Assembly (NCBI RefSeq): GCF_005960665.1
Contig: NZ_CP040676.1
Location: 382,501-446,500 of the forward strand
Source of the DNA: Exiguobacterium mexicanum
GTDB taxonomy: Bacteria > Bacillota > Bacilli > Exiguobacteriales > Exiguobacteriaceae
Direction of reading: 5' to 3'
DNA length: 64,000 nucleotides
Below the pieces are notes generated by a model that saw nothing but the letters and a program-made list of their open reading frames with translations, made no database searches and was not told the DNA's origin. Made by a program: the position numbers and the translations under genes. Of this stretch, positions 1-64,000 are shown piece after piece (the first letter of the stretch is position 1; each line of letters begins with the position of its first letter).

Positions 1-150
1 TCCTGAATGGTCGTTCCCGTCCATCGTCTCTTCCATCTGGTCATTCATGTTCGTGTCATTGTTCGTCGTTTCATCTTCGCCGCAAGCAACGAGCAAACCG
101 CTCAGTGAGAGTGCCATCGTCATCATTCCAAGTTTTTTGTTTATCTTCAT
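1..150 (-). CDS. Lipoprotein, partial (N-terminal 50 residues)
   Basis: The reading frame is open from an ATG at 150 to the window edge, so only the first 50 residues are seen. They form a lipoprotein signal: Lys-rich start (MKINKK), a hydrophobic core and a lipobox ending LLVAC, so Cys24 should be lipidated. After it comes a very acidic, Asn/Asp/Met-rich linker. A GGAGGG ribosome site lies just upstream of the ATG. It follows the multicopper oxidase in the same direction with only 26 bases between, but the oxidase is upstream in transcription order, so the two may be co-transcribed. The Met/His/acidic composition fits a surface copper-binding protein, but that is inference; the folded domain lies outside the window. 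Confidence 0.75.
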   Translation of the reverse strand, partial: MKINKKLGMMTMALSLSGLLVACGEDETTNNDTNMNDQMEETMDGNDHSG

Positions 151-176
151 TCCTATTCCCTCCAATTAACGTGTGA

Positions 177-1676
177 TTAGTTTACTTTCAACTGTCCCAT
201 CATCCCGTTTTCTTCATGTTCCAGGATGTGGCAGTGATACATGAACGTCCCTGTCTCCCGAAACGTCATTTCAATTTTTACTTTTTCGCCCGGTGCGACA
301 GCGACCGTATCTTTCCAACCGCGTTCGTTGTCAGGCGGGGGTTGGCCGTCCCGTTCAAGTATCCGGAATTGGACGCCGTGGACGTGGAACGGGTGGGTCA
401 TCCCGCCCATCATGTCTTCTCGATTATAAATTTCCCATATCTCGGTCGAACCTTGTTGGACATTGATGTCGATTCGATCGGGATCGAATTGTTTGCCGTC
501 AATCGACACCATGTTGCCCATCCCGAACAACGTGAGGCGTCGGTCGGCAACGCTTGATTCGTTAGACGCAGACGTTCCGTCAAAGGCATCGCTCCATTCG
601 CCGTCTTGATCGACCTCGTCACGCACCGTGAACGTCGTGAACGGAATCCCATCCGCTTGAAGAGCGAGATCGTCTCCGAGCGACAAGTCTGAGAAGTCGA
701 TTAATATCTCGGCACGTTCGCTAGGTGTGAGCGTCAACGTTTTGAGTGGTACGGGTTTGTCGAGCAACCCGCCGTCGGTCGCGATTTGAGTGAATGACGA
801 TCCGTTCGATAATGAGAAGTCGATGTTCCGAGCGTTAGAGCCGTTAACGAGACGGACGCGTAACGTGTTCGTGGTCACGTCGAACGTCGTATTGATGGCA
901 CCGTTCGCAATCAACGTATCGCCGACCGTCCCATCGACGTTCATCTGGCGATCGTAATCGAGTTGTCCGTCGTCTGTGAAGAGACGGTCTTGGACGATGA
1001 GCGGAATGTCATCGACACCGTACTCGTTTGGCAACCCGTTCTCCGCTTGGTCCGTTACGTACAAGAGTCCGGCCAGACCAAGGTATACTTGTTCGGCCGT
1101 TGCGCCCATCGGATGCGGATGGAACCAAAGCGTGCCCGGTTCTTGGTCAATCTCGAGACGAACTTGTTTTTGCTCACCGGGGCCAATCAGTTGGTGCGGT
1201 CCGCCGTCTTCTTCTCCAGGGATGACGAGACCGTGCCAATGGAAAGAGGTCGGTTCGGCGAGCTGATTGATCGTGTCGATATACACGGTCTTCCCAGCCG
1301 GCAACTCAATCATTGGGCCGAGTAAAGTCCCGTTATAGCCAAGCGTCTCGGTGTTGACGCCTTCGTCGAAGAAGCGATGCTCGCCACGTTCAGTGCGGAC
1401 CGTATAATAAAGCGCCTCGTCTGTGACGCGGTCAGGTTGTAGCCGTTTCGGAATCGGAAGCGGTTGAGCTGGTTCGTCGGAGGTGATGAGGTCGATCGTG
1501 TTCCCACGTCCCATCCCACCATTGCCGTGCATCATGCCGCCATTGTCCCGATCTCCCATGAATGATCCGTTTCCCATCATCCAGCCTCCAGGAGCGAACG
1601 TGAACAACAGGAGGAGCAGTCCAATCACGATACTTACGATAACCATCCCGATGATCCATTTCATGACGCGGCTCAT
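177..1676 (-). CDS. Multicopper oxidase (copper-resistance type)
   Basis: A 499-residue multicopper oxidase. Copper-ligand motifs are at the expected places: HWHG (146-149), HPHP (186-189), HPFHVHG (428-434) and HCHILEHE (481-488), which together hold the type 1, 2 and 3 coppers. One N-terminal membrane segment (about 7-27) anchors it outside the cell and is followed by a Met/Gly/His-rich stretch (33-58) like the Met-rich regions of cuprous oxidases such as CueO. By family knowledge it oxidises Cu(I), using O2, to the less toxic Cu(II). It diverges from the copB ATPase gene across a 133-base region holding a CsoR-like operator. Start chosen at ATG 1676, with an AAAGGATG site upstream. Laccase-like substrates are possible but the context favours copper. 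Confidence 0.92.
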   Translation of the reverse strand: MSRVMKWIIGMVIVSIVIGLLLLLFTFAPGGWMMGNGSFMGDRDNGGMMHGNGGMGRGNTIDLITSDEPAQPLPIPKRLQPDRVTDEALYYTVRTERGEHRFFDEGVNTETLGYNGTLLGPMIELPAGKTVYIDTINQLAEPTSFHWHGLVIPGEEDGGPHQLIGPGEQKQVRLEIDQEPGTLWFHPHPMGATAEQVYLGLAGLLYVTDQAENGLPNEYGVDDIPLIVQDRLFTDDGQLDYDRQMNVDGTVGDTLIANGAINTTFDVTTNTLRVRLVNGSNARNIDFSLSNGSSFTQIATDGGLLDKPVPLKTLTLTPSERAEILIDFSDLSLGDDLALQADGIPFTTFTVRDEVDQDGEWSDAFDGTSASNESSVADRRLTLFGMGNMVSIDGKQFDPDRIDINVQQGSTEIWEIYNREDMMGGMTHPFHVHGVQFRILERDGQPPPDNERGWKDTVAVAPGEKVKIEMTFRETGTFMYHCHILEHEENGMMGQLKVN

Positions 1677-1765
1677 AAGGCATCATCCTTTCTAGGTAAA
1701 GCGAGAGCTTATTTAGTTATACCAACAACTTATGAAATTTTTGTTAAACGGAAAATTTAGTTTTT

Positions 1766-1793
1766 ATATACTATATAGGGGTATATGGTATAC
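1766..1793 (+). promoter_or_regulatory. CsoR-like copper operator with overlapping -10
   Basis: The region between the multicopper oxidase and the CopB ATPase holds TACTATATAGGGGTATATGG, close to the Bacillus CsoR operator core (TACC...GGGGTATGGTA). A TATACT -10 box (1767-1772) lies inside it, so a bound repressor would block the promoter. In Firmicutes CsoR leaves DNA when it binds Cu(I). The position between two divergent copper genes supports the call. No csoR gene is in the window, so it would act from elsewhere. Confidence 0.6.
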
Positions 1794-1809
1794 ATAGGAG
1801 GTGGTCAAC

Positions 1810-3816
1810 GTGGAACATTCACACCACGCGTCATCTCATCATGAACACGGAGAAGCGCATGACTCGCACACCGGCGGACATGAAGGGATGATTGAAGAGT
1901 ATAAACGTCGATTTTTCGTCTCGTTAGGACTGACGATTCCAATCCTCATCTTGTCGGACATGATTCAAGAGTGGGCCGGTTTCGAACTTACGTTTCCTTA
2001 TGAAAAGCAGACGCTATTCGTGTTGGCGACGATCGTGTACGTCTATGGAGGGTGGCCGTTTTTGAAAGGGAGCATCGACGAATTGCGTCAACGAAACCCG
2101 GGGATGATGATGCTGATTGGACTGGCCATCAGCGTCGCGTACTTCTATAGTGTCGCCATCGTGTTCGGGTATGGGCATGGACATGACTTCTTTTGGGAGT
2201 TGGCGACGTTGATCGTGATCATGTTGCTCGGGCATTGGATTGAGATGCGCTCCATCATGGGTGCCTCGAACGCGTTGCAACAGCTCGTTCGTCTATTACC
2301 GAGTGTGGCGCACCGCATCAACGGGAGTGATATCGAAGACGTTCCCGTCTCGGCGCTCGCTGCGGGGGATTTGATTCTCGTCAAACCGGGCGAGCAGATC
2401 CCTGTCGACGGGGAACTGCTGAAAGGGCGGACGACGGTCGATGAGTCGATGTTGACCGGGGAGTCGATGCCCGTCGAGAAAGAAACGGGAGATGTCGTCA
2501 TCGCCGGGTCGATCAACCAAGAAGGAAGTATGACGATTTCAACGACGAGCACGGGAGAGAGCACATACTTGTCTAAAGTCATCGACTTGGTCAAAGAAGC
2601 GCAGGAGTCCAAATCAAAAACGCAAAACCTAGCCAATCGGGCCGCCAAGCTGTTATTCTATGTCGCCGTCGGGGCGGGTGTGCTGACGTTCGTCATTTGG
2701 CTCGCTCTCGGCTACTCGGTCAGTATGGCCGTCGAGCGAATGGTCACCGTCATGGTCATCTCATGTCCGCATGCGCTCGGCCTTGCGTCCCCGCTTGTCG
2801 TGGCGGTCTCGACGTCGCTATCCGCGAAACGAGGGCTGTTGATTCGGAACCGGACCCAGTTCGAGGAGGCACGTCATCTCGATGCGGTCATCTTCGATAA
2901 GACGGGCACACTGACGCAAGGTGATTTTGGGGTGACGGACATTGAAGCCGCATCCTCGTATACGAACGATGAAGTGTTGCGTCTGGCTGCCGCCGTCGAG
3001 ACGGCCTCGCAACACCCGCTCGCACGAGGGATTCTTCGCGAAGCGGAAGAGCGAGGTTTGACGTTACCTGAGGTCGTCGATTTCGCCTCCATCACGGGCG
3101 TCGGTCTAGAAGGTCGCGTGAACGGGGCACACGTTCAAGTCGTCAGCCCCCGTTATATTCGGGAGCACGAGCTATCGATCGATGAAGCGGCATTTGATCA
3201 ATTATCGGCCGCCGGGAAGACCGTCGTCTTCACGATTCGCGACGGGGAATTGGTCGGCATGATCGCCTTGGCGGACATGGTTCGCGATGAGGCGAAAGAG
3301 ACGGTCCGAGCGTTGAAAGACCGTGGCGTCCGCTCGATTATGCTCACCGGAGATAACCGGAAAGTGGCTGCTTGGGTCGCCTCGCAACTTCACATCGATG
3401 AAGTGTACGCAGAAGTATTGCCGGACGATAAATCACGGCAAGTCCAAACCGTGCAAGCCGATGGCAGCAAAGTGGCGATGGTTGGGGACGGCATCAATGA
3501 TGCGCCGGCTTTGGCCCAAGCGGACGTCGGCATCGCCATCGGAAGCGGGACCGACGTCGCCGTCGAAACGGCCGATATCGTCCTCGTCCGGAGCAACCCG
3601 AAAGACGTGCTGTCGATTCTCGACTTGTCTCGCAACACGTACAACAAGATGATTCAGAATCTATGGTGGGCCGCCGGTTACAACATCGTTGCCATCCCGC
3701 TCGCGGCAGGTGTGTTGGCACCGATGGGCATCATCTTGTCTCCGGCCGTCGGTGCCGTGCTCATGAGCCTCAGTACGGTCATCGTCGCGCTCAATGCCCG
3801 GACGCTCAAACTTTAA
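1810..3816 (+). CDS. copB: Copper-translocating P1B-type ATPase, CopB type
   Basis: About 668 residues with all P-type ATPase hallmarks: TGES actuator loop (about 216), CPH metal-transport motif (319-321), DKTGT phosphorylation site (Asp363) and GDGINDAP hinge (about 559). CPH instead of CPC marks the P1B-3 (CopB) group, which exports copper or silver from the cytoplasm. The N-terminus has no CxxC heavy-metal domain but a His-rich stretch (first 27 residues), usual for CopB. I chose GTG 1810: the AGGAGG at 1796-1801 gives eight-base spacing, whereas the in-frame GTG at 1801 overlaps it. It lies downstream of a CsoR-like operator and 59 bases ahead of a lipoprotein gene. Confidence 0.93.
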   Translation: MEHSHHASSHHEHGEAHDSHTGGHEGMIEEYKRRFFVSLGLTIPILILSDMIQEWAGFELTFPYEKQTLFVLATIVYVYGGWPFLKGSIDELRQRNPGMMMLIGLAISVAYFYSVAIVFGYGHGHDFFWELATLIVIMLLGHWIEMRSIMGASNALQQLVRLLPSVAHRINGSDIEDVPVSALAAGDLILVKPGEQIPVDGELLKGRTTVDESMLTGESMPVEKETGDVVIAGSINQEGSMTISTTSTGESTYLSKVIDLVKEAQESKSKTQNLANRAAKLLFYVAVGAGVLTFVIWLALGYSVSMAVERMVTVMVISCPHALGLASPLVVAVSTSLSAKRGLLIRNRTQFEEARHLDAVIFDKTGTLTQGDFGVTDIEAASSYTNDEVLRLAAAVETASQHPLARGILREAEERGLTLPEVVDFASITGVGLEGRVNGAHVQVVSPRYIREHELSIDEAAFDQLSAAGKTVVFTIRDGELVGMIALADMVRDEAKETVRALKDRGVRSIMLTGDNRKVAAWVASQLHIDEVYAEVLPDDKSRQVQTVQADGSKVAMVGDGINDAPALAQADVGIAIGSGTDVAVETADIVLVRSNPKDVLSILDLSRNTYNKMIQNLWWAAGYNIVAIPLAAGVLAPMGIILSPAVGAVLMSLSTVIVALNARTLKL

Positions 3817-3875
3817 CAATTCTTTCATCTTTAGTCTCTATAATGAGTAGGATGCTAAAAATGGAGGGAACTAGA

Positions 3876-4832
3876 ATGAAACGAAAGCTATTCGTACCGA
3901 TGTTCGTGACGACCGTATTACTTGCCTCGTGCGGTGCGGATCCGACAGAGAATCAGACCACTGCACCGGTTGTTGAGAAAGAGAAATCGACAACCAAACA
4001 GACGACGGACCGCTGGGAAGCGACAGCAGCAGACACCGAAGTCTCGCATATCCATGGTGCCGGTTTTTGGCAAGACGGACGCCCGGTCATCGCGACGCAT
4101 ACGGGACTGATGGAATTCAGGGAAGACGGCTGGTACGAGTTGTCGTCGAACCGGCATGACTATATGGGCTTCGAGCTCGTCGTCGACGGCTTTTACGCGA
4201 GCGGTCACCCGGCGCTGGATTCGCCGTATAAGAATCCGCTCGGCGTCGTCCGTGGAACCGAGAAAGGCGAGACGCTCGAGATTCGTTCGCTAGAGGGCGA
4301 GGCCGATTTTCACTATATGAGCGTAGGCTATGAAACAGAAAGTATTTACGTCTATTTAGAACAAGCGACAAAAGAGCTCGCGCCAGGATTTTATCGTTCG
4401 CTCGACGGTGGTGTCTCGTTTGAGCCGATGAAGATGGACGGGATCGAAGGTCGTGGCATCGCCGGTATCACGGCCGATGCGAGCGAACCGAAACGCGTCT
4501 TCGTCTGTGGCCCAGATGGCATCCTCGTTTCAGATGACGGGGGAGATACGTTCGAGCCGTTCGATGATCAAGGAAACATCGTCACGATGGCCGCGGCAAA
4601 AGGACAACTGGCGTATATCGCTAAAACAGGTACCTCGTTCGATCTTGTGGTCTCGGATTTGACCGACGAGACGGAGACGTCCATCGACTTGCCGTCGATG
4701 AACGGTGACAACGTCCCGATTGAACTCGTGATGGAAGCGGAACGATTGTTGCTGGCGACATCGGATAACAGTGTGTACGTCTTTGAAGACGAGGAATGGA
4801 CGCAACTGTTGCAAGCAGGGAAAGTGAAATGA
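3876..4832 (+). CDS. Lipoprotein, F510_1955-type BNR/sortilin-like protein
   Basis: A 318-residue predicted lipoprotein. The start ATG 3876 has a GGAGGG site and gives a clean signal (MKRKLF, hydrophobic core, LLASC lipobox). The mature part has a SHIHG motif near its start followed by repeated short beta units with DGG-type turns (SLDGGVSF, SDDGGDTF), as in BNR/sortilin beta-propellers. It matches the family that NCBI calls F510_1955 glycosylhydrolase, which is often found beside copper genes; no hydrolase activity is evident. It probably shares the copB transcript and ends in a strong terminator. A role in extracellular copper handling is inferred from position only. Confidence 0.75.
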   Translation: MKRKLFVPMFVTTVLLASCGADPTENQTTAPVVEKEKSTTKQTTDRWEATAADTEVSHIHGAGFWQDGRPVIATHTGLMEFREDGWYELSSNRHDYMGFELVVDGFYASGHPALDSPYKNPLGVVRGTEKGETLEIRSLEGEADFHYMSVGYETESIYVYLEQATKELAPGFYRSLDGGVSFEPMKMDGIEGRGIAGITADASEPKRVFVCGPDGILVSDDGGDTFEPFDDQGNIVTMAAAKGQLAYIAKTGTSFDLVVSDLTDETETSIDLPSMNGDNVPIELVMEAERLLLATSDNSVYVFEDEEWTQLLQAGKVK

Positions 4833-4871
4833 AAAAAATCCGGCGCCTGAGCTCAGGTGCCGGATTTTTTT
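4833..4871. terminator. Bidirectional intrinsic terminator
   Basis: A GC-rich inverted repeat (AATCCGGCGCCTGA / TCAGGTGCCGGATT) flanked by A- and T-runs separates the copper lipoprotein gene from the convergent histidine kinase gene and can serve both. Confidence 0.85.
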
Positions 4872-6264
4872 AGTGGGGCGGAAGAGTGATGGTGAACATC
4901 GTCCCAGATGAATCAGAGGCGACGGTCAACGTACCATCATGCAACCGGATGATTTGATGGGCGATGGCAAGCCCGAGTCCACTGCCACCCGTACGACGGG
5001 AACGTGATTTTTCGACCCGGTACAGGCGATCGAAGATGTGAGGCAGATCTTCTTGAGGGATACCTTTCCCATCGTCTTGAATCGTGAAGTGAAGTGCTTC
5101 ATCCGTAAGTTGCATATCGAATCGGACGTGGCGTGCCTCGCTATGTTGAATCGCGTTGTGGGCGATGGAGCGGAACACTTGTAAGATGCGATGTCGATCT
5201 AACTGTAAGACGACGTCCTTGGAGGAGCAATCGGTGCTACTAGCAAACGCGATCGGTGTCACTCGGAACATCGTGGTGAGCACGCGTTGCAAATCGTCGC
5301 AGAGCGCATCGACGGCCACGGGTTCGCGATGCAACGTGAACGTGTTCTCGTCCAACTGGGCGAGCTGGAACGCGTTCTCGACGAGCTCGGTCAACGCTTG
5401 GCTCTCTTCGAGAATCGTCTGAATCGACTGTTCTTTTAACGACTCTGGCGTCTGCGGTTTGGATGCGATTTCGGCATATCCTTGCAGATACGTGAGCGGC
5501 GTTTTAATCTCGTGGGCGAGGTCCGACAAGAACTGATTTCGTTCTTTCCGGAGACGATCCAGTTCAAGCGACATCGCTTCAATTGAACGGGCCAACTCGC
5601 CGATCTCATCTTCTCGAGTCGTCGGCAGGGTCAACGTTTCGGGATTCGTCAAGACATCCTCGGTCGCTCGGCGCAACAGCTGAATCGGGTTTGAAATCAA
5701 CCGGCTCAGCAAGACGAACGTCATGATGGTGATGACGAGGGCGATGCCGGTGATATAAAGAAACCGGAGTTGGAGCCGATGGCTGATGCCATGAATAATC
5801 TCGGTCGGTAGAAACATATACACATACCCGTAACGGGTGGCATTTTCCATCGCATCAATCGGGGTCCGTACTGCGAGATACGGTTCGTTCTCCCAATCGT
5901 CTTCGAGGATGGTCGTCACATCGGCATCCCCTCGGTCCGCTTCCGTTTGGACGAGCACCGAGAGCGGGTCGGGGAAGCGGTTGGATGTCTGTAGAATCGA
6001 GTGGTCGGGAGCGGTGATGGCGACTTTCGTATCGGTCTCGCTCTCCATCGTCGCGACGTGGCCAATCGTCTCTTCATCAAAACTCATCGCCAGTACGCTC
6101 GCATGGCTTTCCGCTCTCGATTCGAGCCGGTCGATTTCTTCGACAACACGTTCACCGAGGAGCGTATGGTAGAGCAATAAGAACAAGACACCTTCAATCA
6201 ATAACGTCGTCAATAAAAAAATCAGACTGATTCGGAACGGGAGGCTATTGCGTCGGAATGTCAT
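4870..6264 (-). CDS. Sensor histidine kinase, membrane-bound (HAMP)
   Basis: A 464-residue two-component sensor. Order: first membrane segment (about 10-32), extracellular sensing region (about 33-165), second membrane segment, HAMP linker, HisKA with the phospho-accepting His in LAHEIKTP (about 249), then the ATPase domain with N box (AHNAIQH), DDGKGI G1 box and GLGLAI G2 box. The start at 6264 is preferred because its ATG overlaps the stop of the upstream response regulator (ATGA), implying translational coupling; a longer frame would run into the regulator. It phosphorylates the adjacent OmpR-type regulator. The stimulus is unknown. Closeness to the copper island makes metal or envelope stress possible, but nothing in the sensor region proves it. 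Confidence 0.93.
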   Translation of the reverse strand: MTFRRNSLPFRISLIFLLTTLLIEGVLFLLLYHTLLGERVVEEIDRLESRAESHASVLAMSFDEETIGHVATMESETDTKVAITAPDHSILQTSNRFPDPLSVLVQTEADRGDADVTTILEDDWENEPYLAVRTPIDAMENATRYGYVYMFLPTEIIHGISHRLQLRFLYITGIALVITIMTFVLLSRLISNPIQLLRRATEDVLTNPETLTLPTTREDEIGELARSIEAMSLELDRLRKERNQFLSDLAHEIKTPLTYLQGYAEIASKPQTPESLKEQSIQTILEESQALTELVENAFQLAQLDENTFTLHREPVAVDALCDDLQRVLTTMFRVTPIAFASSTDCSSKDVVLQLDRHRILQVFRSIAHNAIQHSEARHVRFDMQLTDEALHFTIQDDGKGIPQEDLPHIFDRLYRVEKSRSRRTGGSGLGLAIAHQIIRLHDGTLTVASDSSGTMFTITLPPH

Positions 6265-6938
6265 GAGTCCGACCGCTCCTCGGTCCAGCGATAGCCGCGT
6301 CCCCACACCGTCTTCAAATAATCGTCAATCGGGAAGCCGGCCTCGCCGAGTTTGTCGCGAATCATACGGATATGGGCGTCGACCGTGCGCGGGTCCGATT
6401 CGGACGAATAAGGCCATACCAAGTCATATAAATCCATCCGGTTGTACAACCGGTTCGGATGTTGCAGAAACAACTTTAAGATGGCCGTCGCTTTCGGCGT
6501 CATGACGACTTCTTGTTCTTGATACAGGATGCGTCCGCTCGCTTCTTCATAGCGCAATTGTCCATAATTCACATTCGTGACGCGGCTCCGTCGCAACACC
6601 GCACGAATCCGTGCCAGGAGCACATTTCCTTCGAACGGTTTCGTGACATAGTCGTCAGCCCCGGCGTCCAATCCGCGGATCGTCGTCTCGCTATCCGAGC
6701 GGGCCGTCAATAAGACGACAGGTAGTTCGGCGTCGAGTGCTTTGATTTGGCGACACAACGTGATCCCGTCGACACCGGGCATCATGATATCCAACATGAC
6801 CAAGTCCGGACGTTCAGATAGCAGCTCCATGGCTTCTCGTCCGTCCGCGGCCTCGATGCAAGTGTAGCCGTCCCCTTCGAGGAATAAGCGGAGGAGCCGT
6901 CTCATTTTTACTTCGTCATCGACAATCAAGATGTTCAT
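6261..6938 (-). CDS. OmpR/PhoB-family response regulator
   Basis: A 225-residue regulator. The receiver domain has the acidic pair (Asp7-Asp8), the phospho-acceptor Asp50 in VMLDIMMPG and Lys100 in VTKPF. The C-terminal half is a winged-helix Trans_reg_C domain ending in the usual DDYLKTVWGRGYRW pattern. It is the first gene of an operon with the sensor kinase, overlapping it by four bases. A GGAGG site precedes the ATG. Targets are unknown. Confidence 0.95.
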   Translation of the reverse strand: MNILIVDDEVKMRRLLRLFLEGDGYTCIEAADGREAMELLSERPDLVMLDIMMPGVDGITLCRQIKALDAELPVVLLTARSDSETTIRGLDAGADDYVTKPFEGNVLLARIRAVLRRSRVTNVNYGQLRYEEASGRILYQEQEVVMTPKATAILKLFLQHPNRLYNRMDLYDLVWPYSSESDPRTVDAHIRMIRDKLGEAGFPIDDYLKTVWGRGYRWTEERSDS

Positions 6939-6992
6939 CTGTTGTCCTCCTTTTGTTTTCGTCCATCGTTCCTACCAATTTCGAGAGTCGTG

Positions 6993-8441
6993 CTACGTTC
7001 TCCTTGTAAAGAACTGTCGGACAAGCTCCGATTCGTCGAACGGCACGAGGAGGTCTTCGATGCGCTCGACGTGGTCATGTCCTTTCCCGAACAGGACCCC
7101 ACAGTCATAGTCTACCATCCGCTCACAGAAGAAACGGATGGCTTCTTCGCGCTTGTCGAAATGGGCGAGTTCGGCAGACTGTCCATCCGCTAAATCGTCG
7201 AGGATTTGCTGGGGATCTTCATGGCGCGGGTCATGGACAGTCAAGATGAAGTCGGCGCCTGAAGCGGCGACCATGCCGGTCATCATCCGACGTTTCATCC
7301 GGTCTCGCTCACCGGCGGCGCTGAGTAACACGAGCACACGAGAATGACGGGCCGTTAGCGATGTCACGACTTTTTTTATGGCATCCGGAGTATGTCCGTA
7401 GTCGATATAGACGGGTGTCGTGATGCCCGACACTTTCTCGAGTCGCCCGCTCGGCAAGGTTAAGTTCGAGAGGTGAGGGACAATCTCTTTTAAAGAGACA
7501 CCCGTTTGAAGGACGATACTGATCGCACATAACGTGTTGTCGAGGTTATAGTCTTCTAGGAACGGAGGCGCAGACAACGCCGTCTCTCCGTCCATACGAA
7601 CGATAAAACGGTCAGCTTCCGTCTGACCGGTTAAATCGGCTACAGACGAATGACGGCTGAACCTGAACCGCCTCGCGTGAGGTGGTGCGACGGATCGCAT
7701 GAGCTCATGATACGGGTCGTCACCATTGACGATGCCGCAACCCACATCCGATAATTGCGCGAACAATTGGGCTTTCGTGTACGCATACGTCTCCATCGTG
7801 CCGTGGTAATCCAAATGGTCGTGCGACAGATTGAGAAACGAGGTCGTCTCGAATGACAAGTTCGCGATACGTCCCTCCGCAATGGCTTGTGACGAGACCT
7901 CGATCAGACAATCCGTCACGCCGGCCTCGACCATGGTGTGGAGGTGGCGGTGGATGGTTAGCGAATCGGGTGTCGTGTTCGGTGTCTCGAACGTCTGACC
8001 GGAATAGGTGATACCGAGTGTGCCGATCAAGCCGGCGGATATGCCGAGTTGGTCGAACAGTTGATGTGCCAGGGCGGTCGTCGTCGTTTTTCCGTTCGTC
8101 CCGGTGACGCCATGAAGACGAAGTCGCGTCGATGGATGGTCATAGAACGCACTGGCGAGTTCAGCTAAAGCATGTTTCGTATCTTTACAGTAGATGACAG
8201 GCACCCGGGCCTCGATCGGACGTTCGGCGATGATGGCGACGGCCCCGTTGTGGATTGCCTCGTTCACGTAGTCATGACCGTCACGTCGATACCCTGATAT
8301 ACAGACGAATAAAAAATTTTGTTTAATTTCTTTGGAGGAGAAGGAAATGCCTTCAATCATCGTTTCGGCAGGATTGTCTAAATACGTCCATGTCACAAGC
8401 TGTTTCAGCTCTGTCAACAGGTCTTGCAGGTTTTTTAACAC
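6993..8441 (-). CDS. murE: MurE-like UDP-MurNAc-tripeptide ligase
   Basis: About 482 residues from GTG 8441, chosen because AAAGGAGA lies 10 bases upstream and the length then fits MurE. It has the Mur ligase P-loop (GTNGKTTT, about residue 110), the NTTPDS and LSHDHLDYHG substrate motifs, a candidate carbamylated Lys in YTKAQLF, SGRLEK, and the C-terminal GKGHD. MurE adds the third amino acid to the peptidoglycan stem peptide using ATP, in the cytoplasm. Two motifs differ from the norm: DYGHTPD instead of DYAHTPD, and HDPRHEDP where DAP-adding enzymes have DNPRxEDP and Lys-adding enzymes DNPA. The retained Arg favours DAP, but the altered Asn leaves the amino acid open. It is not in a dcw cluster here, so it may be a second copy. 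Confidence 0.85.
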   Translation of the reverse strand: MLKNLQDLLTELKQLVTWTYLDNPAETMIEGISFSSKEIKQNFLFVCISGYRRDGHDYVNEAIHNGAVAIIAERPIEARVPVIYCKDTKHALAELASAFYDHPSTRLRLHGVTGTNGKTTTTALAHQLFDQLGISAGLIGTLGITYSGQTFETPNTTPDSLTIHRHLHTMVEAGVTDCLIEVSSQAIAEGRIANLSFETTSFLNLSHDHLDYHGTMETYAYTKAQLFAQLSDVGCGIVNGDDPYHELMRSVAPPHARRFRFSRHSSVADLTGQTEADRFIVRMDGETALSAPPFLEDYNLDNTLCAISIVLQTGVSLKEIVPHLSNLTLPSGRLEKVSGITTPVYIDYGHTPDAIKKVVTSLTARHSRVLVLLSAAGERDRMKRRMMTGMVAASGADFILTVHDPRHEDPQQILDDLADGQSAELAHFDKREEAIRFFCERMVDYDCGVLFGKGHDHVERIEDLLVPFDESELVRQFFTRRT

Positions 8442-8616
8442 GTCTTGATGTCTCCTTTGTCGGCAAAGTCCATTTTGACAGTATAGCCCCTGTTTGTGAA
8501 AAAGAAGTGAAATGGTAGGAACGCTCGCTCGACTAGATGAATCATGGGGTTTTAACGAAAAAAGAATAGGCAAAGGAATACGTAGAAGCAAATAAATAGA
8601 AAGGCAGGAGAGAACA

Positions 8617-9114
8617 ATGAAACCTTATGCGAAATTCGGAGTGATGATTCTCGTGTCGACATTCCTCATGTATTGGCTCATGTATTTGAACGTGTTCCAA
8701 TTCGACCACGTCTTCTTCAGTCAGACACGTTTGTATATGGCGCTCATCATGGGCTCGGTCATGGCGTTCGTCATGTTGCTGTTCATGTGGGGCATGTACA
8801 AGAACAAGAAGCTGAACGCCGTCATCTTAGGCGTGAGCGCGCTCGTCTTCGCCTTGTCGTTATGGCTCGTCCGGAGCCAGACCACGGTCGATGACGTCAG
8901 TTGGATGCGAGCGATGATTCCGCACCACTCCATCGCCATTTTGACGAGCGAACGGGCGGAAATCGAAGACCCGCGCGTGAAACAGTTGTCAGAAGAAATC
9001 ATCAAAGCGCAAGAACGAGAAATCGCTGAGATGAAGCGATTGATTGAAGAGTTGGAGAAAGAAGAGGAAGAAGCGAACGTGGAATCTGAGGCGAAAACAG
9101 ACGTGGCCGAATAA
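8617..9114 (+). CDS. DUF305-domain membrane protein
   Basis: A 165-residue protein with three hydrophobic segments (about 8-26, 36-55 and 65-83), then a short DUF305-like domain carrying the family signature (MIPHHSIAI) and a highly charged coiled-coil-like tail rich in Glu/Lys. DUF305 proteins belong to the ferritin-like superfamily and are often near metal or copper genes; their function is not established. A ribosome site (GGCAGGAGAG) precedes the ATG at 8617. It is convergent with the frameshifted NAD(P)-binding gene. Confidence 0.75.
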   Translation: MKPYAKFGVMILVSTFLMYWLMYLNVFQFDHVFFSQTRLYMALIMGSVMAFVMLLFMWGMYKNKKLNAVILGVSALVFALSLWLVRSQTTVDDVSWMRAMIPHHSIAILTSERAEIEDPRVKQLSEEIIKAQEREIAEMKRLIEELEKEEEEANVESEAKTDVAE

Positions 9115-9130
9115 TGCGGCCACGTCTGTT
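9096..9130. terminator. Hairpin between convergent genes
   Basis: Perfect inverted repeat AACAGACGTGGCCG / CGGCCACGTCTGTT that overlaps the last codons of the DUF305 gene and the stop of the convergent gene. The T-run is weak, so termination is likely but not certain. Confidence 0.5.
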
Positions 9131-9766
9131 AGTTTCCGATTAGCGGATATTCGTGCACGTATTGACGCTCTTCGAGTTCGCGCAACATGAAATGGGCGAC
9201 GTCGGCCCGGTCGATCATCGGCTTGTCAAACGCGAAGTAACCGGTCCGATACGTTCCGGTCATATGTCCTTCTAATAGGCGAGGTCCCCGGAGATCGTCC
9301 ATTCGAGCCCGCTCGCCTCGAGGATTCCTTTTTGAACGTAACTGTCGCGCAGTAAATCGCCCGCGAACGTCTTCATGAGCGTCTCGGCGAACCGGCTGAT
9401 GAGTTTCTGTTTGACGTCTTTCGGTACTTTGACCGTCGCACCTGTCAAATTGACGACGCGTGTCGCGTTGTACGCATGCATGGCGGCAACGACGTGGGAT
9501 GTCGCTTGTTCCAATACGTCCTTGTTCGATGTCTTCGTATGGCCGAGAGCCATCAGGACCGCACCCGTTCCTTCAACGGTCCGGAAGACATCATCCCGGT
9601 TTTCGGCGTCTCCTTTCACAATCGTCAACCGGTCATGGGTCAAATCAAGTTTTTTCGGGCTTCTGACTAGCGCTTTGACATGATGACCATGGGCGAGAGC
9701 CTGAGTGATCAATTCACGCCCCGTCCGTCCGCTGCCTCCGAATACTGCGATATGCATCACATTCAC
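9129..9766 (-). pseudogene. NAD(P)H-binding (NmrA/SDR-like) protein, frameshifted
   Basis: Starting at ATG 9766 the product has the Rossmann motif GGSGRTG and continues to EWTISGDLAY, stopping at 9272 after 164 residues. The family normally continues WTIVRPPRL here. Reading the next frame gives VRGPRLLEGHMTGTYRTGYF and runs open to a stop at 9129-9131 with a sensible C-terminus. Restoring one missing base at about 9295-9298 joins the two halves into a roughly 212-residue protein. So the gene has a single-base deletion, or the assembly does. Intact relatives are small NAD(P)-dependent reductases or isomerases. It is divergent from an HxlR regulator that probably controls it. Confidence 0.85.
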
Positions 9767-9790
9767 TCCTTTGTCTAGTAGATATCTCTA

Positions 9791-9824
9791 GCGTACTTGT
9801 TTATGTACAAGAATAGAAGTACGC
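9791..9824. promoter_or_regulatory. Nested inverted repeats, likely HxlR operator
   Basis: GCGTACTT (9791-9798) and AAGTACGC (9817-9824) form a perfect 8-base inverted repeat with an inner CTTGT/ACAAG pair. On the minus strand a TTGTGC-17-CATAAA promoter for the NAD(P)-binding gene overlaps it. A palindrome between an HxlR gene and its divergent partner is the usual site for such regulators. Confidence 0.5.
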
Positions 9825-9871
9825 ACAAATTTGACGTATACTATCCTTAAAGATACTGAAGGAGTGGTTCC

Positions 9872-10198
9872 ATGGAAACGTGCCCTGTCGAAACGATTGT
9901 CCAAAAAATTTCCGGGAAATATAAGATGTTGATTCTGCATCGGCTCGGCACGCTCGGCGTGAAGCGGTTCAATGAAATCTGCCGCCTGTTCCCGCAAGCG
10001 ACCCCGCGAACATTGACCCGTCAGTTGCGGGAGCTCGAACAAGACGGATTGATCATCCGTACCGTCTATTCGGAAATCCCGCCCCGGGTCGAATATCGAT
10101 TATCAGAAGAAGGGGAGTCCCTTTATCCGATTTTAGAACAGTTGGCACGGTGGGAATATGAAAGAAGCGGACAGCCGCAAGCATCCGCTCGCTCATAA
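9872..10198 (+). CDS. HxlR-family transcriptional regulator
   Basis: A 108-residue winged-helix protein of the HxlR (DUF24) family: an N-terminal Cys (Cys4 in METCPVE), the SGKYKMLIL helix and the TPRTLTRQLRELEQDGLI recognition helix and wing. In Bacillus, such proteins (YodB, CatR, HypR) sense quinones, diamide or hypochlorite through this conserved Cys. It is divergent from a NAD(P)H-binding reductase gene, the usual target arrangement. An AAGGAGTGG site precedes the ATG. Confidence 0.92.
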   Translation: METCPVETIVQKISGKYKMLILHRLGTLGVKRFNEICRLFPQATPRTLTRQLRELEQDGLIIRTVYSEIPPRVEYRLSEEGESLYPILEQLARWEYERSGQPQASARS

Positions 10199-10240
10199 AG
10201 AGAAGGATTTGGTCGCATGACCAAATCCTTCTCTTTTTTT
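10198..10240. terminator. Bidirectional intrinsic terminator
   Basis: Strong hairpin (AGAGAAGGATTTGGTC with its complement) plus a T-run, between the HxlR gene and the convergent histidine kinase gene. Confidence 0.85.
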
Positions 10241-11345
10241 AACGGCGTTGCGGAAAACGTAAGGTGAACGTGGATCCGATGCCGGCGACCGATTCAACGT
10301 GGATGCTCCCGCCGTGGGCGTCCATGCATTGTTTACAAATTTGAAGTCCGAGCCCGGTCCCTTTGATGGCACGGTGAGCCTCTGATTCGACTCGATAGTA
10401 ACGTTCGAACAATTTAGGCAACGCGTCTGCGGGGATGCCGATGCCTTCATCACGGATTTGAATGACTATCTCATGTGCCTCTTCAAACGCCGATATAGAC
10501 ACATTGCCGCCTTGCGGTGAATACTTGATCGCATTATGAATAAGATTTTGCAGACATTGTCTGACCCGATCCGCATGAGCGACGATGGTCATGTTTTCTG
10601 GCTCGATCTGTATGGAAATGGTATGGGTTGCGGTCGTCGCGTGAAATGTCGCAAGAATTTCATCTAACATGTGGGAGACGGACACGTCGTCCATGTGTCC
10701 GTTCAGCACGACCGCATCATGGCGTTGAAAATCCAAATAATGATCGGCGAGCCGCTCGAGCCGTTCAGTCTCTTGTTGAATCAGCCGTAACATATTCGCT
10801 TGCTTCTCACGCGTGAGCGGTTGATGCAATAACAGTTCGGTGAATCCTTTGATGGCCGTCAACGGTGTGCGAATCTCGTGTGACAACTCGGTGAGGAACA
10901 CTTCTTTCCGTAAAGATGACTCAAGTGTCTCGGTATGGTCGTACCATGTGAGGAACACGCTGTCCGGGTTATTGATAAAGTATGGGACGACTTGAAAAAG
11001 ATGTGTATCGAACGAGCATTCGAGCGTCGAGACCGGCTCAGATGAGCAAATCGAGCGGAAGAAAGCCTCAAACTGTTCACGCGGTACGACTTCTATTTGC
11101 CGGCATCGCGCGAGAAAAGACTCGAGCGTGCTTGATTTCGAAACCTCGAAGCGTCGAGCCAAATTCTCATTCATTAAGAACGTATTCGTCGCGGGTTCAT
11201 AAAAGCAGACCATCGCCTGCGACTTGTCGAGCAAGGATTGGACAAATCCATCCGGTTTCGTCCAGTCTCGCTCGGTCGGATCAGGTCGAGTGTCGTCGTG
11301 CGCTTCGAAAGAAGACGAAGCAATCGGTTCAAGGTTGTGTGTCAT
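10239..11345 (-). CDS. Soluble PAS-type sensor histidine kinase
   Basis: A 368-residue histidine kinase with no membrane segment, so it is cytoplasmic. Residues about 40-140 look like a divergent PAS domain (ending FLTWYDHTE), followed by HisKA (His156 in LSHEIRTP) and an HATPase domain with NLIHNAIKYSP, DEGIGI and GTGLGLQI boxes. No response regulator is adjacent, so it is an orphan kinase; it may feed a phosphorelay. The ATG at 11345 has a GGGGGCG site eight bases upstream. Confidence 0.88.
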   Translation of the reverse strand: MTHNLEPIASSSFEAHDDTRPDPTERDWTKPDGFVQSLLDKSQAMVCFYEPATNTFLMNENLARRFEVSKSSTLESFLARCRQIEVVPREQFEAFFRSICSSEPVSTLECSFDTHLFQVVPYFINNPDSVFLTWYDHTETLESSLRKEVFLTELSHEIRTPLTAIKGFTELLLHQPLTREKQANMLRLIQQETERLERLADHYLDFQRHDAVVLNGHMDDVSVSHMLDEILATFHATTATHTISIQIEPENMTIVAHADRVRQCLQNLIHNAIKYSPQGGNVSISAFEEAHEIVIQIRDEGIGIPADALPKLFERYYRVESEAHRAIKGTGLGLQICKQCMDAHGGSIHVESVAGIGSTFTLRFPQRR

Positions 11346-11476
11346 CGGTGTCGCCCCCTATCTTCTGCTGAAACGTTCCTAAAACGCCTTCAAGTGAAAT
11401 TGTAAAGCAACGTGTATGCATTGCCTATGCGACAATGTGCAAAATGTGCAAAATTCTTGAATTTGAACCAAATTTC

Positions 11477-11679
11477 TCACAAGTCCTTGTGAAGCTTCTC
11501 TTCGATCAGATATAACGCTAACGTGAGGGCATCAATCCGTCGTTTCGCGAGGGTCACCTGCGATTTGTATCGCTCAGGGAGTCTTTCGCCTCGAGTGTCC
11601 TCACCGTCTCGTTCAGTTTTTGGAGAATCGAATCGATTTGCCGCTTCGCCTCCGTCAGTTCCGTCATTGAATAATTCAT
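11477..11679 (-). pseudogene. Small helical protein, frameshifted
   Basis: From ATG 11679 (AGGAGGAG upstream) the frame reads MNYSMTELTEAKRQ and so on through a helical stretch, but stops early near 11,555. The neighbouring frame then continues with ERLPERYKSQVTLAKRRIDA to a stop at 11477-11479. One missing base, most simply a G in the GCGAAAG run at about 11,592, would join them into a 67-residue amphipathic helical protein. No named family is recognised with confidence. It is either a fresh pseudogene or a sequence error. Confidence 0.6.
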
Positions 11680-11714
11680 GGCTCCTCCTAAAGGGTTTTC
11701 TCCAGTATACAGAA

Positions 11715-11739
11715 GAAAAACCGAAGCATGTGCCCCGGT
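11715..11739 (-). terminator. Intrinsic terminator of the small membrane protein gene
   Basis: On the minus strand ACCGGGGC-ACAT-GCTTCGGT is followed by a T-run, just after the stop codon at 11740. Confidence 0.6.
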
Positions 11740-11913
11740 TTAGTCTGTCTGCGGTATATAGTTTCTAGTACGGCGGTTTGTCGAGCGCGGTGCGACGAGG
11801 AAAAAGAATCCTAACATCACGCCGACTCCAAGTCCCCAGAGACTGTTGAACAGAAACATCAACACGATCCCGAAGACGAGTCCAATACTCACATCACCCA
11901 TACGGTCAAACAT
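11740..11913 (-). CDS. Small membrane protein, unknown
   Basis: A 57-residue protein starting at ATG 11913 with an AAAGGTGG site upstream. It begins MFDRMGDVSIGL and carries two short hydrophobic segments rich in Gly, Phe and Val, then a basic tail (PRSTNRRTRNY). The positive charges at the end suggest the C-terminus stays in the cytoplasm. It has its own terminator. No family or function recognised. Confidence 0.6.
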   Translation of the reverse strand: MFDRMGDVSIGLVFGIVLMFLFNSLWGLGVGVMLGFFFLVAPRSTNRRTRNYIPQTD

Positions 11914-12003
11914 TCGTTACCACCTTTTCTATGTTTGCTAGACTAAAGGTTTACCCACAATTGAGAAGTGAACCACCTGGGAGGCTAGCACGTCTCCCTT
12001 TTG

Positions 12004-12924
12004 TTATACGTTTGTCTGTTGATTTGGTTTCGTTTTATAAAAACTATAGACGACGCTGATCGAGATGACTAGGACGATCGTCCCAAGCGACATCCAAATC
12101 GGCATCTTGTACACATCGCCGAAAATCATCTTCGTCCCGATGAAGACAAGCATGAAGCTGAGTCCGTGCTTCAAGTAGTAGAAGCGGTCGATCAAGTTGG
12201 CAAGGACGAAGTAGAGGCTACGGAGTCCGAGGATCGCCATGATGTTCGCGTAGAAGATGATATACGGGTCACGCGAGTAGGCGAAGCTGGCCGCGACCGA
12301 GTCGACGGCGAAGACGATATCCGACAGCTCGATGAAGATGAGCGCGATGAACAGCGGCGTGAAGAACAGTTTGCCGTTGATGCGTTTCGTGAACTTACCA
12401 GACGAGATGTCTTGCGTGATCGGCAAGCGGCGCTCGAGCCAACGGATCGTCTTGTTCTCTTCGAGCGACTCGTCCTTGCCGATGTTTTTGAACATCATCC
12501 ATCCGGTATAGATGAGGAAGGCACCGAACACGTAATAGACCCAACCGAAGTTCTCTAACAACGACACCCCGGCGACGATGAAGACGGCCCGGAAGAAGAT
12601 GGCCCCGAGAATGCCCCAGAACAACACCTTATGCTGATACTTGAGCGGAATCGCGAAGTAGGCGAACACGAGCGAGAAGACGAACACGTTATCGATGGCG
12701 AGTGCTTTCTCGATGAAGTAGACGCTCGCATATTCTGTCGCGGCCGTGCCACCTTGTGAGTAAAACAACCATCCGCCGAACGCGAGGGCGATCCCGATCC
12801 AGACGAACGTCCATGTCCATGCCTCGCGGAGCGAGACTTCGTGTGCCTTGCGGTGGAACACCCCGAGGTCAAGTGCGAGCATGAAGATGACGAGTGCCAA
12901 AAAGGCGATGAGTAGGGTCAACAA
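12004..12924 (-). CDS. TerC-family membrane protein
   Basis: A 306-residue polytopic protein with about nine membrane segments and the family acidic motifs (MLALDLGVF near residue 16, EKALAIDNVF and ELSDIVFAVDS). TerC/Alx/MeeY proteins export Mn2+ or help load secreted metalloenzymes. The frame begins at tandem TTG codons (12924 or 12921) five or eight bases after GGAGG; the second gives better spacing. A TTGACT-17-TAAATT promoter lies upstream. The yybP-ykoY manganese riboswitch common before this family was looked for and not seen. Confidence 0.9.
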   Translation of the reverse strand: MLTLLIAFLALVIFMLALDLGVFHRKAHEVSLREAWTWTFVWIGIALAFGGWLFYSQGGTAATEYASVYFIEKALAIDNVFVFSLVFAYFAIPLKYQHKVLFWGILGAIFFRAVFIVAGVSLLENFGWVYYVFGAFLIYTGWMMFKNIGKDESLEENKTIRWLERRLPITQDISSGKFTKRINGKLFFTPLFIALIFIELSDIVFAVDSVAASFAYSRDPYIIFYANIMAILGLRSLYFVLANLIDRFYYLKHGLSFMLVFIGTKMIFGDVYKMPIWMSLGTIVLVISISVVYSFYKTKPNQQTNV

Positions 12925-12939
12925 TAATTCCTCCTTTTA

Positions 12940-12992
12940 GGTTCGTATGAACTCTATATGATTAATTTAAGGTCATATGAACTTAAAGTCAA
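12940..12992 (-). promoter_or_regulatory. terC promoter with direct repeats
   Basis: Minus-strand -35 TTGACT (12987-12992) and -10 TAAATT (12964-12969), 17-base spacer. Two near-identical boxes, GGTTCGTATGAACT (12940-12953) and GGTCATATGAACT (12971-12983), lie about three helical turns apart, one between -35 and -10 and one downstream. They look like a regulator site, but which regulator is unknown. Confidence 0.45.
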
Positions 12993-13079
12993 GTTTATTT
13001 TTACCGAAAATACTTCGACGGTTTCGAGTGGGGCATCGATTACGAGAATCGAGGCGGGTGTGAGGGATGGGGGCCTGCT

Positions 13080-13109
13080 TTGACAAACGAAATACACGAG
13101 CGGTATGCT
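13080..13109 (+). promoter_or_regulatory. Sigma-A promoter of the Cof phosphatase leader
   Basis: TTGACA (13080-13085) and TATGCT (13104-13109) with an 18-base spacer. Transcription from here would include the RAT element and terminator that follow. Confidence 0.65.
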
Positions 13110-13132
13110 TGAAGGGAAAACGACATACATCA

Positions 13133-13199
13133 GGATTGTTACTGAATCATCAGGCAAAACCTAAACTGGGCGCACGCGTTGCGTCTGGTTTAGGTTTTT
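13133..13199 (+). promoter_or_regulatory. RAT antiterminator element overlapping a leader terminator
   Basis: GGATTGTTACTG-AATCAT-CAGGCAAAACC (13133-13161) matches the ribonucleic antiterminator bound by BglG/LicT/SacY-family proteins. Its 3' arm overlaps the first arm of an intrinsic terminator (AAAACCTAAAC 13156-13166 with GTTTAGGTTTTT 13188-13199). This is the standard either/or design: a PTS-phosphorylated antiterminator binds RAT and prevents the terminator. It lies between a promoter at 13080 and the Cof-type phosphatase gene at 13232. No BglG-family gene is in the window. Confidence 0.85.
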
Positions 13200-13231
13200 C
13201 TTGTTTTCAGGACAAAAAAAGGGAGGATATT

Positions 13232-14068
13232 ATGCGAAATATCATCTTTCTAGACGTCGACGGCACGCTCGTCGATGACCATGGCAACATTCCGGAATCG
13301 GCCAAAGAGGCCGTCCGGCAAGCGCGACAGAACGGCCATCTCGTCTTCTTATCGACCGGGCGCTCGAAGGCCGAGCTATTCTCGGACATTCTCGACGTCG
13401 GCTTTGACGGCATCATCGGGGCAGCCGGGGGCTACATCGAGCTCGAGGAGGAAGTGCTGTACCATCAACAAGTCTCCGTCGATGATTTGAGTCATCTCAT
13501 CTCCTTCTTCACCGAACACGGCATCGACTTCTATCTCGAGTCGAACGACGGCCTGTTCGCCGGCGGCAACGCCAAGGCACGGGTGGCGACGATGATCGAC
13601 GAGTTGATGGCGAACAATCCGGAAGCGAGCGCGACGATTGAACGCGGCTTGAAGCCGTTTCATGACGCGATGATGGAAGGGGTCGACCTCGTCCGTCCCG
13701 ACGTGAATAAAATCTCGTTTCTCGGCTCGTCTGTCCCGCTCGACGTCATCCAACAAGAGTTCGCATCCCGCTTCACCGTCATCCCGAGCACGGTCGCCGT
13801 ATTCGGGGCCAACAGTGGGGAGCTGTCCATCCCGGGCGTCAATAAAGCGACGGCGATTGTGACGTTGCTCGAACATCTAGGGTTGGAGCGAGCGCAGACG
13901 TTCGCCTACGGAGACGGGTTGAACGACATCGAGATGCTCGAATACGTCGAGGTCGGTGTCGCCATGGGCAACGCCAAACCCGAGGTCAAGCGTGTCGCGG
14001 ACGACGTGACGGATGCGTGTGATCAAGACGGGCTCGCGAATAGCTTCAAAAAATATCGACTCATCTGA
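13232..14068 (+). CDS. Cof-type HAD-IIB phosphatase
   Basis: A 278-residue HAD hydrolase from ATG 13232 (GGGAGG upstream). It has motif I FLDVDGTL (nucleophile Asp8), motif II STGRS, motif III Lys in NKATA and motif IV GDGLNDIEML; the large insert between motifs II and III is a Cof-type C2 cap. Family members dephosphorylate sugar phosphates or similar small molecules. The RAT element in its leader suggests it is induced by a PTS sugar, so a sugar phosphate is the likely substrate. An upstream extension of the frame through the leader is not credible. Confidence 0.9.
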   Translation: MRNIIFLDVDGTLVDDHGNIPESAKEAVRQARQNGHLVFLSTGRSKAELFSDILDVGFDGIIGAAGGYIELEEEVLYHQQVSVDDLSHLISFFTEHGIDFYLESNDGLFAGGNAKARVATMIDELMANNPEASATIERGLKPFHDAMMEGVDLVRPDVNKISFLGSSVPLDVIQQEFASRFTVIPSTVAVFGANSGELSIPGVNKATAIVTLLEHLGLERAQTFAYGDGLNDIEMLEYVEVGVAMGNAKPEVKRVADDVTDACDQDGLANSFKKYRLI

Positions 14069-14108
14069 AAAAAAGCCAAGCAACCTCTCTTCAGGTTGCT
14101 TGGCTTTT
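14069..14108. terminator. Bidirectional intrinsic terminator
   Basis: AAAAGCCAAGCAACCT and its complement around a CTCTTC loop, flanked by A- and T-runs, between the Cof gene and the convergent Rrf2 gene. Confidence 0.85.
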
Positions 14109-14525
14109 CGTTGCGACATCGTTCACGACATCGGCGAGGGTCACATGCTTCAATACCGATTCCATCGCCGATTGGGCGTGGATAAAGATCGGCTCGATTG
14201 TCGCTTGGATATGTTGGCCGACGGGGCACGCTGGGTTCGGGTTGTCATGGATACTGAACAACTCGTTCTCCTCGACGACACTGACGGCGCGATAGACGTC
14301 ATAGAGCGAAATCTCGGTCAAGTCTTTCGTCAGTTTGGCTCCGGCGACGCCAGGCTTCACTTCAATCAAGTCGGCCTTCTTCAACATGGCCATGATTTTT
14401 CGGATTAGGGCCGGGTTCGTGTTGACGCTACCGGCCAAAAAGTCAGACGAGGTGACGCCGTCCTGATTGACCTCGATCAACGTCAAGATATGAATGCCGA
14501 CCGCGAAACGGCTACTGATGGACAT
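14091..14525 (-). CDS. Rrf2-family transcriptional regulator
   Basis: A 144-residue Rrf2 protein: winged helix at the N-terminus (MSISSRFAVGIHILTLIE, then NTNPALIRKIMAML as recognition helix), the GAKLTKDLTEISLYDVYRAV dimer region. It has one Cys (PACPVG) rather than the three-Cys cluster of IscR/NsrR, so it resembles the YwnA type rather than an iron-sulfur sensor. It is divergent from a QorB-like reductase gene; in B. subtilis ywnA/ywnB form a similar pair. It probably represses itself and that gene. Confidence 0.92.
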   Translation of the reverse strand: MSISSRFAVGIHILTLIEVNQDGVTSSDFLAGSVNTNPALIRKIMAMLKKADLIEVKPGVAGAKLTKDLTEISLYDVYRAVSVVEENELFSIHDNPNPACPVGQHIQATIEPIFIHAQSAMESVLKHVTLADVVNDVATKSQAT

Positions 14526-14596
14526 AGGCTACCACCTTTCTGCACAAGTCATGTAAGTGAATTGGTTACATCTTCAGTATAACAGGGAACAAACAA

Positions 14597-14637
14597 TTGA
14601 CAAACGAAGATGCTGTAACTATTATGATTACATGTAA
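14597..14637 (+). promoter_or_regulatory. Promoter and palindromic operator of the QorB-like gene
   Basis: TTGACA (14597-14602), 17-base spacer, TATTAT (14620-14625). Immediately downstream is the perfect palindrome TTACATGTAA (14628-14637), a likely site for the divergent Rrf2 protein. Similar TGTAA/TTACA half sites recur on both sides. Confidence 0.65.
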
Positions 14638-14673
14638 CTGATTTAATTACAGGTTAAAAGGAGGAAATGATTT

Positions 14674-15534
14674 ATGAAATACTTAGTCACAGGTGCAACC
14701 GGGAAACTCGGTTCGAAAATTGTCGATGTGTTACTCAAGTCGGTACCCGCAAGTGAACTCGCGGTCAGCGTCCGCAATCCGGAGAAAGCGGAAGCACTGA
14801 AAGCGAAAGGTGTCGATGTGCGACATGGGGACTTCGACAAGCCCGAGACGCTCGATGAAGCGTTCAAAGGTGTCGAACGACTGCTCATCATCTCGGCGGA
14901 CGGGGACAACGACACGCGCATCCGTCAACATGCGAACGCCGTCGAGGCGGCCGAGCGCGCAGGCGTATCGTTCATCGCCTATACGAGTCTCGCCGACGCG
15001 ACAGAGAGCCAAAACTTGATGGCACCGCCACATGTCGAGACGGAAGGCGCAATCGAGCGGACGGGGATCCCTCACGCGTTCTTGCGCAACAACTGGTACT
15101 TAGAAAACGAACTTGGTAGCATCCAAGGCGTGCTTGCCGGTGCACCTTGGGTGACGGCTGCCCGTGATGGGAAGGTTGGTTGGGCGTTGCAAGACGATTA
15201 CGCTGAAGCGGCAGCGAACGTGCTCCTCGCGGATGACTTCGAACAGAACATCTTCGAGTTGTCCGGCCCGCTCCATACGCAAGCCGAACTCGTCGAGGCG
15301 CTCAGTGAAGTGCTCGGGCGTGAAGTGACCCTCCAAGAAGTGAGTACTGACGCTTATGCTGGCGTCATGCGCGGCGCAGGGGTGCCGGAAGGGGCAATCC
15401 CGATCGTCGTCGGGATTCAAGATAGTATCCGCAACGGCTCGCTTGAAGTTGAGTCGAACGATTTCGAGTTGGTGCTCGGTCGTCCGGTGACACCGCTCAA
15501 AGAGGCGCTTCAAAAGCTCGTATCGACGTTATAA
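14674..15534 (+). CDS. NAD(P)H-binding reductase, QorB/YwnB-like
   Basis: A 286-residue atypical SDR. It begins with the Rossmann motif TGATGKLG and has the RNNWYLEN stretch seen in QorB and NmrA-like proteins. Length and layout match quinone oxidoreductase 2, an NADPH-dependent cytoplasmic quinone reductase. Start ATG 14674 follows AAAGGAGG. Transcription is probably controlled by the divergent Rrf2 protein through the palindrome upstream. Quinone or electrophile detoxification is the likely role, by family; substrate not established. Confidence 0.88.
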   Translation: MKYLVTGATGKLGSKIVDVLLKSVPASELAVSVRNPEKAEALKAKGVDVRHGDFDKPETLDEAFKGVERLLIISADGDNDTRIRQHANAVEAAERAGVSFIAYTSLADATESQNLMAPPHVETEGAIERTGIPHAFLRNNWYLENELGSIQGVLAGAPWVTAARDGKVGWALQDDYAEAAANVLLADDFEQNIFELSGPLHTQAELVEALSEVLGREVTLQEVSTDAYAGVMRGAGVPEGAIPIVVGIQDSIRNGSLEVESNDFELVLGRPVTPLKEALQKLVSTL

Positions 15535-15541
15535 ACGATAG

Positions 15542-15581
15542 TGACGTCACGTTTTCGAACATCGAGAACGTGACGTTTTTT
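15542..15581 (+). terminator. Intrinsic terminator
   Basis: ACGTCACGTT/AACGTGACGT stem followed by TTTTT after the QorB-like gene. Confidence 0.8.
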
Positions 15582-15688
15582 GATGATTGCTAGCGATTTG
15601 TCTTCACATATTTGTGCACACGTCATCCCCATCCGTTATACTAACAATAAATGGATAATCATAGATGTACGTAGGAAGGATCGATTAC

Positions 15689-15865
15689 ATGAAAAACATG
15701 ATGTTCTTAATCGGCGTTGTCTTAGGATTAGGATTATTGTTCGGGCTGAGATATGAATTCAATGTCATCGGGGATATGGGTTTTAGAATCGCGGCCATCC
15801 TCATGCTCGTATCGGTACTCATCATTCGGTCGACTGCAAAAATTTCATTCTTCAGCCATTCATAA
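15689..15865 (+). CDS. Small membrane protein, unknown
   Basis: A 58-residue protein from ATG 15689, chosen because AGGAAGGA lies eight bases upstream (an in-frame ATG at 15665 lacks a site). Two hydrophobic segments (about 4-19 and 30-47) joined by a short polar loop, C-terminus polar. A TATACT -10 lies at 15637. It is a monocistronic unit closed by a strong terminator. No family recognised. Confidence 0.6.
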   Translation: MKNMMFLIGVVLGLGLLFGLRYEFNVIGDMGFRIAAILMLVSVLIIRSTAKISFFSHS

Positions 15866-15867
15866 AA

Positions 15868-15904
15868 ACAGACCGCGAATTTCCACATTCGCGGTCTGTT
15901 TTTT
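15868..15904. terminator. Bidirectional intrinsic terminator
   Basis: ACAGACCGCGAAT / ATTCGCGGTCTGT hairpin with T-run, between the small membrane protein gene and the convergent chemoreceptor gene. Confidence 0.85.
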
Positions 15905-17429
15905 AGTTCGCTCGGGCTTCGAGCTGACCGGTCACGTCTTCTAACGTGCTCGCGGTCGAGGCGAGGCGGTCCGACATGTGGCTCAACTCTTTTTGGATGG
16001 CGACTTGTTCCTCGGTCGCGGCGGCGACGTGCTGAATCTGTTGCTGCAGTTCGCTCGCCGCTCGTTTCGTCGTCGCGAGGCGCGTTTCGAGCGTCTCCAT
16101 CTGCGACGTCACGCGTTGACGTGTCTCTTGAATCGAACTGATTTGACCGTCGATTTCGGAGACATCTTCGGTCAAACGATGGAAGACGGCCGTCACATCG
16201 GCCGAGACGGTTTGACAGTTCTCGGTCGCGCGTTTGAACAACTGTGCTGAATCGCGGACGATGATTGTGTCATCCATCAGTCCACCTAGAACGCGGGTCA
16301 TCTCAGCTGCATAATCTCGAGACTGGACGGCGAGCTTGCCGACCTCAGAAGCGACGACGGCGAAACCACGACCGGCATCACCGGCCCGTGCGGCTTCAAT
16401 CGAGGCGTTCAAAGCCAGCATGTTCGTCTGGTCGCTGATTGTCTCGACGTGCTGCAGGATGGCTTGAATTTCGGTCGATCGGTTCGACATCGTCGTGACC
16501 ACGCGTTCGAGTCGTTCCGATTCGCTAATGATTTCTTCGACTTTCGCCTCCATCCGTCGCATGTCGCCGTCCCCGGCGATGGTGTCGGCCGCAATCCGTG
16601 ACGAAGCGGCAGCTGTTTGGGCCATCCGTTCTTGGATGAGCGCCGTGAGGGAGCGAATCGATTGAATCTCATCGGCCCCATGGTTCATCGACGTCTCTTG
16701 CTCGGTCGCGTGGGCGACAATCGGATCGACGGTGACGGCGATTTGTTCACCAGATTCGAGCGACTGGTTGGCGGCCGTCTCGAGTTCGGTCGCATGGTTT
16801 TTGAGTGTCATGACGAGTTGACTCGCATCGGTGACGGCTTGCTTCAGCAAACGACGGGTCTCGTCTTCCTGTGCTTTGACACGCGACGACTCAAGGTTAC
16901 GGAAGTGAATCTGCGCGATGAGCACGGCACTCAGTAAGATGAGATAGACCGCATGGACGAGCAACAAGCTGAACGGATAGTCGGCCGTCCCACAGATGAT
17001 CTCGGGGACCAAGAAATAGCCGGCCAGATGCTGCACGGCGAAGATGACGGTACTGTAGACGATTAAGTCGATACGACGCATGAACGACAGAATCGCCAAG
17101 ACGACGAAAATCGAGAAGTGATACTCGACGAGCCCTTGCCCACCGGCGACGGTCGAGATGCTCGAAAACGTGAGCGTGAGCATCATCAAGTGCGGGAACA
17201 GTTGTGGTTTCACACGTTGGCTGACGACCATGGCGATCAGTAGCACAATCGGAACGGCAAACAGGACCCATGTCGCGATGGGATATGCGTAACCGACGGC
17301 ACCGTTTCGGAGCACGGTGTACGTATAGGCAAAATCCGTGAAGCGGTGGAGCAGATGGACGGTGACAGACGTCAAGACGATAACGAACGTGGTGACGAGC
17401 ATCAATTGATTGCGTTTCGTAGAACTCAT
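15903..17429 (-). CDS. Methyl-accepting chemotaxis protein with polytopic N-terminus
   Basis: A 508-residue chemoreceptor. The first ~190 residues are about six hydrophobic segments with short loops and no large extracellular ligand domain. The rest is a long coiled coil containing the MCP hairpin tip ([29 protein letters not shown] pattern, about residues 330-360) that contacts CheA/CheW. There is no HAMP domain. This suggests sensing within or at the membrane (e.g. energy state or membrane-soluble ligands), which is inference. The ATG at 17429 has a GGAGG site. Confidence 0.88.
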
Positions 17430-17514
17430 ATAGTTTCCTCCTGGTGATGGGTCAATCTAGCTACTAGAGTATCGTCCGATTGACCCGAATGTTTATCGTT
17501 TTTACACGCCGACA

Positions 17515-17543
17515 TAAAAAAAGAGAAGCGATTGCGCTTCTCT
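17515..17543 (-). terminator. Intrinsic terminator
   Basis: AGAGAAGCG/CGCTTCTCT stem followed by a T-run on the minus strand, overlapping the end of the TVP38 gene. Confidence 0.75.
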
Positions 17544-18198
17544 AGTCTGACGTGAGCCCGAGCCACCGTTTGACGGGTTCCCGGAAATAGTAGGTGACGC
17601 CGATCAACGTGACGAAGACGAGGGCGGCGATGACGACCAAGGTGATGCTTCCCGAGGCGAGACTCGCACCGAGAAAACTGTAGGCGAGTGTCCCGGGAAT
17701 CATGCCGAGCACGGTCGCCAGGATAAACGACTTGAATTTGACTTTGGCAATGCCGCCGGCGTAACTGAGTAAATCGAAGCTGACGAGCGGGATGAGCCGC
17801 AAGACAAACACGTATAGAAAACCACGTTGTTCCATCTGCGTGAACAGTTTCTCCGACCACGGATAGCTCTCGACCTTGAGCACGGAACGGCCGAACAGTC
17901 GGGCCATGACGTACCCGGTCACGGCCGCGGCCGTCGCCCCGAACAAGATATAGAGGACGCCGGGCCACACCCCGAAGGCGAGACCGGCCCCAAGTGACAG
18001 CACGGATGTCGGCAAGAAGATGATTGGGCCGATCGCATAGATGAGGAAGAAGACGACCGGACCCCACCAGCCGAACGACAAGACGACATCACGGACATCA
18101 GACGGGCGAAGCTCATAATGGAAGTGCGTGATATAGAAGATGCTCCCGAACACGGCGAGCATGAGACTGAGTTTGAGCGGGCGTGGCACGGGAATCAT
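17542..18198 (-). CDS. TVP38/TMEM64-family membrane protein
   Basis: A 218-residue protein with about six hydrophobic segments and the SNARE-associated (VTT/DedA) core: PTSVLSLGAGLAFG, then the amphipathic region with RLIPLVSFDLLSYAGG and the GMIPGTLAYSFLG motif. Related bacterial proteins (YdjZ, YtxB) are thought to act as lipid scramblases or transporters; the exact role is not fixed. Alone in its transcription unit, upstream of a terminator. Confidence 0.88.
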   Translation of the reverse strand: MIPVPRPLKLSLMLAVFGSIFYITHFHYELRPSDVRDVVLSFGWWGPVVFFLIYAIGPIIFLPTSVLSLGAGLAFGVWPGVLYILFGATAAAVTGYVMARLFGRSVLKVESYPWSEKLFTQMEQRGFLYVFVLRLIPLVSFDLLSYAGGIAKVKFKSFILATVLGMIPGTLAYSFLGASLASGSITLVVIAALVFVTLIGVTYYFREPVKRWLGLTSD

Positions 18199-18395
18199 TC
18201 CTTTCGTATCGATTAGTCTTTTATTTATCGTAGCGCATTTTTCGTTCGAATGAAGGTGAGCCAGCTTGCAAATGGGTGCCGAATGTGCTGACGAGCAGGT
18301 AACGGCGATGAAAATGGAAACTTAGGTCAACGCATGTGCGATCACGCTTCACGTGAACCTGCTTTCCTACGATAAAGCAGATAGGAGGGATGATC

Positions 18396-20105
18396 ATGAA
18401 AAATTTAAATATGTCTAAAAAATTTACGGTGCTCATCACCGTGTTTATCGCAACGCTCGTCATCATCGCGGCACTCAGTCATGTCCTAATGGGACGGATG
18501 GCCGACGCGGGAGAAGAATTATACGAAGAGCGGTTGCTGCCGATTCGGGCGCTCGGTCAGATTCGGACGGACAACCGTGCGCTTGAAGGTTATGTACTCG
18601 AGTTGATGTTGGCAACCGAAGAAAGTCGTAACGCGGAACTCCAAGAAAATATTACGGAGCGACGAGACAGCATGGTCGAGAATTTAAGGTTGTTCAATGA
18701 GAACTTCGCTTCGACAAATGTTGACATGCAACAACAGGTCGCAGATTTGAATACTTTGATTACGACGTATTTGGAACGGGTTGATATCGTCTTGCAACCG
18801 GCAATCAGAAACGAGAATACGGCAGCCTATCGCCAATATGTCAGCGAGCTACGCCCAATCCGCCTCGCGCTCGTCGAAACAGCCACGGTCGTCATGGATG
18901 GAATCAATCAAGAAGCCGAGACGGCCAGTCAGACGATGCAGGAAAATCGTGCCCAGTCAGTGCTCGTCTTCTGGGTGCTCGTCGCCATCGGGGCGCTCGT
19001 CTCAATCGGGCTCGGAATCTACATTACGCGTCTCATCGTGCGACCGGTTCGTGAGTTGAATGGACTCATGAGCCGAGCCGGTGAAGGAGACTTGACGGTC
19101 GACAGCACGTATACGTCACGCGATGAAATCGGGTCGCTCGTGGTGTCGTTCAATCATATGAAAGACAACTTGCGTGACTTGATTAGTAACGTCACGTCGA
19201 CGGCGGGACGCGTCGCCACGTCATCGGACGATTTGAAATCGAACGTCGAAGAGACAACGAAAGCGACGGAGATGGTCGCCGTCACGATGGAAGAGATCGC
19301 ATCTGGATCGCTCCGTCAATTGACGCGGGTGAAAGAATCGAACAGCACATTGACCGAACTGACGAACGGGATTCATCACGTCTCGAATAGCGCCCAACAT
19401 ATGACCGAGTTGTCAGACGGGGCACTCCAAAAAGTCGGGACCGGCAATGAATTGATTGAGACGCTCGAGTCCCAGCTCGAGGCGATGAACGAGAAAGTGA
19501 AGGCGTTGCAGACGGTCATCGGTCAACTCGACGTCCGCTCGCAAGAAATCGGCAGCATCACCGGCACGATTTCCGGTATCGCCGAACAGACGAACTTGCT
19601 CGCACTGAACGCGGCCATCGAAGCGGCGCGGGCCGGCGACCACGGACGCGGCTTCGCTGTCGTCGCCTCAGAAGTGCGGAAACTTGCCGAAGAGTCGGCC
19701 GTCGCGACGAAACGCATCTCCGGTTTGATTGGGGATACGCAGACGGAGACGAAACAAGCCGTCCAAACGATGCACATCGTCGAGAGCGAGATGGGCCATA
19801 GCGTCACGAACGTACAACAAGCGGGCGACGCGTTCGAGGATATCAAGCGGGCGATCGAAGAGGTCGGACAAAAAGTCGAGGAAGTGTCGGGCGCCGTTCA
19901 AGAGATGGCAGCCGGGGCGACCGAGATTTTGACGTCCGTGAACGAGATTCAAGGCATCACCGAGACGACCGCGACCGAAACCGAGAACACCTCGGCGGCG
20001 ACGGAAGAACAGATGGCGTCGATGGAAGAGATCACGGCCTCGGCCCAAGAACTGTCGAACATGGCAGACGAGATGCGCCAAATGACAAAACGATTTAACG
20101 TATAA
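18396..20105 (+). CDS. Methyl-accepting chemotaxis protein
   Basis: A 569-residue classical chemoreceptor. First membrane segment about 10-32, a four-helix-bundle ligand domain of about 150 residues (4HB_MCP type), a second segment about 190-210, HAMP, then the cytoplasmic coiled coil with signalling tip ([18 protein letters not shown]). Start ATG 18396 is preferred: the AGGAGGG at 18383-18389 directly abuts the other in-frame ATG at 18390. A short hairpin (CTGCTTT/AAAGCAG, 18359-18380) lies upstream. Ligand unknown. Confidence 0.93.
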
Positions 20106-20111
20106 CGAACA

Positions 20112-20140
20112 GGCAGGTCGACAATCGACCTGCCTTTTTT
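20112..20140. terminator. Bidirectional intrinsic terminator
   Basis: GGCAGGTCG/CGACCTGCC hairpin and T-run between the chemoreceptor gene and the convergent DUF1801 gene. Confidence 0.85.
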
Positions 20141-20561
20141 AACGTGACTCGTACGCAGCAATCCATTGTTCTGGTGTCATCTTCGAGACGAGTTCACCCA
20201 TCAACTCATATGGGATATGCTTCACGTTTTTGAAGCGGATACAGCTCTTGCCCATGTCGAGCTTCGTCGGCACTTGGGCGGCGTATGACTCCTCGAACCA
20301 GCGGAGCAGTTCCGGGTCGCTATAGACGCCCATATGATACACGGCGACATGGTTCTTCTGGGCGATGACGCTCAAGAACGGGAGCGGGGTGCCCGGCGTG
20401 ACGTGATATCCGGACGGATACGCCGATAGCGGGACGACATAATGGATGCCGTTCCCGTCGGTCGTCTTCTCGAACCCGGCCGGTAAGTTCGCATCGATGA
20501 CGTCAATTAAACGGATGAAAGCGTCGAGCCGCTTGTCGTCGACGAGTGTCGTATAGTCCAT
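20139..20561 (-). CDS. DUF1801-domain protein
   Basis: A 140-residue soluble protein of the DUF1801 (YdhG-like) type, with the typical GIHYVVPLSAYPSGYH and FLSVIAQKNHVAVYHMG beta strands and a KSCIRFKN motif. Fold resembles small iron-chaperone or steroid-binding-like domains; function unknown. Its ATG overlaps the stop codon of the upstream DUF2200 gene by one base (TGATG), so the two are translationally coupled. Confidence 0.85.
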   Translation of the reverse strand: MDYTTLVDDKRLDAFIRLIDVIDANLPAGFEKTTDGNGIHYVVPLSAYPSGYHVTPGTPLPFLSVIAQKNHVAVYHMGVYSDPELLRWFEESYAAQVPTKLDMGKSCIRFKNVKHIPYELMGELVSKMTPEQWIAAYESR

Positions 20562-20917
20562 CAGACGTCGCCTCCTCGTAAAATCTTCGCCATCGCCTTG
20601 CCTTTGGCCAGTTCATCGACGAGTTTGTCCAAATAGCGAATCTCGCGCATGAGCGGCTCCTTGACATTCTCGACGCGGACGCCGCAGACGACGCCTTTGA
20701 TGAGGGCGCGGTCTTCGTTCATCTTGGGCGCAGCGGTGAAGAATGTGTCAAAGTCGACCTCGGCAGCGAGTTGGCGCTCGAGTCCGGCCTCGTCATAGCC
20801 CGTCAACCAGCGGATAATCGTATCGACTTCGTCTTTCGTCCGGCCTTTCCGTTCGGCTTTCGCGACGTAAAGCGGATAGACGCTCGCAAAGCTCGTCGTG
20901 TAAATGCGGTGTGCCAT
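20561..20917 (-). CDS. DUF2200-family protein
   Basis: A 118-residue protein from the internal Met giving [18 protein letters not shown] (position 20917), which is the usual DUF2200 N-terminus; the longer frame upstream runs into the regulatory region. It contains [20 protein letters not shown] and a [22 protein letters not shown]-terminal helix. Family function unknown. First gene of a two-gene unit, divergent from a MarR regulator and overlapped by its operator region. Confidence 0.85.
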
Positions 20918-20990
20918 GAGATCCCCTCGTTTCGCGGAATGATACCTCCATTTTCTCACATAATCAAAATTCATATCCAAAATACTTTTT

Positions 20991-21043
20991 GTTGCAAATG
21001 CAACTAAATGGATTATACTAAACGTAACATATTGTAAATACAA
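20991..21043. promoter_or_regulatory. MarR promoter with paired operators
   Basis: Two matching palindromes, GTTGCAAATGCAAC (20991-21004) and TTGTAAATACAA (21032-21043), share the pattern TTGyAAATrCAA. The first contains a -35 (TTGCAA 20992-20997) and is 16 bases from a TATACT -10 (21014-21019). They flank the start of the MarR gene transcript, so MarR probably autoregulates and may control the divergent DUF2200/DUF1801 unit. Confidence 0.7.
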
Positions 21044-21059
21044 CAATCAGGAGGATTGT

Positions 21060-21512
21060 ATGAGAGACCAGTTGCGTGAAATCGGGATGATTGCCCGCGC
21101 CCTCGATTCGATCAGCAATATCGAGTTCAAAGAGCTCGAGCTGACGAAAGGGCAATATCTGTATTTGGTCCGGATTTGTGAGGAGCCGGGCATCATTCAA
21201 GAGAAGCTCGCCGAACTCATCAAAGTCGACCGGACGACGGCGGCGCGGGCGATTCAAAAGTTGGAGACGAACGGGTTGATCATCAAGCAGGACGACCCGC
21301 ACAACAAGAAAATCAAGCGGCTCGTCCCGACTGAACGGGGCAAGGCGCTGTATCCGGTCATCATCCGAGAGCACGAACATTCGACTAACGTCGCGCTCGC
21401 CGGGCTGAGCGACCAAGAAGCCGAGCAACTGCTCCGACTGTTGAAGCGGGTCCGCCACAATATTGAAGGGGACTGGGACGCGGTGAAGAAAGGGAAGAAA
21501 CGAGACTACTAG
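21060..21512 (+). CDS. MarR-family transcriptional regulator
   Basis: A 150-residue MarR protein: dimer helices at both ends and a central winged helix (QEKLAELIKVDRTTAARAIQ recognition helix, wing with DDPHNKKIKRLVPTERG). It is followed after 11 bases by the spermine/spermidine-type acetyltransferase gene, so it probably heads an operon with paiA. Two operator-like palindromes lie upstream. Effector unknown. Confidence 0.92.
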   Translation: MRDQLREIGMIARALDSISNIEFKELELTKGQYLYLVRICEEPGIIQEKLAELIKVDRTTAARAIQKLETNGLIIKQDDPHNKKIKRLVPTERGKALYPVIIREHEHSTNVALAGLSDQEAEQLLRLLKRVRHNIEGDWDAVKKGKKRDY

Positions 21513-21523
21513 GGGGAACAATC

Positions 21524-22042
21524 ATGATCACCATCAAAGCTTGTACAATTGAAGACGTTGACGCACTTCGCACCATCAGCATCGAGACGTTCACGGAGAC
21601 GTTCGAAGCCGAGAATGACCCGGCGCATTTGGCCGCGTATCTCGAGCGGGCGTACAACGTAGCGCAACTTAAAAAAGAGCTTTCGAATCCGGACTCACAG
21701 TTCTTCTTCGCCAGACTTGACGGGGAAGTCGCCGGTTATCTAAAAGTGAACGCCAACAATGCCCAGACCGAGGCCATGGGCGAAGAGGCGTTCGAACTCG
21801 AACGGATTTATGTGCGACGGAAGTTCCAAGGTAGTGGCGTCGGGAAGGCGTTGTATGACCAGGCCATCACGTGCGCGGGTGAGCTGAACAAACGTGAAAT
21901 CTGGCTCGGTGTGTGGGAACATAACCATAAGGCACTCGCCTTTTACCGAAAGCACGGCTTCGTCCAGACCGGGGCGCATACGTTTTATATGGGTGACGAC
22001 GCTCAAGTCGATTTGATTATGGCCAAGCCGCTTCGTCCGTGA
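21524..22042 (+). CDS. paiA: PaiA-like polyamine N-acetyltransferase (GNAT)
   Basis: A 172-residue GNAT protein that follows B. subtilis PaiA along its length: IETFTETFEAENDP, SQFFFARLDGEVAGYLKVN, FELERIYVRRKFQGSGVGKA (acetyl-CoA loop), IWLGVWEHNHKALAFYRKHG and TGAHTFYMGDD. PaiA acetylates spermidine and spermine using acetyl-CoA, lowering polyamine levels. It is likely co-transcribed with the MarR gene and overlaps the convergent haloacid dehalogenase gene by 26 bases. PaiB lies 0.8 kb away. Confidence 0.88.
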   Translation: MITIKACTIEDVDALRTISIETFTETFEAENDPAHLAAYLERAYNVAQLKKELSNPDSQFFFARLDGEVAGYLKVNANNAQTEAMGEEAFELERIYVRRKFQGSGVGKALYDQAITCAGELNKREIWLGVWEHNHKALAFYRKHGFVQTGAHTFYMGDDAQVDLIMAKPLRP

Positions 22043-22703
22043 CCCATTCCAGTACGCCTGACAAGTCCTCGTAGACGGCGTCAGGGGCCAGGTCGGGCAT
22101 ATCGACTGGTTTGCTGTCGCGGTTGATCCAAGCGGTATGGAATCCGAAGTTCTTCGCACCGGCAATGTCCCAACCGTTCGAGGATAGGAACAGCACCTCG
22201 TCCCGCTTCAATCCGCTGTTCTTGAACCAGTGCATGTAGGCGGCCGGTGACGGCTTGGCTTGTTTGATGCCGTCGATGCTGACGAGTTCGTCGAACAGGT
22301 CGGTGAAACCGGCGTTTTGGATGAGTTCCGCGAGCATCGCGTCCGTCCCGTTCGAGAGAACGATGGTCTGTTTATGATGAAGTTGGTGCAAGACGTCTTC
22401 AACCTCTTCATATGGCGACAGGTCGGCGTAAGTGGCGATCAATGCATCCTCCGTCTCGATCGTCCACGTCACTTCGGCCGCCGACAACGCATACCGGAGC
22501 GCGTCGCGCGTGACGACGGAGAAGTCCTCATAGCGCCCCATGATGTGGCGAGTAAAGAAGTAGTCGAGCTGTTTCGTCCGCCACGCTTGGCTGATTTGGT
22601 CACCTTTTCCGGGGAACTGTTCGTCACACGCCGTCTTGACGGAATGGACGTCGAACAAGGTCCCATATACATCGAACACGAATGCTTTAATCGTCGGTTT
22701 CAT
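22017..22703 (-). CDS. Type II haloacid dehalogenase
   Basis: A 228-residue HAD-superfamily protein of the L-2-haloacid dehalogenase type: nucleophile Asp in FVFDVYGTL (about residue 11), VLSNGTD motif II, catalytic Lys in KQAKPSP and the SSNGWDIAGAKNFGF motif IV that defines type II enzymes. It would hydrolyse 2-haloalkanoates or act as a small-molecule phosphatase. It sits between paiA and paiB on the opposite strand, splitting what is a two-gene operon in Bacillus. Confidence 0.88.
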   Translation of the reverse strand: MKPTIKAFVFDVYGTLFDVHSVKTACDEQFPGKGDQISQAWRTKQLDYFFTRHIMGRYEDFSVVTRDALRYALSAAEVTWTIETEDALIATYADLSPYEEVEDVLHQLHHKQTIVLSNGTDAMLAELIQNAGFTDLFDELVSIDGIKQAKPSPAAYMHWFKNSGLKRDEVLFLSSNGWDIAGAKNFGFHTAWINRDSKPVDMPDLAPDAVYEDLSGVLEWVTDEAAWP

Positions 22704-22810
22704 AGAGATCCCTCCTTAGTTGAATCGCGTCATCTACTCTTTACCCTAGTTGGCATGAATTATACGGGAGGGCCAGTCAGTTGATGAACGAACCAGACAG
22801 GAGGAATACG

Positions 22811-23404
22811 ATGTACGTCCCAAAACTTTACGCCGTGAACGATCCGAGAGAAGTGCACGATTTCTTGAAGGCGCATCCGTTCGGCACCGTCGTCACGTAT
22901 GATGGCCAAAAACCGATCGCGACGCACGTGCCACTCCGTTTCCATGAGGAAGAGGGCCACGTCTGGTTCACGACACACATCGCCAAAAACAATCCACAGT
23001 GGCAAACGATTGAAGACCAGACCGTCCTCTTGATCGTCCAAGGCCCGGACGCCTATGTGTCGGCGTCGTGGTACGGGCATGAGGACGTCTCGACATGGAA
23101 CTATCAGGCGGTGCATGCCTACGGACAGGCGACGATTATGAACGAGACACAACTTGAGGAAGATCTGGCCGGACTGCTTCAAGACCATGAAGGGGACCGT
23201 GAGCACGCCGTCGTCTGGGAGGAATTGTCCGAGCCGGTGCAGCGACAGAAATATGGCGTCGTCGGGTTCCGCATCGACATCGAAGAGATGCAGGCCGCGT
23301 TCAAGCTGAGTCAGAATCGAAACGAGACGGACTATACACGCATCGTCTCCGAGCTCGAGCAAGCAGGGTGTCCAATGGCGGATGTGATGCGGCGCAACCG
23401 TTGA
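22811..23404 (+). CDS. paiB: PaiB-like FMN-binding protein
   Basis: A 197-residue PaiB-family protein starting MYVPKLYAV at ATG 22811 (AGGAGG upstream). The split-barrel flavin fold carries the family stretches HPFGTVVTYDG, THVPLRF and VSASWYGHEDVSTWNYQAVHA. In B. subtilis PaiB acts with PaiA on degradative enzyme and sporulation gene expression, possibly as a regulator or as an FMN enzyme; biochemical role unclear. It has its own transcription unit here and a strong terminator. Confidence 0.88.
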   Translation: MYVPKLYAVNDPREVHDFLKAHPFGTVVTYDGQKPIATHVPLRFHEEEGHVWFTTHIAKNNPQWQTIEDQTVLLIVQGPDAYVSASWYGHEDVSTWNYQAVHAYGQATIMNETQLEEDLAGLLQDHEGDREHAVVWEELSEPVQRQKYGVVGFRIDIEEMQAAFKLSQNRNETDYTRIVSELEQAGCPMADVMRRNR

Positions 23405-23450
23405 AGCCTGTGTCTCTCATCGAATGAGAGACGCGGGCTGTTTCTATTTT
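23405..23450 (+). terminator. Intrinsic terminator after paiB
   Basis: AGCCTGTGTCTCTCAT / ATGAGAGACGCGGGCT hairpin followed by a T-rich stretch. Confidence 0.75.
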
Positions 23451-23474
23451 TCCTCGAATATCTTGAAGTTCAGA

Positions 23475-23525
23475 TTGACAGCGCTCCCGGATTCATCCTA
23501 TACTCATAAATGATAATGATTATCA
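23475..23525 (+). promoter_or_regulatory. Fur-regulated promoter
   Basis: TTGACA (23475-23480), 18-base spacer, TATACT (23499-23504), followed at 23511-23525 by TGATAATGATTATCA, a perfect 7-1-7 Fur box. Fur with iron bound here would shut off the siderophore importer when iron is plentiful. Confidence 0.92.
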
Positions 23526-23570
23526 ATGTCGGCGTAAAACGTTGTCATACAGAAAAAAGGGGATTCGAAC

Positions 23571-24605
23571 ATGAACTATAAGAAACTGCTACATATGTTC
23601 ATCATCATGTCTGCTTTCGTGCTCGTGCTCGCAGGATGCGGCGCGAACAATGAAGATGCAGCCACGACAGATGAATCTGCTGAAACGGCAGAAGGCTATC
23701 CAATCACAATCAAACACGCGTTAGGCGAGACGGTCATCGACAAGAAGCCAGAACGTGTCGCAACGGTCGGTTGGTCGAACCAAGACGTGGCGCTCGCGCT
23801 CGACGTCGTACCAGTCGGTTTCTCGGCTGCGAACTACGGTGTCCAAGACGGCAGCGGCATGTTGCCGTGGACGGCTGACAAGTTGAAAGACCTCGGTGAA
23901 GAAAACCCGAACATCTATCAAGACACGGACGGTCTCGACTTCGAAGCGATCGCCGACTCACAGCCGGACGTCATTCTTGCTGCCTACTCAGGCATCACGC
24001 AAGAAGATTACGACACGTTGACAGAGATCGCACCGGTCGTCGCATACCAAGAGACGCCTTGGGTGTCATCATGGCAGGACACGGTTCGTTACGACTCAAT
24101 GGCCATGGGCATGGAAGAAGAAGGCAAACAGTTGATCGAAGACACAGAGAAACTCATCGCCGACAAGGCAGCTGAAGTACCGGAGATGAAAGGGAAGAAA
24201 GCGGCATTCGTCGCGCTCAGCCCGGACGACCTCTCGAAGTTCTACATCTACACGACGGGTGACCCACGCGGTGCCTTCATCGAAGAGCTCGGCATGGAGT
24301 ACCCTGAGAACATCACGAGCCAAATCAAAGATGAAAACAGCTTCTACCTCGAGCTTAGCTCAGAGAACGCTGACATCTTGAACGACGTCGACATCTTCGT
24401 CGCCTACGGGAACGAAGAGACGTTGAAAGCACTTCAAGCTGACCCGCTCTACAGCAAAGTGCCGGCCATCAAACGCGGTTCGGTCGTCATGATCGAAGAT
24501 AACACGCCGCTCGCGGCTGCTGGGACACCATCACCACTCTCGATCGAATACACGATTGACGACTACGTGAAACTCGTGTCAGAAGCACTCGCGAAAGTCG
24601 AGTAA
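23571..24605 (+). CDS. Iron-siderophore ABC transporter, substrate-binding lipoprotein
   Basis: A 344-residue lipoprotein (signal with lipobox VLAGC, Cys23) of the type III periplasmic-binding fold. The mature start has the family strand ITIKHALGETVIDKKPERV, and DGLDFEAIADSQPDVILA and VAYQETPW follow. It binds a ferric hydroxamate/carboxylate siderophore on the outer face of the membrane. Operon order matches B. subtilis YfiY-YfiZ-YfhA (schizokinen/arthrobactin uptake). Directly under a Fur box. Confidence 0.93.
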   Translation: MNYKKLLHMFIIMSAFVLVLAGCGANNEDAATTDESAETAEGYPITIKHALGETVIDKKPERVATVGWSNQDVALALDVVPVGFSAANYGVQDGSGMLPWTADKLKDLGEENPNIYQDTDGLDFEAIADSQPDVILAAYSGITQEDYDTLTEIAPVVAYQETPWVSSWQDTVRYDSMAMGMEEEGKQLIEDTEKLIADKAAEVPEMKGKKAAFVALSPDDLSKFYIYTTGDPRGAFIEELGMEYPENITSQIKDENSFYLELSSENADILNDVDIFVAYGNEETLKALQADPLYSKVPAIKRGSVVMIEDNTPLAAAGTPSPLSIEYTIDDYVKLVSEALAKVE

Positions 24606-24609
24606 TCAA

Positions 24610-25629
24610 ATGAATATGCCGAAGAAGTTACACACGCCGAAACGGTTCGGGCTCCTCCTCGCAGGGGCGCTCGTCCTGCTCGTCGTCTGTATGCTCGCTT
24701 CGCTTGCTTTCGGCTCACGGACAGTCGGATGGGATGAACTGCTTGACGGTTTATTCCGTCCGGCTGTTCAGTCGTATGAAGCGGATATCGTCCGGCAGCG
24801 GGTCGTTCGGACGGTGTTCAGTTTCATGTGCGGGGCGGCACTCGGTGTCTCAGGCGCATTGATGCAGTCGGTGACGCGCAACCCGATCGCCGACCCGAGC
24901 ATTCTCGGGGTCAACACGGGAGCGGCGCTGTTCGTTGTCGTCGGGATTGCCTTCTTCAACATCTCGACCGCGAGCGACTATATCTGGTTCGCGCTCGCCG
25001 GCGCGCTCTTGACGGCGGCGTTCGTGTTCGGGATCGGGTCGCTCGGGCGGGGCGGTTCGACGCCGCTCAAGCTCGTCTTGGCAGGCGCGGCGACGAGTGC
25101 GGCCTTGTCGTCACTCGTCATGGCCATCATGATTCCGCGCTCGAACGTCATGGACCAGTTCCGGTTCTGGCAAGTCGGTAGCGTCGGGGCCGGGACGATG
25201 GATTCGATTATGACGTTCCTGCCGTTCTTTATCGGCGGTATCGTCATCGCCATCTTGGCGGCACCGTCCCTCAACATCTTGGCGCTCGGGGAAGAGCTCG
25301 CCACGGGTCTCGGTGTCCGCATCGGCACGTTGAAAGGGATCGCCTCGTTCGCAGGTGTCATCTTGTGCGGGGCGGCGACGGCACTGGCTGGACCGATCGG
25401 TTTTATCGGTTTACTCGCGCCGCACCTCGTCCGCTTGGTCATCGGAGCAGATGAACGGTATATCATCCCGATGTCGGCACTCACCGGCGCGATTTTATTG
25501 ACGTTTGCTGACGTGGCAGGACGGTTGCTCGGTAGTCCCGGGGAACTCGAAGTCGGAATCGTCACGGCGTTCGTCGGAGCCCCGATTTTGATCGCGTTGA
25601 CGATGAAAGTGAAGGTGCGTGGCGTATGA
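24610..25629 (+). CDS. FecCD-type siderophore ABC permease (YfiZ-like)
   Basis: A 339-residue permease with about nine to ten membrane segments and the BtuC/FecCD signatures (GAALGVSGALMQSVTRNPIA near the second segment, GPIGFIGLLAPHLVR near residue 265). It forms half of the import channel with the next gene. It starts four bases after the binding-protein gene and its end overlaps the second permease by four bases, so the operon is tight. No obvious ribosome site, consistent with translational coupling. Confidence 0.93.
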   Translation: MNMPKKLHTPKRFGLLLAGALVLLVVCMLASLAFGSRTVGWDELLDGLFRPAVQSYEADIVRQRVVRTVFSFMCGAALGVSGALMQSVTRNPIADPSILGVNTGAALFVVVGIAFFNISTASDYIWFALAGALLTAAFVFGIGSLGRGGSTPLKLVLAGAATSAALSSLVMAIMIPRSNVMDQFRFWQVGSVGAGTMDSIMTFLPFFIGGIVIAILAAPSLNILALGEELATGLGVRIGTLKGIASFAGVILCGAATALAGPIGFIGLLAPHLVRLVIGADERYIIPMSALTGAILLTFADVAGRLLGSPGELEVGIVTAFVGAPILIALTMKVKVRGV

Positions 25630-26657
25630 CGAACCAATCGATTCAACCCATCATCCATAACAGTCGCAAGCGTCGGCAACGGACCGTCTTCGTGACGCTC
25701 GTCTTGTTCGCGCTGGCCCTTACGTTGAGCGCGACGATGCTCATGCTCGGCAACACGATTTATCCGGTCGCGGACGTCGTCCGTGTCTTGTTCGGGGAAC
25801 AAGTACCGGGCGCCTCGTTTGCCGTCGGCACGATCCGTCTGCCGCGCATGCTCGCCGGCGTCTTCGCCGGACTCGCGTTCGGGATCGCCGGGACGGTGTT
25901 CCAGACGATGCTTCGTAACCCGCTCGCCAACCCGAACGTCATCGGCATCACGACCGGTTCGAGTGCGGCAGCCGTGTTCGGCATCGTCGTCTTACAGGCG
26001 AGCGATACGTTCGTCTCCATCATCTCGATCATCGGCGGGCTGTTGACCGTCCTCACCATCTACTTCTTGTCGAAAGGCGCCGCCTTCTCGATCGGCCGGC
26101 TCGTCTTAGTCGGCATCGGGATTCAAGCGATGCTGACGGCGGTCATCAACTATTTGTTGCTCATCAGCCGCCAAAACGATGTCGGGACGGCGATGCGCTG
26201 GTTGAGCGGCAGCTTGAACGGGGTGAAGATGGAGACGCTCCCGCCGCTCATGATCGCGGTCGCGCTCTGCCTCCCGGTCATCCTCCGGCTCAGTCGACAG
26301 TTGCAGATTTTAGAGCTCGGGGAGATGACGGCGACGTCGCTCGGTGTCAAGACGAACCAGACGCGCGTGCTGCTCATTGTCGCCTCGGTGCTCATGCTCG
26401 CACTCGCGACGGCGACGACCGGACCGATTGCCTTCGTCGCGTTCCTGGCGGGACCAATCGCGAAGCGGCTCGTCGGGGACGGTCGTTCGACGATCATCCC
26501 GGCGGCACTCGTCGGGGTCATCTTGGTGCTCGCGGCCGATCTCATCGGTCAGTTCGCCTTCACGGCCCGCTACCCGGTCGGTGTCATCACCGGCATGGTC
26601 GGGGCGCCGTATTTGATTTATCTCTTGATCCGGATGAACCGGAGAGGGGAGCTATAA
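25626..26657 (+). CDS. FecCD-type siderophore ABC permease (YfhA-like)
   Basis: A 343-residue partner permease with the same signatures (AGLAFGIAGTVFQTMLRNPL, TGPIAFVAFLAGPIAKR). The extended hydrophilic N-terminus (about 25 residues) carries a basic HNSRKRRQR stretch. The operon ends here without an ATPase gene; in Bacillus the shared ATPase YusV is encoded elsewhere and probably serves this system too. Confidence 0.93.
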   Translation: MTNQSIQPIIHNSRKRRQRTVFVTLVLFALALTLSATMLMLGNTIYPVADVVRVLFGEQVPGASFAVGTIRLPRMLAGVFAGLAFGIAGTVFQTMLRNPLANPNVIGITTGSSAAAVFGIVVLQASDTFVSIISIIGGLLTVLTIYFLSKGAAFSIGRLVLVGIGIQAMLTAVINYLLLISRQNDVGTAMRWLSGSLNGVKMETLPPLMIAVALCLPVILRLSRQLQILELGEMTATSLGVKTNQTRVLLIVASVLMLALATATTGPIAFVAFLAGPIAKRLVGDGRSTIIPAALVGVILVLAADLIGQFAFTARYPVGVITGMVGAPYLIYLLIRMNRRGEL

Positions 26658-26661
26658 CGAG

Positions 26662-26701
26662 AAATGAGCCATATCCGGCGTCGGATGTGGCTCATTTTTT
26701 T
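26662..26701. terminator. Bidirectional intrinsic terminator
   Basis: AATGAGCCATATCCG with complement CGGATGTGGCTCATT and T-run, between the permease gene and the convergent SDR gene. Confidence 0.85.
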
Positions 26702-26703
26702 GA

Positions 26704-27453
26704 TTAGTAGGCGGTCCAACCGCCGTCGATGGCGACGACTTGACCGTTGATGAAACTCGATTCGTCCGAGCCGAGGAAGAGGGCGAGCTGAGCAATCTCT
26801 TCTGGTTGTCCGATGCGTGGGTTGATGGCCATCCCAAGTTGCTGGCGACCGAACCCGGCCTGGCTCATGTTCGTCATCGTCGAGCCGATGTTCGTCGCGA
26901 CCGCGCCCGGCGCGATCCCGTTACAACGGATGTTTTGGTCGGCATACATGAACGCCGTGTTCTTCGTCAATCCGACGACAGCGTGTTTCGACGCCGTATA
27001 GGCCGCACCGGCTCGAGCCCCATACAAGCCCCCGGCCGAGATGTTGTTGACGATGACGCCGTGCCCTTGCTTCGTGAACAAGTCGACGGCGATGCGCATC
27101 GATTTCATGACCGACACCGTGTTGACGGCAAAGATTTTCTCCCAACGGTCGTTCGAGATCTCACCGACTGGCTCCATCCCGTCCATGATGCCGGCGTTGT
27201 TGACGAGGATGTCGACTTGACCGAACGTCTTCATCGTCTCGTCGAACAACTGCTGCAACGCTTCTTCGGACGTGACGTCCGTCTGGATCGCGAACGCCTC
27301 GCCCGAAATCCCCTCGACGACGGCCTGCGCTCCGTCGAGATTCATATCCGAGACGACGACGCGGGCTCCTTCCTTCGCATATAGTTCCGCGATTGCTTTC
27401 CCCATTCCTGATGCTGCACCTGTGACAATCGCCACTTTCCCCGATAACCGCAT
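26704..27453 (-). CDS. Short-chain dehydrogenase/reductase
   Basis: A 249-residue classical SDR: TGAASGMG cofactor loop (about 12-19), NNAG (86-89), catalytic Ser (in NNISAGG), Tyr and Lys in YTASK, and the PG motif. The Asp in VVVSDMN after the second strand suggests NAD(H) rather than NADP(H). Substrate unknown; may act on 3-oxoacyl or short-chain alcohols. Divergent from a TetR gene with two palindromes between, so probably its target. Confidence 0.92.
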   Translation of the reverse strand: MRLSGKVAIVTGAASGMGKAIAELYAKEGARVVVSDMNLDGAQAVVEGISGEAFAIQTDVTSEEALQQLFDETMKTFGQVDILVNNAGIMDGMEPVGEISNDRWEKIFAVNTVSVMKSMRIAVDLFTKQGHGVIVNNISAGGLYGARAGAAYTASKHAVVGLTKNTAFMYADQNIRCNGIAPGAVATNIGSTMTNMSQAGFGRQQLGMAINPRIGQPEEIAQLALFLGSDESSFINGQVVAIDGGWTAY

Positions 27454-27471
27454 AACTGACTCCTCCTTTTA

Positions 27472-27558
27472 TTGTACATGTGTTCAATAATTATTATAAT
27501 GAATTTTAGAAAACGCTTACAATCATCAAAAAAGAGACGTTCTGTTGAGTAATCAACA
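27472..27558. promoter_or_regulatory. Divergent SDR/TetR control region
   Basis: Contains two inverted repeats that could bind TetR: TTGTACATGTGTTCAA (27472-27487, imperfect) near the SDR gene and TGTTGAGTAATCAACA (27543-27558, perfect 6-4-6) before the TetR gene. Between them TAGAAAACGCTTACA (27507-27521) matches the cre consensus with one mismatch, suggesting CcpA input. Confidence 0.5.
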
Positions 27559-27594
27559 CTTTAGGCCATAACTGTTGAGAGGAATGTGCGAATC

Positions 27595-28149
27595 ATGAAG
27601 CCCGACTTGCGTGTTATCAAAACAAAACGAGCGCTCCATGAGGCGCTCGTCGAATTATTGAAGAATCGGCGACTCGAACAAGTGACGATTTCGGAACTTT
27701 GTCGTGTGGCAAATATCAATCGAGGCACGTTTTATTTGCACTATGCCCGGGTCGAGGACGTGTTTGAGGAGTACTTCCAAGAGATCACGGCCGACCTCGC
27801 CAAGTCGTATGAGGAGCCGTATCGTCATGTGAAGCTGCTCAATCCGCATGAGCTTGAACCGTCGACAATCCGTATCTTTCATCACGTCCAGACGTACGTC
27901 GACTTCTATCGCATCGTCTTCTCGAAAAATGTGCCGCTCGCCTATTATTACATGCTGTTCGACGAGGTGCGCAAGTTGCTCCTCCGCGACACGGCGGCGC
28001 ACAAGCAAGACGAGATTGACCATGAGTTGTTCTGTTCGTATCAAGCGAACGCTATCGTCGGGATGATCATCCATTGGGCCGAACGTGATTTTACAGTTGA
28101 ACCGAATGAGATGAACGAACAGCTGGCAAGAATTTTGCGACTAAAGTGA
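27595..28149 (+). CDS. TetR/AcrR-family regulator
   Basis: A 184-residue TetR protein. N-terminal HTH: KTKRALHEALVELL, then VTISELCRVANINRGTFYLHY as helix-turn-helix; the ligand domain has the C-terminal TetR_C_33-like pattern. ATG 27595 is preferred over an upstream GTG (27586) because the GAGAGGAA site gives nine-base spacing. It is probably a local repressor of the divergent SDR gene and itself. Confidence 0.9.
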   Translation: MKPDLRVIKTKRALHEALVELLKNRRLEQVTISELCRVANINRGTFYLHYARVEDVFEEYFQEITADLAKSYEEPYRHVKLLNPHELEPSTIRIFHHVQTYVDFYRIVFSKNVPLAYYYMLFDEVRKLLLRDTAAHKQDEIDHELFCSYQANAIVGMIIHWAERDFTVEPNEMNEQLARILRLK

Positions 28150-28271
28150 AAGCGTCATCAAAAAGTCGTTGACGTGGTGATAGGTGGCGGTGTATGCTAA
28201 AAATCCTGCCCAAAAAAGAGAGGCCGGGAACTGGTATCAGTTCATTTCGAGTCAGAGAGGACAATGATCCC

Positions 28272-28670
28272 ATGAACCAACAACAATTAGTCGAGCGTGC
28301 CCGCCAAGTGAAAGAGAACGCCTACTCGCCGTATTCAAACTTCCGCGTCGGAGCGGCGCTTCTCATGAAGGACGGAACGGTCATCGACGGCGTCAACGTC
28401 GAGAACGTCTCGTTCGGTGCGACGAACTGTGCCGAGCGCACGGCCATCTTCACAGCGGTCGCGCAAGGTTATAAAAAAGGTGACTTCGAAGCCGTCGCGG
28501 TGTCAGGTGACACGGTCGACTTCTTGCCGCCATGCAGTATCTGCCGCCAAGTGCTCGTCGAGTTCGGCGACCCGGACTTCAAAGTGTTGCTCACGAACGG
28601 CAACGCCGACGTGAAAGAAGTGACGCTGGAAGAGCTCGTCCCGCTCGCATTCACAGAGTTAGAGATGTAA
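28272..28670 (+). CDS. cdd: Cytidine deaminase
   Basis: A 132-residue homotetrameric-type cytidine deaminase from ATG 28272 (GAGAGGAC upstream). Zinc ligands are visible in NCAERTA (Cys, with catalytic Glu) and PCSICRQV (two Cys). It also has the YSPYSNFRVGAAL and DGVNVEN substrate motifs. It converts cytidine and deoxycytidine to uridine and deoxyuridine in pyrimidine salvage. Monocistronic with its own terminator. Confidence 0.96.
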   Translation: MNQQQLVERARQVKENAYSPYSNFRVGAALLMKDGTVIDGVNVENVSFGATNCAERTAIFTAVAQGYKKGDFEAVAVSGDTVDFLPPCSICRQVLVEFGDPDFKVLLTNGNADVKEVTLEELVPLAFTELEM

Positions 28671-28672
28671 AC

Positions 28673-28706
28673 AAAAATGCTGGGTCCACAGGGACTCAGC
28701 ATTTTT
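28673..28706. terminator. Bidirectional intrinsic terminator
   Basis: AAAAATGCTGGGTCC / GGGACTCAGCATTTTT hairpin between cdd and the convergent deacetylase gene. Confidence 0.85.
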
Positions 28707-29422
28707 CATTCATTCGGTTCCCACGGGTTGAAAAAGTTGTACGCGGGGTGCACCCCTTCTAACGTCCGGAACTCATAGTCGCGTTCTTTCGCATAACGGA
28801 TAATCGTATCGAGCGCTTGCGGTGTCATCGAGTGATCGTGTGCCAAGATGATCGAGGCGATATTCATTTCATAGTTCGCCTCGAGCCGATTGAACACACG
28901 CTGCTCGATTGGCGCGTTGTCTTTCTTATAGATGTGATCGAGACTGCCGACGTTCCAGTCCCAAATCTCGAAACCGGCCTCGTCCATCGCTTGCCAGTGC
29001 GCAGGCGTCATGCCTGCGTCACTACCGTAAATCGTACGAGCCATATTCGTATGAATGCCTGTCACTTCATAAATGAGACGTTGCACGTCCTTCATTTGAC
29101 GCACGGCCGTTATTGGTGACGCATAAAACTCCTCGCGCACGTGGGTCATCCCGTGCAAGGCGATGAGATGGCCTTCGGCGACGATGCGTCGGATGAGGTG
29201 CTCATTGCCCTTGATATTCTTCCCAAGAATGAAGAAGGTTGTCTTCACCCGATGTTTCTTCAAGACGTCAAGCAGCGCCCCCGTCTTCCGATTCGGCCCG
29301 TCATCGAGCGTCAAATAGATGAGGCTGCGGTCGTTATAAGCTTTCGGTTTCGGAATCGCTGCCTGTGACAGGGAGCTGATCAACAAAAAAATCGACATGA
29401 GCAAAATGACACGTTTCATCAT
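28706..29422 (-). CDS. Polysaccharide deacetylase (NodB domain)
   Basis: A 238-residue secreted or membrane-anchored deacetylase from ATG 29422 (GAGGGAG ten bases upstream; the longer frame has no site). An N-terminal hydrophobic signal (MMKRVILLMSIFLLISS) is followed by the NodB domain: LTLDDGPNRKTG holds the catalytic Asp pair, ALHGMTH holds the two metal-binding His, and ILAHDH holds the late His. It likely removes acetyl groups from peptidoglycan or another N-acetylglucosamine polymer. The first Asp motif is TLDDGP as usual. Confidence 0.9.
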   Translation of the reverse strand: MMKRVILLMSIFLLISSLSQAAIPKPKAYNDRSLIYLTLDDGPNRKTGALLDVLKKHRVKTTFFILGKNIKGNEHLIRRIVAEGHLIALHGMTHVREEFYASPITAVRQMKDVQRLIYEVTGIHTNMARTIYGSDAGMTPAHWQAMDEAGFEIWDWNVGSLDHIYKKDNAPIEQRVFNRLEANYEMNIASIILAHDHSMTPQALDTIIRYAKERDYEFRTLEGVHPAYNFFNPWEPNE

Positions 29423-29559
29423 CCAAACAAAACTCCCTCGAGGCAAAAAACGGGTGACATGGCATCGGTATGAAGCATAGATTACCATAAAAAGGAGTCA
29501 AAGATGAAGCAAAAAAATGCCCCTGAAATTGAAAATCAGGGACGGGGGTGTGAGTCGGT

Positions 29560-30030
29560 TCATTTCGCTACATCAAGTGCATAAATCTGTTCGTCGTCCT
29601 CAGTCACAAGGTACTCAAAGTTCAACTTTTTTAAGAGGGCGATTGACGCCTCGTTCGTTGCAAGTGCACAGGCTTTGATTGTCTCGGCCCCTTGGTCGGA
29701 CAAATGACGAATCAATCCGGATACGACCTCGGACGCATAGCCTTGGCGCGCGTGTCGGGGTGAAATCGTATAGCCGATCCAATACGTCGTCCCGTCTTGT
29801 TGCACATACAAATCGCCAATCAATTCATTCGTTTCCTGATTGATGATGGCGAGTTGCATGCCTTGAGTAATGGAAGGGTTGCCGAATAAAGAGCGTTCAT
29901 ATTCTTCGTAAGTCAATCCTTTGAAGGATTGGTGTTGCATCCATTCCAAGTCGTTGCGATATGTCATGAACGGTTCGATGTCACGTTGCTCGAACGGTCG
30001 GATGAGGCAGCGGGTTGTCATTAGTTTCAC
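29560..30030 (-). CDS. GNAT-family acetyltransferase
   Basis: A 156-residue GNAT protein of the RimJ/RimL-like type. RCLIRPFEQRDIEPFMTY start, WIGYTISPRHARQGYASEVV acetyl-CoA loop, and NEASIALLKKLNFEYL near the end. The start is a GTG at 30030, eleven bases after AGGAGG; an ATG three codons later is less well spaced. Substrate unknown, possibly a protein N-terminus or antibiotic. Confidence 0.85.
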   Translation of the reverse strand: MKLMTTRCLIRPFEQRDIEPFMTYRNDLEWMQHQSFKGLTYEEYERSLFGNPSITQGMQLAIINQETNELIGDLYVQQDGTTYWIGYTISPRHARQGYASEVVSGLIRHLSDQGAETIKACALATNEASIALLKKLNFEYLVTEDDEQIYALDVAK

Positions 30031-30157
30031 TAGATATTTTACCTCCTGTTAAGCGTATATTAAGTTTACACAGGATGCCGAGGAGAAGGTAGGGTGCTCC
30101 GATCGACGACTCCTGATTAAAACAAAAAATCCTTTGTTTGACAGGGATGACTTTTGG

Positions 30158-30347
30158 CTGATGCGCTTGGCTCGTCTTGGTTATATCAAACTGTACTCAC
30201 GGTCCGCACGTCCGCAATAACTACAAGGTGAGCGGGGACGGCTGTTACGTCTTGGAATGCCGATTCCCGTCGAACCAAGAGCTGAACGCCTTTTTGGACG
30301 GGCTCAGTAAGTACGTCAATTATAAGTTGTCGATTGTCATTAACTGA
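30158..30347 (+). pseudogene. Lrp/AsnC-family regulator remnant
   Basis: This gap between a GNAT and a GntR gene holds a decayed regulator. One frame from about 30,158 reads LMRLARLGYIKLYS, like the end of the Lrp HTH. A second frame from about 30,213 reads VRNNYKVSGDGCYVLECRF, then LNAFLDGLSKYVNYKLSIVI to a stop at 30345-30347, which matches the last part of the RAM ligand domain of AsnC/Lrp proteins. The two pieces lie about ten codons apart instead of the usual sixty or so, so the middle is deleted, and the N-terminus is absent. No ribosome site or start is evident. Confidence 0.65.
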
Positions 30348-30349
30348 CG

Positions 30350-30387
30350 AAGGACCTGTGAATCGTTTGATTCACAGGTCCTTTTTA
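30350..30387. terminator. Bidirectional intrinsic terminator
   Basis: AAGGACCTGTGAATC / GATTCACAGGTCCTT hairpin with T-run after the Lrp remnant and at the end of the GntR gene. Confidence 0.8.
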
Positions 30388-31104
30388 ATGTCTTCGTCCG
30401 GCGCGGATGATGAAGCGGTATTCTTCACTCTTGAAATACGTTTCTGTGAACTCAAACCGACTGCCATCCATAAGAAACGAATAGAGTTCGACTTTGAGTA
30501 CGGGCGTTCGTTCACTCACTCCGAGCATCTCGGCAATCTCTTTTGTCGGGAGCACCGGGATGAACTCTTGGACGCTGTCCGCAATCTTGAACTGTTTGAC
30601 GTCTTCGATATAGGCGTACTTCGATTGCGACATCACTTCGTACGTCAAGTCAGGGAACAGCTTTAGCGGCAAGTATGTGTCCTCGACGATGAGCGGTTCG
30701 CCGTCTGCGAATCGTTGGCGTCTCACGTAGAAGACGAGCTCGCCATCTTCGAGTTCGAGTGCCTCTCGCACTTTCTCACTCGGTGGCTGCAACGTGAAGG
30801 TGAGCACTTTGTTCGTCACTTCTTTCCCTTCTCGTTTCATGTCTTCGGTGAAGCTTTTTAATTCGTACATGTTGTGTTCAATCTTTTCGGACTGGACGTA
30901 TGTGCCGCTGCCCTGTCGTTTCCATAAGAGACCTTCCTCTTGGAGCAATTTGACCGCCTGGCGGACAGTCACTCGACTGACGCTGAACTCTTCGACGAGT
31001 TGAGCCTCGGTCGGGATCGCCTCACCGGGCGCCCACGTGCCGGACTCGATAAACGTGCGCATTTTGTGGGCGACTTGTTGGTAGAGCGGTGAATTTGCTT
31101 TCAT
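30385..31104 (-). CDS. GntR/HutC-family regulator of the alpha-glucoside locus
   Basis: A 239-residue GntR regulator: N-terminal winged helix (GEAIPTEAQLVEEFSVSRVTV, GSGTYV wing) and a C-terminal UTRA effector domain (YVRRQRFADGEPL, TETYFKSEEYRF). UTRA proteins bind phosphosugars, e.g. TreR and NagR/YvoA. It is divergent from the GH4 6-phospho-glucosidase gene and probably represses that operon, with a glucoside 6-phosphate as inducer. The 146-base AT-rich gap between them holds a TTGACG -35 (31177-31182) for the glucosidase but no clear operator to me. Confidence 0.9.
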   Translation of the reverse strand: MKANSPLYQQVAHKMRTFIESGTWAPGEAIPTEAQLVEEFSVSRVTVRQAVKLLQEEGLLWKRQGSGTYVQSEKIEHNMYELKSFTEDMKREGKEVTNKVLTFTLQPPSEKVREALELEDGELVFYVRRQRFADGEPLIVEDTYLPLKLFPDLTYEVMSQSKYAYIEDVKQFKIADSVQEFIPVLPTKEIAEMLGVSERTPVLKVELYSFLMDGSRFEFTETYFKSEEYRFIIRAGRRH

Positions 31105-31250
31105 GACTGACCCTCCGATTTCGACCTGAATTCATACTTCTAGTATACACAAAGCAAAATGTTTTCAAAAATATTGTTGACGTTTAAAATAATATGTATT
31201 AAATTTGTATTGTAATCAATTAGATATGTATTCGAAAGGGGAACGCACAC

Positions 31251-32600
31251 ATGAAACAAGGACAACGCCTCGTCGTCGTCGGTGGCGGCAGCACGTACAC
31301 AATCGGTATGATTATGAGCTTGATCGAAGAGAAGGGTCACTTCCCACTACGTTCCATCACGTTTTACGATACGGATGGTGAGCGCCAGGAGCGTGTCGCC
31401 AAAGCGACTGAAATCATCTTGCGTGAGCATTACCCAGAGCTCGAGCTGTTCGAGTATACGACGGACAAAGAATACGCCTTCCGCGACAAGGACTTCTTCT
31501 TCGTTCAAATTCGAACGGGCGGCCTGGAGATGCGCGAGAAAGATGAACAGATTCCGCTCCGTCACGGCGTGGTTGGACAAGAGACGTGTGGACCGGGCGG
31601 GATGTCGTACGGGATGCGGTCGATCGGGGACATGATTGATCTCGTCGCAGACATCCGCCAAGGCTCACCGGGCGGCTGGATCTTAAATTATACGAACCCG
31701 GCCGCAATCGTCGCCGAGGCGTTGAAGCGTGCCTACCCGAATGACAAAAAGATTTTGAATATCTGTGATATGCCGGCCGCAATCATGGTGAGCTACGCGA
31801 AGATTCTCGGCAAAGAGATTTGGGATCTCGTGCCGGAATACTTCGGCCTCAACCACTTCGGTTGGTTCACAGGCATCTATGACAAAGAAGGCAATGAGTT
31901 GACGGAAGACATCAAGCGCGCCATCTTAGAGGACGGGTTTATCCCAGAAGACTCAGAGATCGCAAACGACCCATCTTGGATCAAGACGTTCAAGCAAGTC
32001 GAGAAGATGCTCACCGACTTCCCGGAATACTTGCCGAACACGTACCTTCAGTATTATTTGTATCCGTCCGACATGGTGGAGAAGGAAGACGTGGAGAACA
32101 CGCGGGCCCGTCAAGTCATCAACGGCCGCCAACAACGTGTCTTCTCGACGTGCGATCAAATCATCGCTGACGACTCGCTAGAGAACGTGCATCTTGAAGT
32201 CGACATCCACGGTTGCTACATGATTCGCGTCGCAGCGTCACTCGCCTACAACAATGGCGATATCTTCATTGTCATGGTGAAGAACGACGGCATCATCGCT
32301 AACTTGCCGGATGATGCGATGGTCGAAGTGCCGGCGATGCTCACGAACCGTGGACCGAAGCCGTTCGCTGTCGGACACATTCCTCGCTTCTACAAAGGGA
32401 TGATTGAAGGACAGCTCGCCTACGAACAGCTCGTCGTCGACGCCTATTTCGAGAACAGCTATGAAAAGGCACTCCAGGCACTCACGCTCAACCGGACCGT
32501 CGTCGATGCGCCGGTCGCCCGTCAAATCCTTGACGATTTGATTAACGAGAACGAAAACTATTGGCCGGCCCTCAAACAACGGGAGACGGTCGCACGCTAA
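31251..32600 (+). CDS. glvA: 6-phospho-alpha-glucosidase, GH4 family
   Basis: A 449-residue GH4 enzyme close to GlvA/MalH. It has the NAD-binding GGGSTYT (11-17), the QETCGPGGMSYGMRS stretch, and the metal ligands Cys172 (NICDMP) and His202 (GLNHFGW). GH4 enzymes hydrolyse 6-phosphorylated disaccharides in the cytoplasm by an NAD+/Mn2+-dependent redox route; the CDMP motif is that of alpha-specific members. It would split maltose-6'-phosphate or sucrose-isomer phosphates delivered by the PTS permease next door. AAAGGGG precedes ATG 31251. Confidence 0.92.
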   Translation: MKQGQRLVVVGGGSTYTIGMIMSLIEEKGHFPLRSITFYDTDGERQERVAKATEIILREHYPELELFEYTTDKEYAFRDKDFFFVQIRTGGLEMREKDEQIPLRHGVVGQETCGPGGMSYGMRSIGDMIDLVADIRQGSPGGWILNYTNPAAIVAEALKRAYPNDKKILNICDMPAAIMVSYAKILGKEIWDLVPEYFGLNHFGWFTGIYDKEGNELTEDIKRAILEDGFIPEDSEIANDPSWIKTFKQVEKMLTDFPEYLPNTYLQYYLYPSDMVEKEDVENTRARQVINGRQQRVFSTCDQIIADDSLENVHLEVDIHGCYMIRVAASLAYNNGDIFIVMVKNDGIIANLPDDAMVEVPAMLTNRGPKPFAVGHIPRFYKGMIEGQLAYEQLVVDAYFENSYEKALQALTLNRTVVDAPVARQILDDLINENENYWPALKQRETVAR

Positions 32601-32639
32601 AGACGAAGGGGAGTTATTCCCCTTTGTTCGTTTTGATAA

Positions 32640-32654
32640 TTGATAACGCTTACA
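32640..32654 (+). promoter_or_regulatory. Putative cre (CcpA) site
   Basis: TTGATAACGCTTACA matches the cre consensus at all but one position and lies between the glucosidase and permease genes, so CcpA may limit read-through or internal expression when glucose is present. Confidence 0.5.
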
Positions 32655-32671
32655 CATGAGGAGTGACTCAA

Positions 32672-33987
32672 ATGAGTCAATGGTTCGGGGTATTTCAAAA
32701 ATTCGGGAAGGCGCTCATGGTACCAGTCGCGCCACGACGATTTCGATTGCCATTGGGATCACACCGGAAATGGCGGCTGAGAGCGGGGAGTACGGCATGT
32801 TGCTTGGTATCCCGTCACTTGAGACGGGTGTGCTCGATGGGATCGCGGTCGGCTTGCTTGCGGTCTGGGTGTATAAAAAATTCCACACGTTCAACCCGCC
32901 AGAGATGCTCGGCTTTTTCGCCGGAGATCGTTCGGTCGGTATCGTCATGGTATTCTTCTCCATCTTGCTCGGGTTCTTTATGATGCTCATTTGGCCGCCG
33001 ATTCAGACCGGCCTCACAGCGATGGCGAATGTCATCGCGAGTAATGCGACGAATCCGGCTTACGTCGGGTTATACGGAATGCTCGAACGGTTATTGATTC
33101 CGACCGGATTACATCACATCTGGTACGCACCGTTCTTATGGACGTCACTTGGCGGCACGGCGACGGTTGGCGGTTCGATTGTGAGCGGGGACCAATATAT
33201 TTTCCTCGCTCAAATCGCAGAAGGTGTCGACGTGACGGCCGGACGCTTTATGGCCGGCAAGTTCCCGATCGTCATGTTCGGTCTTCTTGGAGCGGCGTTC
33301 GCCATGTACCGTCAGGCCGACCCGGACAAGCGTCCCGTCGTGCGTGGCCTCTTGCTCGCAGCCGCAGGGACGGCGTTCTTGACCGGGATCACCGAACCGA
33401 TCGAGTTCACGTTCTTATTCATTGCACCACTTCTTTACGTCGTGCATAGTGTGTTGACAGGGGTGTCGTTTGCGCTCATGTACGCTCTTGACGCCCATAT
33501 CGGCTGGGCCGGTGGCTCGGGATTGATTGACTATGTCTTGGTGAATGTGTTGCCAGGGACGCCGCGCTGGTGGATGAACCTCGTCGTTGGGGCCGGATTC
33601 TTCTTCGTCTATTACGGCATCTTCACGTTCGCGATTAAAAAATGGAACTTGGCGACGCCGGGCCGAGGGGGACAAGAGACGAAACTGTTTACCCGCAAAG
33701 ACTACAATGAAAAGAAATCAGGAAAGACATCAATCCAAACGACGGCACTTGCCATTCAAGAGGCGCTCGGTGGCCGTGACAACATCATCGATATCGATGC
33801 CTGTTTCACACGTCTCCGTGTCGAATTGAAAGATGTGTCCCAAATCGATGAGGACGAGTTGAAGGCACTCGGGGCAGCCGGGGTCGTGAAAGTGAAAAAT
33901 AACATCCAGGCCATCTTTGGAGGACGCTCGGATTTGTACAAGAATGAGCTGCTCAAACTGCATAAAGAGATGGACCAAGCGAATTGA
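32672..33987 (+). pseudogene. PTS EIICB (glucose/alpha-glucoside type), N-terminal deletion and frameshift
   Basis: The natural start ATG 32672 (GAGGAGTG upstream) reads MSQWFGVFQKFGKALMVPVA, the standard EIIC beginning, then loses frame near 32,728. From there a different frame runs ATTISIAIGITPE through the rest of EIIC (LLIPTGLHHIWYAPF, ITEPIEFTFLFIAPLL) and an EIIB domain with the phosphorylated Cys (DACFTRLRVEL). Compared with intact family members about 80-90 residues, including the first transmembrane segments, are missing between VPVA and ATTIS. A 443-residue frame from ATG 32656 exists but has an artificial N-terminus. The transporter is therefore probably inactive, stranding the 6-phospho-glucosidase unless another permease supplies it. 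Confidence 0.85.
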
Positions 33988-33988
33988 A

Positions 33989-34021
33989 AAAGAGCTCAAC
34001 CGATTTACGGTTGGGCTCTTT
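33989..34021 (+). terminator. Intrinsic terminator after the PTS gene
   Basis: AAAGAGCTCAACCG / CGGTTGGGCTCTTT hairpin; T-run short. Confidence 0.65.
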
Positions 34022-34037
34022 GTCCGAGATGAGAAGG

Positions 34038-34307
34038 TTAGTTCGTAACCGACGAGGCACGATAAAATTGAGCGCCTTTGATGAGTGTCGAAGCGACGAG
34101 ACCGATAGCGAGCGGCAGCGTGATGACGCCAATCCCTTGCTCGGTGACGATCATGTTGCCTTCCTCATAATAGCCTTTCAAGTAGAACAGCCCTGAACCG
34201 ATCGTCTCGTTCAGTTCGAGCGTCGAGACGTTAAGGTACACCATGATAGCGAACAATGAGATGACACTGATTGAGACAAATAATTTTGAAAACGATAGCT
34301 TGGTCAT
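34038..34307 (-). CDS. Small membrane protein, unknown
   Basis: An 89-residue protein with two hydrophobic segments (about 8-26 and 58-77) and a polar loop between (LNETIGSGLFYLKGYYEEG) likely outside the cell. Start ATG 34307 with AAGGAGCG upstream. Monocistronic between the PTS locus and the WYL regulator. No family recognised. Confidence 0.65.
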   Translation of the reverse strand: MTKLSFSKLFVSISVISLFAIMVYLNVSTLELNETIGSGLFYLKGYYEEGNMIVTEQGIGVITLPLAIGLVASTLIKGAQFYRASSVTN

Positions 34308-34391
34308 GCGAACGCTCCTTTACATGTAGCAATATGGAGTCATATTACTATGTAAAGACAATTCTTACATGAGGACAAAGCATCGATTTGA

Positions 34392-35300
34392 TTAACGATA
34401 CCGGTTCCATAACCGCTCCGCCTGCTCTCGCATCATCTCCCGCAGTTCAGTCGGCTCGACTACCTCGACTTCCGCCCCGGCCGCGAGCAATTGCCGCGAC
34501 AAGAAAGGCAACTCGGCTTCCGGTACGTCCCACTCATTCTTTTCAGCGATATCGGGTAATACGTCTTCAAGCAGACGGCGGCCGAGCGGGGTGATGTTGA
34601 GCCGGACGGTCCCGCCGCTTCGGTCGTCACTCGCCTCGAGCAGCGTCGCCAAATCGTCCGCTTCGAACGTCTCATCGAGCAGGCGCAGCGCTTCAATCCG
34701 GTCAATCCGATATTGGCGTAGCCCGTATTCCGAGAGACCATACACATACCATTTCGAATCGAGGAGCGCCATCCCGACCGGGGCGACGGTGAACGTGCGG
34801 CTGCCTTTCGTCGTCGCGTACGTCACCTCAATGTTGCGTCGTTGCTCGACCGCTTGAAACACGTCTTTCGTGAACGGCGCCGGTGGGACGGTCTTATTCC
34901 CGAGCCAAAGGATGTTCTTTTCGAGCTGTGCGATTTTCGTCTCGAGGTCGTGCGGCAATTCATTCACGTACCAGTCTGACAGCGTGTCCCTCATGTCCCC
35001 GAACGGCACGTCTGGAATCTGTTTCATCCATTTGAGGGTGAGGTAGAGCGCGACCGCTTCCTGTTCCCGGAGCTGGAGCGGGGGAAGCAGGCGGTTCGGC
35101 AACATCTCATAACCGCCGCCCGTGCCGGAGACGCTCCAAATCGGATAGCCGAGTTCCTCGAGCGTCAGCATATCGCGCTGAATCGTCCGGACCGAGGCAC
35201 CCGTTTCAAGAGCAAGTTCATCCGCTGTGAACCGTCGACCCCGGTTCAATAGTCGAATCAAGTGCAAATGTCGTTTTTTCATCTCATTCATTCCCGTCAT
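34392..35300 (-). CDS. YafY-type transcriptional regulator (HTH_11 + WYL)
   Basis: A 302-residue regulator: N-terminal winged helix (RRFTADELALETGASVRTIQRDM) and a C-terminal WYL domain (LDSKWYVYGLSEYG, FRIDRIEAL-like stretch) with a WCX tail. WYL domains bind nucleic acid or small ligands and control stress or defence genes. It overlaps the start region of the divergent DHFR-like gene, so it probably controls that. The exact start is uncertain: Met1, Met4 and Met7 are all possible. Confidence 0.88.
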   Translation of the reverse strand: MTGMNEMKKRHLHLIRLLNRGRRFTADELALETGASVRTIQRDMLTLEELGYPIWSVSGTGGGYEMLPNRLLPPLQLREQEAVALYLTLKWMKQIPDVPFGDMRDTLSDWYVNELPHDLETKIAQLEKNILWLGNKTVPPAPFTKDVFQAVEQRRNIEVTYATTKGSRTFTVAPVGMALLDSKWYVYGLSEYGLRQYRIDRIEALRLLDETFEADDLATLLEASDDRSGGTVRLNITPLGRRLLEDVLPDIAEKNEWDVPEAELPFLSRQLLAAGAEVEVVEPTELREMMREQAERLWNRYR

Positions 35301-35357
35301 GTTTTGTCGTGTTTATCAAGTAAGCTGAATGTATCACGAATCAAGGAGGAATTCATC

Positions 35358-35876
35358 ATGGCAAACGTCGTCTTATATATCGCGACAAGTTTAGATGGAA
35401 AAATTGCGCGCACGAACGATCAACTCGACTGGTTGTTCGCGGTCGAGGGGGAAGGGGACAACGGCTACGCCGACTTCTTCCAAACGGTCGGTGCGGTCAT
35501 CATGGGACGTAAGACGTACGAGGAAGTGCTCCGGCTCGAGGACAATCATTACCCGTACGCAAACATCCCGAACTATATTCTGACGCGGAACCCGGACCGA
35601 GAAGCCGAGCACGTCACATTCACGGACGAGCTGATTGAGCAGCTAATCGAACGGTTGAAACAAGACGTCGACGGGGACATTTGGCTCGTCGGGGGAGGCG
35701 AGGTCATCAAAGCCGCGATGGAGCATGACTTGATTGACAGCTATGAAATCGCGATCGCTCCGGTCGTATTAGGTGAAGGGATTCCACTCTTCCCGGAAGG
35801 CACGAAAGAGACGAAGTTGAAACTGACGAGTCAACGCACGTCCGGACAGTTCGTCATGGTGACGTACGAGCGATAA
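35358..35876 (+). CDS. Dihydrofolate reductase-like (RibD C-terminal domain) protein
   Basis: A 172-residue protein from ATG 35358 (AAGGAGGA upstream). VVLYIATSLDGKIAR start, GAVIMGRKTYEEVL, IWLVGGGEVIKAAM and VLGEGIPLF are the RibD_C/DHFR family motifs. Relatives such as YwjB and YyaP are NADPH-dependent reductases of unknown substrate. It is divergent from the WYL regulator that may control it. Confidence 0.88.
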   Translation: MANVVLYIATSLDGKIARTNDQLDWLFAVEGEGDNGYADFFQTVGAVIMGRKTYEEVLRLEDNHYPYANIPNYILTRNPDREAEHVTFTDELIEQLIERLKQDVDGDIWLVGGGEVIKAAMEHDLIDSYEIAIAPVVLGEGIPLFPEGTKETKLKLTSQRTSGQFVMVTYER

Positions 35877-35879
35877 ACG

Positions 35880-35912
35880 AAAGACCAAGTTCGCAATGAA
35901 CTTGGTCTTTTC
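35880..35912. terminator. Bidirectional intrinsic terminator
   Basis: AAGACCAAGTTCG / TGAACTTGGTCTTTT hairpin between the DHFR-like gene and gntK. Confidence 0.8.
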
Positions 35913-37421
35913 TCATACATGCTTCCGTTGGAACGCGGCAATCGCTTCATACTCTTCCGCGAGATGACGCGAGAGTCGGATATAAATCGGTAGCAACTCC
36001 CGGTAAATCGTGGTCGCTTCATGATTGGGTGCATGTTCATGCGTCACTTGCGGCACGGCCGTGAAGTCGTCGATATCGCCGAACGCATACTCTCCGAGCA
36101 TGACCGCCCCAAGACATGAGCTTTCATGGCTCTCCGGCACGACGACCGGCGTATCGAAGATGTCGGCCATCATCTGGCGCCACAGGCTCGACTGGGCGAA
36201 CCCGCCCGTCGCGTGAATCCGATTCGGTGCGCCCGTCAATTCGTCGAGCGCCAGCATGACCGTATACAAGTTGAAGATGACGCCTTCCAACACCGAGCGG
36301 ATGAAGTGCTCGCGCTTATGGTGGATGCTGAGGCCGAAGAACGAACCGCGTGCGTTCGAGTCCCAGAGCGGCGCCCGTTCCCCCATCAAATACGGATGGA
36401 ACAGGAGTCCGTCTGAGCCCGGTTTGACCGTCTCGGCGATGCGCGTCAATACGTCATAGGCGTCCATGCCGAGCCGTTTCGCTGTCTCGACCTCGCTCGC
36501 CGCGAACTCGTCGCGGAGCCAGCGTAGGATGATGCCGCCGTTATTGACCGGTCCGCCGATGACCCAATGCTTGTCGGTCAAAGCGTAACAGAAGATGCGA
36601 CCTTTCGGGTCCTCGACCGGTTTCCGGACGACCGTGCGGATGGCACCGCTCGTCCCGATCGTGACGGCGACGACGCCTTGTTCGAACGCCCCGACACCAA
36701 GGTTCGACAACACTCCGTCACTAGCCCCGATGACGAGTGGGAAGTCCCAGCCAAGCGTTTCAACAACATCCGATTTAAGCGTTAAAATTTCGGTCGTCGG
36801 CACGAGCTCGGACAGTTGCTCGGGCGTGACTCCGGCGACGTCGAGCGCCTCCGGATCCCAGTCGCATTCTTTCAAATTGAACAGCCCGGTCGCTGATGCG
36901 ATCGAGTGGTCGATGACGAAACGACCGGTCAGGCGATAGAAAACATACTCTTTAATCGAGACGAACTTGGTTGCCTGATCGAACACGTCCGGATGCTCGG
37001 CTTTTAACCAACGCAGCTTCGATAGGGGCGCCATCGGATGGACCGGTGTGCCGGTGCGCATATGGAGCGCGCTCGCGTCGAAGTCGCGTTTGATTTCTTG
37101 CGTATACGGGTTGGCCCGGCTGTCGGCCCACGTGATGCTGTGGGTGAGCGGGCGACCCGACGCATCGAGGGCGATCAGGCTGTGCATCGCCGAACTGAAC
37201 GAAGCGAAGCGGACCGGACCGTCGGCTTTGGCACGGACGGCGGAAATCGCCTCGAGCACGGCCCCGTAGATGACGACCGGGTCTTGCTCGGCCGTCTCCG
37301 TGTCCGGGGTGAGGAGCGGGTACAACACGTTATGTACCGCGAGTTGTTGCTGGTTATGAAACAGGACGGCTTTCGTGCTCGTCGTCCCGATATCGACGCC
37401 AATCGTGTACACACACATCAC
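35913..37421 (-). CDS. gntK: Gluconokinase
   Basis: A 502-residue FGGY carbohydrate kinase matching gluconokinase: N-terminal GVDIGTTSTKAVLF phosphate loop, SITWADSRA, a long central region with DGVLSNLGVGA and VTIGTSGAIR, and the FGGY-2 GERAPLWD and GGFAQSSLWRQMMAD motifs. It phosphorylates D-gluconate to 6-phosphogluconate with ATP. Third gene of the gnd-gntP-gntK operon, eight bases from gntP. Confidence 0.95.
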   Translation of the reverse strand: MMCVYTIGVDIGTTSTKAVLFHNQQQLAVHNVLYPLLTPDTETAEQDPVVIYGAVLEAISAVRAKADGPVRFASFSSAMHSLIALDASGRPLTHSITWADSRANPYTQEIKRDFDASALHMRTGTPVHPMAPLSKLRWLKAEHPDVFDQATKFVSIKEYVFYRLTGRFVIDHSIASATGLFNLKECDWDPEALDVAGVTPEQLSELVPTTEILTLKSDVVETLGWDFPLVIGASDGVLSNLGVGAFEQGVVAVTIGTSGAIRTVVRKPVEDPKGRIFCYALTDKHWVIGGPVNNGGIILRWLRDEFAASEVETAKRLGMDAYDVLTRIAETVKPGSDGLLFHPYLMGERAPLWDSNARGSFFGLSIHHKREHFIRSVLEGVIFNLYTVMLALDELTGAPNRIHATGGFAQSSLWRQMMADIFDTPVVVPESHESSCLGAVMLGEYAFGDIDDFTAVPQVTHEHAPNHEATTIYRELLPIYIRLSRHLAEEYEAIAAFQRKHV

Positions 37422-37429
37422 TTCCTAAC

Positions 37430-38773
37430 TTAAATAATGAACAAGCTGATCAAGAAGACGACCGCGAAGCCGGTCAATCCGATAATCGTTTCCATGACGG
37501 TCCACGACTTCAGCGTGTCTTTCACATCCAAACCGAAGTAGCGGTTGACGAGCCAGAAGCCCGAGTCGTTGACGTGAGACAACACCGTCGCCCCAGAGGC
37601 GATCGAGATGACGATGAGGCCGAGCGCGGCACCGGTGATATTCTGGATTTCGAGAAGCGGCGTGATGAGTCCTGCCGCCGTGACCATCGAGACGGTCGCC
37701 GAACCTTGGGCGACACGGACGACGGTCGCGATCAAGAAGGCGAGCACGATCGCCGGCAGCGGTGACCCGGCCATCATTTCCCCGAGTACGTCACCGACAC
37801 CTGAGTCGATTAACACTTGTTTGAACACGCCACCGGCACCGGTGACGAGGATGATGATCCCGGCCGGTTCGAGCGCTTTCGTCGCAATCTCTTGCACTTC
37901 GTCACGCGTATAGCCGCGGCGTGTGCCGAGGAAGATGAACGTGAGCAACGTCGCGAGCGTCAAGGCGACGAACGGGTGACCCATGAACGTGAAGAACGTG
38001 CGGATGCTGTTTCCTTCTTCTAATAAGACGGCTGACAACGTGTTCGCGAGGATCAAGACGAGCGGGATCGAGATGAGCGAGACGATCATCTTGAAGCTAG
38101 GCAACTCTTTCGACGTGTCGATCTCTTCGAATTCCATATAGTCTGGAATGTTGACTTGAATCTTGTTCGCGATATATTTTCCGAAAACCGGACCGGCCAA
38201 AATCGCTGCCGGAATCCCGGCGATGACCCCGAATAAGATGACCCAGCCGAGCTCGGCCCCAATCAAGTTGGCGACGGCAATCGGACCTGGTGTCGGCGGG
38301 ATGAAACTGTGCGTGACAGCGAGACCTGCAAGCAGCGGGATCCCGTAGTAGAGGAGCGAGCGGCCCGTCTTTTTGGCGAGACCGTAGACAATCGGCACGA
38401 GAATGATGAAACCGACGTCGAAGAAGACCGGCACGGCGACGATGAAGCCGGTGATGGCGAGCGCCCATTGCGCCTTGTCTTCGCCGAACTTATTGACGAG
38501 CGTCTGGGCGAGGCGTTCCGCGCCACCCGATACTTCTAACATCTTCCCGAACATGGCGCCGAGACCGACGACGACGGCGACGAAGCCGAGCGTGCCGCCC
38601 ATCCCGTTCTGAATCGAGGCGATGACGTCCCCGAGCGGCATGCCGGCCGCGATCCCGACGAGTAGACTGACGAGGAGAAGTGAGACGAACGCGTGAAGCT
38701 TCGTCCGCATGACCAAGAATAAGAGCAAGAAAATCCCTGCGACTGCGATAAGTATAAGCGTAGAGCCAGACAT
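37430..38773 (-). CDS. gntP: Gluconate permease (GntP family)
   Basis: A 447-residue transporter with about 12-14 membrane segments and GntP signatures (GLGAMFGKMLEVSGGAERLA, FFDVGFIILVPI, ATVSMVTAAGL, SHVNDSGFWLVN). It imports gluconate with protons. It follows gnd after 83 bases that contain a hairpin and a perfect cre, so CcpA and possibly attenuation tune it separately from gnd. Confidence 0.94.
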   Translation of the reverse strand: MSGSTLILIAVAGIFLLLFLVMRTKLHAFVSLLLVSLLVGIAAGMPLGDVIASIQNGMGGTLGFVAVVVGLGAMFGKMLEVSGGAERLAQTLVNKFGEDKAQWALAITGFIVAVPVFFDVGFIILVPIVYGLAKKTGRSLLYYGIPLLAGLAVTHSFIPPTPGPIAVANLIGAELGWVILFGVIAGIPAAILAGPVFGKYIANKIQVNIPDYMEFEEIDTSKELPSFKMIVSLISIPLVLILANTLSAVLLEEGNSIRTFFTFMGHPFVALTLATLLTFIFLGTRRGYTRDEVQEIATKALEPAGIIILVTGAGGVFKQVLIDSGVGDVLGEMMAGSPLPAIVLAFLIATVVRVAQGSATVSMVTAAGLITPLLEIQNITGAALGLIVISIASGATVLSHVNDSGFWLVNRYFGLDVKDTLKSWTVMETIIGLTGFAVVFLISLFII

Positions 38774-38798
38774 TATGTAGTTCCCCCTTTATTTTACG

Positions 38799-38813
38799 TG
38801 TAACCGTTTACAA
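38799..38813. promoter_or_regulatory. Perfect cre site before gntP
   Basis: TGTAACCGTTTACAA (reverse complement TTGTAAACGGTTACA) satisfies every position of the cre consensus. It lies between gnd and gntP, where CcpA could act as a roadblock, linking gluconate uptake to glucose repression. Confidence 0.8.
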
Positions 38814-38822
38814 ATATTTACA

Positions 38823-38852
38823 AAGGAAAAGGCCACCCCTGACCTTTTCCTT
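38823..38852 (-). terminator. Intercistronic hairpin
   Basis: AAGGAAAAGG/CCTTTTCCTT stem just after gnd. The run of T on the minus strand is short, so it may only attenuate or protect the upstream mRNA. Confidence 0.45.
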
Positions 38853-38856
38853 GCGG

Positions 38857-39741
38857 TTATTTCTTGACGACCGCGTGGCCCCCGAACTCGTTACGGAGCG
38901 CCGCGACGACTTTCCCCGAGAACGTGTCTTCCTCGAGTGAGCGATAGCGCATCATAAGTGACATGGCGATGACCGGGGCCGCCGCCTGCAACTCGAGCGC
39001 CGTCTCGACCGTCCATTTTCCTTCCCCTGAGGAATGCATGACGCCGCGGATGTCATCGAGTTTCGCGTCTTTTGAGAACGCGTTTTCCGTCAACTCCATG
39101 AGCCATGAGCGGACGACTGATCCGTGGTTCCAGACGCGGGCGACTTGCTCGTAATCATAATCAAACGGGCTCTTCTCCAAGATGTCGAACCCTTCGGCGA
39201 TCGCCTGCATCATGCCGTACTCGATGCCGTTGTGGATCATCTTCAGGAAGTGGCCGCTGCCGGCCGGTCCCGTATACAAGTAGCCGTTCTCGACCGAGAG
39301 GTCTTTGAAGATCGGCTCGATCGTCGGCCAGGCGTCGGCGTCTCCGCCGACCATCGTGCAGGCGCCGTTGCGGGCACCTTCCGTGCCGCCGCTCGTCCCG
39401 CAGTCGAAGAAGGCGATGCCTTTGGCACTGAACTGTTCGGCGCGTGCGACCGATAACTTGTAGTTCGAGTTGCCGCCATCGATGACGATGTCACCCGGTT
39501 CGAGTTTTTCAAGCAGTTCTGCCAGTACGGCCTCAGTGATGTCACCGGCCGGCACCATCGCCCAGACGACGCGTGGTGTCTCGAGCGAGTTGACGACGTC
39601 CTCAAGCGTCGGCACGATCTCAAACTTCGATGTCGCCTCGACGTTCCCGGCGTCCGTCCCGACGACGTTGTGACCGTGGTCGCTCAAGTTGAGCGCCAAG
39701 TTGTATCCCATCTTGCCTAATCCAATCAAACCGATTTGCAT
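38857..39741 (-). CDS. gnd: 6-phosphogluconate dehydrogenase, short NAD type
   Basis: A 294-residue enzyme from ATG 39741 (GAGGTG upstream). GLIGLGKMGYNLALNL Rossmann motif, VWAMVPAGD, IDGGNSNYK, TSGGTEGARNGACTM, and the catalytic KMIHNGIEYGMMQ (Lys and His/Asn). The short form without the long C-terminal domain resembles GntZ/YqeC, which often prefer NAD+. It oxidatively decarboxylates 6-phosphogluconate to ribulose-5-phosphate. First gene of the gluconate operon. A paralog lies at 50559-51440. Confidence 0.94.
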   Translation of the reverse strand: MQIGLIGLGKMGYNLALNLSDHGHNVVGTDAGNVEATSKFEIVPTLEDVVNSLETPRVVWAMVPAGDITEAVLAELLEKLEPGDIVIDGGNSNYKLSVARAEQFSAKGIAFFDCGTSGGTEGARNGACTMVGGDADAWPTIEPIFKDLSVENGYLYTGPAGSGHFLKMIHNGIEYGMMQAIAEGFDILEKSPFDYDYEQVARVWNHGSVVRSWLMELTENAFSKDAKLDDIRGVMHSSGEGKWTVETALELQAAAPVIAMSLMMRYRSLEEDTFSGKVVAALRNEFGGHAVVKK

Positions 39742-39781
39742 ATCGTCACCTCTAAATCGAATTTTTTTCCATCTCTCCACT

Positions 39782-39816
39782 ATAATATCAAATTAAATTC
39801 GATTTACAAGTCGAAT
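39782..39816 (-). promoter_or_regulatory. Gluconate operon promoter with ATTCGA palindrome
   Basis: Minus-strand -35 TTGTAA (39804-39809) and -10 TATTAT (39782-39787), 16-base spacer. The -35 is embedded in the inverted repeat ATTCGA-N8-TCGAAT (39797-39816), and further TCGAAT half sites occur nearby. This looks like a repressor operator; the RpiR-family gene 2.7 kb away is the best local candidate. Confidence 0.6.
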
Positions 39817-39836
39817 GACGGAATTTTTTTCGAATA

Positions 39837-39875
39837 ACAAAAAAAGCGTCCCGACCTAACGAGTAGGCGGGACGA
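39837..39875 (-). terminator. Intrinsic terminator of the GGDEF-EAL gene
   Basis: CGTCCCG/CGGGACG stem with a T-run on the minus strand immediately after the stop at 39879. Confidence 0.8.
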
Positions 39876-39878
39876 GGG

Positions 39879-42305
39879 TCAGACACTTTTCTTATATGGA
39901 TACAGGAACGAGTCAAGATCTTCGGCGGGCATCGGCTTGTTGTAATAGTAGCCTTGCGCCTGGTTGCAATCCTCGGCCTTGAGGAAGGCGACTTGTGCTT
40001 TCGTCTCGACACCTTCGGCGATGACGTTCAGCCCGAGCTCGTGCGCCATTCGGATGATCGTCTTGACGAGGGCGGCGTCCTTCGAATCCGTCTCGATGTT
40101 TTTCGTGAAGTGTTGGTCGATTTTCAGCGTGTCGATCGGGAACAGCTTCAAGTAGCTGAGAGACGAGTAGCCGGTGCCAAAGTCGTCAATCGACAAGTGG
40201 ACGCCAAGGGCGACGAGTTCCTCCATCGTCTCGATGGCACTTTGCGCGCTCTGGATGACGGTCTCGGTCAACTCGAGCTCGAGGTATTCCGGTGCGAGCC
40301 CGCTCGCCTCGAGCGCCTGGCTGACAATGTCCGGCAAATCTTTTTGCGCGAACTGGAGCGCCGAGATGTTGACGGCGACGCGGAATGGTTCGACGCCCGC
40401 ATCCTGCCACGCCTTGTTCTGCCGGCACGCCTCGTTCAAGACGTACTCGCCGAGACGATGAATGCTGCCGGTCTCCTCGGCGATCGGGATGAACTCGGCC
40501 GGGGAAATCATGCCGAGCTCGGGATGTGTCCAACGCACGAGCGCCTCGACACCGATGAGCACCTCGGTCTCGAGATGCACTTGCGGCTGATAATGAATCG
40601 AGAACTCGCCGCGGCCGATGCCTTTCCGGAGCGCCATCGCGAGCTGTGACTTGCGCGCGACAGACTCGTTCATGTCTTTCGTGAAGAACTGGAAGCCGTT
40701 CTTGCCGTCCTCTTTCGCCCGATACATGGCGATGTCGGCGTTCTTCAACAAGTCATCGGCCGTCCGCCCGTCGGACGGATAGAGGCTGATGCCAATCGAT
40801 AGGCTCGTGAACACGTCCTCACTTTCGAGCAAGAACGGTTGGTTCAACGCGTTCGTAATCTGTTGGGCGCGGTGGGCGGCTAAGTTGCTGCCGGTGTTCG
40901 GCGACAGGATGACGAACTCGTCCCCGCCGAGACGGGCGAGCGTGTCGCTCTTATTGATCGTCGTCAACAGCCGGTCCGTCACTTGGCGCAAGAAGACGTC
41001 GCCTGATGAGTGGCCGAATCGGTCGTTGATGACCTTGAAGTTGTCGAGATCGATATAGAACAACGAGAACGTCGACTCGCTGCCTTGGGAAAGCAAGGCG
41101 TCGAGCCGGTCATTGAACAGACGTCGGTTCGGCAGGCCGGTCAACGTGTCCAAATAGACGAGGTCGTTAATTTGTTCTTCGATTTGTTTCCGTTCACTAA
41201 TATCGCGGATGATGCTGCTAAAGAAGAGACCCGCCTCCGTCTCCCACGTCCCGAGCGACATTTCGAACGGGAACTCGGTCCCGTCTTTTCGCAAGCCGAC
41301 GAGCTCGACCGTACGGCCGATGACGTTTGCTTCACGCGTCTCGCGATAGCGTTTCATGCCTTGTTCGTGTGCGACTTTAAAGCGCTCGGGCATGATGAGC
41401 GTGATCGATTCCCCGAGCACCTCGCTTGCCGTATATCCGAATAGGCGCTCGGCCCCGTGGTTCCATTGCACGATGCGACGTTCGGCATCTGCGACGATGA
41501 TGGCATCGTTCGCCGACTCGATGACGGACTGGAACTTCGTTTCGAGTTCGATGGACTGACGCTCGAGTTGCTTCTCATTGCGAAGCGAGATCAGCATGAG
41601 CACGAACAGCGTCGTGACACTGCCGCCGATCCAGAAGGCGAGGAGCGTGCTGTCCATCGAGAAGCCGGTCAATGCTTGAGGCGTCGCGAACGGGGTGAAT
41701 TCGGCCGCGCCCATGCCGATATAATGCATCCCCGAGACGGCGAGCCCAATCAAGAGCGAGCAGACGAGTCTCCGCCAGTGGAATCGTGACACGTCCGGGA
41801 GCGAGAACAAGAGATACAGCCCGACGAGCGAGGCAATGAACGCGACGACGGCCGATAACAGCCACATGACCGGGTCGTACGTCAACACGGCGTTCATCTG
41901 CATCGCTTCCATGCCGACGTAATGCATCGACACGATGCCGATGCTGATGAAGACGGCGCTGATGACGAGATCGCGCGGTCGCGCCGTCTGTCGGCTGACG
42001 ATATAGAAGGCGAACCCGGACGAGATGATGGCTGGAATGATCGAGGCGATGACGATACCGATATGGTAGGATACGTCGGCCTCTAAATGGAATGCCAACA
42101 TCCCGATGAAATGCATCGCCCAAATGCCGAGCCCGAGACTGAGGGCTCCGGCGCTCACCCAACGGATGTGCGAGACTCGTTCGGCATATTTGAGCCGACT
42201 GCTAATATCGAGCGAGACGAAGGCCGAGAAGACGGCGACGGCGATGGATAACAAGACGAGGGGAAGACTGTATGTACTATGGAGATGGTGTTCGATGGGG
42301 ACCAA
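39879..42305 (-). CDS. MHYT-PAS-GGDEF-EAL c-di-GMP protein
   Basis: An 808-residue c-di-GMP enzyme. The N-terminal 240 residues form a seven-segment MHYT sensor with three repeats of the signature (AMHFIGM, SMHYVGM, GMHYIGM), thought to bind copper and sense O2, CO or NO. A PAS domain (about 255-375) follows, then GGDEF (LARLGGDEFVIL, intact active site) and EAL (GVEALVRW). Both cyclase and phosphodiesterase motifs are intact, so net activity is unclear. It is inserted between the gluconate operon and the RpiR gene. Confidence 0.94.
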   Translation of the reverse strand: MVPIEHHLHSTYSLPLVLLSIAVAVFSAFVSLDISSRLKYAERVSHIRWVSAGALSLGLGIWAMHFIGMLAFHLEADVSYHIGIVIASIIPAIISSGFAFYIVSRQTARPRDLVISAVFISIGIVSMHYVGMEAMQMNAVLTYDPVMWLLSAVVAFIASLVGLYLLFSLPDVSRFHWRRLVCSLLIGLAVSGMHYIGMGAAEFTPFATPQALTGFSMDSTLLAFWIGGSVTTLFVLMLISLRNEKQLERQSIELETKFQSVIESANDAIIVADAERRIVQWNHGAERLFGYTASEVLGESITLIMPERFKVAHEQGMKRYRETREANVIGRTVELVGLRKDGTEFPFEMSLGTWETEAGLFFSSIIRDISERKQIEEQINDLVYLDTLTGLPNRRLFNDRLDALLSQGSESTFSLFYIDLDNFKVINDRFGHSSGDVFLRQVTDRLLTTINKSDTLARLGGDEFVILSPNTGSNLAAHRAQQITNALNQPFLLESEDVFTSLSIGISLYPSDGRTADDLLKNADIAMYRAKEDGKNGFQFFTKDMNESVARKSQLAMALRKGIGRGEFSIHYQPQVHLETEVLIGVEALVRWTHPELGMISPAEFIPIAEETGSIHRLGEYVLNEACRQNKAWQDAGVEPFRVAVNISALQFAQKDLPDIVSQALEASGLAPEYLELELTETVIQSAQSAIETMEELVALGVHLSIDDFGTGYSSLSYLKLFPIDTLKIDQHFTKNIETDSKDAALVKTIIRMAHELGLNVIAEGVETKAQVAFLKAEDCNQAQGYYYNKPMPAEDLDSFLYPYKKSV

Positions 42306-42513
42306 ACCTTTCTTTAATAATATCGGGACAAATGGACGAAAACGGACAGTTTCTCAAAAATGAGCTTTCCTAGCATAGCATATTTGTCTTGACGTGAAGG
42401 GAATATTTTCCCCGGTGGGTCAATAGTTTGGCACATTGTCCGAAGGAACGATCAGTCTTTGATTGCGGATTTTTTTTCGAAACGGTATCGTAAAAAGAAA
42501 AAGGGTGAGACAT

Positions 42514-43362
42514 ATGGAATCGATGAATGGCCTGGCCCGCATCCGTGGTGCCTATACAACACTCGGCAAGAAAGAGCAACGCATTGCCGATTATATCTTG
42601 AAGCAGCCTGAACGCATCATTCACCATACGATCAATCAAGTCGCCGACGACCTCGACGTCGCCGAGTCGACCGTGTTCCGTTTCTGTCAGCGCGTCGGCT
42701 TCAAAGGCTATCAGGCGCTGAAAATCGCGCTCGCCACCGACGTCGTCGCACCGCTCCAAGACATCCATGAGGACATCTCGAACGAGGACACGCCGCTTGA
42801 GATCGCAGAGAAGATTTTCACGTCGAACGTGAAGACGCTCGAAGCGACGCGACAGATTTTGGACGCGACGTCGCTCGACAAGGCCGTCACGCTGTTGTTG
42901 TCGGCGCGCCGCATCGAGTTCTTCGGCAGCGGGGGCTCGGCCGTCATCGCACTCGATGCGTATCACAAGTTCGTCCGGAGCGGACTGTTCGTCACGGCAA
43001 ACTTGGAGTCGCACATGCAGCTCATGTCGGCGTCGCAACTGACGAACGACGACGTCGCCGTCCTCATCTCGCATTCGGGTGCCTCGAAAGACACGCTCGA
43101 CGTCGCGAAAGTGCTGAACGAGCGCGGCGTCCCGACCGTCGCCATCACCAACTATGCGAAGTCCCCGCTCTCGAAGCTGTGTGACGTCGCCCTGTATACC
43201 GTGTCGCAAGAGACCGAGTTCCGCTCTGAGGCGCTCGCCTCACGCATCGCCGAGCTCAGTCTGATTGACGCCTTGTTCACCGTCGTCATGATGCGTCGTG
43301 GGGAAGAGGGTAGAGAATCGCTCCAAAAGATGCGCGAGGCCATCTCGCTTCGGCGCATGTGA
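42514..43362 (+). CDS. MurR/RpiR-family regulator with SIS domain
   Basis: A 282-residue regulator from ATG 42514. The N-terminal HTH_6 domain (LGKKEQRIADYILKQPERII, VAESTVFRFCQRVGFKGYQ) is followed by a SIS sugar-isomerase-fold domain (IEFFGSGGSAVIALDA, LISHSGASKDTLDVA) that senses a phosphosugar. Location beside the gluconate operon suggests it responds to 6-phosphogluconate or a related sugar phosphate and binds the ATTCGA palindrome, which is inference. It ends in a terminator. Confidence 0.9.
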   Translation: MESMNGLARIRGAYTTLGKKEQRIADYILKQPERIIHHTINQVADDLDVAESTVFRFCQRVGFKGYQALKIALATDVVAPLQDIHEDISNEDTPLEIAEKIFTSNVKTLEATRQILDATSLDKAVTLLLSARRIEFFGSGGSAVIALDAYHKFVRSGLFVTANLESHMQLMSASQLTNDDVAVLISHSGASKDTLDVAKVLNERGVPTVAITNYAKSPLSKLCDVALYTVSQETEFRSEALASRIAELSLIDALFTVVMMRRGEEGRESLQKMREAISLRRM

Positions 43363-43390
43363 AAAGGCTGACCCTCGGGCCAGCCTTTCT
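43362..43390. terminator. Intrinsic terminator
   Basis: AAAGGCTG/CAGCCTTT stem with TTTC tail between the RpiR gene and the convergent manganese catalase gene. Confidence 0.65.
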
Positions 43391-44272
43391 TCATTTCCGT
43401 TTGATTTGATCCGCGACTTTTTTGACCACTTTCTCGACACCACCCGCCGGGGCCTCCAAATCGTGATGGAGTGTGTTATCCGGAATTTTCATGACCGGCT
43501 TCTGGCCTTGCGGGGCCGGATCACTTAAATAGACGAAATCGCCGGCACCGTCTGGCGCGCTACCTGTCGCCCATTTGCCTTGACTCGATTCGTTACCTTC
43601 GGATAAGTCCCAGAATTCGAGACCGTGTGGTTCAGCCTCTAATTCATCTTTCGCCGGGAAGCTCGCTGGTACGATGGCTCCGTTTTTCTGTTCGAGTTCA
43701 TCGATTGCCGCCAGCCACTGATATTGGTGATAACGGTCACGGGCGAGCATCTTGCGGAAAACTTTGCGGACGCCTTCGTCTTTCGTCATATGGTAGAGAC
43801 GGGCGACTTGAAGTCGTCCTTGCGTCTCGGCATGTAAGTTCGAGCGCATGTCGGCGAGCAAGTTTCCACTCGCGACGATATACGAACCGTTCCACGGCAC
43901 CCCATTCGAATTCGTCGGCAGTCCGCCGAGCCCGCTGACAATTAAATGCTGCGGGTTCATCCCGCCAAGGATGGCCGCTGTCGCCGGGTCTTTGGCCGCT
44001 TCGGCCTGATCATCCGGTGACGCCCCGTCGAGCAGTTGTGAGATGAGGGCGCACAGCATCTCGACGTGCCCGATCTCCTCGGTCCCGATGTCCATGAGCA
44101 TGTCCTTATACTTCTCTTCCCCACGACAGTTGAAGCCTTGGAACAAGTACTGCATCATAACGGTCATTTCCCCGAATTGACCGCCGAGCACTTCTTGAAT
44201 TTGACGGGCGAGCTGTGGATCCGGACGATCGACGTTCACTTCAAACTGCAATTCCTTCTGATGGCGAAACAT
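43391..44272 (-). CDS. Manganese catalase
   Basis: A 293-residue non-haem catalase from the ATG at 44272 (AAAGGAGG upstream; the longer frame is not preferred). It has the four-helix dimanganese core: a Glu in GEMTVMMQYLFQG, the E and H pairs in MDIGTEEIGHVEM, and the second E/H pair in LHAETQGRLQ to KMLARDRYHQYQW. It removes H2O2 without haem. The B. subtilis relative YdbD is in the sigma-B general stress regulon; a weak sigma-B-like promoter may precede this gene. Confidence 0.92.
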   Translation of the reverse strand: MFRHQKELQFEVNVDRPDPQLARQIQEVLGGQFGEMTVMMQYLFQGFNCRGEEKYKDMLMDIGTEEIGHVEMLCALISQLLDGASPDDQAEAAKDPATAAILGGMNPQHLIVSGLGGLPTNSNGVPWNGSYIVASGNLLADMRSNLHAETQGRLQVARLYHMTKDEGVRKVFRKMLARDRYHQYQWLAAIDELEQKNGAIVPASFPAKDELEAEPHGLEFWDLSEGNESSQGKWATGSAPDGAGDFVYLSDPAPQGQKPVMKIPDNTLHHDLEAPAGGVEKVVKKVADQIKRK

Positions 44273-44472
44273 AGAATTCCTCCTTTGTTTGAACAAGTGG
44301 TAAATGCACGACAAAGGTATAGTTCCACTATCAATAGTTATCAAACCTGATTTTAAAAAAGATCTCCAAATACAAGTAGGGGTATGGGTATCATCTGAGG
44401 GTTACAATTGATCAAAGCGTGGAATTAATAGTAACAGATTGATTTTTGTCTAAACAGAGAGGAACGACTGCT

Positions 44473-44868
44473 ATGAACAACCTTGAATTCTTGACGCCCG
44501 AACACTACGACGTGTTCAAACAGTTGGCACAGCGTCTCAACAATCCCGGCGACGTCAAGAAAGAATATTTTTCCGCCCTGTACGTGATTGCCGGGAATGA
44601 GCGGGTACGGAATCTGTTGTTGCCGTATATGGACCTTGCGGACGGCAAAATCAGTACGGCGACCATCATCGATGACAACACGTTCGAGAAGCAGGATTTC
44701 ATCCTCGTCAAACTCGTCATTCATCTGTATAACAATAAGGAATGGGTGTTACCGACGGAACTGATCACATTACCGGAACCAGATTATCAACTTGCGATGC
44801 AGGCAATCACGCTCTGTCGCGATCAACAATTCGATGAGGTGGTCATCCCGGCCGACCAAGAGACCTGA
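44473..44868 (+). CDS. Hypothetical protein, possibly DUF6075-like
   Basis: A 131-residue acidic protein from ATG 44473 with GAGAGGAAC upstream; an alternative TTG at 44446 lacks a site. It is mostly helical and begins NNLEFLTPEHYDVFKQLAQR. The layout (about three N-terminal helices, then a strand pair ending HLYNNKEWVLP) recalls DUF6075, but the match is too weak to assign. Its neighbours suggest a role in the stress block. No signal peptide or membrane segment. Confidence 0.6.
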   Translation: MNNLEFLTPEHYDVFKQLAQRLNNPGDVKKEYFSALYVIAGNERVRNLLLPYMDLADGKISTATIIDDNTFEKQDFILVKLVIHLYNNKEWVLPTELITLPEPDYQLAMQAITLCRDQQFDEVVIPADQET

Positions 44869-44886
44869 CTCAGGTCTCTTTTTTGT
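44858..44886 (+). terminator. Intrinsic terminator
   Basis: AAGAGACCTGA/TCAGGTCTCTT stem followed by TTTTT. Confidence 0.8.
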
Positions 44887-44910
44887 TTCTCCTTGACGAA
44901 TGAAGGGTAA
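44885..44910 (+). promoter_or_regulatory. Sigma-B-like promoter of the Rieske gene
   Basis: GTTTCT (44885-44890), 14-base spacer, GGGTAA (44905-44910); the consensus is GTTTAA-N12-15-GGGTAT. It starts immediately after the preceding terminator and 51 bases before the FAD-Rieske gene. Confidence 0.6.
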
Positions 44911-44961
44911 TTCACCCATGCATTCGAAACTGTCGCTGATTGCTAAAAAGGAGGGACACAT

Positions 44962-46482
44962 ATGTTACAAGATTTTCCGAAATCGTATTGGCGCGACGTC
45001 GTCGTGAAGACAGTGAACCCGCTCAATGAAGATATTCAGACCGAGGTCGCTGTGGTCGGAGCAGGAATTGTCGGCGTACTAACTGCCCTGAAATTGGCTG
45101 AACGAGGGAAGCAGGTCGTCTTGGTCGAAGCGGCCCGTTTCGCGACCGGCACGACCGGATATACGACGGCCAAAGTCTCAGCCCAGCACGGTGTCGTCTA
45201 TACCGAACTCATCAAGTCACTCGGTGAGGAAAATGCGCGGCTCTATTACGAGGCCAATATGGAAGCGCTCCGTTTCCTCGAGAACCAAATTGACACGCTC
45301 GGCATCGACTGTGACCTCGAGCGGCAACACGCCTATATGTATGCCCTCTCGTCTTCGAGCTCGGCGAAACTTCTCGAGAAGGAAGAGGAGGCGTATGAGA
45401 AGCTAGGCATTGACGGAGGCGATGCGACAGATGAAGTGAATGGTCTGTTGCCATATGAGGTGAAGAAGGCGACCGTCATGCGCGACCAGCTCCAGTTCCA
45501 TCCGGTCAAATACTTACAAGGGCTGATGGACCGCTTCCTCGAGCTCGGGGGGACGCTGTATGAAATGACGCGGGTGACCGGCATTGAATACGGCACACCG
45601 CATCGGCTCGACACGATCACGGGTCACTGCATCGAGGCGCAAGACGTCGTCGTCACGACCCATTTCCCGTTCAACGACTTCAAAGGACTGTATTTTTCAA
45701 AAATGGAAGTGGAACGCTCGTATGTCGTCTCGTCTGAAGTTGAGACGTTCCCGGAAGGCATGTTCATCAGCGTCGACAAGCCGAGCCGTTCCGTCCGTCA
45801 TGTGAAGCTCGCTAATGGAAAGAAGATGGCCATGTTCGGTGGCGAGAACCATTTGACAGGTCATAAAGCAGAGACGCTGGCCTGCTATGAGGAACTCGGC
45901 AACTTCGGGACACGTCATTTCGGTGCCGAGACGTTTACCCACCATTGGTCAGCCCAAGATTTGATCACTCTCGACAAAGTGCCGTATATCGGGCGGATGA
46001 CGAACGATACGCCGCATGTTTTCGTTGCGACCGGCTTCTCAAAATGGGGGATGAGCCAAGGAATCGTCGCGGCACGCCTTATCGCCGACTTGATCACGAA
46101 CCAACCGAACCGCTATGAGGAGCTGTATGATCCAACCCGGTCGAAATGGAAACTTGCCGACGCGGCCCGCTTCATCAAGACGAATGCCGATGTGGCCAAG
46201 GAGCTCGTCAAAGGTAAATTGAAACCGACAGATAAACAAGTGGACGAACTCGGTCTAGACGAGGGAGCTATCGTCAAACATAACGGCGAACATGTCGCCG
46301 CTTATCGCGACCCGGATGGCCACATCTCAATGGTCGGGTCGGCCTGTACGCATATGGGTTGCACTGTCAACTGGAACCAAGCCGAGCGCTCATGGGACTG
46401 TCCATGTCACGGTTCGCGCTTTAAACCAAATGGCGAAGTCATCGAAGGGCCGGCAGTTAAGTCGCTTCCACCCAAAATATGA
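44962..46482 (+). CDS. FAD-dependent oxidoreductase with C-terminal Rieske domain (YhfW-like)
   Basis: A 506-residue fusion protein. The N-terminal DAO-type FAD domain has the GXGXXG dinucleotide motif (VVGAGIVG, about 29-36) and LVEAARFATGTTGYTT; the C-terminal ~85 residues form a Rieske [2Fe-2S] domain with CTHMGC and CPCHGSRF ligands. The same architecture is in B. subtilis YhfW. The substrate is unknown; electron transfer from an amine or acid to the cluster is plausible. AAAGGAGG precedes ATG 44962 and a sigma-B-like promoter lies upstream. Confidence 0.92.
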   Translation: MLQDFPKSYWRDVVVKTVNPLNEDIQTEVAVVGAGIVGVLTALKLAERGKQVVLVEAARFATGTTGYTTAKVSAQHGVVYTELIKSLGEENARLYYEANMEALRFLENQIDTLGIDCDLERQHAYMYALSSSSSAKLLEKEEEAYEKLGIDGGDATDEVNGLLPYEVKKATVMRDQLQFHPVKYLQGLMDRFLELGGTLYEMTRVTGIEYGTPHRLDTITGHCIEAQDVVVTTHFPFNDFKGLYFSKMEVERSYVVSSEVETFPEGMFISVDKPSRSVRHVKLANGKKMAMFGGENHLTGHKAETLACYEELGNFGTRHFGAETFTHHWSAQDLITLDKVPYIGRMTNDTPHVFVATGFSKWGMSQGIVAARLIADLITNQPNRYEELYDPTRSKWKLADAARFIKTNADVAKELVKGKLKPTDKQVDELGLDEGAIVKHNGEHVAAYRDPDGHISMVGSACTHMGCTVNWNQAERSWDCPCHGSRFKPNGEVIEGPAVKSLPPKI

Positions 46483-46634
46483 AATCAAGTTGTAAATGTT
46501 TTTAAAAAACAATGGGTTCAAACCAAATGCCAGCGTTTCCTGTCCGCAATGGGGGGAGTGCTGGTTTATTTAGAGTTTGAGAATGAGATACGAAATATCA
46601 ACATTTTACCGCGATAAAGCTGGAAAAAAATCTC

Positions 46635-46659
46635 GTTTTATTTAGTAAGACGAGGGAAA
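46635..46659 (+). promoter_or_regulatory. Sigma-B-like promoter of the DUF2512/CotF-like operon
   Basis: GTTTTA (46635-46640), 13-base spacer, GGGAAA (46654-46659), near-consensus for sigma-B, 46 bases before the DUF2512 gene. The next three genes appear to form one operon. Confidence 0.65.
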
Positions 46660-46704
46660 GTTGGTCTATGTACCGAGTACTTTAAGCAGAGAGGAGGGAC
46701 AAAG

Positions 46705-47100
46705 ATGGAAGTGAATCATGGAAAGGCATTGAGTATCAAACTAGGAGCTTTGCTCGTTATCTTTATCGCGGTTTTGACACTCGGATTTGAGGTTCCATGG
46801 TATCACGCCGCATGGATTTCAATTGCAGTCGGGTTCATCGCCTATGGGGTGGGCGATATGTTCGTGTTACGGAAATTTGGAAATCTCCCTGCAACGATTG
46901 CAGATTTCGGGCTCGTCTTCTTCTTGACGTGGTTCTTCTTATGGCTCCTTGACTTTGATCTTGCAGCTGACTCGAATTTTGCATGGATGGCACTCTATAC
47001 GGCCATCGTGACCGCCATCGTGGAATTCTTCTTCCACAAGTGGCTATTGAACCATAAACGTAGAGAAGCGGACGTCCACGCCCGCCCATCGACACGTTAA
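46705..47100 (+). CDS. DUF2512 (YndM-like) membrane protein
   Basis: A 131-residue protein with four hydrophobic segments, typical of DUF2512, starting after a GAGGAGGG site. It has the family motif PATIADFGLVFF and a His/Arg-rich cytoplasmic tail. Function unknown. It leads an apparent operon with two CotF-like proteins behind a sigma-B-like promoter. Confidence 0.85.
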   Translation: MEVNHGKALSIKLGALLVIFIAVLTLGFEVPWYHAAWISIAVGFIAYGVGDMFVLRKFGNLPATIADFGLVFFLTWFFLWLLDFDLAADSNFAWMALYTAIVTAIVEFFFHKWLLNHKRREADVHARPSTR

Positions 47101-47117
47101 GACAAGGAGGATCAGCA

Positions 47118-47318
47118 ATGGCAGAAAATAAGTTAGCGATTCACGAGATTTTAGAGATTCATGAGATTTTGACGATGAAACAAACAGGTCTCGTCCGGGG
47201 ACATGTGAGCGAGCCACTCATCAAAGATGAGAAGTTACAAAAGATTGCCCAAAACCATTTATCACATGCGGAACAAGTGATTAAAGAGTTGAAAGAATTA
47301 CTACCAAATCGTCAATGA
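47118..47318 (+). CDS. CotF-like small protein (first)
   Basis: A 66-residue helical protein: KLAIHEILEIHEILTMKQTG followed by a second helix. It matches the short spore coat protein F-like family (YraG type). The pattern of alternating HEI/HEL helices suggests a four-helix bundle made with the next gene. Nine-base spacing from AAGGAGGA. No sporulation gene is in the window. Confidence 0.75.
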   Translation: MAENKLAIHEILEIHEILTMKQTGLVRGHVSEPLIKDEKLQKIAQNHLSHAEQVIKELKELLPNRQ

Positions 47319-47333
47319 CAAGGAGGTCGTTCT

Positions 47334-47630
47334 ATGGGAATCACAGAAAACTTGAAACGCGCGAGTAAACAGAGGGATGAGTTGATTGCGGTAGACATGC
47401 TCATCACAGCGAAGTCGGTCGTCCGAGCCTATGCGGTGGCGGTGACCGAGACGGCATCACCGGAAGTTCGGAAAGTGCTCGTCAAACAGATGAATCAAGC
47501 GATTGAGGACCATGCCGAGATTGCCGACTATATGATTCAAAACGATATGTACATGGCGTATGATATCGAGAAACAGTTGAAGCACGATAAAGATAAAGTC
47601 GACAAGGCGATGGAATTGATTAAAGACTGA
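47334..47630 (+). CDS. CotF-domain protein (second)
   Basis: A 98-residue CotF-domain protein (YraD/YraF type), with the conserved DMLITAKSVVRAYAVAVTE helix and IADYMIQNDMYMAYD near the end. Found 15 bases after the first CotF-like gene with AAGGAGG upstream. Such proteins coat spores in Bacillus but also occur in non-sporulating relatives, where they are probably stress-related. It ends in a terminator. Confidence 0.82.
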   Translation: MGITENLKRASKQRDELIAVDMLITAKSVVRAYAVAVTETASPEVRKVLVKQMNQAIEDHAEIADYMIQNDMYMAYDIEKQLKHDKDKVDKAMELIKD

Positions 47631-47635
47631 CGAGG

Positions 47636-47660
47636 GACCAGCTGAAAAGCTGGTCTTTTC
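47636..47660 (+). terminator. Intrinsic terminator
   Basis: GACCAGCT-GAAA-AGCTGGTC followed by TTTTC. Confidence 0.75.
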
Positions 47661-47757
47661 GTTTTAGAAGAGCGGACGCCTGGTATCGGATAAAGACTAT
47701 GCGTGAGGGAGTACATACTGATGTGTATAAATACGAAACGGCTTACCCTCGTGTTTT

Positions 47758-48945
47758 TCATGTCAGCTGATTGAACAGTCTGGCGTAGAGTGCCATCCCG
47801 ATGAGCGCCGACAGCAAGATGAGCGTGAACACGGCGAGCGGGGAGACGAAGCCTGAGACGAGCACCGTCACCGGCGCAAGGAACTTGCCAATCGTGTTTT
47901 GGAGCGTGTCGGCCGCGAGATATTGTCCGCGTGACTCGGCTGGTGCGTAACGGCTGACGAAACTCTGGCTGACCGGGGAGCGGATCAACTCGCCGAACGT
48001 GAACACGGTCGTGACGACGAGCAAATACCAGATGTTTGACGAGAAGGCGACGAGGAACGTCCCGAAGCCGGCGAGAAACGTCGACAACAGGAAGACGCTC
48101 CGTTCGTCCCACGCCCGGAACACGCGCGTGACCGGGATGATGAAGACGACGAACAAGAGGCCGTTATAGGAGACGAGCCAGCCGAACAGGACCGTGTTCG
48201 AGACGTCGAACGTGGCCGGTGCCTGTTCGATCAGATAGACGGGCAAATACACGTCGAGCTGCATAATCGGGATCAAAGCGAACACGCCGGCAATCAAGTA
48301 GAGGCGGAACAGCGGGTCGCGCAAAATCGTTGCATACGACTTTCCTTGGGTGCGGAATGTCTTCGCGACCGTCTTCCCGGTCGCGGCCGGTCGTGTCTCA
48401 CGGGTGAGTGCCGCGAGCAACAACCCGTATCCAAACAGGACGACGGCGCAGCCGAGGAGGAGCGCCTGGCGATGTTCGAAGAACAGGATCGCCCCGAGGA
48501 TGGGACCGAGCACGGCACCGATATTGTTCGACGCCATGAACGTCGCGAACACGTCCCGCAAGTGTTCGGCCGGCACGAGGTCGGCGACCATGGCCGAGCT
48601 GGCCGGCTTATAGATGGCGCCCATGAAGCCGATGCCGATATAGGTGATGTAATCGATGTAGCCGTTCGTCGAGAAGGCGAAGGCGAGGAACAAGATCCCT
48701 TGCGCGAACGTCCCGACGAGCATGACGGGGCGGCGTCCGATCTCGTCTGCGAGCGAACCGCCGATTAAACTGCCAAGCAACAGAAACAGCGGCGGCACGG
48801 CCATGAGCAGACCGGCCAGCTCGACGCCGAGCGTCTGGGCGAAATAGACGGTGATGAACGGGAAGTACATCCAGAACAAGAGATTGAATAGCCCTTCTCC
48901 GAACAAGCGGACCTTCAGATTAAGGTCCCAGCGGTATGATTCCAT
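47758..48945 (-). CDS. MFS transporter
   Basis: A 395-residue major facilitator with about 12 membrane segments. The loop 2-3 motif A (GGSLADEIGRRPVM) is clear. Start ATG 48945 with AAGGAGCACC upstream. It resembles the drug/proton antiporter group (e.g. YqgE/multidrug types) but no substrate can be inferred. Alone in its unit; no obvious terminator found after it. Confidence 0.88.
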   Translation of the reverse strand: MESYRWDLNLKVRLFGEGLFNLLFWMYFPFITVYFAQTLGVELAGLLMAVPPLFLLLGSLIGGSLADEIGRRPVMLVGTFAQGILFLAFAFSTNGYIDYITYIGIGFMGAIYKPASSAMVADLVPAEHLRDVFATFMASNNIGAVLGPILGAILFFEHRQALLLGCAVVLFGYGLLLAALTRETRPAATGKTVAKTFRTQGKSYATILRDPLFRLYLIAGVFALIPIMQLDVYLPVYLIEQAPATFDVSNTVLFGWLVSYNGLLFVVFIIPVTRVFRAWDERSVFLLSTFLAGFGTFLVAFSSNIWYLLVVTTVFTFGELIRSPVSQSFVSRYAPAESRGQYLAADTLQNTIGKFLAPVTVLVSGFVSPLAVFTLILLSALIGMALYARLFNQLT

Positions 48946-49099
48946 TGAGGTGCTCCTTTCCAGAGTCTATCTTTACTGTAGGGAGTCGGAGCGAAAAAGA
49001 ATAGACTTATGTTGCGGGATTTGCTACGCTAAGAATAGAAAAAGCGAATATATAGGCGCTTGTTTGCGCTGTACTATAAAACGAACATATGTTTGTCAA

Positions 49100-49135
49100 A
49101 CGACCCGTCATCTACTTGGTGACGGGTCGTTTTTG
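49100..49135 (+). terminator. Orphan intrinsic terminator upstream of an oxidoreductase gene
   Basis: CGACCCGTCA / TGACGGGTCG stem with TTTTT at its plus-strand end. There is no gene directly before it on this strand, so it may end a short RNA or attenuate transcription into the gene at 49209. The surrounding 263-base gap (48946-49208) otherwise shows AT-rich sequence with a TATAAA-like box at 49074-49079. Confidence 0.6.
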
Positions 49136-49208
49136 GTATGCTCTGACGATTATCTCGCCCTCAGACCGGGAACACCTAACTGTTGATCACATAATAAGGA
49201 GGAATTTG

Positions 49209-49823
49209 ATGAAAGCCCTATTTTTGAACTGTTCATTGAAAGGCGGGGAAACGACCTCGCACACGGAAGAGTTGATAAAGGATATCATTCCGCACTTCGA
49301 CAAACTCGGGGTCGACTCGGAAATCGTCCGTGTCGTCGACTACAACGTCGCCTTCGGCGTGACCGAAGATGAAGGCGACGGGGATGAGTGGCCAAAAATC
49401 TTTGAGAAAGTAAAAGCCGCCGACATCCTCATCATCGGCACACCGCTTTGGCTCGGTGAGAAGAGCAGCGTCGCCACGCAAGTCATCGAGCGGTTATATG
49501 GGGGCAGTGCCTTGACGAACGAAAAAGGCCAGGCCATCTATTACAACAAGGTCGGCGGTGTCGTTGTGACGGGGAACGAGGACGGGGCGAAGCACGCCTG
49601 TGCGTCCATCTTGTACGGGCTATCCCATATCGGCTTCACCGTCCCGCCGAACGTCGACACGTACTGGGTCGGCGAGGCCGGACCAGGGGACTCGTATATC
49701 GATGCGGGCCGCGATAACGCCTTCACGAAAAAGAACGGGCGCGTGATGGCGTATAACTTGTATCATTTCGCCACTATGTTAAAACAGACGCCAATCCCGG
49801 CGGAAGGAAACGTAATGGAATAA
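49209..49823 (+). CDS. NAD(P)H-dependent FMN-containing oxidoreductase
   Basis: A 204-residue flavodoxin-fold protein from ATG 49209 (AAGGAGGA upstream). LNCSLKGGETTSHTEEL phosphate loop for FMN, IIGTPLWLGEKSS, and GVVVTGNEDGAKHACASILYGLSHIGF. Members reduce quinones or nitro/azo compounds with NAD(P)H. Monocistronic; the upstream frame into the terminator hairpin is not used. Confidence 0.85.
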   Translation: MKALFLNCSLKGGETTSHTEELIKDIIPHFDKLGVDSEIVRVVDYNVAFGVTEDEGDGDEWPKIFEKVKAADILIIGTPLWLGEKSSVATQVIERLYGGSALTNEKGQAIYYNKVGGVVVTGNEDGAKHACASILYGLSHIGFTVPPNVDTYWVGEAGPGDSYIDAGRDNAFTKKNGRVMAYNLYHFATMLKQTPIPAEGNVME

Positions 49824-49830
49824 CACGTAG

Positions 49831-49861
49831 CAGAACAGCCCCTAAATGAGGGGCTGTTCGT
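49831..49861. terminator. Intrinsic terminator
   Basis: GAACAGCCCC/GGGGCTGTTC stem between the oxidoreductase gene and the convergent hypothetical gene; the plus-strand T-run is imperfect. Confidence 0.6.
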
Positions 49862-49862
49862 G

Positions 49863-50351
49863 TTAGAAACGTGCTTTGAGTTCCAGCTTATGAAAGTGTT
49901 CTAACAACCAGATAGAGATACCATCGATAAAGTCGTCTCCGACCCAGCGCGGTTCTAAGTGTAACCAATTCACATTCGAGTCTGATTGGAGAACCATGAT
50001 CCCGTTCGACAGCCAGGCCGTTCTCACTCGCTGCATTGTTTTACCGACACGGAGTGTGGCATAGATGTTCTCCATTCCCTTTTGATAAATCATGATCATC
50101 TCGACGCCGCTACCATCTTCGGCCGTTCGTCGGAGCCTGAGGAAATGGACGCGGGTGGCGGGGATGGCGTAGGCCTGACAGAAGAACAGGCCGCCATGTT
50201 CCCACGCATGAAACGCTTGCTGGACGAGACGGTTGAAGCAATTGTCCAAATCGCGCCAGTCATGTGTCTGTTTACGGAATACCGGTTTGTCTCCGGGCTC
50301 ATAAAGCTCTTTCGGGATGTGAATCTTATAGTCGGGAAGTTTACGCATCAT
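49863..50351 (-). CDS. Hypothetical protein
   Basis: A 162-residue cytoplasmic protein with no signal or membrane segment, rich in aromatic and basic residues (DYKIHIPKELYEPGDKPVFR start). Several Trp residues (YWR, WRDL, WLHLEPRW) suggest a compact alpha/beta domain. AAGGAGCC site upstream of ATG 50351. I do not recognise a family. It sits between the oxidoreductase and the second 6PGDH gene. Confidence 0.65.
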   Translation of the reverse strand: MMRKLPDYKIHIPKELYEPGDKPVFRKQTHDWRDLDNCFNRLVQQAFHAWEHGGLFFCQAYAIPATRVHFLRLRRTAEDGSGVEMIMIYQKGMENIYATLRVGKTMQRVRTAWLSNGIMVLQSDSNVNWLHLEPRWVGDDFIDGISIWLLEHFHKLELKARF

Positions 50352-50513
50352 GCTGGCTCCTTCTGTGTCACAAGATATGCTGCTCTTTCATCATACGCTT
50401 GGGTGATACAAAAGAGTTTTACAGAAATTAGTATATTCCATCGCCAAAGGTATAGACGTTCTCTTCATATCAACGTTTGTTCGTAACGAGATGACCGGAT
50501 AACTATCACAGTA

Positions 50514-50549
50514 CAAAAAAACGTCGCCCGAGTTCGACTCGACCGACGC
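50514..50549 (-). terminator. Intrinsic terminator
   Basis: CGTCGGTCGAGT / ACTCGGGCGACG on the minus strand with TTTTTTT, closing the second 6PGDH gene. Confidence 0.8.
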
Positions 50550-50558
50550 TTCCCACAA

Positions 50559-51440
50559 TCACTTTTTCTCCACCGCATGCCCACCGAACTCGTTCCGTAG
50601 CGCCGCGACGACTTTCCCGGAGAACGTGTCCTCCTCGAGCGAACGTTGTCGCATCATGAGCGACATGGCGATGACCGGTGCCGGTACGCCGTACTCGAGC
50701 GCCGTCTCGACCGTCCATTTGCCTTCACCCGACGCATGCATGACCCCTTTAATCTCGTCGAGCTTTGCATCCTTATGGAACGCGCGCTCGGTCAGCTCCA
50801 TCAGCCACGAGCGGACGACCGAGCCGTGGTTCCAGACGCGGGCGACTTGCTCGTGGTCATACTCGAACGGGCTCTTCTCGAGGATCTCAAACCCTTCGGC
50901 GATGGCCTGCATCATGCCGTACTCGATGCCGTTATGAATCATCTTCAAGAAGTGGCCACTGCCACTCGGTCCGGCGTATAAGTAGCCATTGTCCGTCGAC
51001 ACGTCACGGAACAACTCCTCGATTTTGCCGAACGCCTCCATGTCCCCGCCAATCATCGTGCAGGCACCGTGACGTGCCCCTTCCATGCCGCCACTCGTCC
51101 CAACGTCTAAGAAATAGATGAGCTTGTCTTTGAAGTGCTCGGCCCGGCGCATCGACTCCTTATAGTTCGAGTTGCCGCCGTCGATGACGATATCTCCCGG
51201 TGACAAGAGCGCATGCAAGTCGTTCAAGACGTGCTCGGTCACGTCGCCGGCGGGTACCATCACCCAGATGACGCGCGGCGCTTTAAGGCCCTCGACGACT
51301 TCTTCGAGCGACTGTTTTGTCTCGAATTGACTCGTCGACACGTTGCCAGGATCATAGCCGAGCACCCGGTGCCCCCCATCCGTCAAATTGAGCGCCAAGT
51401 TCATCCCCATTTTCCCAAGTCCGATCATCCCTAATTCCAT
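50559..51440 (-). CDS. 6-phosphogluconate dehydrogenase, second copy
   Basis: A 293-residue paralog of the enzyme at 38857-39741, with the same motifs (GMIGLGKMGMNLAL, IDGGNSNYK, TSGGMEGARHGACTM, KMIHNGIEYGMMQ). The N-terminal halves differ at many positions while the last ~140 residues are almost identical. It is monocistronic with a GGTGAACC-type site and no gluconate genes nearby, so it may supply the pentose phosphate route constitutively, or use a different cofactor. Confidence 0.9.
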   Translation of the reverse strand: MELGMIGLGKMGMNLALNLTDGGHRVLGYDPGNVSTSQFETKQSLEEVVEGLKAPRVIWVMVPAGDVTEHVLNDLHALLSPGDIVIDGGNSNYKESMRRAEHFKDKLIYFLDVGTSGGMEGARHGACTMIGGDMEAFGKIEELFRDVSTDNGYLYAGPSGSGHFLKMIHNGIEYGMMQAIAEGFEILEKSPFEYDHEQVARVWNHGSVVRSWLMELTERAFHKDAKLDEIKGVMHASGEGKWTVETALEYGVPAPVIAMSLMMRQRSLEEDTFSGKVVAALRNEFGGHAVEKK

Positions 51441-51501
51441 ATCGGTTCACCCCGTTCATTGATTTGGTTTCCTTATAAGGGTTACCCGATATGACGAGAC
51501 T

Positions 51502-51714
51502 TCAAAAGAGCGGTTTCACTTCATCGATGCGGTAGGCGAGGATCGAACCGACCTTTACTTGCTTGCCGTCACTCAACTCCACATAGTCGTTTAATGGGCT
51601 CGCTACCTTCAATGTCTTCTCGAACGTGACGGAAGCTTCATGGATCGAACCGCCATATATGATGAATGAACAGAGCTCGTCTCTCTCTAAAAAACACGTA
51701 ACGACATAACGCAT
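51502..51714 (-). CDS. Small hypothetical protein
   Basis: A 70-residue protein with ATG 51714 and a plausible site (GGGGGAATCG) upstream. It begins MRYVVTCFLERDEL and contains alternating beta-type strands (EASVTFEKTLK, KQVKVGSILAY). No family recognised. Its GC content is lower than its neighbours. It is followed by the AT-rich region before the LCP genes. Confidence 0.5.
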   Translation of the reverse strand: MRYVVTCFLERDELCSFIIYGGSIHEASVTFEKTLKVASPLNDYVELSDGKQVKVGSILAYRIDEVKPLF

Positions 51715-52145
51715 TTATCGATTCCCCCGACCAAATAATGGTTTTTTATTTACATTTTAGTTTTATACAATACAATTATTACAAAAAAATATCTTTTTGT
51801 CTCATCAGAGTGTGTGAATCTAAGGAAATGTGTCTATGAAACAATAGATTCGACAAAAAGATGACAAAGAATCAGATATGTTTTGATTAAGACATAGGTC
51901 TTTATACGCAAAAATCGGATATAATCATGATTGGATATGTTAAATGTGAAGAAGTCACAAAAAATAATACTGAGAAAACACTTAACGATTCGTTAGAAAG
52001 ATCCGATAGATAACAAAGAATGAATAAGATACCAATTTACTGTATCAATTCCCCTTTTTTACAAAAACAAAGGTATGAGAGACGGTTACATGCTAAAATA
52101 AAAATTGGTATTTTTCATAAAATGGTTTACGAAAGGTGTTAAGTC
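51715..52145. other. AT-rich intergenic region upstream of LCP gene
   Basis: About 430 bases of low GC sequence with A- and T-runs and no convincing gene. One 28-codon frame (51927-52013) has no ribosome site. A TATAAT box lies at 51920-51925 and a TAAAAT box at 52096-52101, so one or two promoters for the LCP gene are likely, with an extended leader. The composition shift marks the edge of the surface-polymer region. Confidence 0.4.
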
Positions 52146-53096
52146 ATGGAAGAGCAAAAGAAGCGAGTAAAAAAACGTCGGAAAAAGAGTTCTCCAGCTA
52201 AACGGATTGCAAAAATTGCGGGACTCGTCGTAGGGTTGTTCTTGCTCATCGGAGTCGGTGCAGCTGTCTATCTATATAATCAAGTCGATTCGACCGTCGA
52301 GCGGTTGAACGAGTCGACGGGCCTCAGCCCTGAGCGCATGCAACCAGAAACTATCGAAAACAAGAAGCCAATCTCGGTCCTTCTCCTCGGCGTCGACCGT
52401 CGTGCCGACGAGCAGGGTCGCAGTGACTCGATTATCGTCATGACGCTCAACCCGAACACGGATCAAAGCGCGATGCTCAGCATCCCGCGTGACACGAAGA
52501 CGGAGATTGTCGGCAAAGAGACATCTGATAAGATTAACCACGCTTATGCATTCGGTGGGGCCGAGATGGCACTCGACACGGTCGAGAACTTACTCGACAT
52601 CCCAATCGATTACGTGGCAGAAGTCGACATGAAAGGCTTCCAAGACACGGTCGATCTCCTCGGCGGCGTCAACGTGACGAACAACTTGGCGTTCACGTCA
52701 GGTGAGCACACGTTCGAACCGGGCGCACTCACGCTCAACGGGTCAGAGGCGCTCGCTTACACGCGCATGCGCTATGACGATCCGAGCGGGGACTTCGGTC
52801 GCCAAGAGCGCCAACGTGACGTCATCACGGCGCTCGTCAACAAAGGCAAAGACGACTTCTCAATCTCGAAGTTCAACAACATGCTCGACGTGCTCGGCAA
52901 CAACGCCAAGACGAACATGACGTTCAAAGACATCCGGACGCTCTCGAGCGACTATATGGCTGCTTTCAAAAACCAGGACGTCCTTCGCCTCGAAGGAGCG
53001 GGCGGGAAAGAAAGCGACGGCATCTATTACTGGAACCCGGATGCTGCTTCACTTGAAGACGTGAAGTCGTATCTCGGACAATTGATGGAACAATGA
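52146..53096 (+). CDS. LytR-CpsA-Psr (LCP) family protein, first copy
   Basis: A 316-residue membrane-anchored LCP protein. Basic cytoplasmic start (KKRVKKRRKKSS), one membrane segment (about 22-43), then the LCP domain with the phosphotransfer signatures LLLGVDRR, SDSIIVMTLNP, SIPRDTKTEI, KINHAYAFGG, MRYDDPSGDFGRQERQR. LCP proteins attach teichoic acid or capsule polymers to peptidoglycan. It is followed by a YihY gene and a second LCP gene. An ACGAAAGGTG site precedes ATG 52146. Confidence 0.94.
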   Translation: MEEQKKRVKKRRKKSSPAKRIAKIAGLVVGLFLLIGVGAAVYLYNQVDSTVERLNESTGLSPERMQPETIENKKPISVLLLGVDRRADEQGRSDSIIVMTLNPNTDQSAMLSIPRDTKTEIVGKETSDKINHAYAFGGAEMALDTVENLLDIPIDYVAEVDMKGFQDTVDLLGGVNVTNNLAFTSGEHTFEPGALTLNGSEALAYTRMRYDDPSGDFGRQERQRDVITALVNKGKDDFSISKFNNMLDVLGNNAKTNMTFKDIRTLSSDYMAAFKNQDVLRLEGAGGKESDGIYYWNPDAASLEDVKSYLGQLMEQ

Positions 53097-53099
53097 CGC

Positions 53100-53135
53100 A
53101 TCGCCTCATCCGACACGGATGGGGCGGTTTGTTTT
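53100..53135 (+). terminator. Intrinsic terminator after first LCP gene
   Basis: CGCCTCATCC-GACAC-GGATGGGGCG followed by a T-rich stretch. It overlaps a possible longer reading of the next gene but not its chosen start. Confidence 0.6.
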
Positions 53136-53167
53136 ATGCGATAATGAGAAGAAAAGGAGTGACCCGT

Positions 53168-54013
53168 GTGCTCGACCGCCTGATCCGCCTCGTCATCGAC
53201 GTCCGCCATCGGTTCAAGGACCACCATATCAACGACTATAGCGCGACGCTCGCGTTCTTTTGGTTTCTCGCCATCTTCCCGACGTTCGTCCTCTTGTTCG
53301 CGGTCATGGCGCGGCTCGGCATCGACGACGCCTTGTTGATCGAACAGATTGAAATCTTGATTCCGGGCTCGAGCGTGCGCGAGATGCTGTCAATCGTCTA
53401 TGACGTCAGCGGCAACATCAACGCCGGTCTCGTCTCGATCGGGGCCATCATCGCCGTCTGGTCGGCGTCGAACGGGACGGCTCGCCTCGTCAAGCTGACC
53501 GTGTTCGCCTATGGGGAGACGGAGGCCCGTAGTTACGTCGTCCGTCGCTTGATCGGGCTGCTCACGCTCATTGCCTTCAGCCTCGGCGCTGTCATCTTGA
53601 TCGTGTTCCATATTTTCGGACGCGAGTTAGTCGAGCTCATGTACACATGGTTCCCCTGGCTCGAGGACTTCGACCGGTTGGCGACGCTCACGCGCTACAC
53701 GGTGTCGACCGTCATCCTCATCTTCGCATTCTCGCTCTTCTACAAGATCGCCCCGCAGCAATACGTCAAGTTCACCGAGACGCTCCCGGGTGCCGTCTTC
53801 GCCGTCATCTCGTGGCAGCTGTTGTCGACGGGCTATAGCGTCTACGTCGATCAATTCTCGATGTTCGGTGATACGTACGGGACGATCGGCGTCGTCATCC
53901 TATTGCAGATTTGGCTCTATTTGACGGCGGCGACGATGTTACTCGGGGCTGAAATCAATGCGGCCTGGCCGAACCACATGCGTCGTACACGGTACAAGAT
54001 GCATTTTCCATGA
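53168..54013 (+). CDS. YihY/BrkB-family membrane protein
   Basis: A 281-residue protein with about six membrane segments from GTG 53168 (AAAGGAGTG eight bases upstream), matching YihY/virulence factor BrkB family: DYSATLAFFWFLAIFPTFVLLF start, TGYSVYVDQF and YGTIGVVILLQIWLY near the end. These are sometimes misnamed RNase BN; the true function is not settled, probably a transporter or envelope-related protein. It sits between two LCP genes. Confidence 0.9.
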   Translation: MLDRLIRLVIDVRHRFKDHHINDYSATLAFFWFLAIFPTFVLLFAVMARLGIDDALLIEQIEILIPGSSVREMLSIVYDVSGNINAGLVSIGAIIAVWSASNGTARLVKLTVFAYGETEARSYVVRRLIGLLTLIAFSLGAVILIVFHIFGRELVELMYTWFPWLEDFDRLATLTRYTVSTVILIFAFSLFYKIAPQQYVKFTETLPGAVFAVISWQLLSTGYSVYVDQFSMFGDTYGTIGVVILLQIWLYLTAATMLLGAEINAAWPNHMRRTRYKMHFP

Positions 54014-54116
54014 AAATCCAAAAGAAATGGTTAGCATTTTTTTACAACGTGCTATAATACAACACGTGAAGCGGGAAAATAATCCATATCTAAGATTTTT
54101 GAAAGCAGGTGCACGC

Positions 54117-55040
54117 ATGGCGAGACATAAGAAGAAATCAAGATGGAAAAAGGTGTTGGCGATCACGCTCGGCGTCATGACAATCTTTCTCGTTGCTGGG
54201 GGCTTGTTCGTCTGGTCGATGTACCGCGACGTCAACGAGACGGTGACGAAAGTGAATGACAATCTCGACATCAGTCAGGAACGGAAGCAGGTCGAGACGA
54301 TCGAGCAGAAAGAGTCGATTTCGGTGCTGTTGCTCGGGATTGACCGGCGTGACGGCGAGCAGGGGCGGAGTGACTCGATTATCGTCATGACGCTCAACCC
54401 GACGACGGATGAAGGGGCAATGCTCAGCATCCCGCGCGATACGAAGACGGAGATCGTCGGGAAAGGCACGAACGATAAAATCAACCATGCCTACGCGTTC
54501 GGTGGAGCAGAGATGGCGATGGACACGGTCGAAGGGTTGCTCGACATCCCGATCGATTACGTCGTCGAGGCGGATATGGAGGCGTTCACCGAGGTCGTCG
54601 ACGCGCTCGGCGGCATCACGGTGACGAACAACTTCGCGTTCTCGTCGGACGGCTACAACTATCCCGTCGGTCAGGTCGATTTGAATGGCGCATCGGCATT
54701 GTCGTACGCTCGGATGCGTTATGACGACCCGAACGGTGACTTCGGTCGCCAAGAGCGGCAACGTGCCGTCGTTGCGGCCATCGTCGAGAAGGGACGTTCC
54801 GACTTCTCGATCGACAAAGTGACGAAGCTATTGGACGTCGCCGGCAACCGGGCCAAGACGAACATCGAGTTCAATGAGCTTGTGACGCTGTCGACGGACT
54901 ATATGAAGGCGTTCCGCAACGCCAGTACGCTCCGCATCGAAGGGTCAGGCGGATTGGAGGCGGACGGGATCTATTACTGGAACCCGGATTCGGCCTCGCT
55001 CGCCGACGTCCAAGCCGAGCTACAGCGCTTGATGAACTGA
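54117..55040 (+). CDS. LytR-CpsA-Psr (LCP) family protein, second copy
   Basis: A 307-residue LCP protein from ATG 54117 (AAGCAGGTG upstream; the longer frame upstream is not used). Basic start, membrane segment (about 14-34), and the same domain motifs as the first copy (LLLGIDRR, SDSIIVMTLNP, SIPRDTKTEI, RYDDPNGDFGRQERQR). The two copies are much alike across the catalytic domain, so they are recent or constrained duplicates, likely with overlapping substrates. Confidence 0.94.
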   Translation: MARHKKKSRWKKVLAITLGVMTIFLVAGGLFVWSMYRDVNETVTKVNDNLDISQERKQVETIEQKESISVLLLGIDRRDGEQGRSDSIIVMTLNPTTDEGAMLSIPRDTKTEIVGKGTNDKINHAYAFGGAEMAMDTVEGLLDIPIDYVVEADMEAFTEVVDALGGITVTNNFAFSSDGYNYPVGQVDLNGASALSYARMRYDDPNGDFGRQERQRAVVAAIVEKGRSDFSIDKVTKLLDVAGNRAKTNIEFNELVTLSTDYMKAFRNASTLRIEGSGGLEADGIYYWNPDSASLADVQAELQRLMN

Positions 55041-55068
55041 GTCGTTCCTGACGGGACGGCTTTTTTTG
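55040..55068 (+). terminator. Intrinsic terminator after second LCP gene
   Basis: AGTCGTTCC-TGAC-GGGACGGCT followed by TTTTTTT. Confidence 0.75.
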
Positions 55069-55124
55069 CGTTTGAAAATCATGGTTCGGTGGGACTGATT
55101 AAGAGACACTTGAGGAGGGATTGC

Positions 55125-56333
55125 ATGAATGTTGAGACGATTGAACCGATGATCAACCGATTAGAGGATGACCATACCATTGAAGAGTGGCGGGAACTGT
55201 TCGCCAAGTGGGACAACCACGCCTGGCACGACGGGAACGGGGTGACCGAGAAGACGAGCGTCCTATTGATGGATGCGAACGCCGTCACGAACGACGGCAG
55301 CCCCGACTTGGACGCACTCCATGAGCTGTTGAAGGACCACGTCCAGGCGTCGATCAGCGACTTGTATCTCGTGTCGCTCTTCCCGTACAAGGAGAAGCCG
55401 ACCGATACGGCCGTCAATCCGCGCATCCGGTTATATGAGGACCTCGGGCGCTTCAAACATGAGTTCGACCTTATGTACGATATGGACCCGGACGTCTATA
55501 ACGAGATGCAGCTCGATCTCTTGGACGAGACGGACGCCTTCATCGAGCGGCTCGCTCAAGGTGCGACGAAGCTGCGCGTCCACGTCCAGTCGTTCCGTGG
55601 CATGCCCGAGAAACGGATTCGACTCATCCTCGAGCTGTGGCACGCCGTGCTCCATCACTATAAGCCGCACGGGCAGCTCATTCTCGCCTATGAAGGGGAC
55701 CCGTCCTTGACTCCGGAATACTTCGCCGTCGCCGATGCCGTCTGTCACTTTGACCTCGCGTCGCATACGTTGCTGGCATTCGCGCAAGGGGATGCGAAGA
55801 AGTTGTCCGACTGGGCGCAGCGGATCGAGGCACCGGGGGACGGGAAGACGTACTTCAACTTCTTGTCGAGCCGGGAGCGGGACCCGTTCGAGAAGAATCT
55901 GATTGAGCCGAGCGTCGAACAGATTCTTGCGGCCCACAGTATCCTGTTCTCGCTGCAAGGGATCCCGGCCATCGACTACCGGACGCTCCTAGGCGTTGAA
56001 ACACCGGTCGAGCACGATGAGCTCATTCAAGACCTGAAGACCAATCCGTATCGCCTGCAGGTGTTCTCAGGAATTCTGAGTCAACTGAACGTCAAACGGA
56101 CGCATGCGGCGTTTTCGCCGTACGCTGAGCAGCGCATCGATATGTCCGATAAACGCGTCTTCACGGTCGAGCGGAAGGGTGGAGGAGAGACGCTCATGCT
56201 GTATACGAACGTCAGCAATGAGCCGGTCACCGTGCGAGTGAGCGGGACGAATTTGTTCACGGGTGAACCGGTCGAGACGATTGAACTGGACGCCTATGGA
56301 TTTGCATGGATTGATGAACATGAACCTTCTTGA
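55125..56333 (+). CDS. GH13-like (sucrose-phosphorylase-type) protein lacking catalytic residues
   Basis: A 402-residue protein from ATG 55125 (GAGGAGGG upstream). The layout follows the sucrose/glucosylglycerate phosphorylase group of GH13 (subfamily 18): FPYKEKPTDTAVNPR (86-100), LILAYEGDPS (185-194), SILFSLQGIPAIDYRTLLG (272-290), and a C-terminal beta domain with DLFTGE-like NLFTGEP (376-382). Family enzymes are 480-560 residues long, so about 100 are missing. Region I, normally DLVINH, is DMDPDV; region II, normally RLDAF with the nucleophile Asp, is RVHVQSF; region III lacks the acid/base Glu of the PEIHEH pattern; region IV lacks HD. All three catalytic acids appear absent. It is probably a pseudoenzyme, possibly a carbohydrate-binding or regulatory protein. 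Confidence 0.65.
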   Translation: MNVETIEPMINRLEDDHTIEEWRELFAKWDNHAWHDGNGVTEKTSVLLMDANAVTNDGSPDLDALHELLKDHVQASISDLYLVSLFPYKEKPTDTAVNPRIRLYEDLGRFKHEFDLMYDMDPDVYNEMQLDLLDETDAFIERLAQGATKLRVHVQSFRGMPEKRIRLILELWHAVLHHYKPHGQLILAYEGDPSLTPEYFAVADAVCHFDLASHTLLAFAQGDAKKLSDWAQRIEAPGDGKTYFNFLSSRERDPFEKNLIEPSVEQILAAHSILFSLQGIPAIDYRTLLGVETPVEHDELIQDLKTNPYRLQVFSGILSQLNVKRTHAAFSPYAEQRIDMSDKRVFTVERKGGGETLMLYTNVSNEPVTVRVSGTNLFTGEPVETIELDAYGFAWIDEHEPS

Positions 56334-56350
56334 TGTAAAAAGAGGACGCG

Positions 56351-56402
56351 ATAAAACGGCTGACACGAGAACCTTTAAGGTTCTTCGGTCAGCCGTTTTT
56401 TA
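56351..56402. terminator. Bidirectional intrinsic terminator
   Basis: Long hairpin AAAACGGCTGAC / GTCAGCCGTTTT with T-run between the GH13-like gene and galE. Confidence 0.85.
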
Positions 56403-57416
56403 TGCCCGATATCCGTTCGGGTTGCTCGATTGCCAGTTCCAGGCGTCACGGCACATGGCACGGACGTCATGTTTTGCTTCCCAACCGAGCACTTGTTTCG
56501 ATTTCGATGGGTCGGCGAAGCAGATGGCGATATCACCTGGGCGCCGCGGTGTCACTTTGTAAGGGACAGGTTTGCCACTCTCGGCCTCGAACGCTTGGAC
56601 AAGGTCGAGCACGCTATAACCTGTGCCGGTTCCGAGGTTGAACGCTTCGGCACCAGTATGGTCCATGACGTAGTCGAGCGCCTTCAAGTGACCCTCGGCC
56701 AAGTCGACGACGTGAATATAGTCGCGGACACCAGTTCCGTCAGGTGTATCGTAGTCGTCACCGAATACGCTCAACTCGTTCAAGCGACCGACAGCGACTT
56801 GCGTGATGTACGGCATCAAGTTGTTCGGGATATCGAACGGATCTTCACCGATTTGACCCGATTCATGGGCACCGATTGGGTTGAAGTAACGTAAGAGAGC
56901 GATGCTCCACGATGGATCAGCGACAGCAAGGTCGCGCATGATGTCTTCGATCATCAGTTTCGTCCGGCCGTATGGGTTCGTCGCGCTGAGCGGGAATGAT
57001 TCGTCAATCGGTGTCCGTTCTGGCATGCCGTATACGGTCGCCGATGAGCTGAAGACGATCCGTTTCACGTCGAACGCATTCATGACTTCAAGTAACACGG
57101 TCGTGCCGACGACGTTGTTCTCGTAATAGCGGAGTGGCTCCGATACGGATTCACCGACGGCCTTCAGTCCGGCGAAGTGGATGACAGCGTCAATTGTATG
57201 TGTCAAAAAGATTTGTTCGAGTAACTCGCGATCAAGGATATCGCCGAGGTAAAAGGTGACTGATTTTCCGGTCATTTCTTCAACACGTTCGAGTGCTTCA
57301 CGACGACTGTTTGATAAGTTGTCGAGGACGATAACGTCCCGTCCTTCCTCAAGTAATTGTAACACGGTATGGGTACCGATATAACCAGCACCACCTGTGA
57401 CTAAAATGGTGTTCAT
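56400..57416 (-). CDS. galE: UDP-glucose 4-epimerase
   Basis: A 338-residue extended SDR from ATG 57416 (AAGGAG upstream). [11 protein letters not shown] (NAD loop, 7-17), catalytic Ser in FSSSATVYG and the Tyr/Lys pair in [11 protein letters not shown], then [12 protein letters not shown] and [16 protein letters not shown]. It converts UDP-glucose and UDP-galactose (perhaps also the GlcNAc forms). Placed at the start of the surface polymer region, it probably supplies UDP-galactose for the exopolysaccharide made by the next genes. Confidence 0.95.
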
Positions 57417-57449
57417 ATGAACAACTCCTTCCAAAAATCCTCTATATGA

Positions 57450-58682
57450 TTATTTTTCTGTTAAGCGTACGCGGGTCTGTCCGTTTGTACCTTCGAATAA
57501 TCGAAGTGAATATGTTTCACTCTCGTAAACCACGGCATCGTCCGTTTCTAAAACAGGTTCTCCGAGTGAACTGAACGCGTCGCGTGTCGTTTGCGTGTTT
57601 GTCCAATCGATGGCGTGTACTTTGTCTTGTTGAATGACGAAGAAACCACCGTTATAGAACGCATAGGCGTTCAACGCATCTGTCTCCCGACCGTAAGGCG
57701 CACCGATCGTCTCCGTGAGTGCTGCTTCGTTCATAGCGAAGAAATCCGGAATCGCTTCGCCGAGCCAGTCGTTGTCCAAGTTCATGTTGACCCAATCGAG
57801 TAGGGCGCTATTCGTCAACTCTCGCGTCGGCCATTCTTTCGTGACGGCGTCGAGCGGGGCCCATGCGGTTGTCCCGTCTAAATCAACTTCGACATGATTA
57901 TCTTCTTCCTTCAAAACTTCGTAGCGGTCGCCGATATCTCCTATATAGGTAACCGTCGTGCCGTTTGGTTCCGAGACGAGATTGACGTTCTTTGAAGCAA
58001 GCCAGACGTAATTCGTCTCCGGCTCTTGGACGACCGGTTCAGGATCTGGTTTTGGTGTTTCCTCAACGACGGTGGCTTCTTGTTTTGGTTCCAATAAGTC
58101 CATTGCATATGGATACCCGATATAGCCGCCTCCCATGAGTAAAGCGAGAAAGAAAAGCACACCAATCCATTTGCCCGACTTTCGGCGTGGTCGTGCCGGT
58201 TCGATCGTGCGTTGGTACTTGGCCCGTTCAGCCCTTGAAGGGACTGGCACTTCCGGTGTATAACGTGGCTTTAAAACAGTTGGTTTTTCTTCTGTTTTTA
58301 GAGCATCAACTGTTGTTGATTTAGGCACTGTTACTGTCGACTTGTCGACTACCGGAGTATCTTTGACCGTTGTCTTGTCAACCGGTGCCGATTGTGGAAC
58401 GGTCGCTTCTTTGTTAAACACGGTGTCATGCATCTCAAGTAAAGACACATAGTATGGAAGAAACGTGGCATCTTTCTTCCCGTCTTTAATCCAGGCGGCG
58501 AAGTCAGTAGCCGATTTTACTTCTTTTGGTAGTGCATTGTTTACCGAACCTGTTAGTTCTTCGAAGGACATAGTTAACGATTTTCCGTCCCCTAAATTTT
58601 GTTTAATGGTATCTTGCAGTTTTGTACGTGTTGCCGCATTCGTGTCTGCGTACAACTGGAGTAGGCGCTCACTAACGTGCAC
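57450..58682 (-). CDS. Single-pass membrane protein with SH3-like outer domain
   Basis: A 410-residue protein from GTG 58682 (AAAGGAGGAG upstream). Residues 1-90 form a charged cytoplasmic helical domain, 91-170 a Thr/Val/Lys/Pro-rich linker with repeated TVxK units, 172-190 one membrane segment, 228-282 an SH3-like module (NYVWLASKNVNLVSEPNGT, WAPLDAV) and 283-410 an unrecognised domain. SH3b modules bind peptidoglycan or peptides, so it may link cytoplasmic events to the wall. It is transcribed away from the EPS genes and next to galE. I do not recognise a family for the whole protein. Confidence 0.7.
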   Translation of the reverse strand: MHVSERLLQLYADTNAATRTKLQDTIKQNLGDGKSLTMSFEELTGSVNNALPKEVKSATDFAAWIKDGKKDATFLPYYVSLLEMHDTVFNKEATVPQSAPVDKTTVKDTPVVDKSTVTVPKSTTVDALKTEEKPTVLKPRYTPEVPVPSRAERAKYQRTIEPARPRRKSGKWIGVLFFLALLMGGGYIGYPYAMDLLEPKQEATVVEETPKPDPEPVVQEPETNYVWLASKNVNLVSEPNGTTVTYIGDIGDRYEVLKEEDNHVEVDLDGTTAWAPLDAVTKEWPTRELTNSALLDWVNMNLDNDWLGEAIPDFFAMNEAALTETIGAPYGRETDALNAYAFYNGGFFVIQQDKVHAIDWTNTQTTRDAFSSLGEPVLETDDAVVYESETYSLRLFEGTNGQTRVRLTEK

Positions 58683-58785
58683 TATTGTCTCCTCCTTTTG
58701 TTAAGTTCTTCCTAACAAAGTTTATCAGATTTACATACCAAAAAACCCAAATTTTAAAAAATGGGTCATCAACTGTGAAGATTTT

Positions 58786-58794
58786 TGCTATAAT
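58786..58794 (+). promoter_or_regulatory. Extended -10 promoter of the EPS operon
   Basis: TGCTATAAT with an extended TG motif at 58786-58788 (TATAAT 58789-58794), about 80 bases ahead of the chain-length regulator start. No good -35 seen, which the extended -10 can compensate for. Confidence 0.55.
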
Positions 58795-58877
58795 GTTTTG
58801 GTATTGGCACTGTTAAATATTATCTGCGGAATTTTTCCAGTAGTGACTTTAAAAAACAGAGGAGAGAACAGACGAAG

Positions 58878-59600
58878 ATGAAAGAAGAAACAATTTCCCT
58901 TGGAGAACTATTCTCCATTTTAAAACGGAGCAAATGGCTCATCGCAAGTTTAGCAATCATCGCGGCGTTAATCGCCTTTTTAGTGAGCTCATTCGTCATT
59001 AGTCCAACATATGAAGCATCGACACAAGTACTCGTGGCACCGAAACAAGGCGAAAATATGCCTCTAGATAACAGCCAGATTCAATCATCAGTAACGTTGG
59101 TCAACACATACCGGGTCATCATTCAAAGTCCAGCCATTTTAGAGCAGGTTCAAGAAAATGTAATCGGTGCCCCTGATAATATTGCAAACTTAATCACAGT
59201 CAACAGCGAACAAAACTCGCAGGTCATCAACATTAAAGTTCAACATACGAACCCGGTGCTCGCCACCGATATCGCCAACGAGATTAGCGATGTCTTCTCG
59301 ACAGAAGTACCTGAATTGATGAGCGTCGACAACGTCAAAGTTCTCTCGAACGCATCAGTCCCGATGTTGCCGGTTAGCCCGAACATCTTATTGAACACGG
59401 CCATTGCGACAGTTCTTGGAATGATGATCGGTGTGGCTATGGCATTCCTGAGAGTAGTGCTCGATCGTCGAATCAAGACAGAACAAGATGTCGAGACGAT
59501 TTTGGAACTTCCGGTTCTCGGATCGATTCCTGTCATCGATAAAGTCGAAATGCGTCAACAACGTCAAGCTAACGTGAAAGGTGAACGAGTCCATGTTTAA
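58878..59600 (+). CDS. Polysaccharide chain-length regulator / kinase activator (YveK, CapA-like)
   Basis: A 240-residue Wzz-family membrane adaptor: LFSILKRSKWLIASLAIIAA first segment (about 19-42), an extracellular region, LLNTAIATVLGMMIGVAMAF second segment (about 170-190) and a C-terminal cytoplasmic tail DRRIKTEQDVETILELPVLG that activates the BY-kinase. First gene of an EPS/capsule operon, with kinase, phosphatase and sugar-transfer genes following. AGAGGAGAG precedes ATG 58878. Confidence 0.93.
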   Translation: MKEETISLGELFSILKRSKWLIASLAIIAALIAFLVSSFVISPTYEASTQVLVAPKQGENMPLDNSQIQSSVTLVNTYRVIIQSPAILEQVQENVIGAPDNIANLITVNSEQNSQVINIKVQHTNPVLATDIANEISDVFSTEVPELMSVDNVKVLSNASVPMLPVSPNILLNTAIATVLGMMIGVAMAFLRVVLDRRIKTEQDVETILELPVLGSIPVIDKVEMRQQRQANVKGERVHV

Positions 59601-60309
59601 GTTCGGAAAAAAGAAACATAAGCATACCCAATACGACAAGTCAGGTCGTGAGTTGATTACGGTATTGAAACCGAAGTCGCCAATCTCGGAACAATACCGT
59701 ACGATCCGCACGAACTTAGAGTTCACGGCGGTCGATGACGAGTTGCAGACGATGGTCATCACGTCAGCCTCGTCCGGTGAAGGGAAATCGACGACATCAT
59801 CTAACCTCGCGGTTGTTTATGCACAACAAGGGAAGCGAGTGTTGCTCGTCGACTGTGACATGCGTCGTCCGACAGCTCACTTCACATTCCGTTTATCGAA
59901 CGGGATTGGTCTATCGACAGTATTGGCCAAAAAAACAACGGTGGACAAAGCGACGCACACGACACAAATCGAGAACTTAGACTTGATTGCGGCCGGTCCG
60001 ATTCCACCAAACCCGTCAGAACTATTGTCATCGAAGATGATGGATCGTGTACTAGAAGAATTAAAAGCGAACTATGACGTCATCATTCTAGATGCACCTC
60101 CGATGATGCAAGTGGCAGATACGCGCCTCTTGGCCCGTAAAGTTGACGGCGTCGTCCTCGTCGTCGGTTGTGATAAGTCAGACCGCCAAATGGTCGTCAA
60201 AGCAAAAGAACAACTTATTTTGGCTGATGCACATATCTTCGGTGTCGTCTTGAACAAGCGCGAACCACAAGGTAGCGACGATCATTATTACTATTACGCA
60301 TATGAATAA
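59593..60309 (+). CDS. Bacterial tyrosine kinase (CapB/YwqD/EpsB-like)
   Basis: A 238-residue BY-kinase starting at ATG 59593, overlapping the previous gene by eight bases (a GTG at 59581 is also in frame but overlaps the site). Walker A SASSGEGKST (about 58-67), Walker A' LLVDCDMRRPT, Walker B VIILDAPP and a C-terminal Tyr cluster (DHHYYYYAYE-type, last ten residues) for autophosphorylation. With the adaptor it controls polymer export and length; the phosphatase downstream reverses it. Confidence 0.93.
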   Translation: MFKFGKKKHKHTQYDKSGRELITVLKPKSPISEQYRTIRTNLEFTAVDDELQTMVITSASSGEGKSTTSSNLAVVYAQQGKRVLLVDCDMRRPTAHFTFRLSNGIGLSTVLAKKTTVDKATHTTQIENLDLIAAGPIPPNPSELLSSKMMDRVLEELKANYDVIILDAPPMMQVADTRLLARKVDGVVLVVGCDKSDRQMVVKAKEQLILADAHIFGVVLNKREPQGSDDHYYYYAYE

Positions 60310-60324
60310 GAAGGAGAGCACGCC

Positions 60325-61092
60325 ATGATTGATATCCATTGTCACTTATTACCGGCCGTCGATGACGGTCCGGAAACAGTCGAACAAGCGGTAGAAATGG
60401 CGAAGCGCGCAGTAAGTGAAGGGGTGACTGCAATCGTGGTCACCCCCCACGCGTTTCAACCGCAGTTTGACACGAGCGAACTAGATGTACCAAATGCTGT
60501 GACAAGACTTCAAAATGTACTTCGACAAGAAAACATTAATCTCGATTTGTATTCGGGCCAAGAGATTCGAATCTTCGGTGACCTGGTTGAATCGTTATCA
60601 CAAGGGGAAGCGTTATCGCTTGCCGGATCTCGGTATGTGCTCGTCGAGTTTCCGAGTGACTCGGTACCGGCTTATGCGGAACAGCTCTTCTTTGGGCTTC
60701 AAACAGAAGGATACACACCAATTATTGCGCATCCTGAGCGAAATAAAGAATTTGCGACGAACCCGAAACGACTAATGGACTTTGTATCATCGGGGGCATT
60801 GTCACAAATTACAACGAGCAGCTTGACCGGAGCATTCGGAAATAACGTCAAAGACCTCGCATTCGCTTTCCTACGTAACGGCTTGAGCCATTTGATCGCA
60901 TCAGATGCGCATAGTACGGGGCGACGAACGTTTTATTGGACGGAAGTCGAGAAGGTCGTGCGGGATGAACTCGGTGCAGACAAATGGGGAAATTATGTCA
61001 TTAACGCAGAAGCAGTCATCAAGGATGATTTTGTATTCATCGACCCGCCGACATTACCGACTAAAAACTGGCGAGGAAAATGGAAAAAATAA
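60325..61092 (+). CDS. Tyrosine phosphatase, PHP type (CapC/YwqE-like)
   Basis: A 255-residue manganese-dependent PHP phosphatase. Metal ligands are visible in MIDIHCHLLPAVDDG (His5, His7), VTPHAF, IIAHPERN and IASDAHS. It dephosphorylates the BY-kinase Tyr cluster. AAGGAGAG before ATG 60325, 15 bases after the kinase gene. Transcription probably ends about 150 bases downstream, where a hairpin precedes galU. Confidence 0.93.
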   Translation: MIDIHCHLLPAVDDGPETVEQAVEMAKRAVSEGVTAIVVTPHAFQPQFDTSELDVPNAVTRLQNVLRQENINLDLYSGQEIRIFGDLVESLSQGEALSLAGSRYVLVEFPSDSVPAYAEQLFFGLQTEGYTPIIAHPERNKEFATNPKRLMDFVSSGALSQITTSSLTGAFGNNVKDLAFAFLRNGLSHLIASDAHSTGRRTFYWTEVEKVVRDELGADKWGNYVINAEAVIKDDFVFIDPPTLPTKNWRGKWKK

Positions 61093-61237
61093 ATTGTTTT
61101 GAAACTCGCCTTAAATCATTGACTTAATAGTGAAAAAATAACAATAATGTCGACAAGTGTCGAACGATTTTAGGTTTATTTTACTTTTTGTCTGTTTTTA
61201 TATTAGGTCTAAAGTGATAATCTTAATTTATAATTTT

Positions 61238-61264
61238 GAAAGGATGTAAGTTACATCCTTTTTT
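61238..61264 (+). terminator. Intrinsic terminator before galU
   Basis: AAAGGATGTAA / TTACATCCTTT hairpin followed by TTTTT, in the 221-base gap between the phosphatase and galU genes; the rest of the gap is AT-rich and shows no gene. Confidence 0.7.
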
Positions 61265-61313
61265 CTATGAATCAGACATATAATATATATTTATCTATAA
61301 AGGGGTGTACCAA

Positions 61314-62213
61314 ATGACAGCCAAAAGAGTAAAGAAAGCCGTAATTCCCGCAGCTGGCTTAGGCACACGTTTTCTACCAGCGACAAAAGCGATGCCGAAA
61401 GAAATGTTGCCAATTGTCGATAAACCAACAATTCAATATATCATCGAAGAAGCAGTTGAATCAGGAATAGAAGATATTTTAATTGTCACTGGAAAAGGTA
61501 AACGTGCAATCGAGGATCATTTTGATTCGGTGCCAGAGTTAGAGCAAACATTGATTGAAAAAGGCAAGTCAGAATTTTTGAAACTTGTTGAAGAAACGAC
61601 GAATATCAACATTCATTTTATCCGTCAGTCAAAACCAATGGGTCTTGGTCATGCTGTCCTTCAAGCGAAGGCTTTTGTTGGGGATGAGCCATTTGTAGTA
61701 ATGCTTGGAGATGATATTGTACAGTCAGAGATTCCGTGTACTAAACAATTAATTGATCAATACTACAAAACAGAACGTTCAATCATTGGAGTACAGCCAG
61801 TCTTAAGCGATGTCACTCATCGTTATGGAATAGTTGATCCGAAAGAAACACTAGAAAATGGTTTACATAAAGTCGAGTCTTTTGTAGAAAAGCCAGCGCC
61901 AGGTACTGAGCCATCGAACTTAGCTATTTTGGGCCGCTATTTATTTTCTCCCCAAATATTTAATTTCTTAGAAACACAAGTTCCAGGATCGGGTGGTGAA
62001 ATCCAATTAACGGACGCCATTACACGTTTAAACGAAGTTGAACATGTATTTGCTTACGAATTCACTGGTAAACGATATGACGTGGGCGAAAAACTAGGTT
62101 TTATCCGTACTACTATCGAATTCGCTTTGAATAGACCAGATTTGGAAAAAGAAGTTTTAGTTATTTTGAAAGAACTAATCACTAATTATGAAGGGAGAAC
62201 AATATATAGATGA
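61314..62213 (+). CDS. galU: UTP--glucose-1-phosphate uridylyltransferase
   Basis: A 299-residue nucleotidyltransferase from ATG 61314 (AAAGGGGTG upstream; the GTG at 61305 overlaps the site). [24 protein letters not shown] active-site loop, [19 protein letters not shown] and the [10 protein letters not shown] motif of GalU/GtaB. It makes UDP-glucose from UTP and glucose-1-phosphate, feeding galE and the surface polymer. A TATAAT box lies at 61279-61284. GC content is much lower than in genes before it. Confidence 0.95.
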
Positions 62214-62905
62214 AACTAGCAGAAAAAACTTTTGAAAACAATTTATCCGAAGATCTTGGGATGGAAGTTCCTGTTAGAATGGAATTTATTACGGGAATTG
62301 AGGCTTTTCCAATACATTTGCCTAATAAATCATTTTTGATTTATAAAAGAGCATTTGATTTGTTCGTTTCAATATTTTTATTTTTATTTACATTACCCAT
62401 TATATTTTTAGTTGCAATTTTTATATATATAGAGAGCCCAGGAAACATTATTTACAAACAAAAACGAGTTGGATATCAGAATAAAGAATTTTGGATATAC
62501 AAATTAAGATCTATGAAGTTAGATGCTGAAAAAAATGGCGCTCGTTGGGCAATTCCTAATGATTCAAGAGTTACAAAAGTAGGTAAATTTATAAGGGCTA
62601 CGAGAATTGATGAATTACCTCAGCTTTTTAATGTAATAAAAGGAGATATGTCTTTAATTGGTCCAAGACCTGAAAGGCGAGTGTTTATAGATGAATTTGT
62701 CAAAAATATTCCTGAATTTAAATACAGAACTATTGTCAAACCTGGCCTAACAGGATGGGCACAAGTAAATGGCGGATACGATTTAAGTGTAGAAAAAAAA
62801 TTAGAGGAAGACTTACACTATATTAGAAATTATTCGTTAAAATTAGAAATGCTTATTGTATTTAAAACGATTAAAGTGATTTTTACTGGTGAAGGTGCAC
62901 GTTAA
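62210..62905 (+). CDS. Undecaprenyl-phosphate sugar-phosphotransferase (priming glycosyltransferase)
   Basis: A 231-residue WbaP/EpsL-type priming enzyme. One membrane hairpin (about 46-70) then the bacterial sugar transferase domain: [56 protein letters not shown] (Asp-Glu and PRPE motifs) and [13 protein letters not shown]. It transfers a hexose-1-phosphate to the lipid carrier, starting repeat-unit assembly. It overlaps galU by four bases and is strongly AT-rich (about 30 percent GC), suggesting transfer from another genome. Confidence 0.93.
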
Positions 62906-62981
62906 AATTTAGTCCATAGTCTTTTAAACATGAAATTTTATCAATGACTAATATTTTTTATATGATGAATTATAAAATTAA

Positions 62982-64000
62982 GTGCAACACCTGAACGTGA
63001 ACGCAAAAAAGCCCATAGCGACGGCCTCGTGTAGAATGAAGTTACCACACAAACATTCAGACGGAGGAATCGCTATGAGCTACACCCATCTTACCACAGC
63101 CGAACGCGTGAAAATAGAGACCTATCTGGAGCTCGGGATGTCCATCCGGTCCATCGCGAGACGGATCGGGCGACAGCCCTCGACCGTCTCGCGGGAGATC
63201 AGACGGAACCCCGACTATGTGGCTGAACGTGCCCAGAAACGCCACGAGAAGGCGAAGACCAACTGCGGCGCCAAGACGAAACTCGATGACACGATGCGCC
63301 GGACGATCGTCGAGAAGCTGCGTGCGACCTGGTCCCCGGAACAGATCGTCGGCCGTCTCTACACAGGAAAAATTGCCTTCTCCACCATCTACCGTTGGAT
63401 CTATGCGGGACGGATCGACGTGCCCCTGACCGTGCTCCGCCAGAAGGGGAAACGTCAAAAGCCGACCGAGATGCGCGGGCGCATCAACATTGGACTCCCC
63501 ATCTCGCAACGACCGCCAGAGGTCAGGGGGCGCCAGACGTTCGGGCACTGGGAGCTCGACACCATGGTCTCCGGACGAGGGAAATCGAAGGCGTGCGTCG
63601 CGACGTTCATCGAGCGGAAGAGCCGGTTCTATCTCGCCCTGCCGATCACGGACCGCACCGCGGCCTCGATGGAGGGGGCGATCCATGCGGTGCACGGCGC
63701 CTTCCCGGACGGCACGTTCGAGACGGCGACGACGGACCGTGGCAAGGAGTTCAGCGGTCACGAGCGCATCCAGTCGTCACTCGGCGTGCCGATGTATTTC
63801 GCCGACCCGTACTCATCGTGGCAACGGAGGAGCAACGAGAACGCCAACGGGCTCCTCCGCGAGTTCTTCCCGAAAGGAACGGACTTCGCGCAGGTGGCGT
63901 ACGATGAACTCACGGACGCGCTGGCCAAGATCAACGGGCGGCCGAGAAAATGCCTGAACTGGAAAACCGCACACGAGGTCCTCACCGAGGAAGTGTTGCG
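62982..64000 (+). mobile_element. IS30-family insertion sequence, right end outside window
   Basis: From about 62,982 the composition changes abruptly from AT-rich to GC-rich, a short AACACC-rich end region leads to an IS30 transposase at 63075 and the element continues past 64,000. The left terminal inverted repeat probably begins GTGCAACACCTGAACG but cannot be confirmed without the right end. It lies directly after the sugar-transferase gene, so it may have split or displaced the rest of the EPS operon. Confidence 0.8.
63075..64000 (+). CDS. IS30-family transposase, partial (C-terminus cut)
   Basis: An IS30 transposase of at least 308 residues, open to the window end; family members are about 310-340, so only the tail is lost. 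Start ATG 63075 after GGAGG. N-terminal HTH (SIRSIARRIGRQPSTVSREI), then the DDE catalytic triad Asp162 (HWELDTMV), Asp221 (TTDRGKEF) and Glu255 (RRSNENANG); the 33-residue spacing of the last two is typical. It looks intact. Confidence 0.93.
   Translation, partial: MSYTHLTTAERVKIETYLELGMSIRSIARRIGRQPSTVSREIRRNPDYVAERAQKRHEKAKTNCGAKTKLDDTMRRTIVEKLRATWSPEQIVGRLYTGKIAFSTIYRWIYAGRIDVPLTVLRQKGKRQKPTEMRGRINIGLPISQRPPEVRGRQTFGHWELDTMVSGRGKSKACVATFIERKSRFYLALPITDRTAASMEGAIHAVHGAFPDGTFETATTDRGKEFSGHERIQSSLGVPMYFADPYSSWQRRSNENANGLLREFFPKGTDFAQVAYDELTDALAKINGRPRKCLNWKTAHEVLTEEVL

Follow-up and report, generated by a model that had tools for sequence, protein, structure and literature searches.

The window, the whole 64,000-nucleotide stretch of Exiguobacterium mexicanum DNA that was analysed (contig NZ_CP040676.1), comes from a genome of 2.69 Mb and carries at positions 55125–56333, on the forward strand, an open reading frame with an ATG start and a TGA stop that stays open through 402 codons with no frameshift. 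A ribosome-binding site, GAGGAGGG, can be read from the sequence at about 55112–55119 (+), and a like site lies 5′ of the start in 19/19 orthologs, the same motif having served as the script's criterion for start choice. In the ortholog on L011 the frame is open for 396 codons, and the in-frame stop reported once lies beyond the gene end. The good ribosome site and unbroken frame named in the original prediction, which was made from the sequence of this window, are as described there. The encoded protein appears to derive from glycoside hydrolase subfamily GH13_18, and it lacks the catalytic residues of GH13 and also both domain B and loop A.

The gene occupies a fixed position among genes for surface polymers. 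A LytR-CpsA-Psr gene, LCP2 (54117–55040, +), lies directly upstream in all 19 genomes compared (the window and 18 relatives), preceded in all 19 by a YihY/BrkB membrane protein gene (53093–54013, +), and a CpsB/CapC-type gene, cpsB (60325–61092, +), lies downstream in 19/19 and directly adjacent in four. The order YihY–LCP2–this gene, with cpsB downstream, is thus constant across the set, bearing out the earlier statement that the gene adjoins cell-wall polymer genes. Pfam searches of the neighbours identified LytR-CpsA-Psr (two), BrkB/YihY, NAD-dependent epimerase, Wzz, ParA-like ATPase, CpsB/CapC and nucleotidyltransferase domains; by family we take genes of this neighbourhood to be galE, galU and a BY-kinase gene, and the CpsB/CapC-type product to be a tyrosine phosphatase. 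The cpsB start follows the stop codon of our gene by 6 bases in G003, G009 and G011 and by 21 bases in G002, and because of this spacing the two genes probably form one transcript in these four genomes.

Upstream, the gene seems to be under separate control. An intrinsic-terminator-like hairpin with a T run (55039–55071, +) follows LCP2, and a simple stem test found a hairpin with a T run in 17 of the 19 orthologous upstream regions; the gene is therefore not simply co-transcribed with LCP2. Thirty bases 5′ of the ATG stands a promoter-like GTTT-N17-GGGA (55070–55094, +), possibly of SigB type, which recurs in 17/19 upstream regions and is missing in G016 and G007. No match to a sigma-70-type promoter was found in 54900–56500. 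A pattern derived from the 55070–55094 site itself, and so not independent of it, gave one match, and another genome pattern, which requires an A that is absent from the site, gave one match versus three in the control. The same genome carries GTTT-N15-GGGA 5′ of an rsbV-type gene, identified by eye and by its position before a SigB match. The gene is probably transcribed from a promoter of its own, perhaps of SigB type; judged by the usual SigB consensus and spacing, SigB control is no more than a lead.

Sequence searches placed the protein in no annotated known family. NCBIfam returned no family at E up to 10, and Pfam, at the same limit, returned four matches, all under their cut-offs, with no family assigned. 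Three of the four are C-terminal or unknown-function domains known from glycosidases, and PF00128 (Alpha-amylase) is not among them at E up to 10, a search in which HMMER filters can lose weak matches. Searching the PDB with the single protein produced noise only; searching it with a profile produced weak matches, the best to a glucosylglycerol phosphorylase (E 0.0076) and another to a chain named sucrose phosphorylase (E 0.039). Our literature searches did not find a description of this Exiguobacterium protein.

Structure prediction was more informative. AlphaFold2 modelled the 402-residue protein with a pLDDT of 80.0 and a pTM of 0.82 from the 19 orthologs alone, and with 87.6 and 0.89 when 11 intact relatives were added; in the better model residues 88–100 are the sole stretch of at least three residues below pLDDT 50. 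The predicted model consists of a (β/α)8 barrel followed by a C-terminal β domain, the GH13 layout. Its top VIA-align match is the α-amylase 1jf5 (Z 32.2, 343 residues, 2.9 Å), and further matches include sucrose 6F-phosphate phosphorylase 6s9v (Z 29.2), the ectodomain of human CD98hc, 7df1 (Z 28.3, 3.4 Å, with 336 of 400 residues aligned), and 7znp (Z 27.7), listed under sucrose phosphorylase / sucrose 6F-phosphate phosphorylase. A GH13 fold along the full length of the protein, as originally proposed, is therefore supported by the models. The highest 19-residue hydropathy is 1.18, an N-terminal hydrophobic stretch is absent, and a hydropathy scan revealed no apparent membrane segment or signal peptide, from which we infer a cytosolic location.

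We counted lost residues in a MAFFT alignment of the 19 orthologs with the 11 intact relatives; ten of these relatives belong to other genera and one, that of G003, to Exiguobacterium, and all 11 keep the catalytic-region residues at the 16 counted positions. The window protein reads RVHVQ in region II, LAYEGD in region III and SSRERD in region IV and also carries ILFSLQGIPAIDY, precisely the readings first given. The GH13 triad of Asp (β4), Glu (β5) and Asp (β7) is replaced in 19/19 by His153, Ala188 (ungapped reading) and Glu251. His153 (codon 153, 55581–55583, +) takes the position of the nucleophile and E251 that of the region IV transition-state Asp. The acid/base Glu of region III is gapped by MAFFT; the ungapped reading puts Ala there in all 19 orthologs, and codons 188–190 (55686–55694, +) then place an acid (16 Glu, 3 Asp) at 190, two residues past the acid/base position. 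The claim that all catalytic acids are missing accordingly holds for the GH13 set, lost in 19/19, and is too strong for acids as such, given that E251 occupies one of the three positions and E/D190 lies close to another. The region I Asn-His is absent in 19/19, as had been claimed, along with the RINR Arg and the TETN motif, and in the DDGF motif Asp and Phe are replaced throughout. The region II Arg and region V Gln are retained in all 19, whereas only 4 orthologs keep the His of region IV, the other 15 having different residues there.

Alignment indicates that the losses extend to domain B and loop A, on which the original prediction was silent. In total, 151 residues of the G003 protein are missing from all 19 orthologs: 62 in or beside domain B, 52 in or beside loop A, 17 around RINR and the remainder in smaller pieces. 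Glucosylglycerate phosphorylase (GGaP) has a conserved Glu in loop A, according to a review (PMC7178133); E256 aligns with it in 19/19, at a place where the surrounding loop is mostly deleted and the alignment is unsure. The same review describes the three catalytic residues as common to all GH13 enzymes and subsite −1 as conserved throughout GH13_18 (PMC7178133). With the catalytic set and subsite −1 lost, His in place of the carboxylate nucleophile and neither acceptor-side lid (domain B, loop A) left, the sequence makes it very unlikely that this protein performs the GH13 double-displacement reaction. E251 and E/D190, found close to where two members of the triad would stand, might be taken for migrated catalytic residues of a protein that is still a GH13_18 phosphorylase; we regard this as highly improbable with His for the nucleophile in 19/19 and with the region I His, the RINR Arg and the DDGF motif (subsite −1) missing together with both acceptor loops.

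These losses are shared by a gene that is being kept. Orthologs occur in 19/19 Exiguobacterium genomes, all intact, which rules out a pseudogene or a frameshift. In the sister genus 0/19 genomes have an ortholog at E 1e-10; weaker matches appear there in 5 genomes at E 1e-3 and 4 at E 1e-5, and these fall in the C-terminal half of GH13 frames of 591–611 residues that by eye belong to another GH13 type. Scanning genome contigs with the single protein, a query that reaches close relatives only, gave seven loci, all in Exiguobacterium. Across the 19 orthologs 112/402 positions are invariant. Pairwise dN/dS (NG86) has a median of 0.17 and a maximum of 0.34 over the 64 of 171 pairs with dS of 0–1.5, dS being undefined or non-positive for 62 pairs. 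At dS<1 the median is 0.125 (31 pairs) versus 0.116 for YihY (54), 0.120 for LCP2 (49) and 0.049 for CpsB (8), and when the comparison is limited to the 4 pairs that can be used for every one of the four genes, this gene is highest, at 0.130 versus 0.083, 0.049 and 0.035. The gene is, on these estimates, under purifying selection, and the least constrained of the four on the 4 shared pairs. The original prediction had held that the gene is maintained and had proposed a search for orthologs with the same lost residues and low dN/dS; all 19 genomes share the losses, the ortholog set is unbroken and the ratio is low. Since the same losses are fixed in 19/19 under purifying selection, the alignments place them beyond chance. 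A decaying, functionless relic would fit the loss of all substrate loops and the long branch of the family (2.04), and is contradicted by the intact gene in 19/19, the purifying selection and the 112 invariant positions; we find it barely credible.

We next consider the origin of the family. A profile of the 19 orthologs matches 34 of 398 genomes of the class at E 1e-5, and the matched frames outside the genus are nearly all 557–611 residues long. No short forms outside Exiguobacterium were recognised among these 34 genomes at that threshold; in G112 frames of 400 and 187 residues have coordinates that suggest pieces of one longer gene. TETN is found in 10/11 intact relatives and TESN in the eleventh, and (T/S)ETN is, according to the review, the mark of 2-O-glucosylglycerate phosphorylase (PMC7178133). 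The best-scoring intact relative is the G003 protein (205 bits with the profile, 33% identity). In a midpoint-rooted tree of 30 proteins the 19 orthologs group together (100/100), and the branch leading to them has a length of 2.04 changes per column. Because the intact relatives carry TETN or TESN, the G003 protein scores best and the 19 form one group, a GH13_18 protein of the GGaP type is the most likely parent, in preference to a sucrose phosphorylase proper. The sucrose-phosphorylase-type match originally proposed thus stands as GH13_18 ancestry, with the closest relatives being of the glucosylglycerate phosphorylase type instead. The long branch would fit a single burst of change with constraint thereafter.

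For most genomes we could reject the idea that the protein is devoted to regulating a GGaP paralog, because a match covering over half the length of the GGaP-type protein of G003 occurs in 2/19 among the matches listed: G003 itself, at full length, and G004, with a 495-residue frame at 32% identity over 45–457 of 547. The full-length GGaP-type GH13_18 gene of G003 (L046 15112–16755, equal to L028 898–2538) and its inactive relative are about 6.5 kb apart; several long frames, of 673, 879, 410 and 533 residues, are found near the former.

In GH13 proteins the active site is on the face formed by the C-terminal ends of the barrel strands, and it is here that new residues have become fixed. Counting Asp and Glu as one class, an acid is present in 19/19 at 19 positions, and those at or within 5 residues after C-terminal strand ends are D50, D/E119, E/D190, D210, E251 and D284, accompanied by H153, H208 and R286. 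The longest invariant run, ERDPFEKNL (codons 251–259, 55875–55901, +; permutation p 0.0023), lies at the former region IV. An invariant DYRT (codons 284–287, 55974–55985, +) ends β8, where intact relatives (at least 10/11) carry Y, H and S at positions 284, 286 and 287, respectively. We then compared the 41 barrel positions that are conserved in intact relatives (at least 10/11) and invariant here, 28 on the active-site face and 13 elsewhere. The residue has switched at 21/28 on the active-site face versus 4/13 elsewhere, where 9/13 were kept (Fisher p 0.014, uncorrected among several tests, with the face assigned by hand from the secondary structure of the models). Of the switched positions, 14/21 on the active-site face are now polar versus 1/4 elsewhere. 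Positions 94–95 lie inside the lowest-confidence stretch of the model, 88–100, and are themselves unsurely aligned.

Conservation by itself separates the two faces less clearly. Loops on the active-site face show no clear excess of conservation over those on the opposite face, whether by entropy (p 0.24) or by invariant columns (30/82 vs 8/31, p 0.37); compared with helices and both termini they differ in entropy (p 0.009) and not clearly in invariant columns (p 0.22). Over the whole barrel, invariance on the active-site face versus the rest is 41/106 vs 49/176 (p 0.066), a weak difference obtained, like the switch test, with wider hand-set face ranges than the loop entropy test. Conserved positions that turned variable number 36/64 on the active-site face versus 29/42 elsewhere (p 0.22). 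From the pattern of switches we infer that the barrel mouth was rebuilt rather than eroded. The key residues and loops behind the parent's reaction are gone and yet the protein is kept across the genus; since it is kept with new fixed residues in the old pocket, it probably has another, apparently undescribed, job.

One such job would be a different reaction on a surface-polymer precursor, perhaps metal- or phosphate-dependent, catalysed by a refitted set of acids at β1, β3, β5+2, β7 and β8 and His at β4 and β6. An acid or His is indeed fixed in 19/19 at or within 5 residues after the C-terminal ends of 7/8 strands (119 and 190 counted as acid class). We nevertheless judge this neofunctionalised enzyme rather improbable: no known catalytic motif was recognised by eye, and variation between Asp and Glu at 119 and 190 would be unusual for catalytic acids.

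The GH13 barrel might instead serve purely as a protein–protein module, as the CD98hc ectodomain does for its transporter subunit. Non-catalytic GH13 proteins are known in the heavy chains of animal amino-acid transporters, for which one report leaves a relic sugar-binding role open; in that report, CD98hc bound no carbohydrate detectably on two glycan arrays (PMC8537225). CD98hc, which has neither the triad nor domain B, persists as a partner protein (PMC8537225), and the Exiguobacterium protein shares both losses besides the structural match to 7df1 over 336 residues. W22, K28, W29, W34, H35 and D36, in an N-terminal extension (residues 22–36, 55188–55232), are invariant in the 19 and variable in intact relatives, making residues 22–36 a possible new interaction surface. 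W22, W29 and W34-H35-D36 would suit such a scaffold; the fixed polar switches, mostly on the old active-site face (14 vs 1 elsewhere), would not, an obligate partner is not evident and a membrane anchor is absent. We therefore think a pure scaffold unlikely, while treating it as a serious contender.

The reading we prefer, tentatively and at a little short of an even chance, is a cytosolic ligand-binding regulator of surface-polymer assembly that arose from a GGaP-type GH13_18 enzyme. The barrel mouth would have been rebuilt as a new, open, polar site lined by D50, D/E119, H153, E/D190, H208, D210, H214, E251-R252-D253, D284 and R286. The ligand of this site would be small and probably anionic, a sugar phosphate or a sugar nucleotide for example, and the ligand-bound protein would regulate a surface-polymer partner, most likely the neighbouring LCP/CpsB phosphotyrosine system. 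Support comes from the genus-wide presence, the uniform losses, the purifying selection, the polar switches on the old face and the fixed neighbourhood. Weighing against it, conservation of the active-site face is not clearly above that of the opposite face, and in 17/19 a terminator-like hairpin stands between LCP2 and this gene. Likewise, dN/dS is lower for CpsB, and this gene has the highest value on the 4 shared pairs. The sister genus also bears on this link: 18/19 of its genomes have a cpsB match without this gene (15 at 46–50% identity, 3 at 37–38%). A broader account, possible but on the doubtful side, is that a bacterial GH13_18 phosphorylase lineage lost all its GH13 machinery and lids and then had the barrel mouth remade once, with a new polar site that is now fixed. 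The result would be a core protein throughout the genus, whose task is to sense or process a precursor of surface polymers by way of a new type of active or regulatory site in the GH13 barrel.

Of known systems, the human CD98hc (4F2hc) ectodomain, of GH13_34, is the nearest parallel. Both combine a GH13 barrel, predicted in the Exiguobacterium protein, and a C domain with no domain B and no catalytic triad (PMC8537225 for CD98hc). CD98hc sits outside the cell on a membrane anchor and binds an amino-acid transporter, unlike the Exiguobacterium protein, which shows no membrane segment and appears to be of GH13_18 descent; because of that descent, the two sets of losses look independent. GGaP-type GH13_18 proteins, the closest intact sequence relatives found, have the same barrel and C-terminal β domain; unlike GGaP (EC 2.4.1.352), the Exiguobacterium protein is without the nucleophile, the acid/base Glu, region I, RINR, TETN, domain B and loop A. 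With the GH13_18 sucrose phosphorylase and sucrose 6F-phosphate phosphorylase it has the fold in common, the sequence match being weak and the catalytic set missing. As a compact, presumably soluble bacterial protein with 19 orthologs, a parent enzyme whose type can be recognised, a fixed neighbourhood and an apparent promoter of its own, it would offer a tractable case for asking what a GH13 barrel does without GH13 chemistry, and it may hint that surface-polymer assembly of the LCP/CpsB type has a cytosolic component not yet recognised.

Several features of the surrounding region vary among genomes. A first LCP gene (52146–53096 in the window) was not found at the locus in 5/18 relatives (G017, G002, G003, G009 and G011) and in G004 is present only as a fragment; the second LCP gene is present in 18/18. 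In the sister genus a YihY relative at 39–41% identity occurs in 9/9 genomes searched, with other surroundings in the 4 loci read. A 410-residue frame (57453–58682, reverse strand) with a likely membrane segment, SH3-like by eye and matching no Pfam or NCBIfam family, lies beside the locus in 14/18 relatives and is fast-evolving (43–94% identity). In G002 a 6-phosphogluconate dehydrogenase-like gene (near 11534–13284 of L045) is in two pieces, with about 850 bases and another frame between them, as if broken by an insertion.
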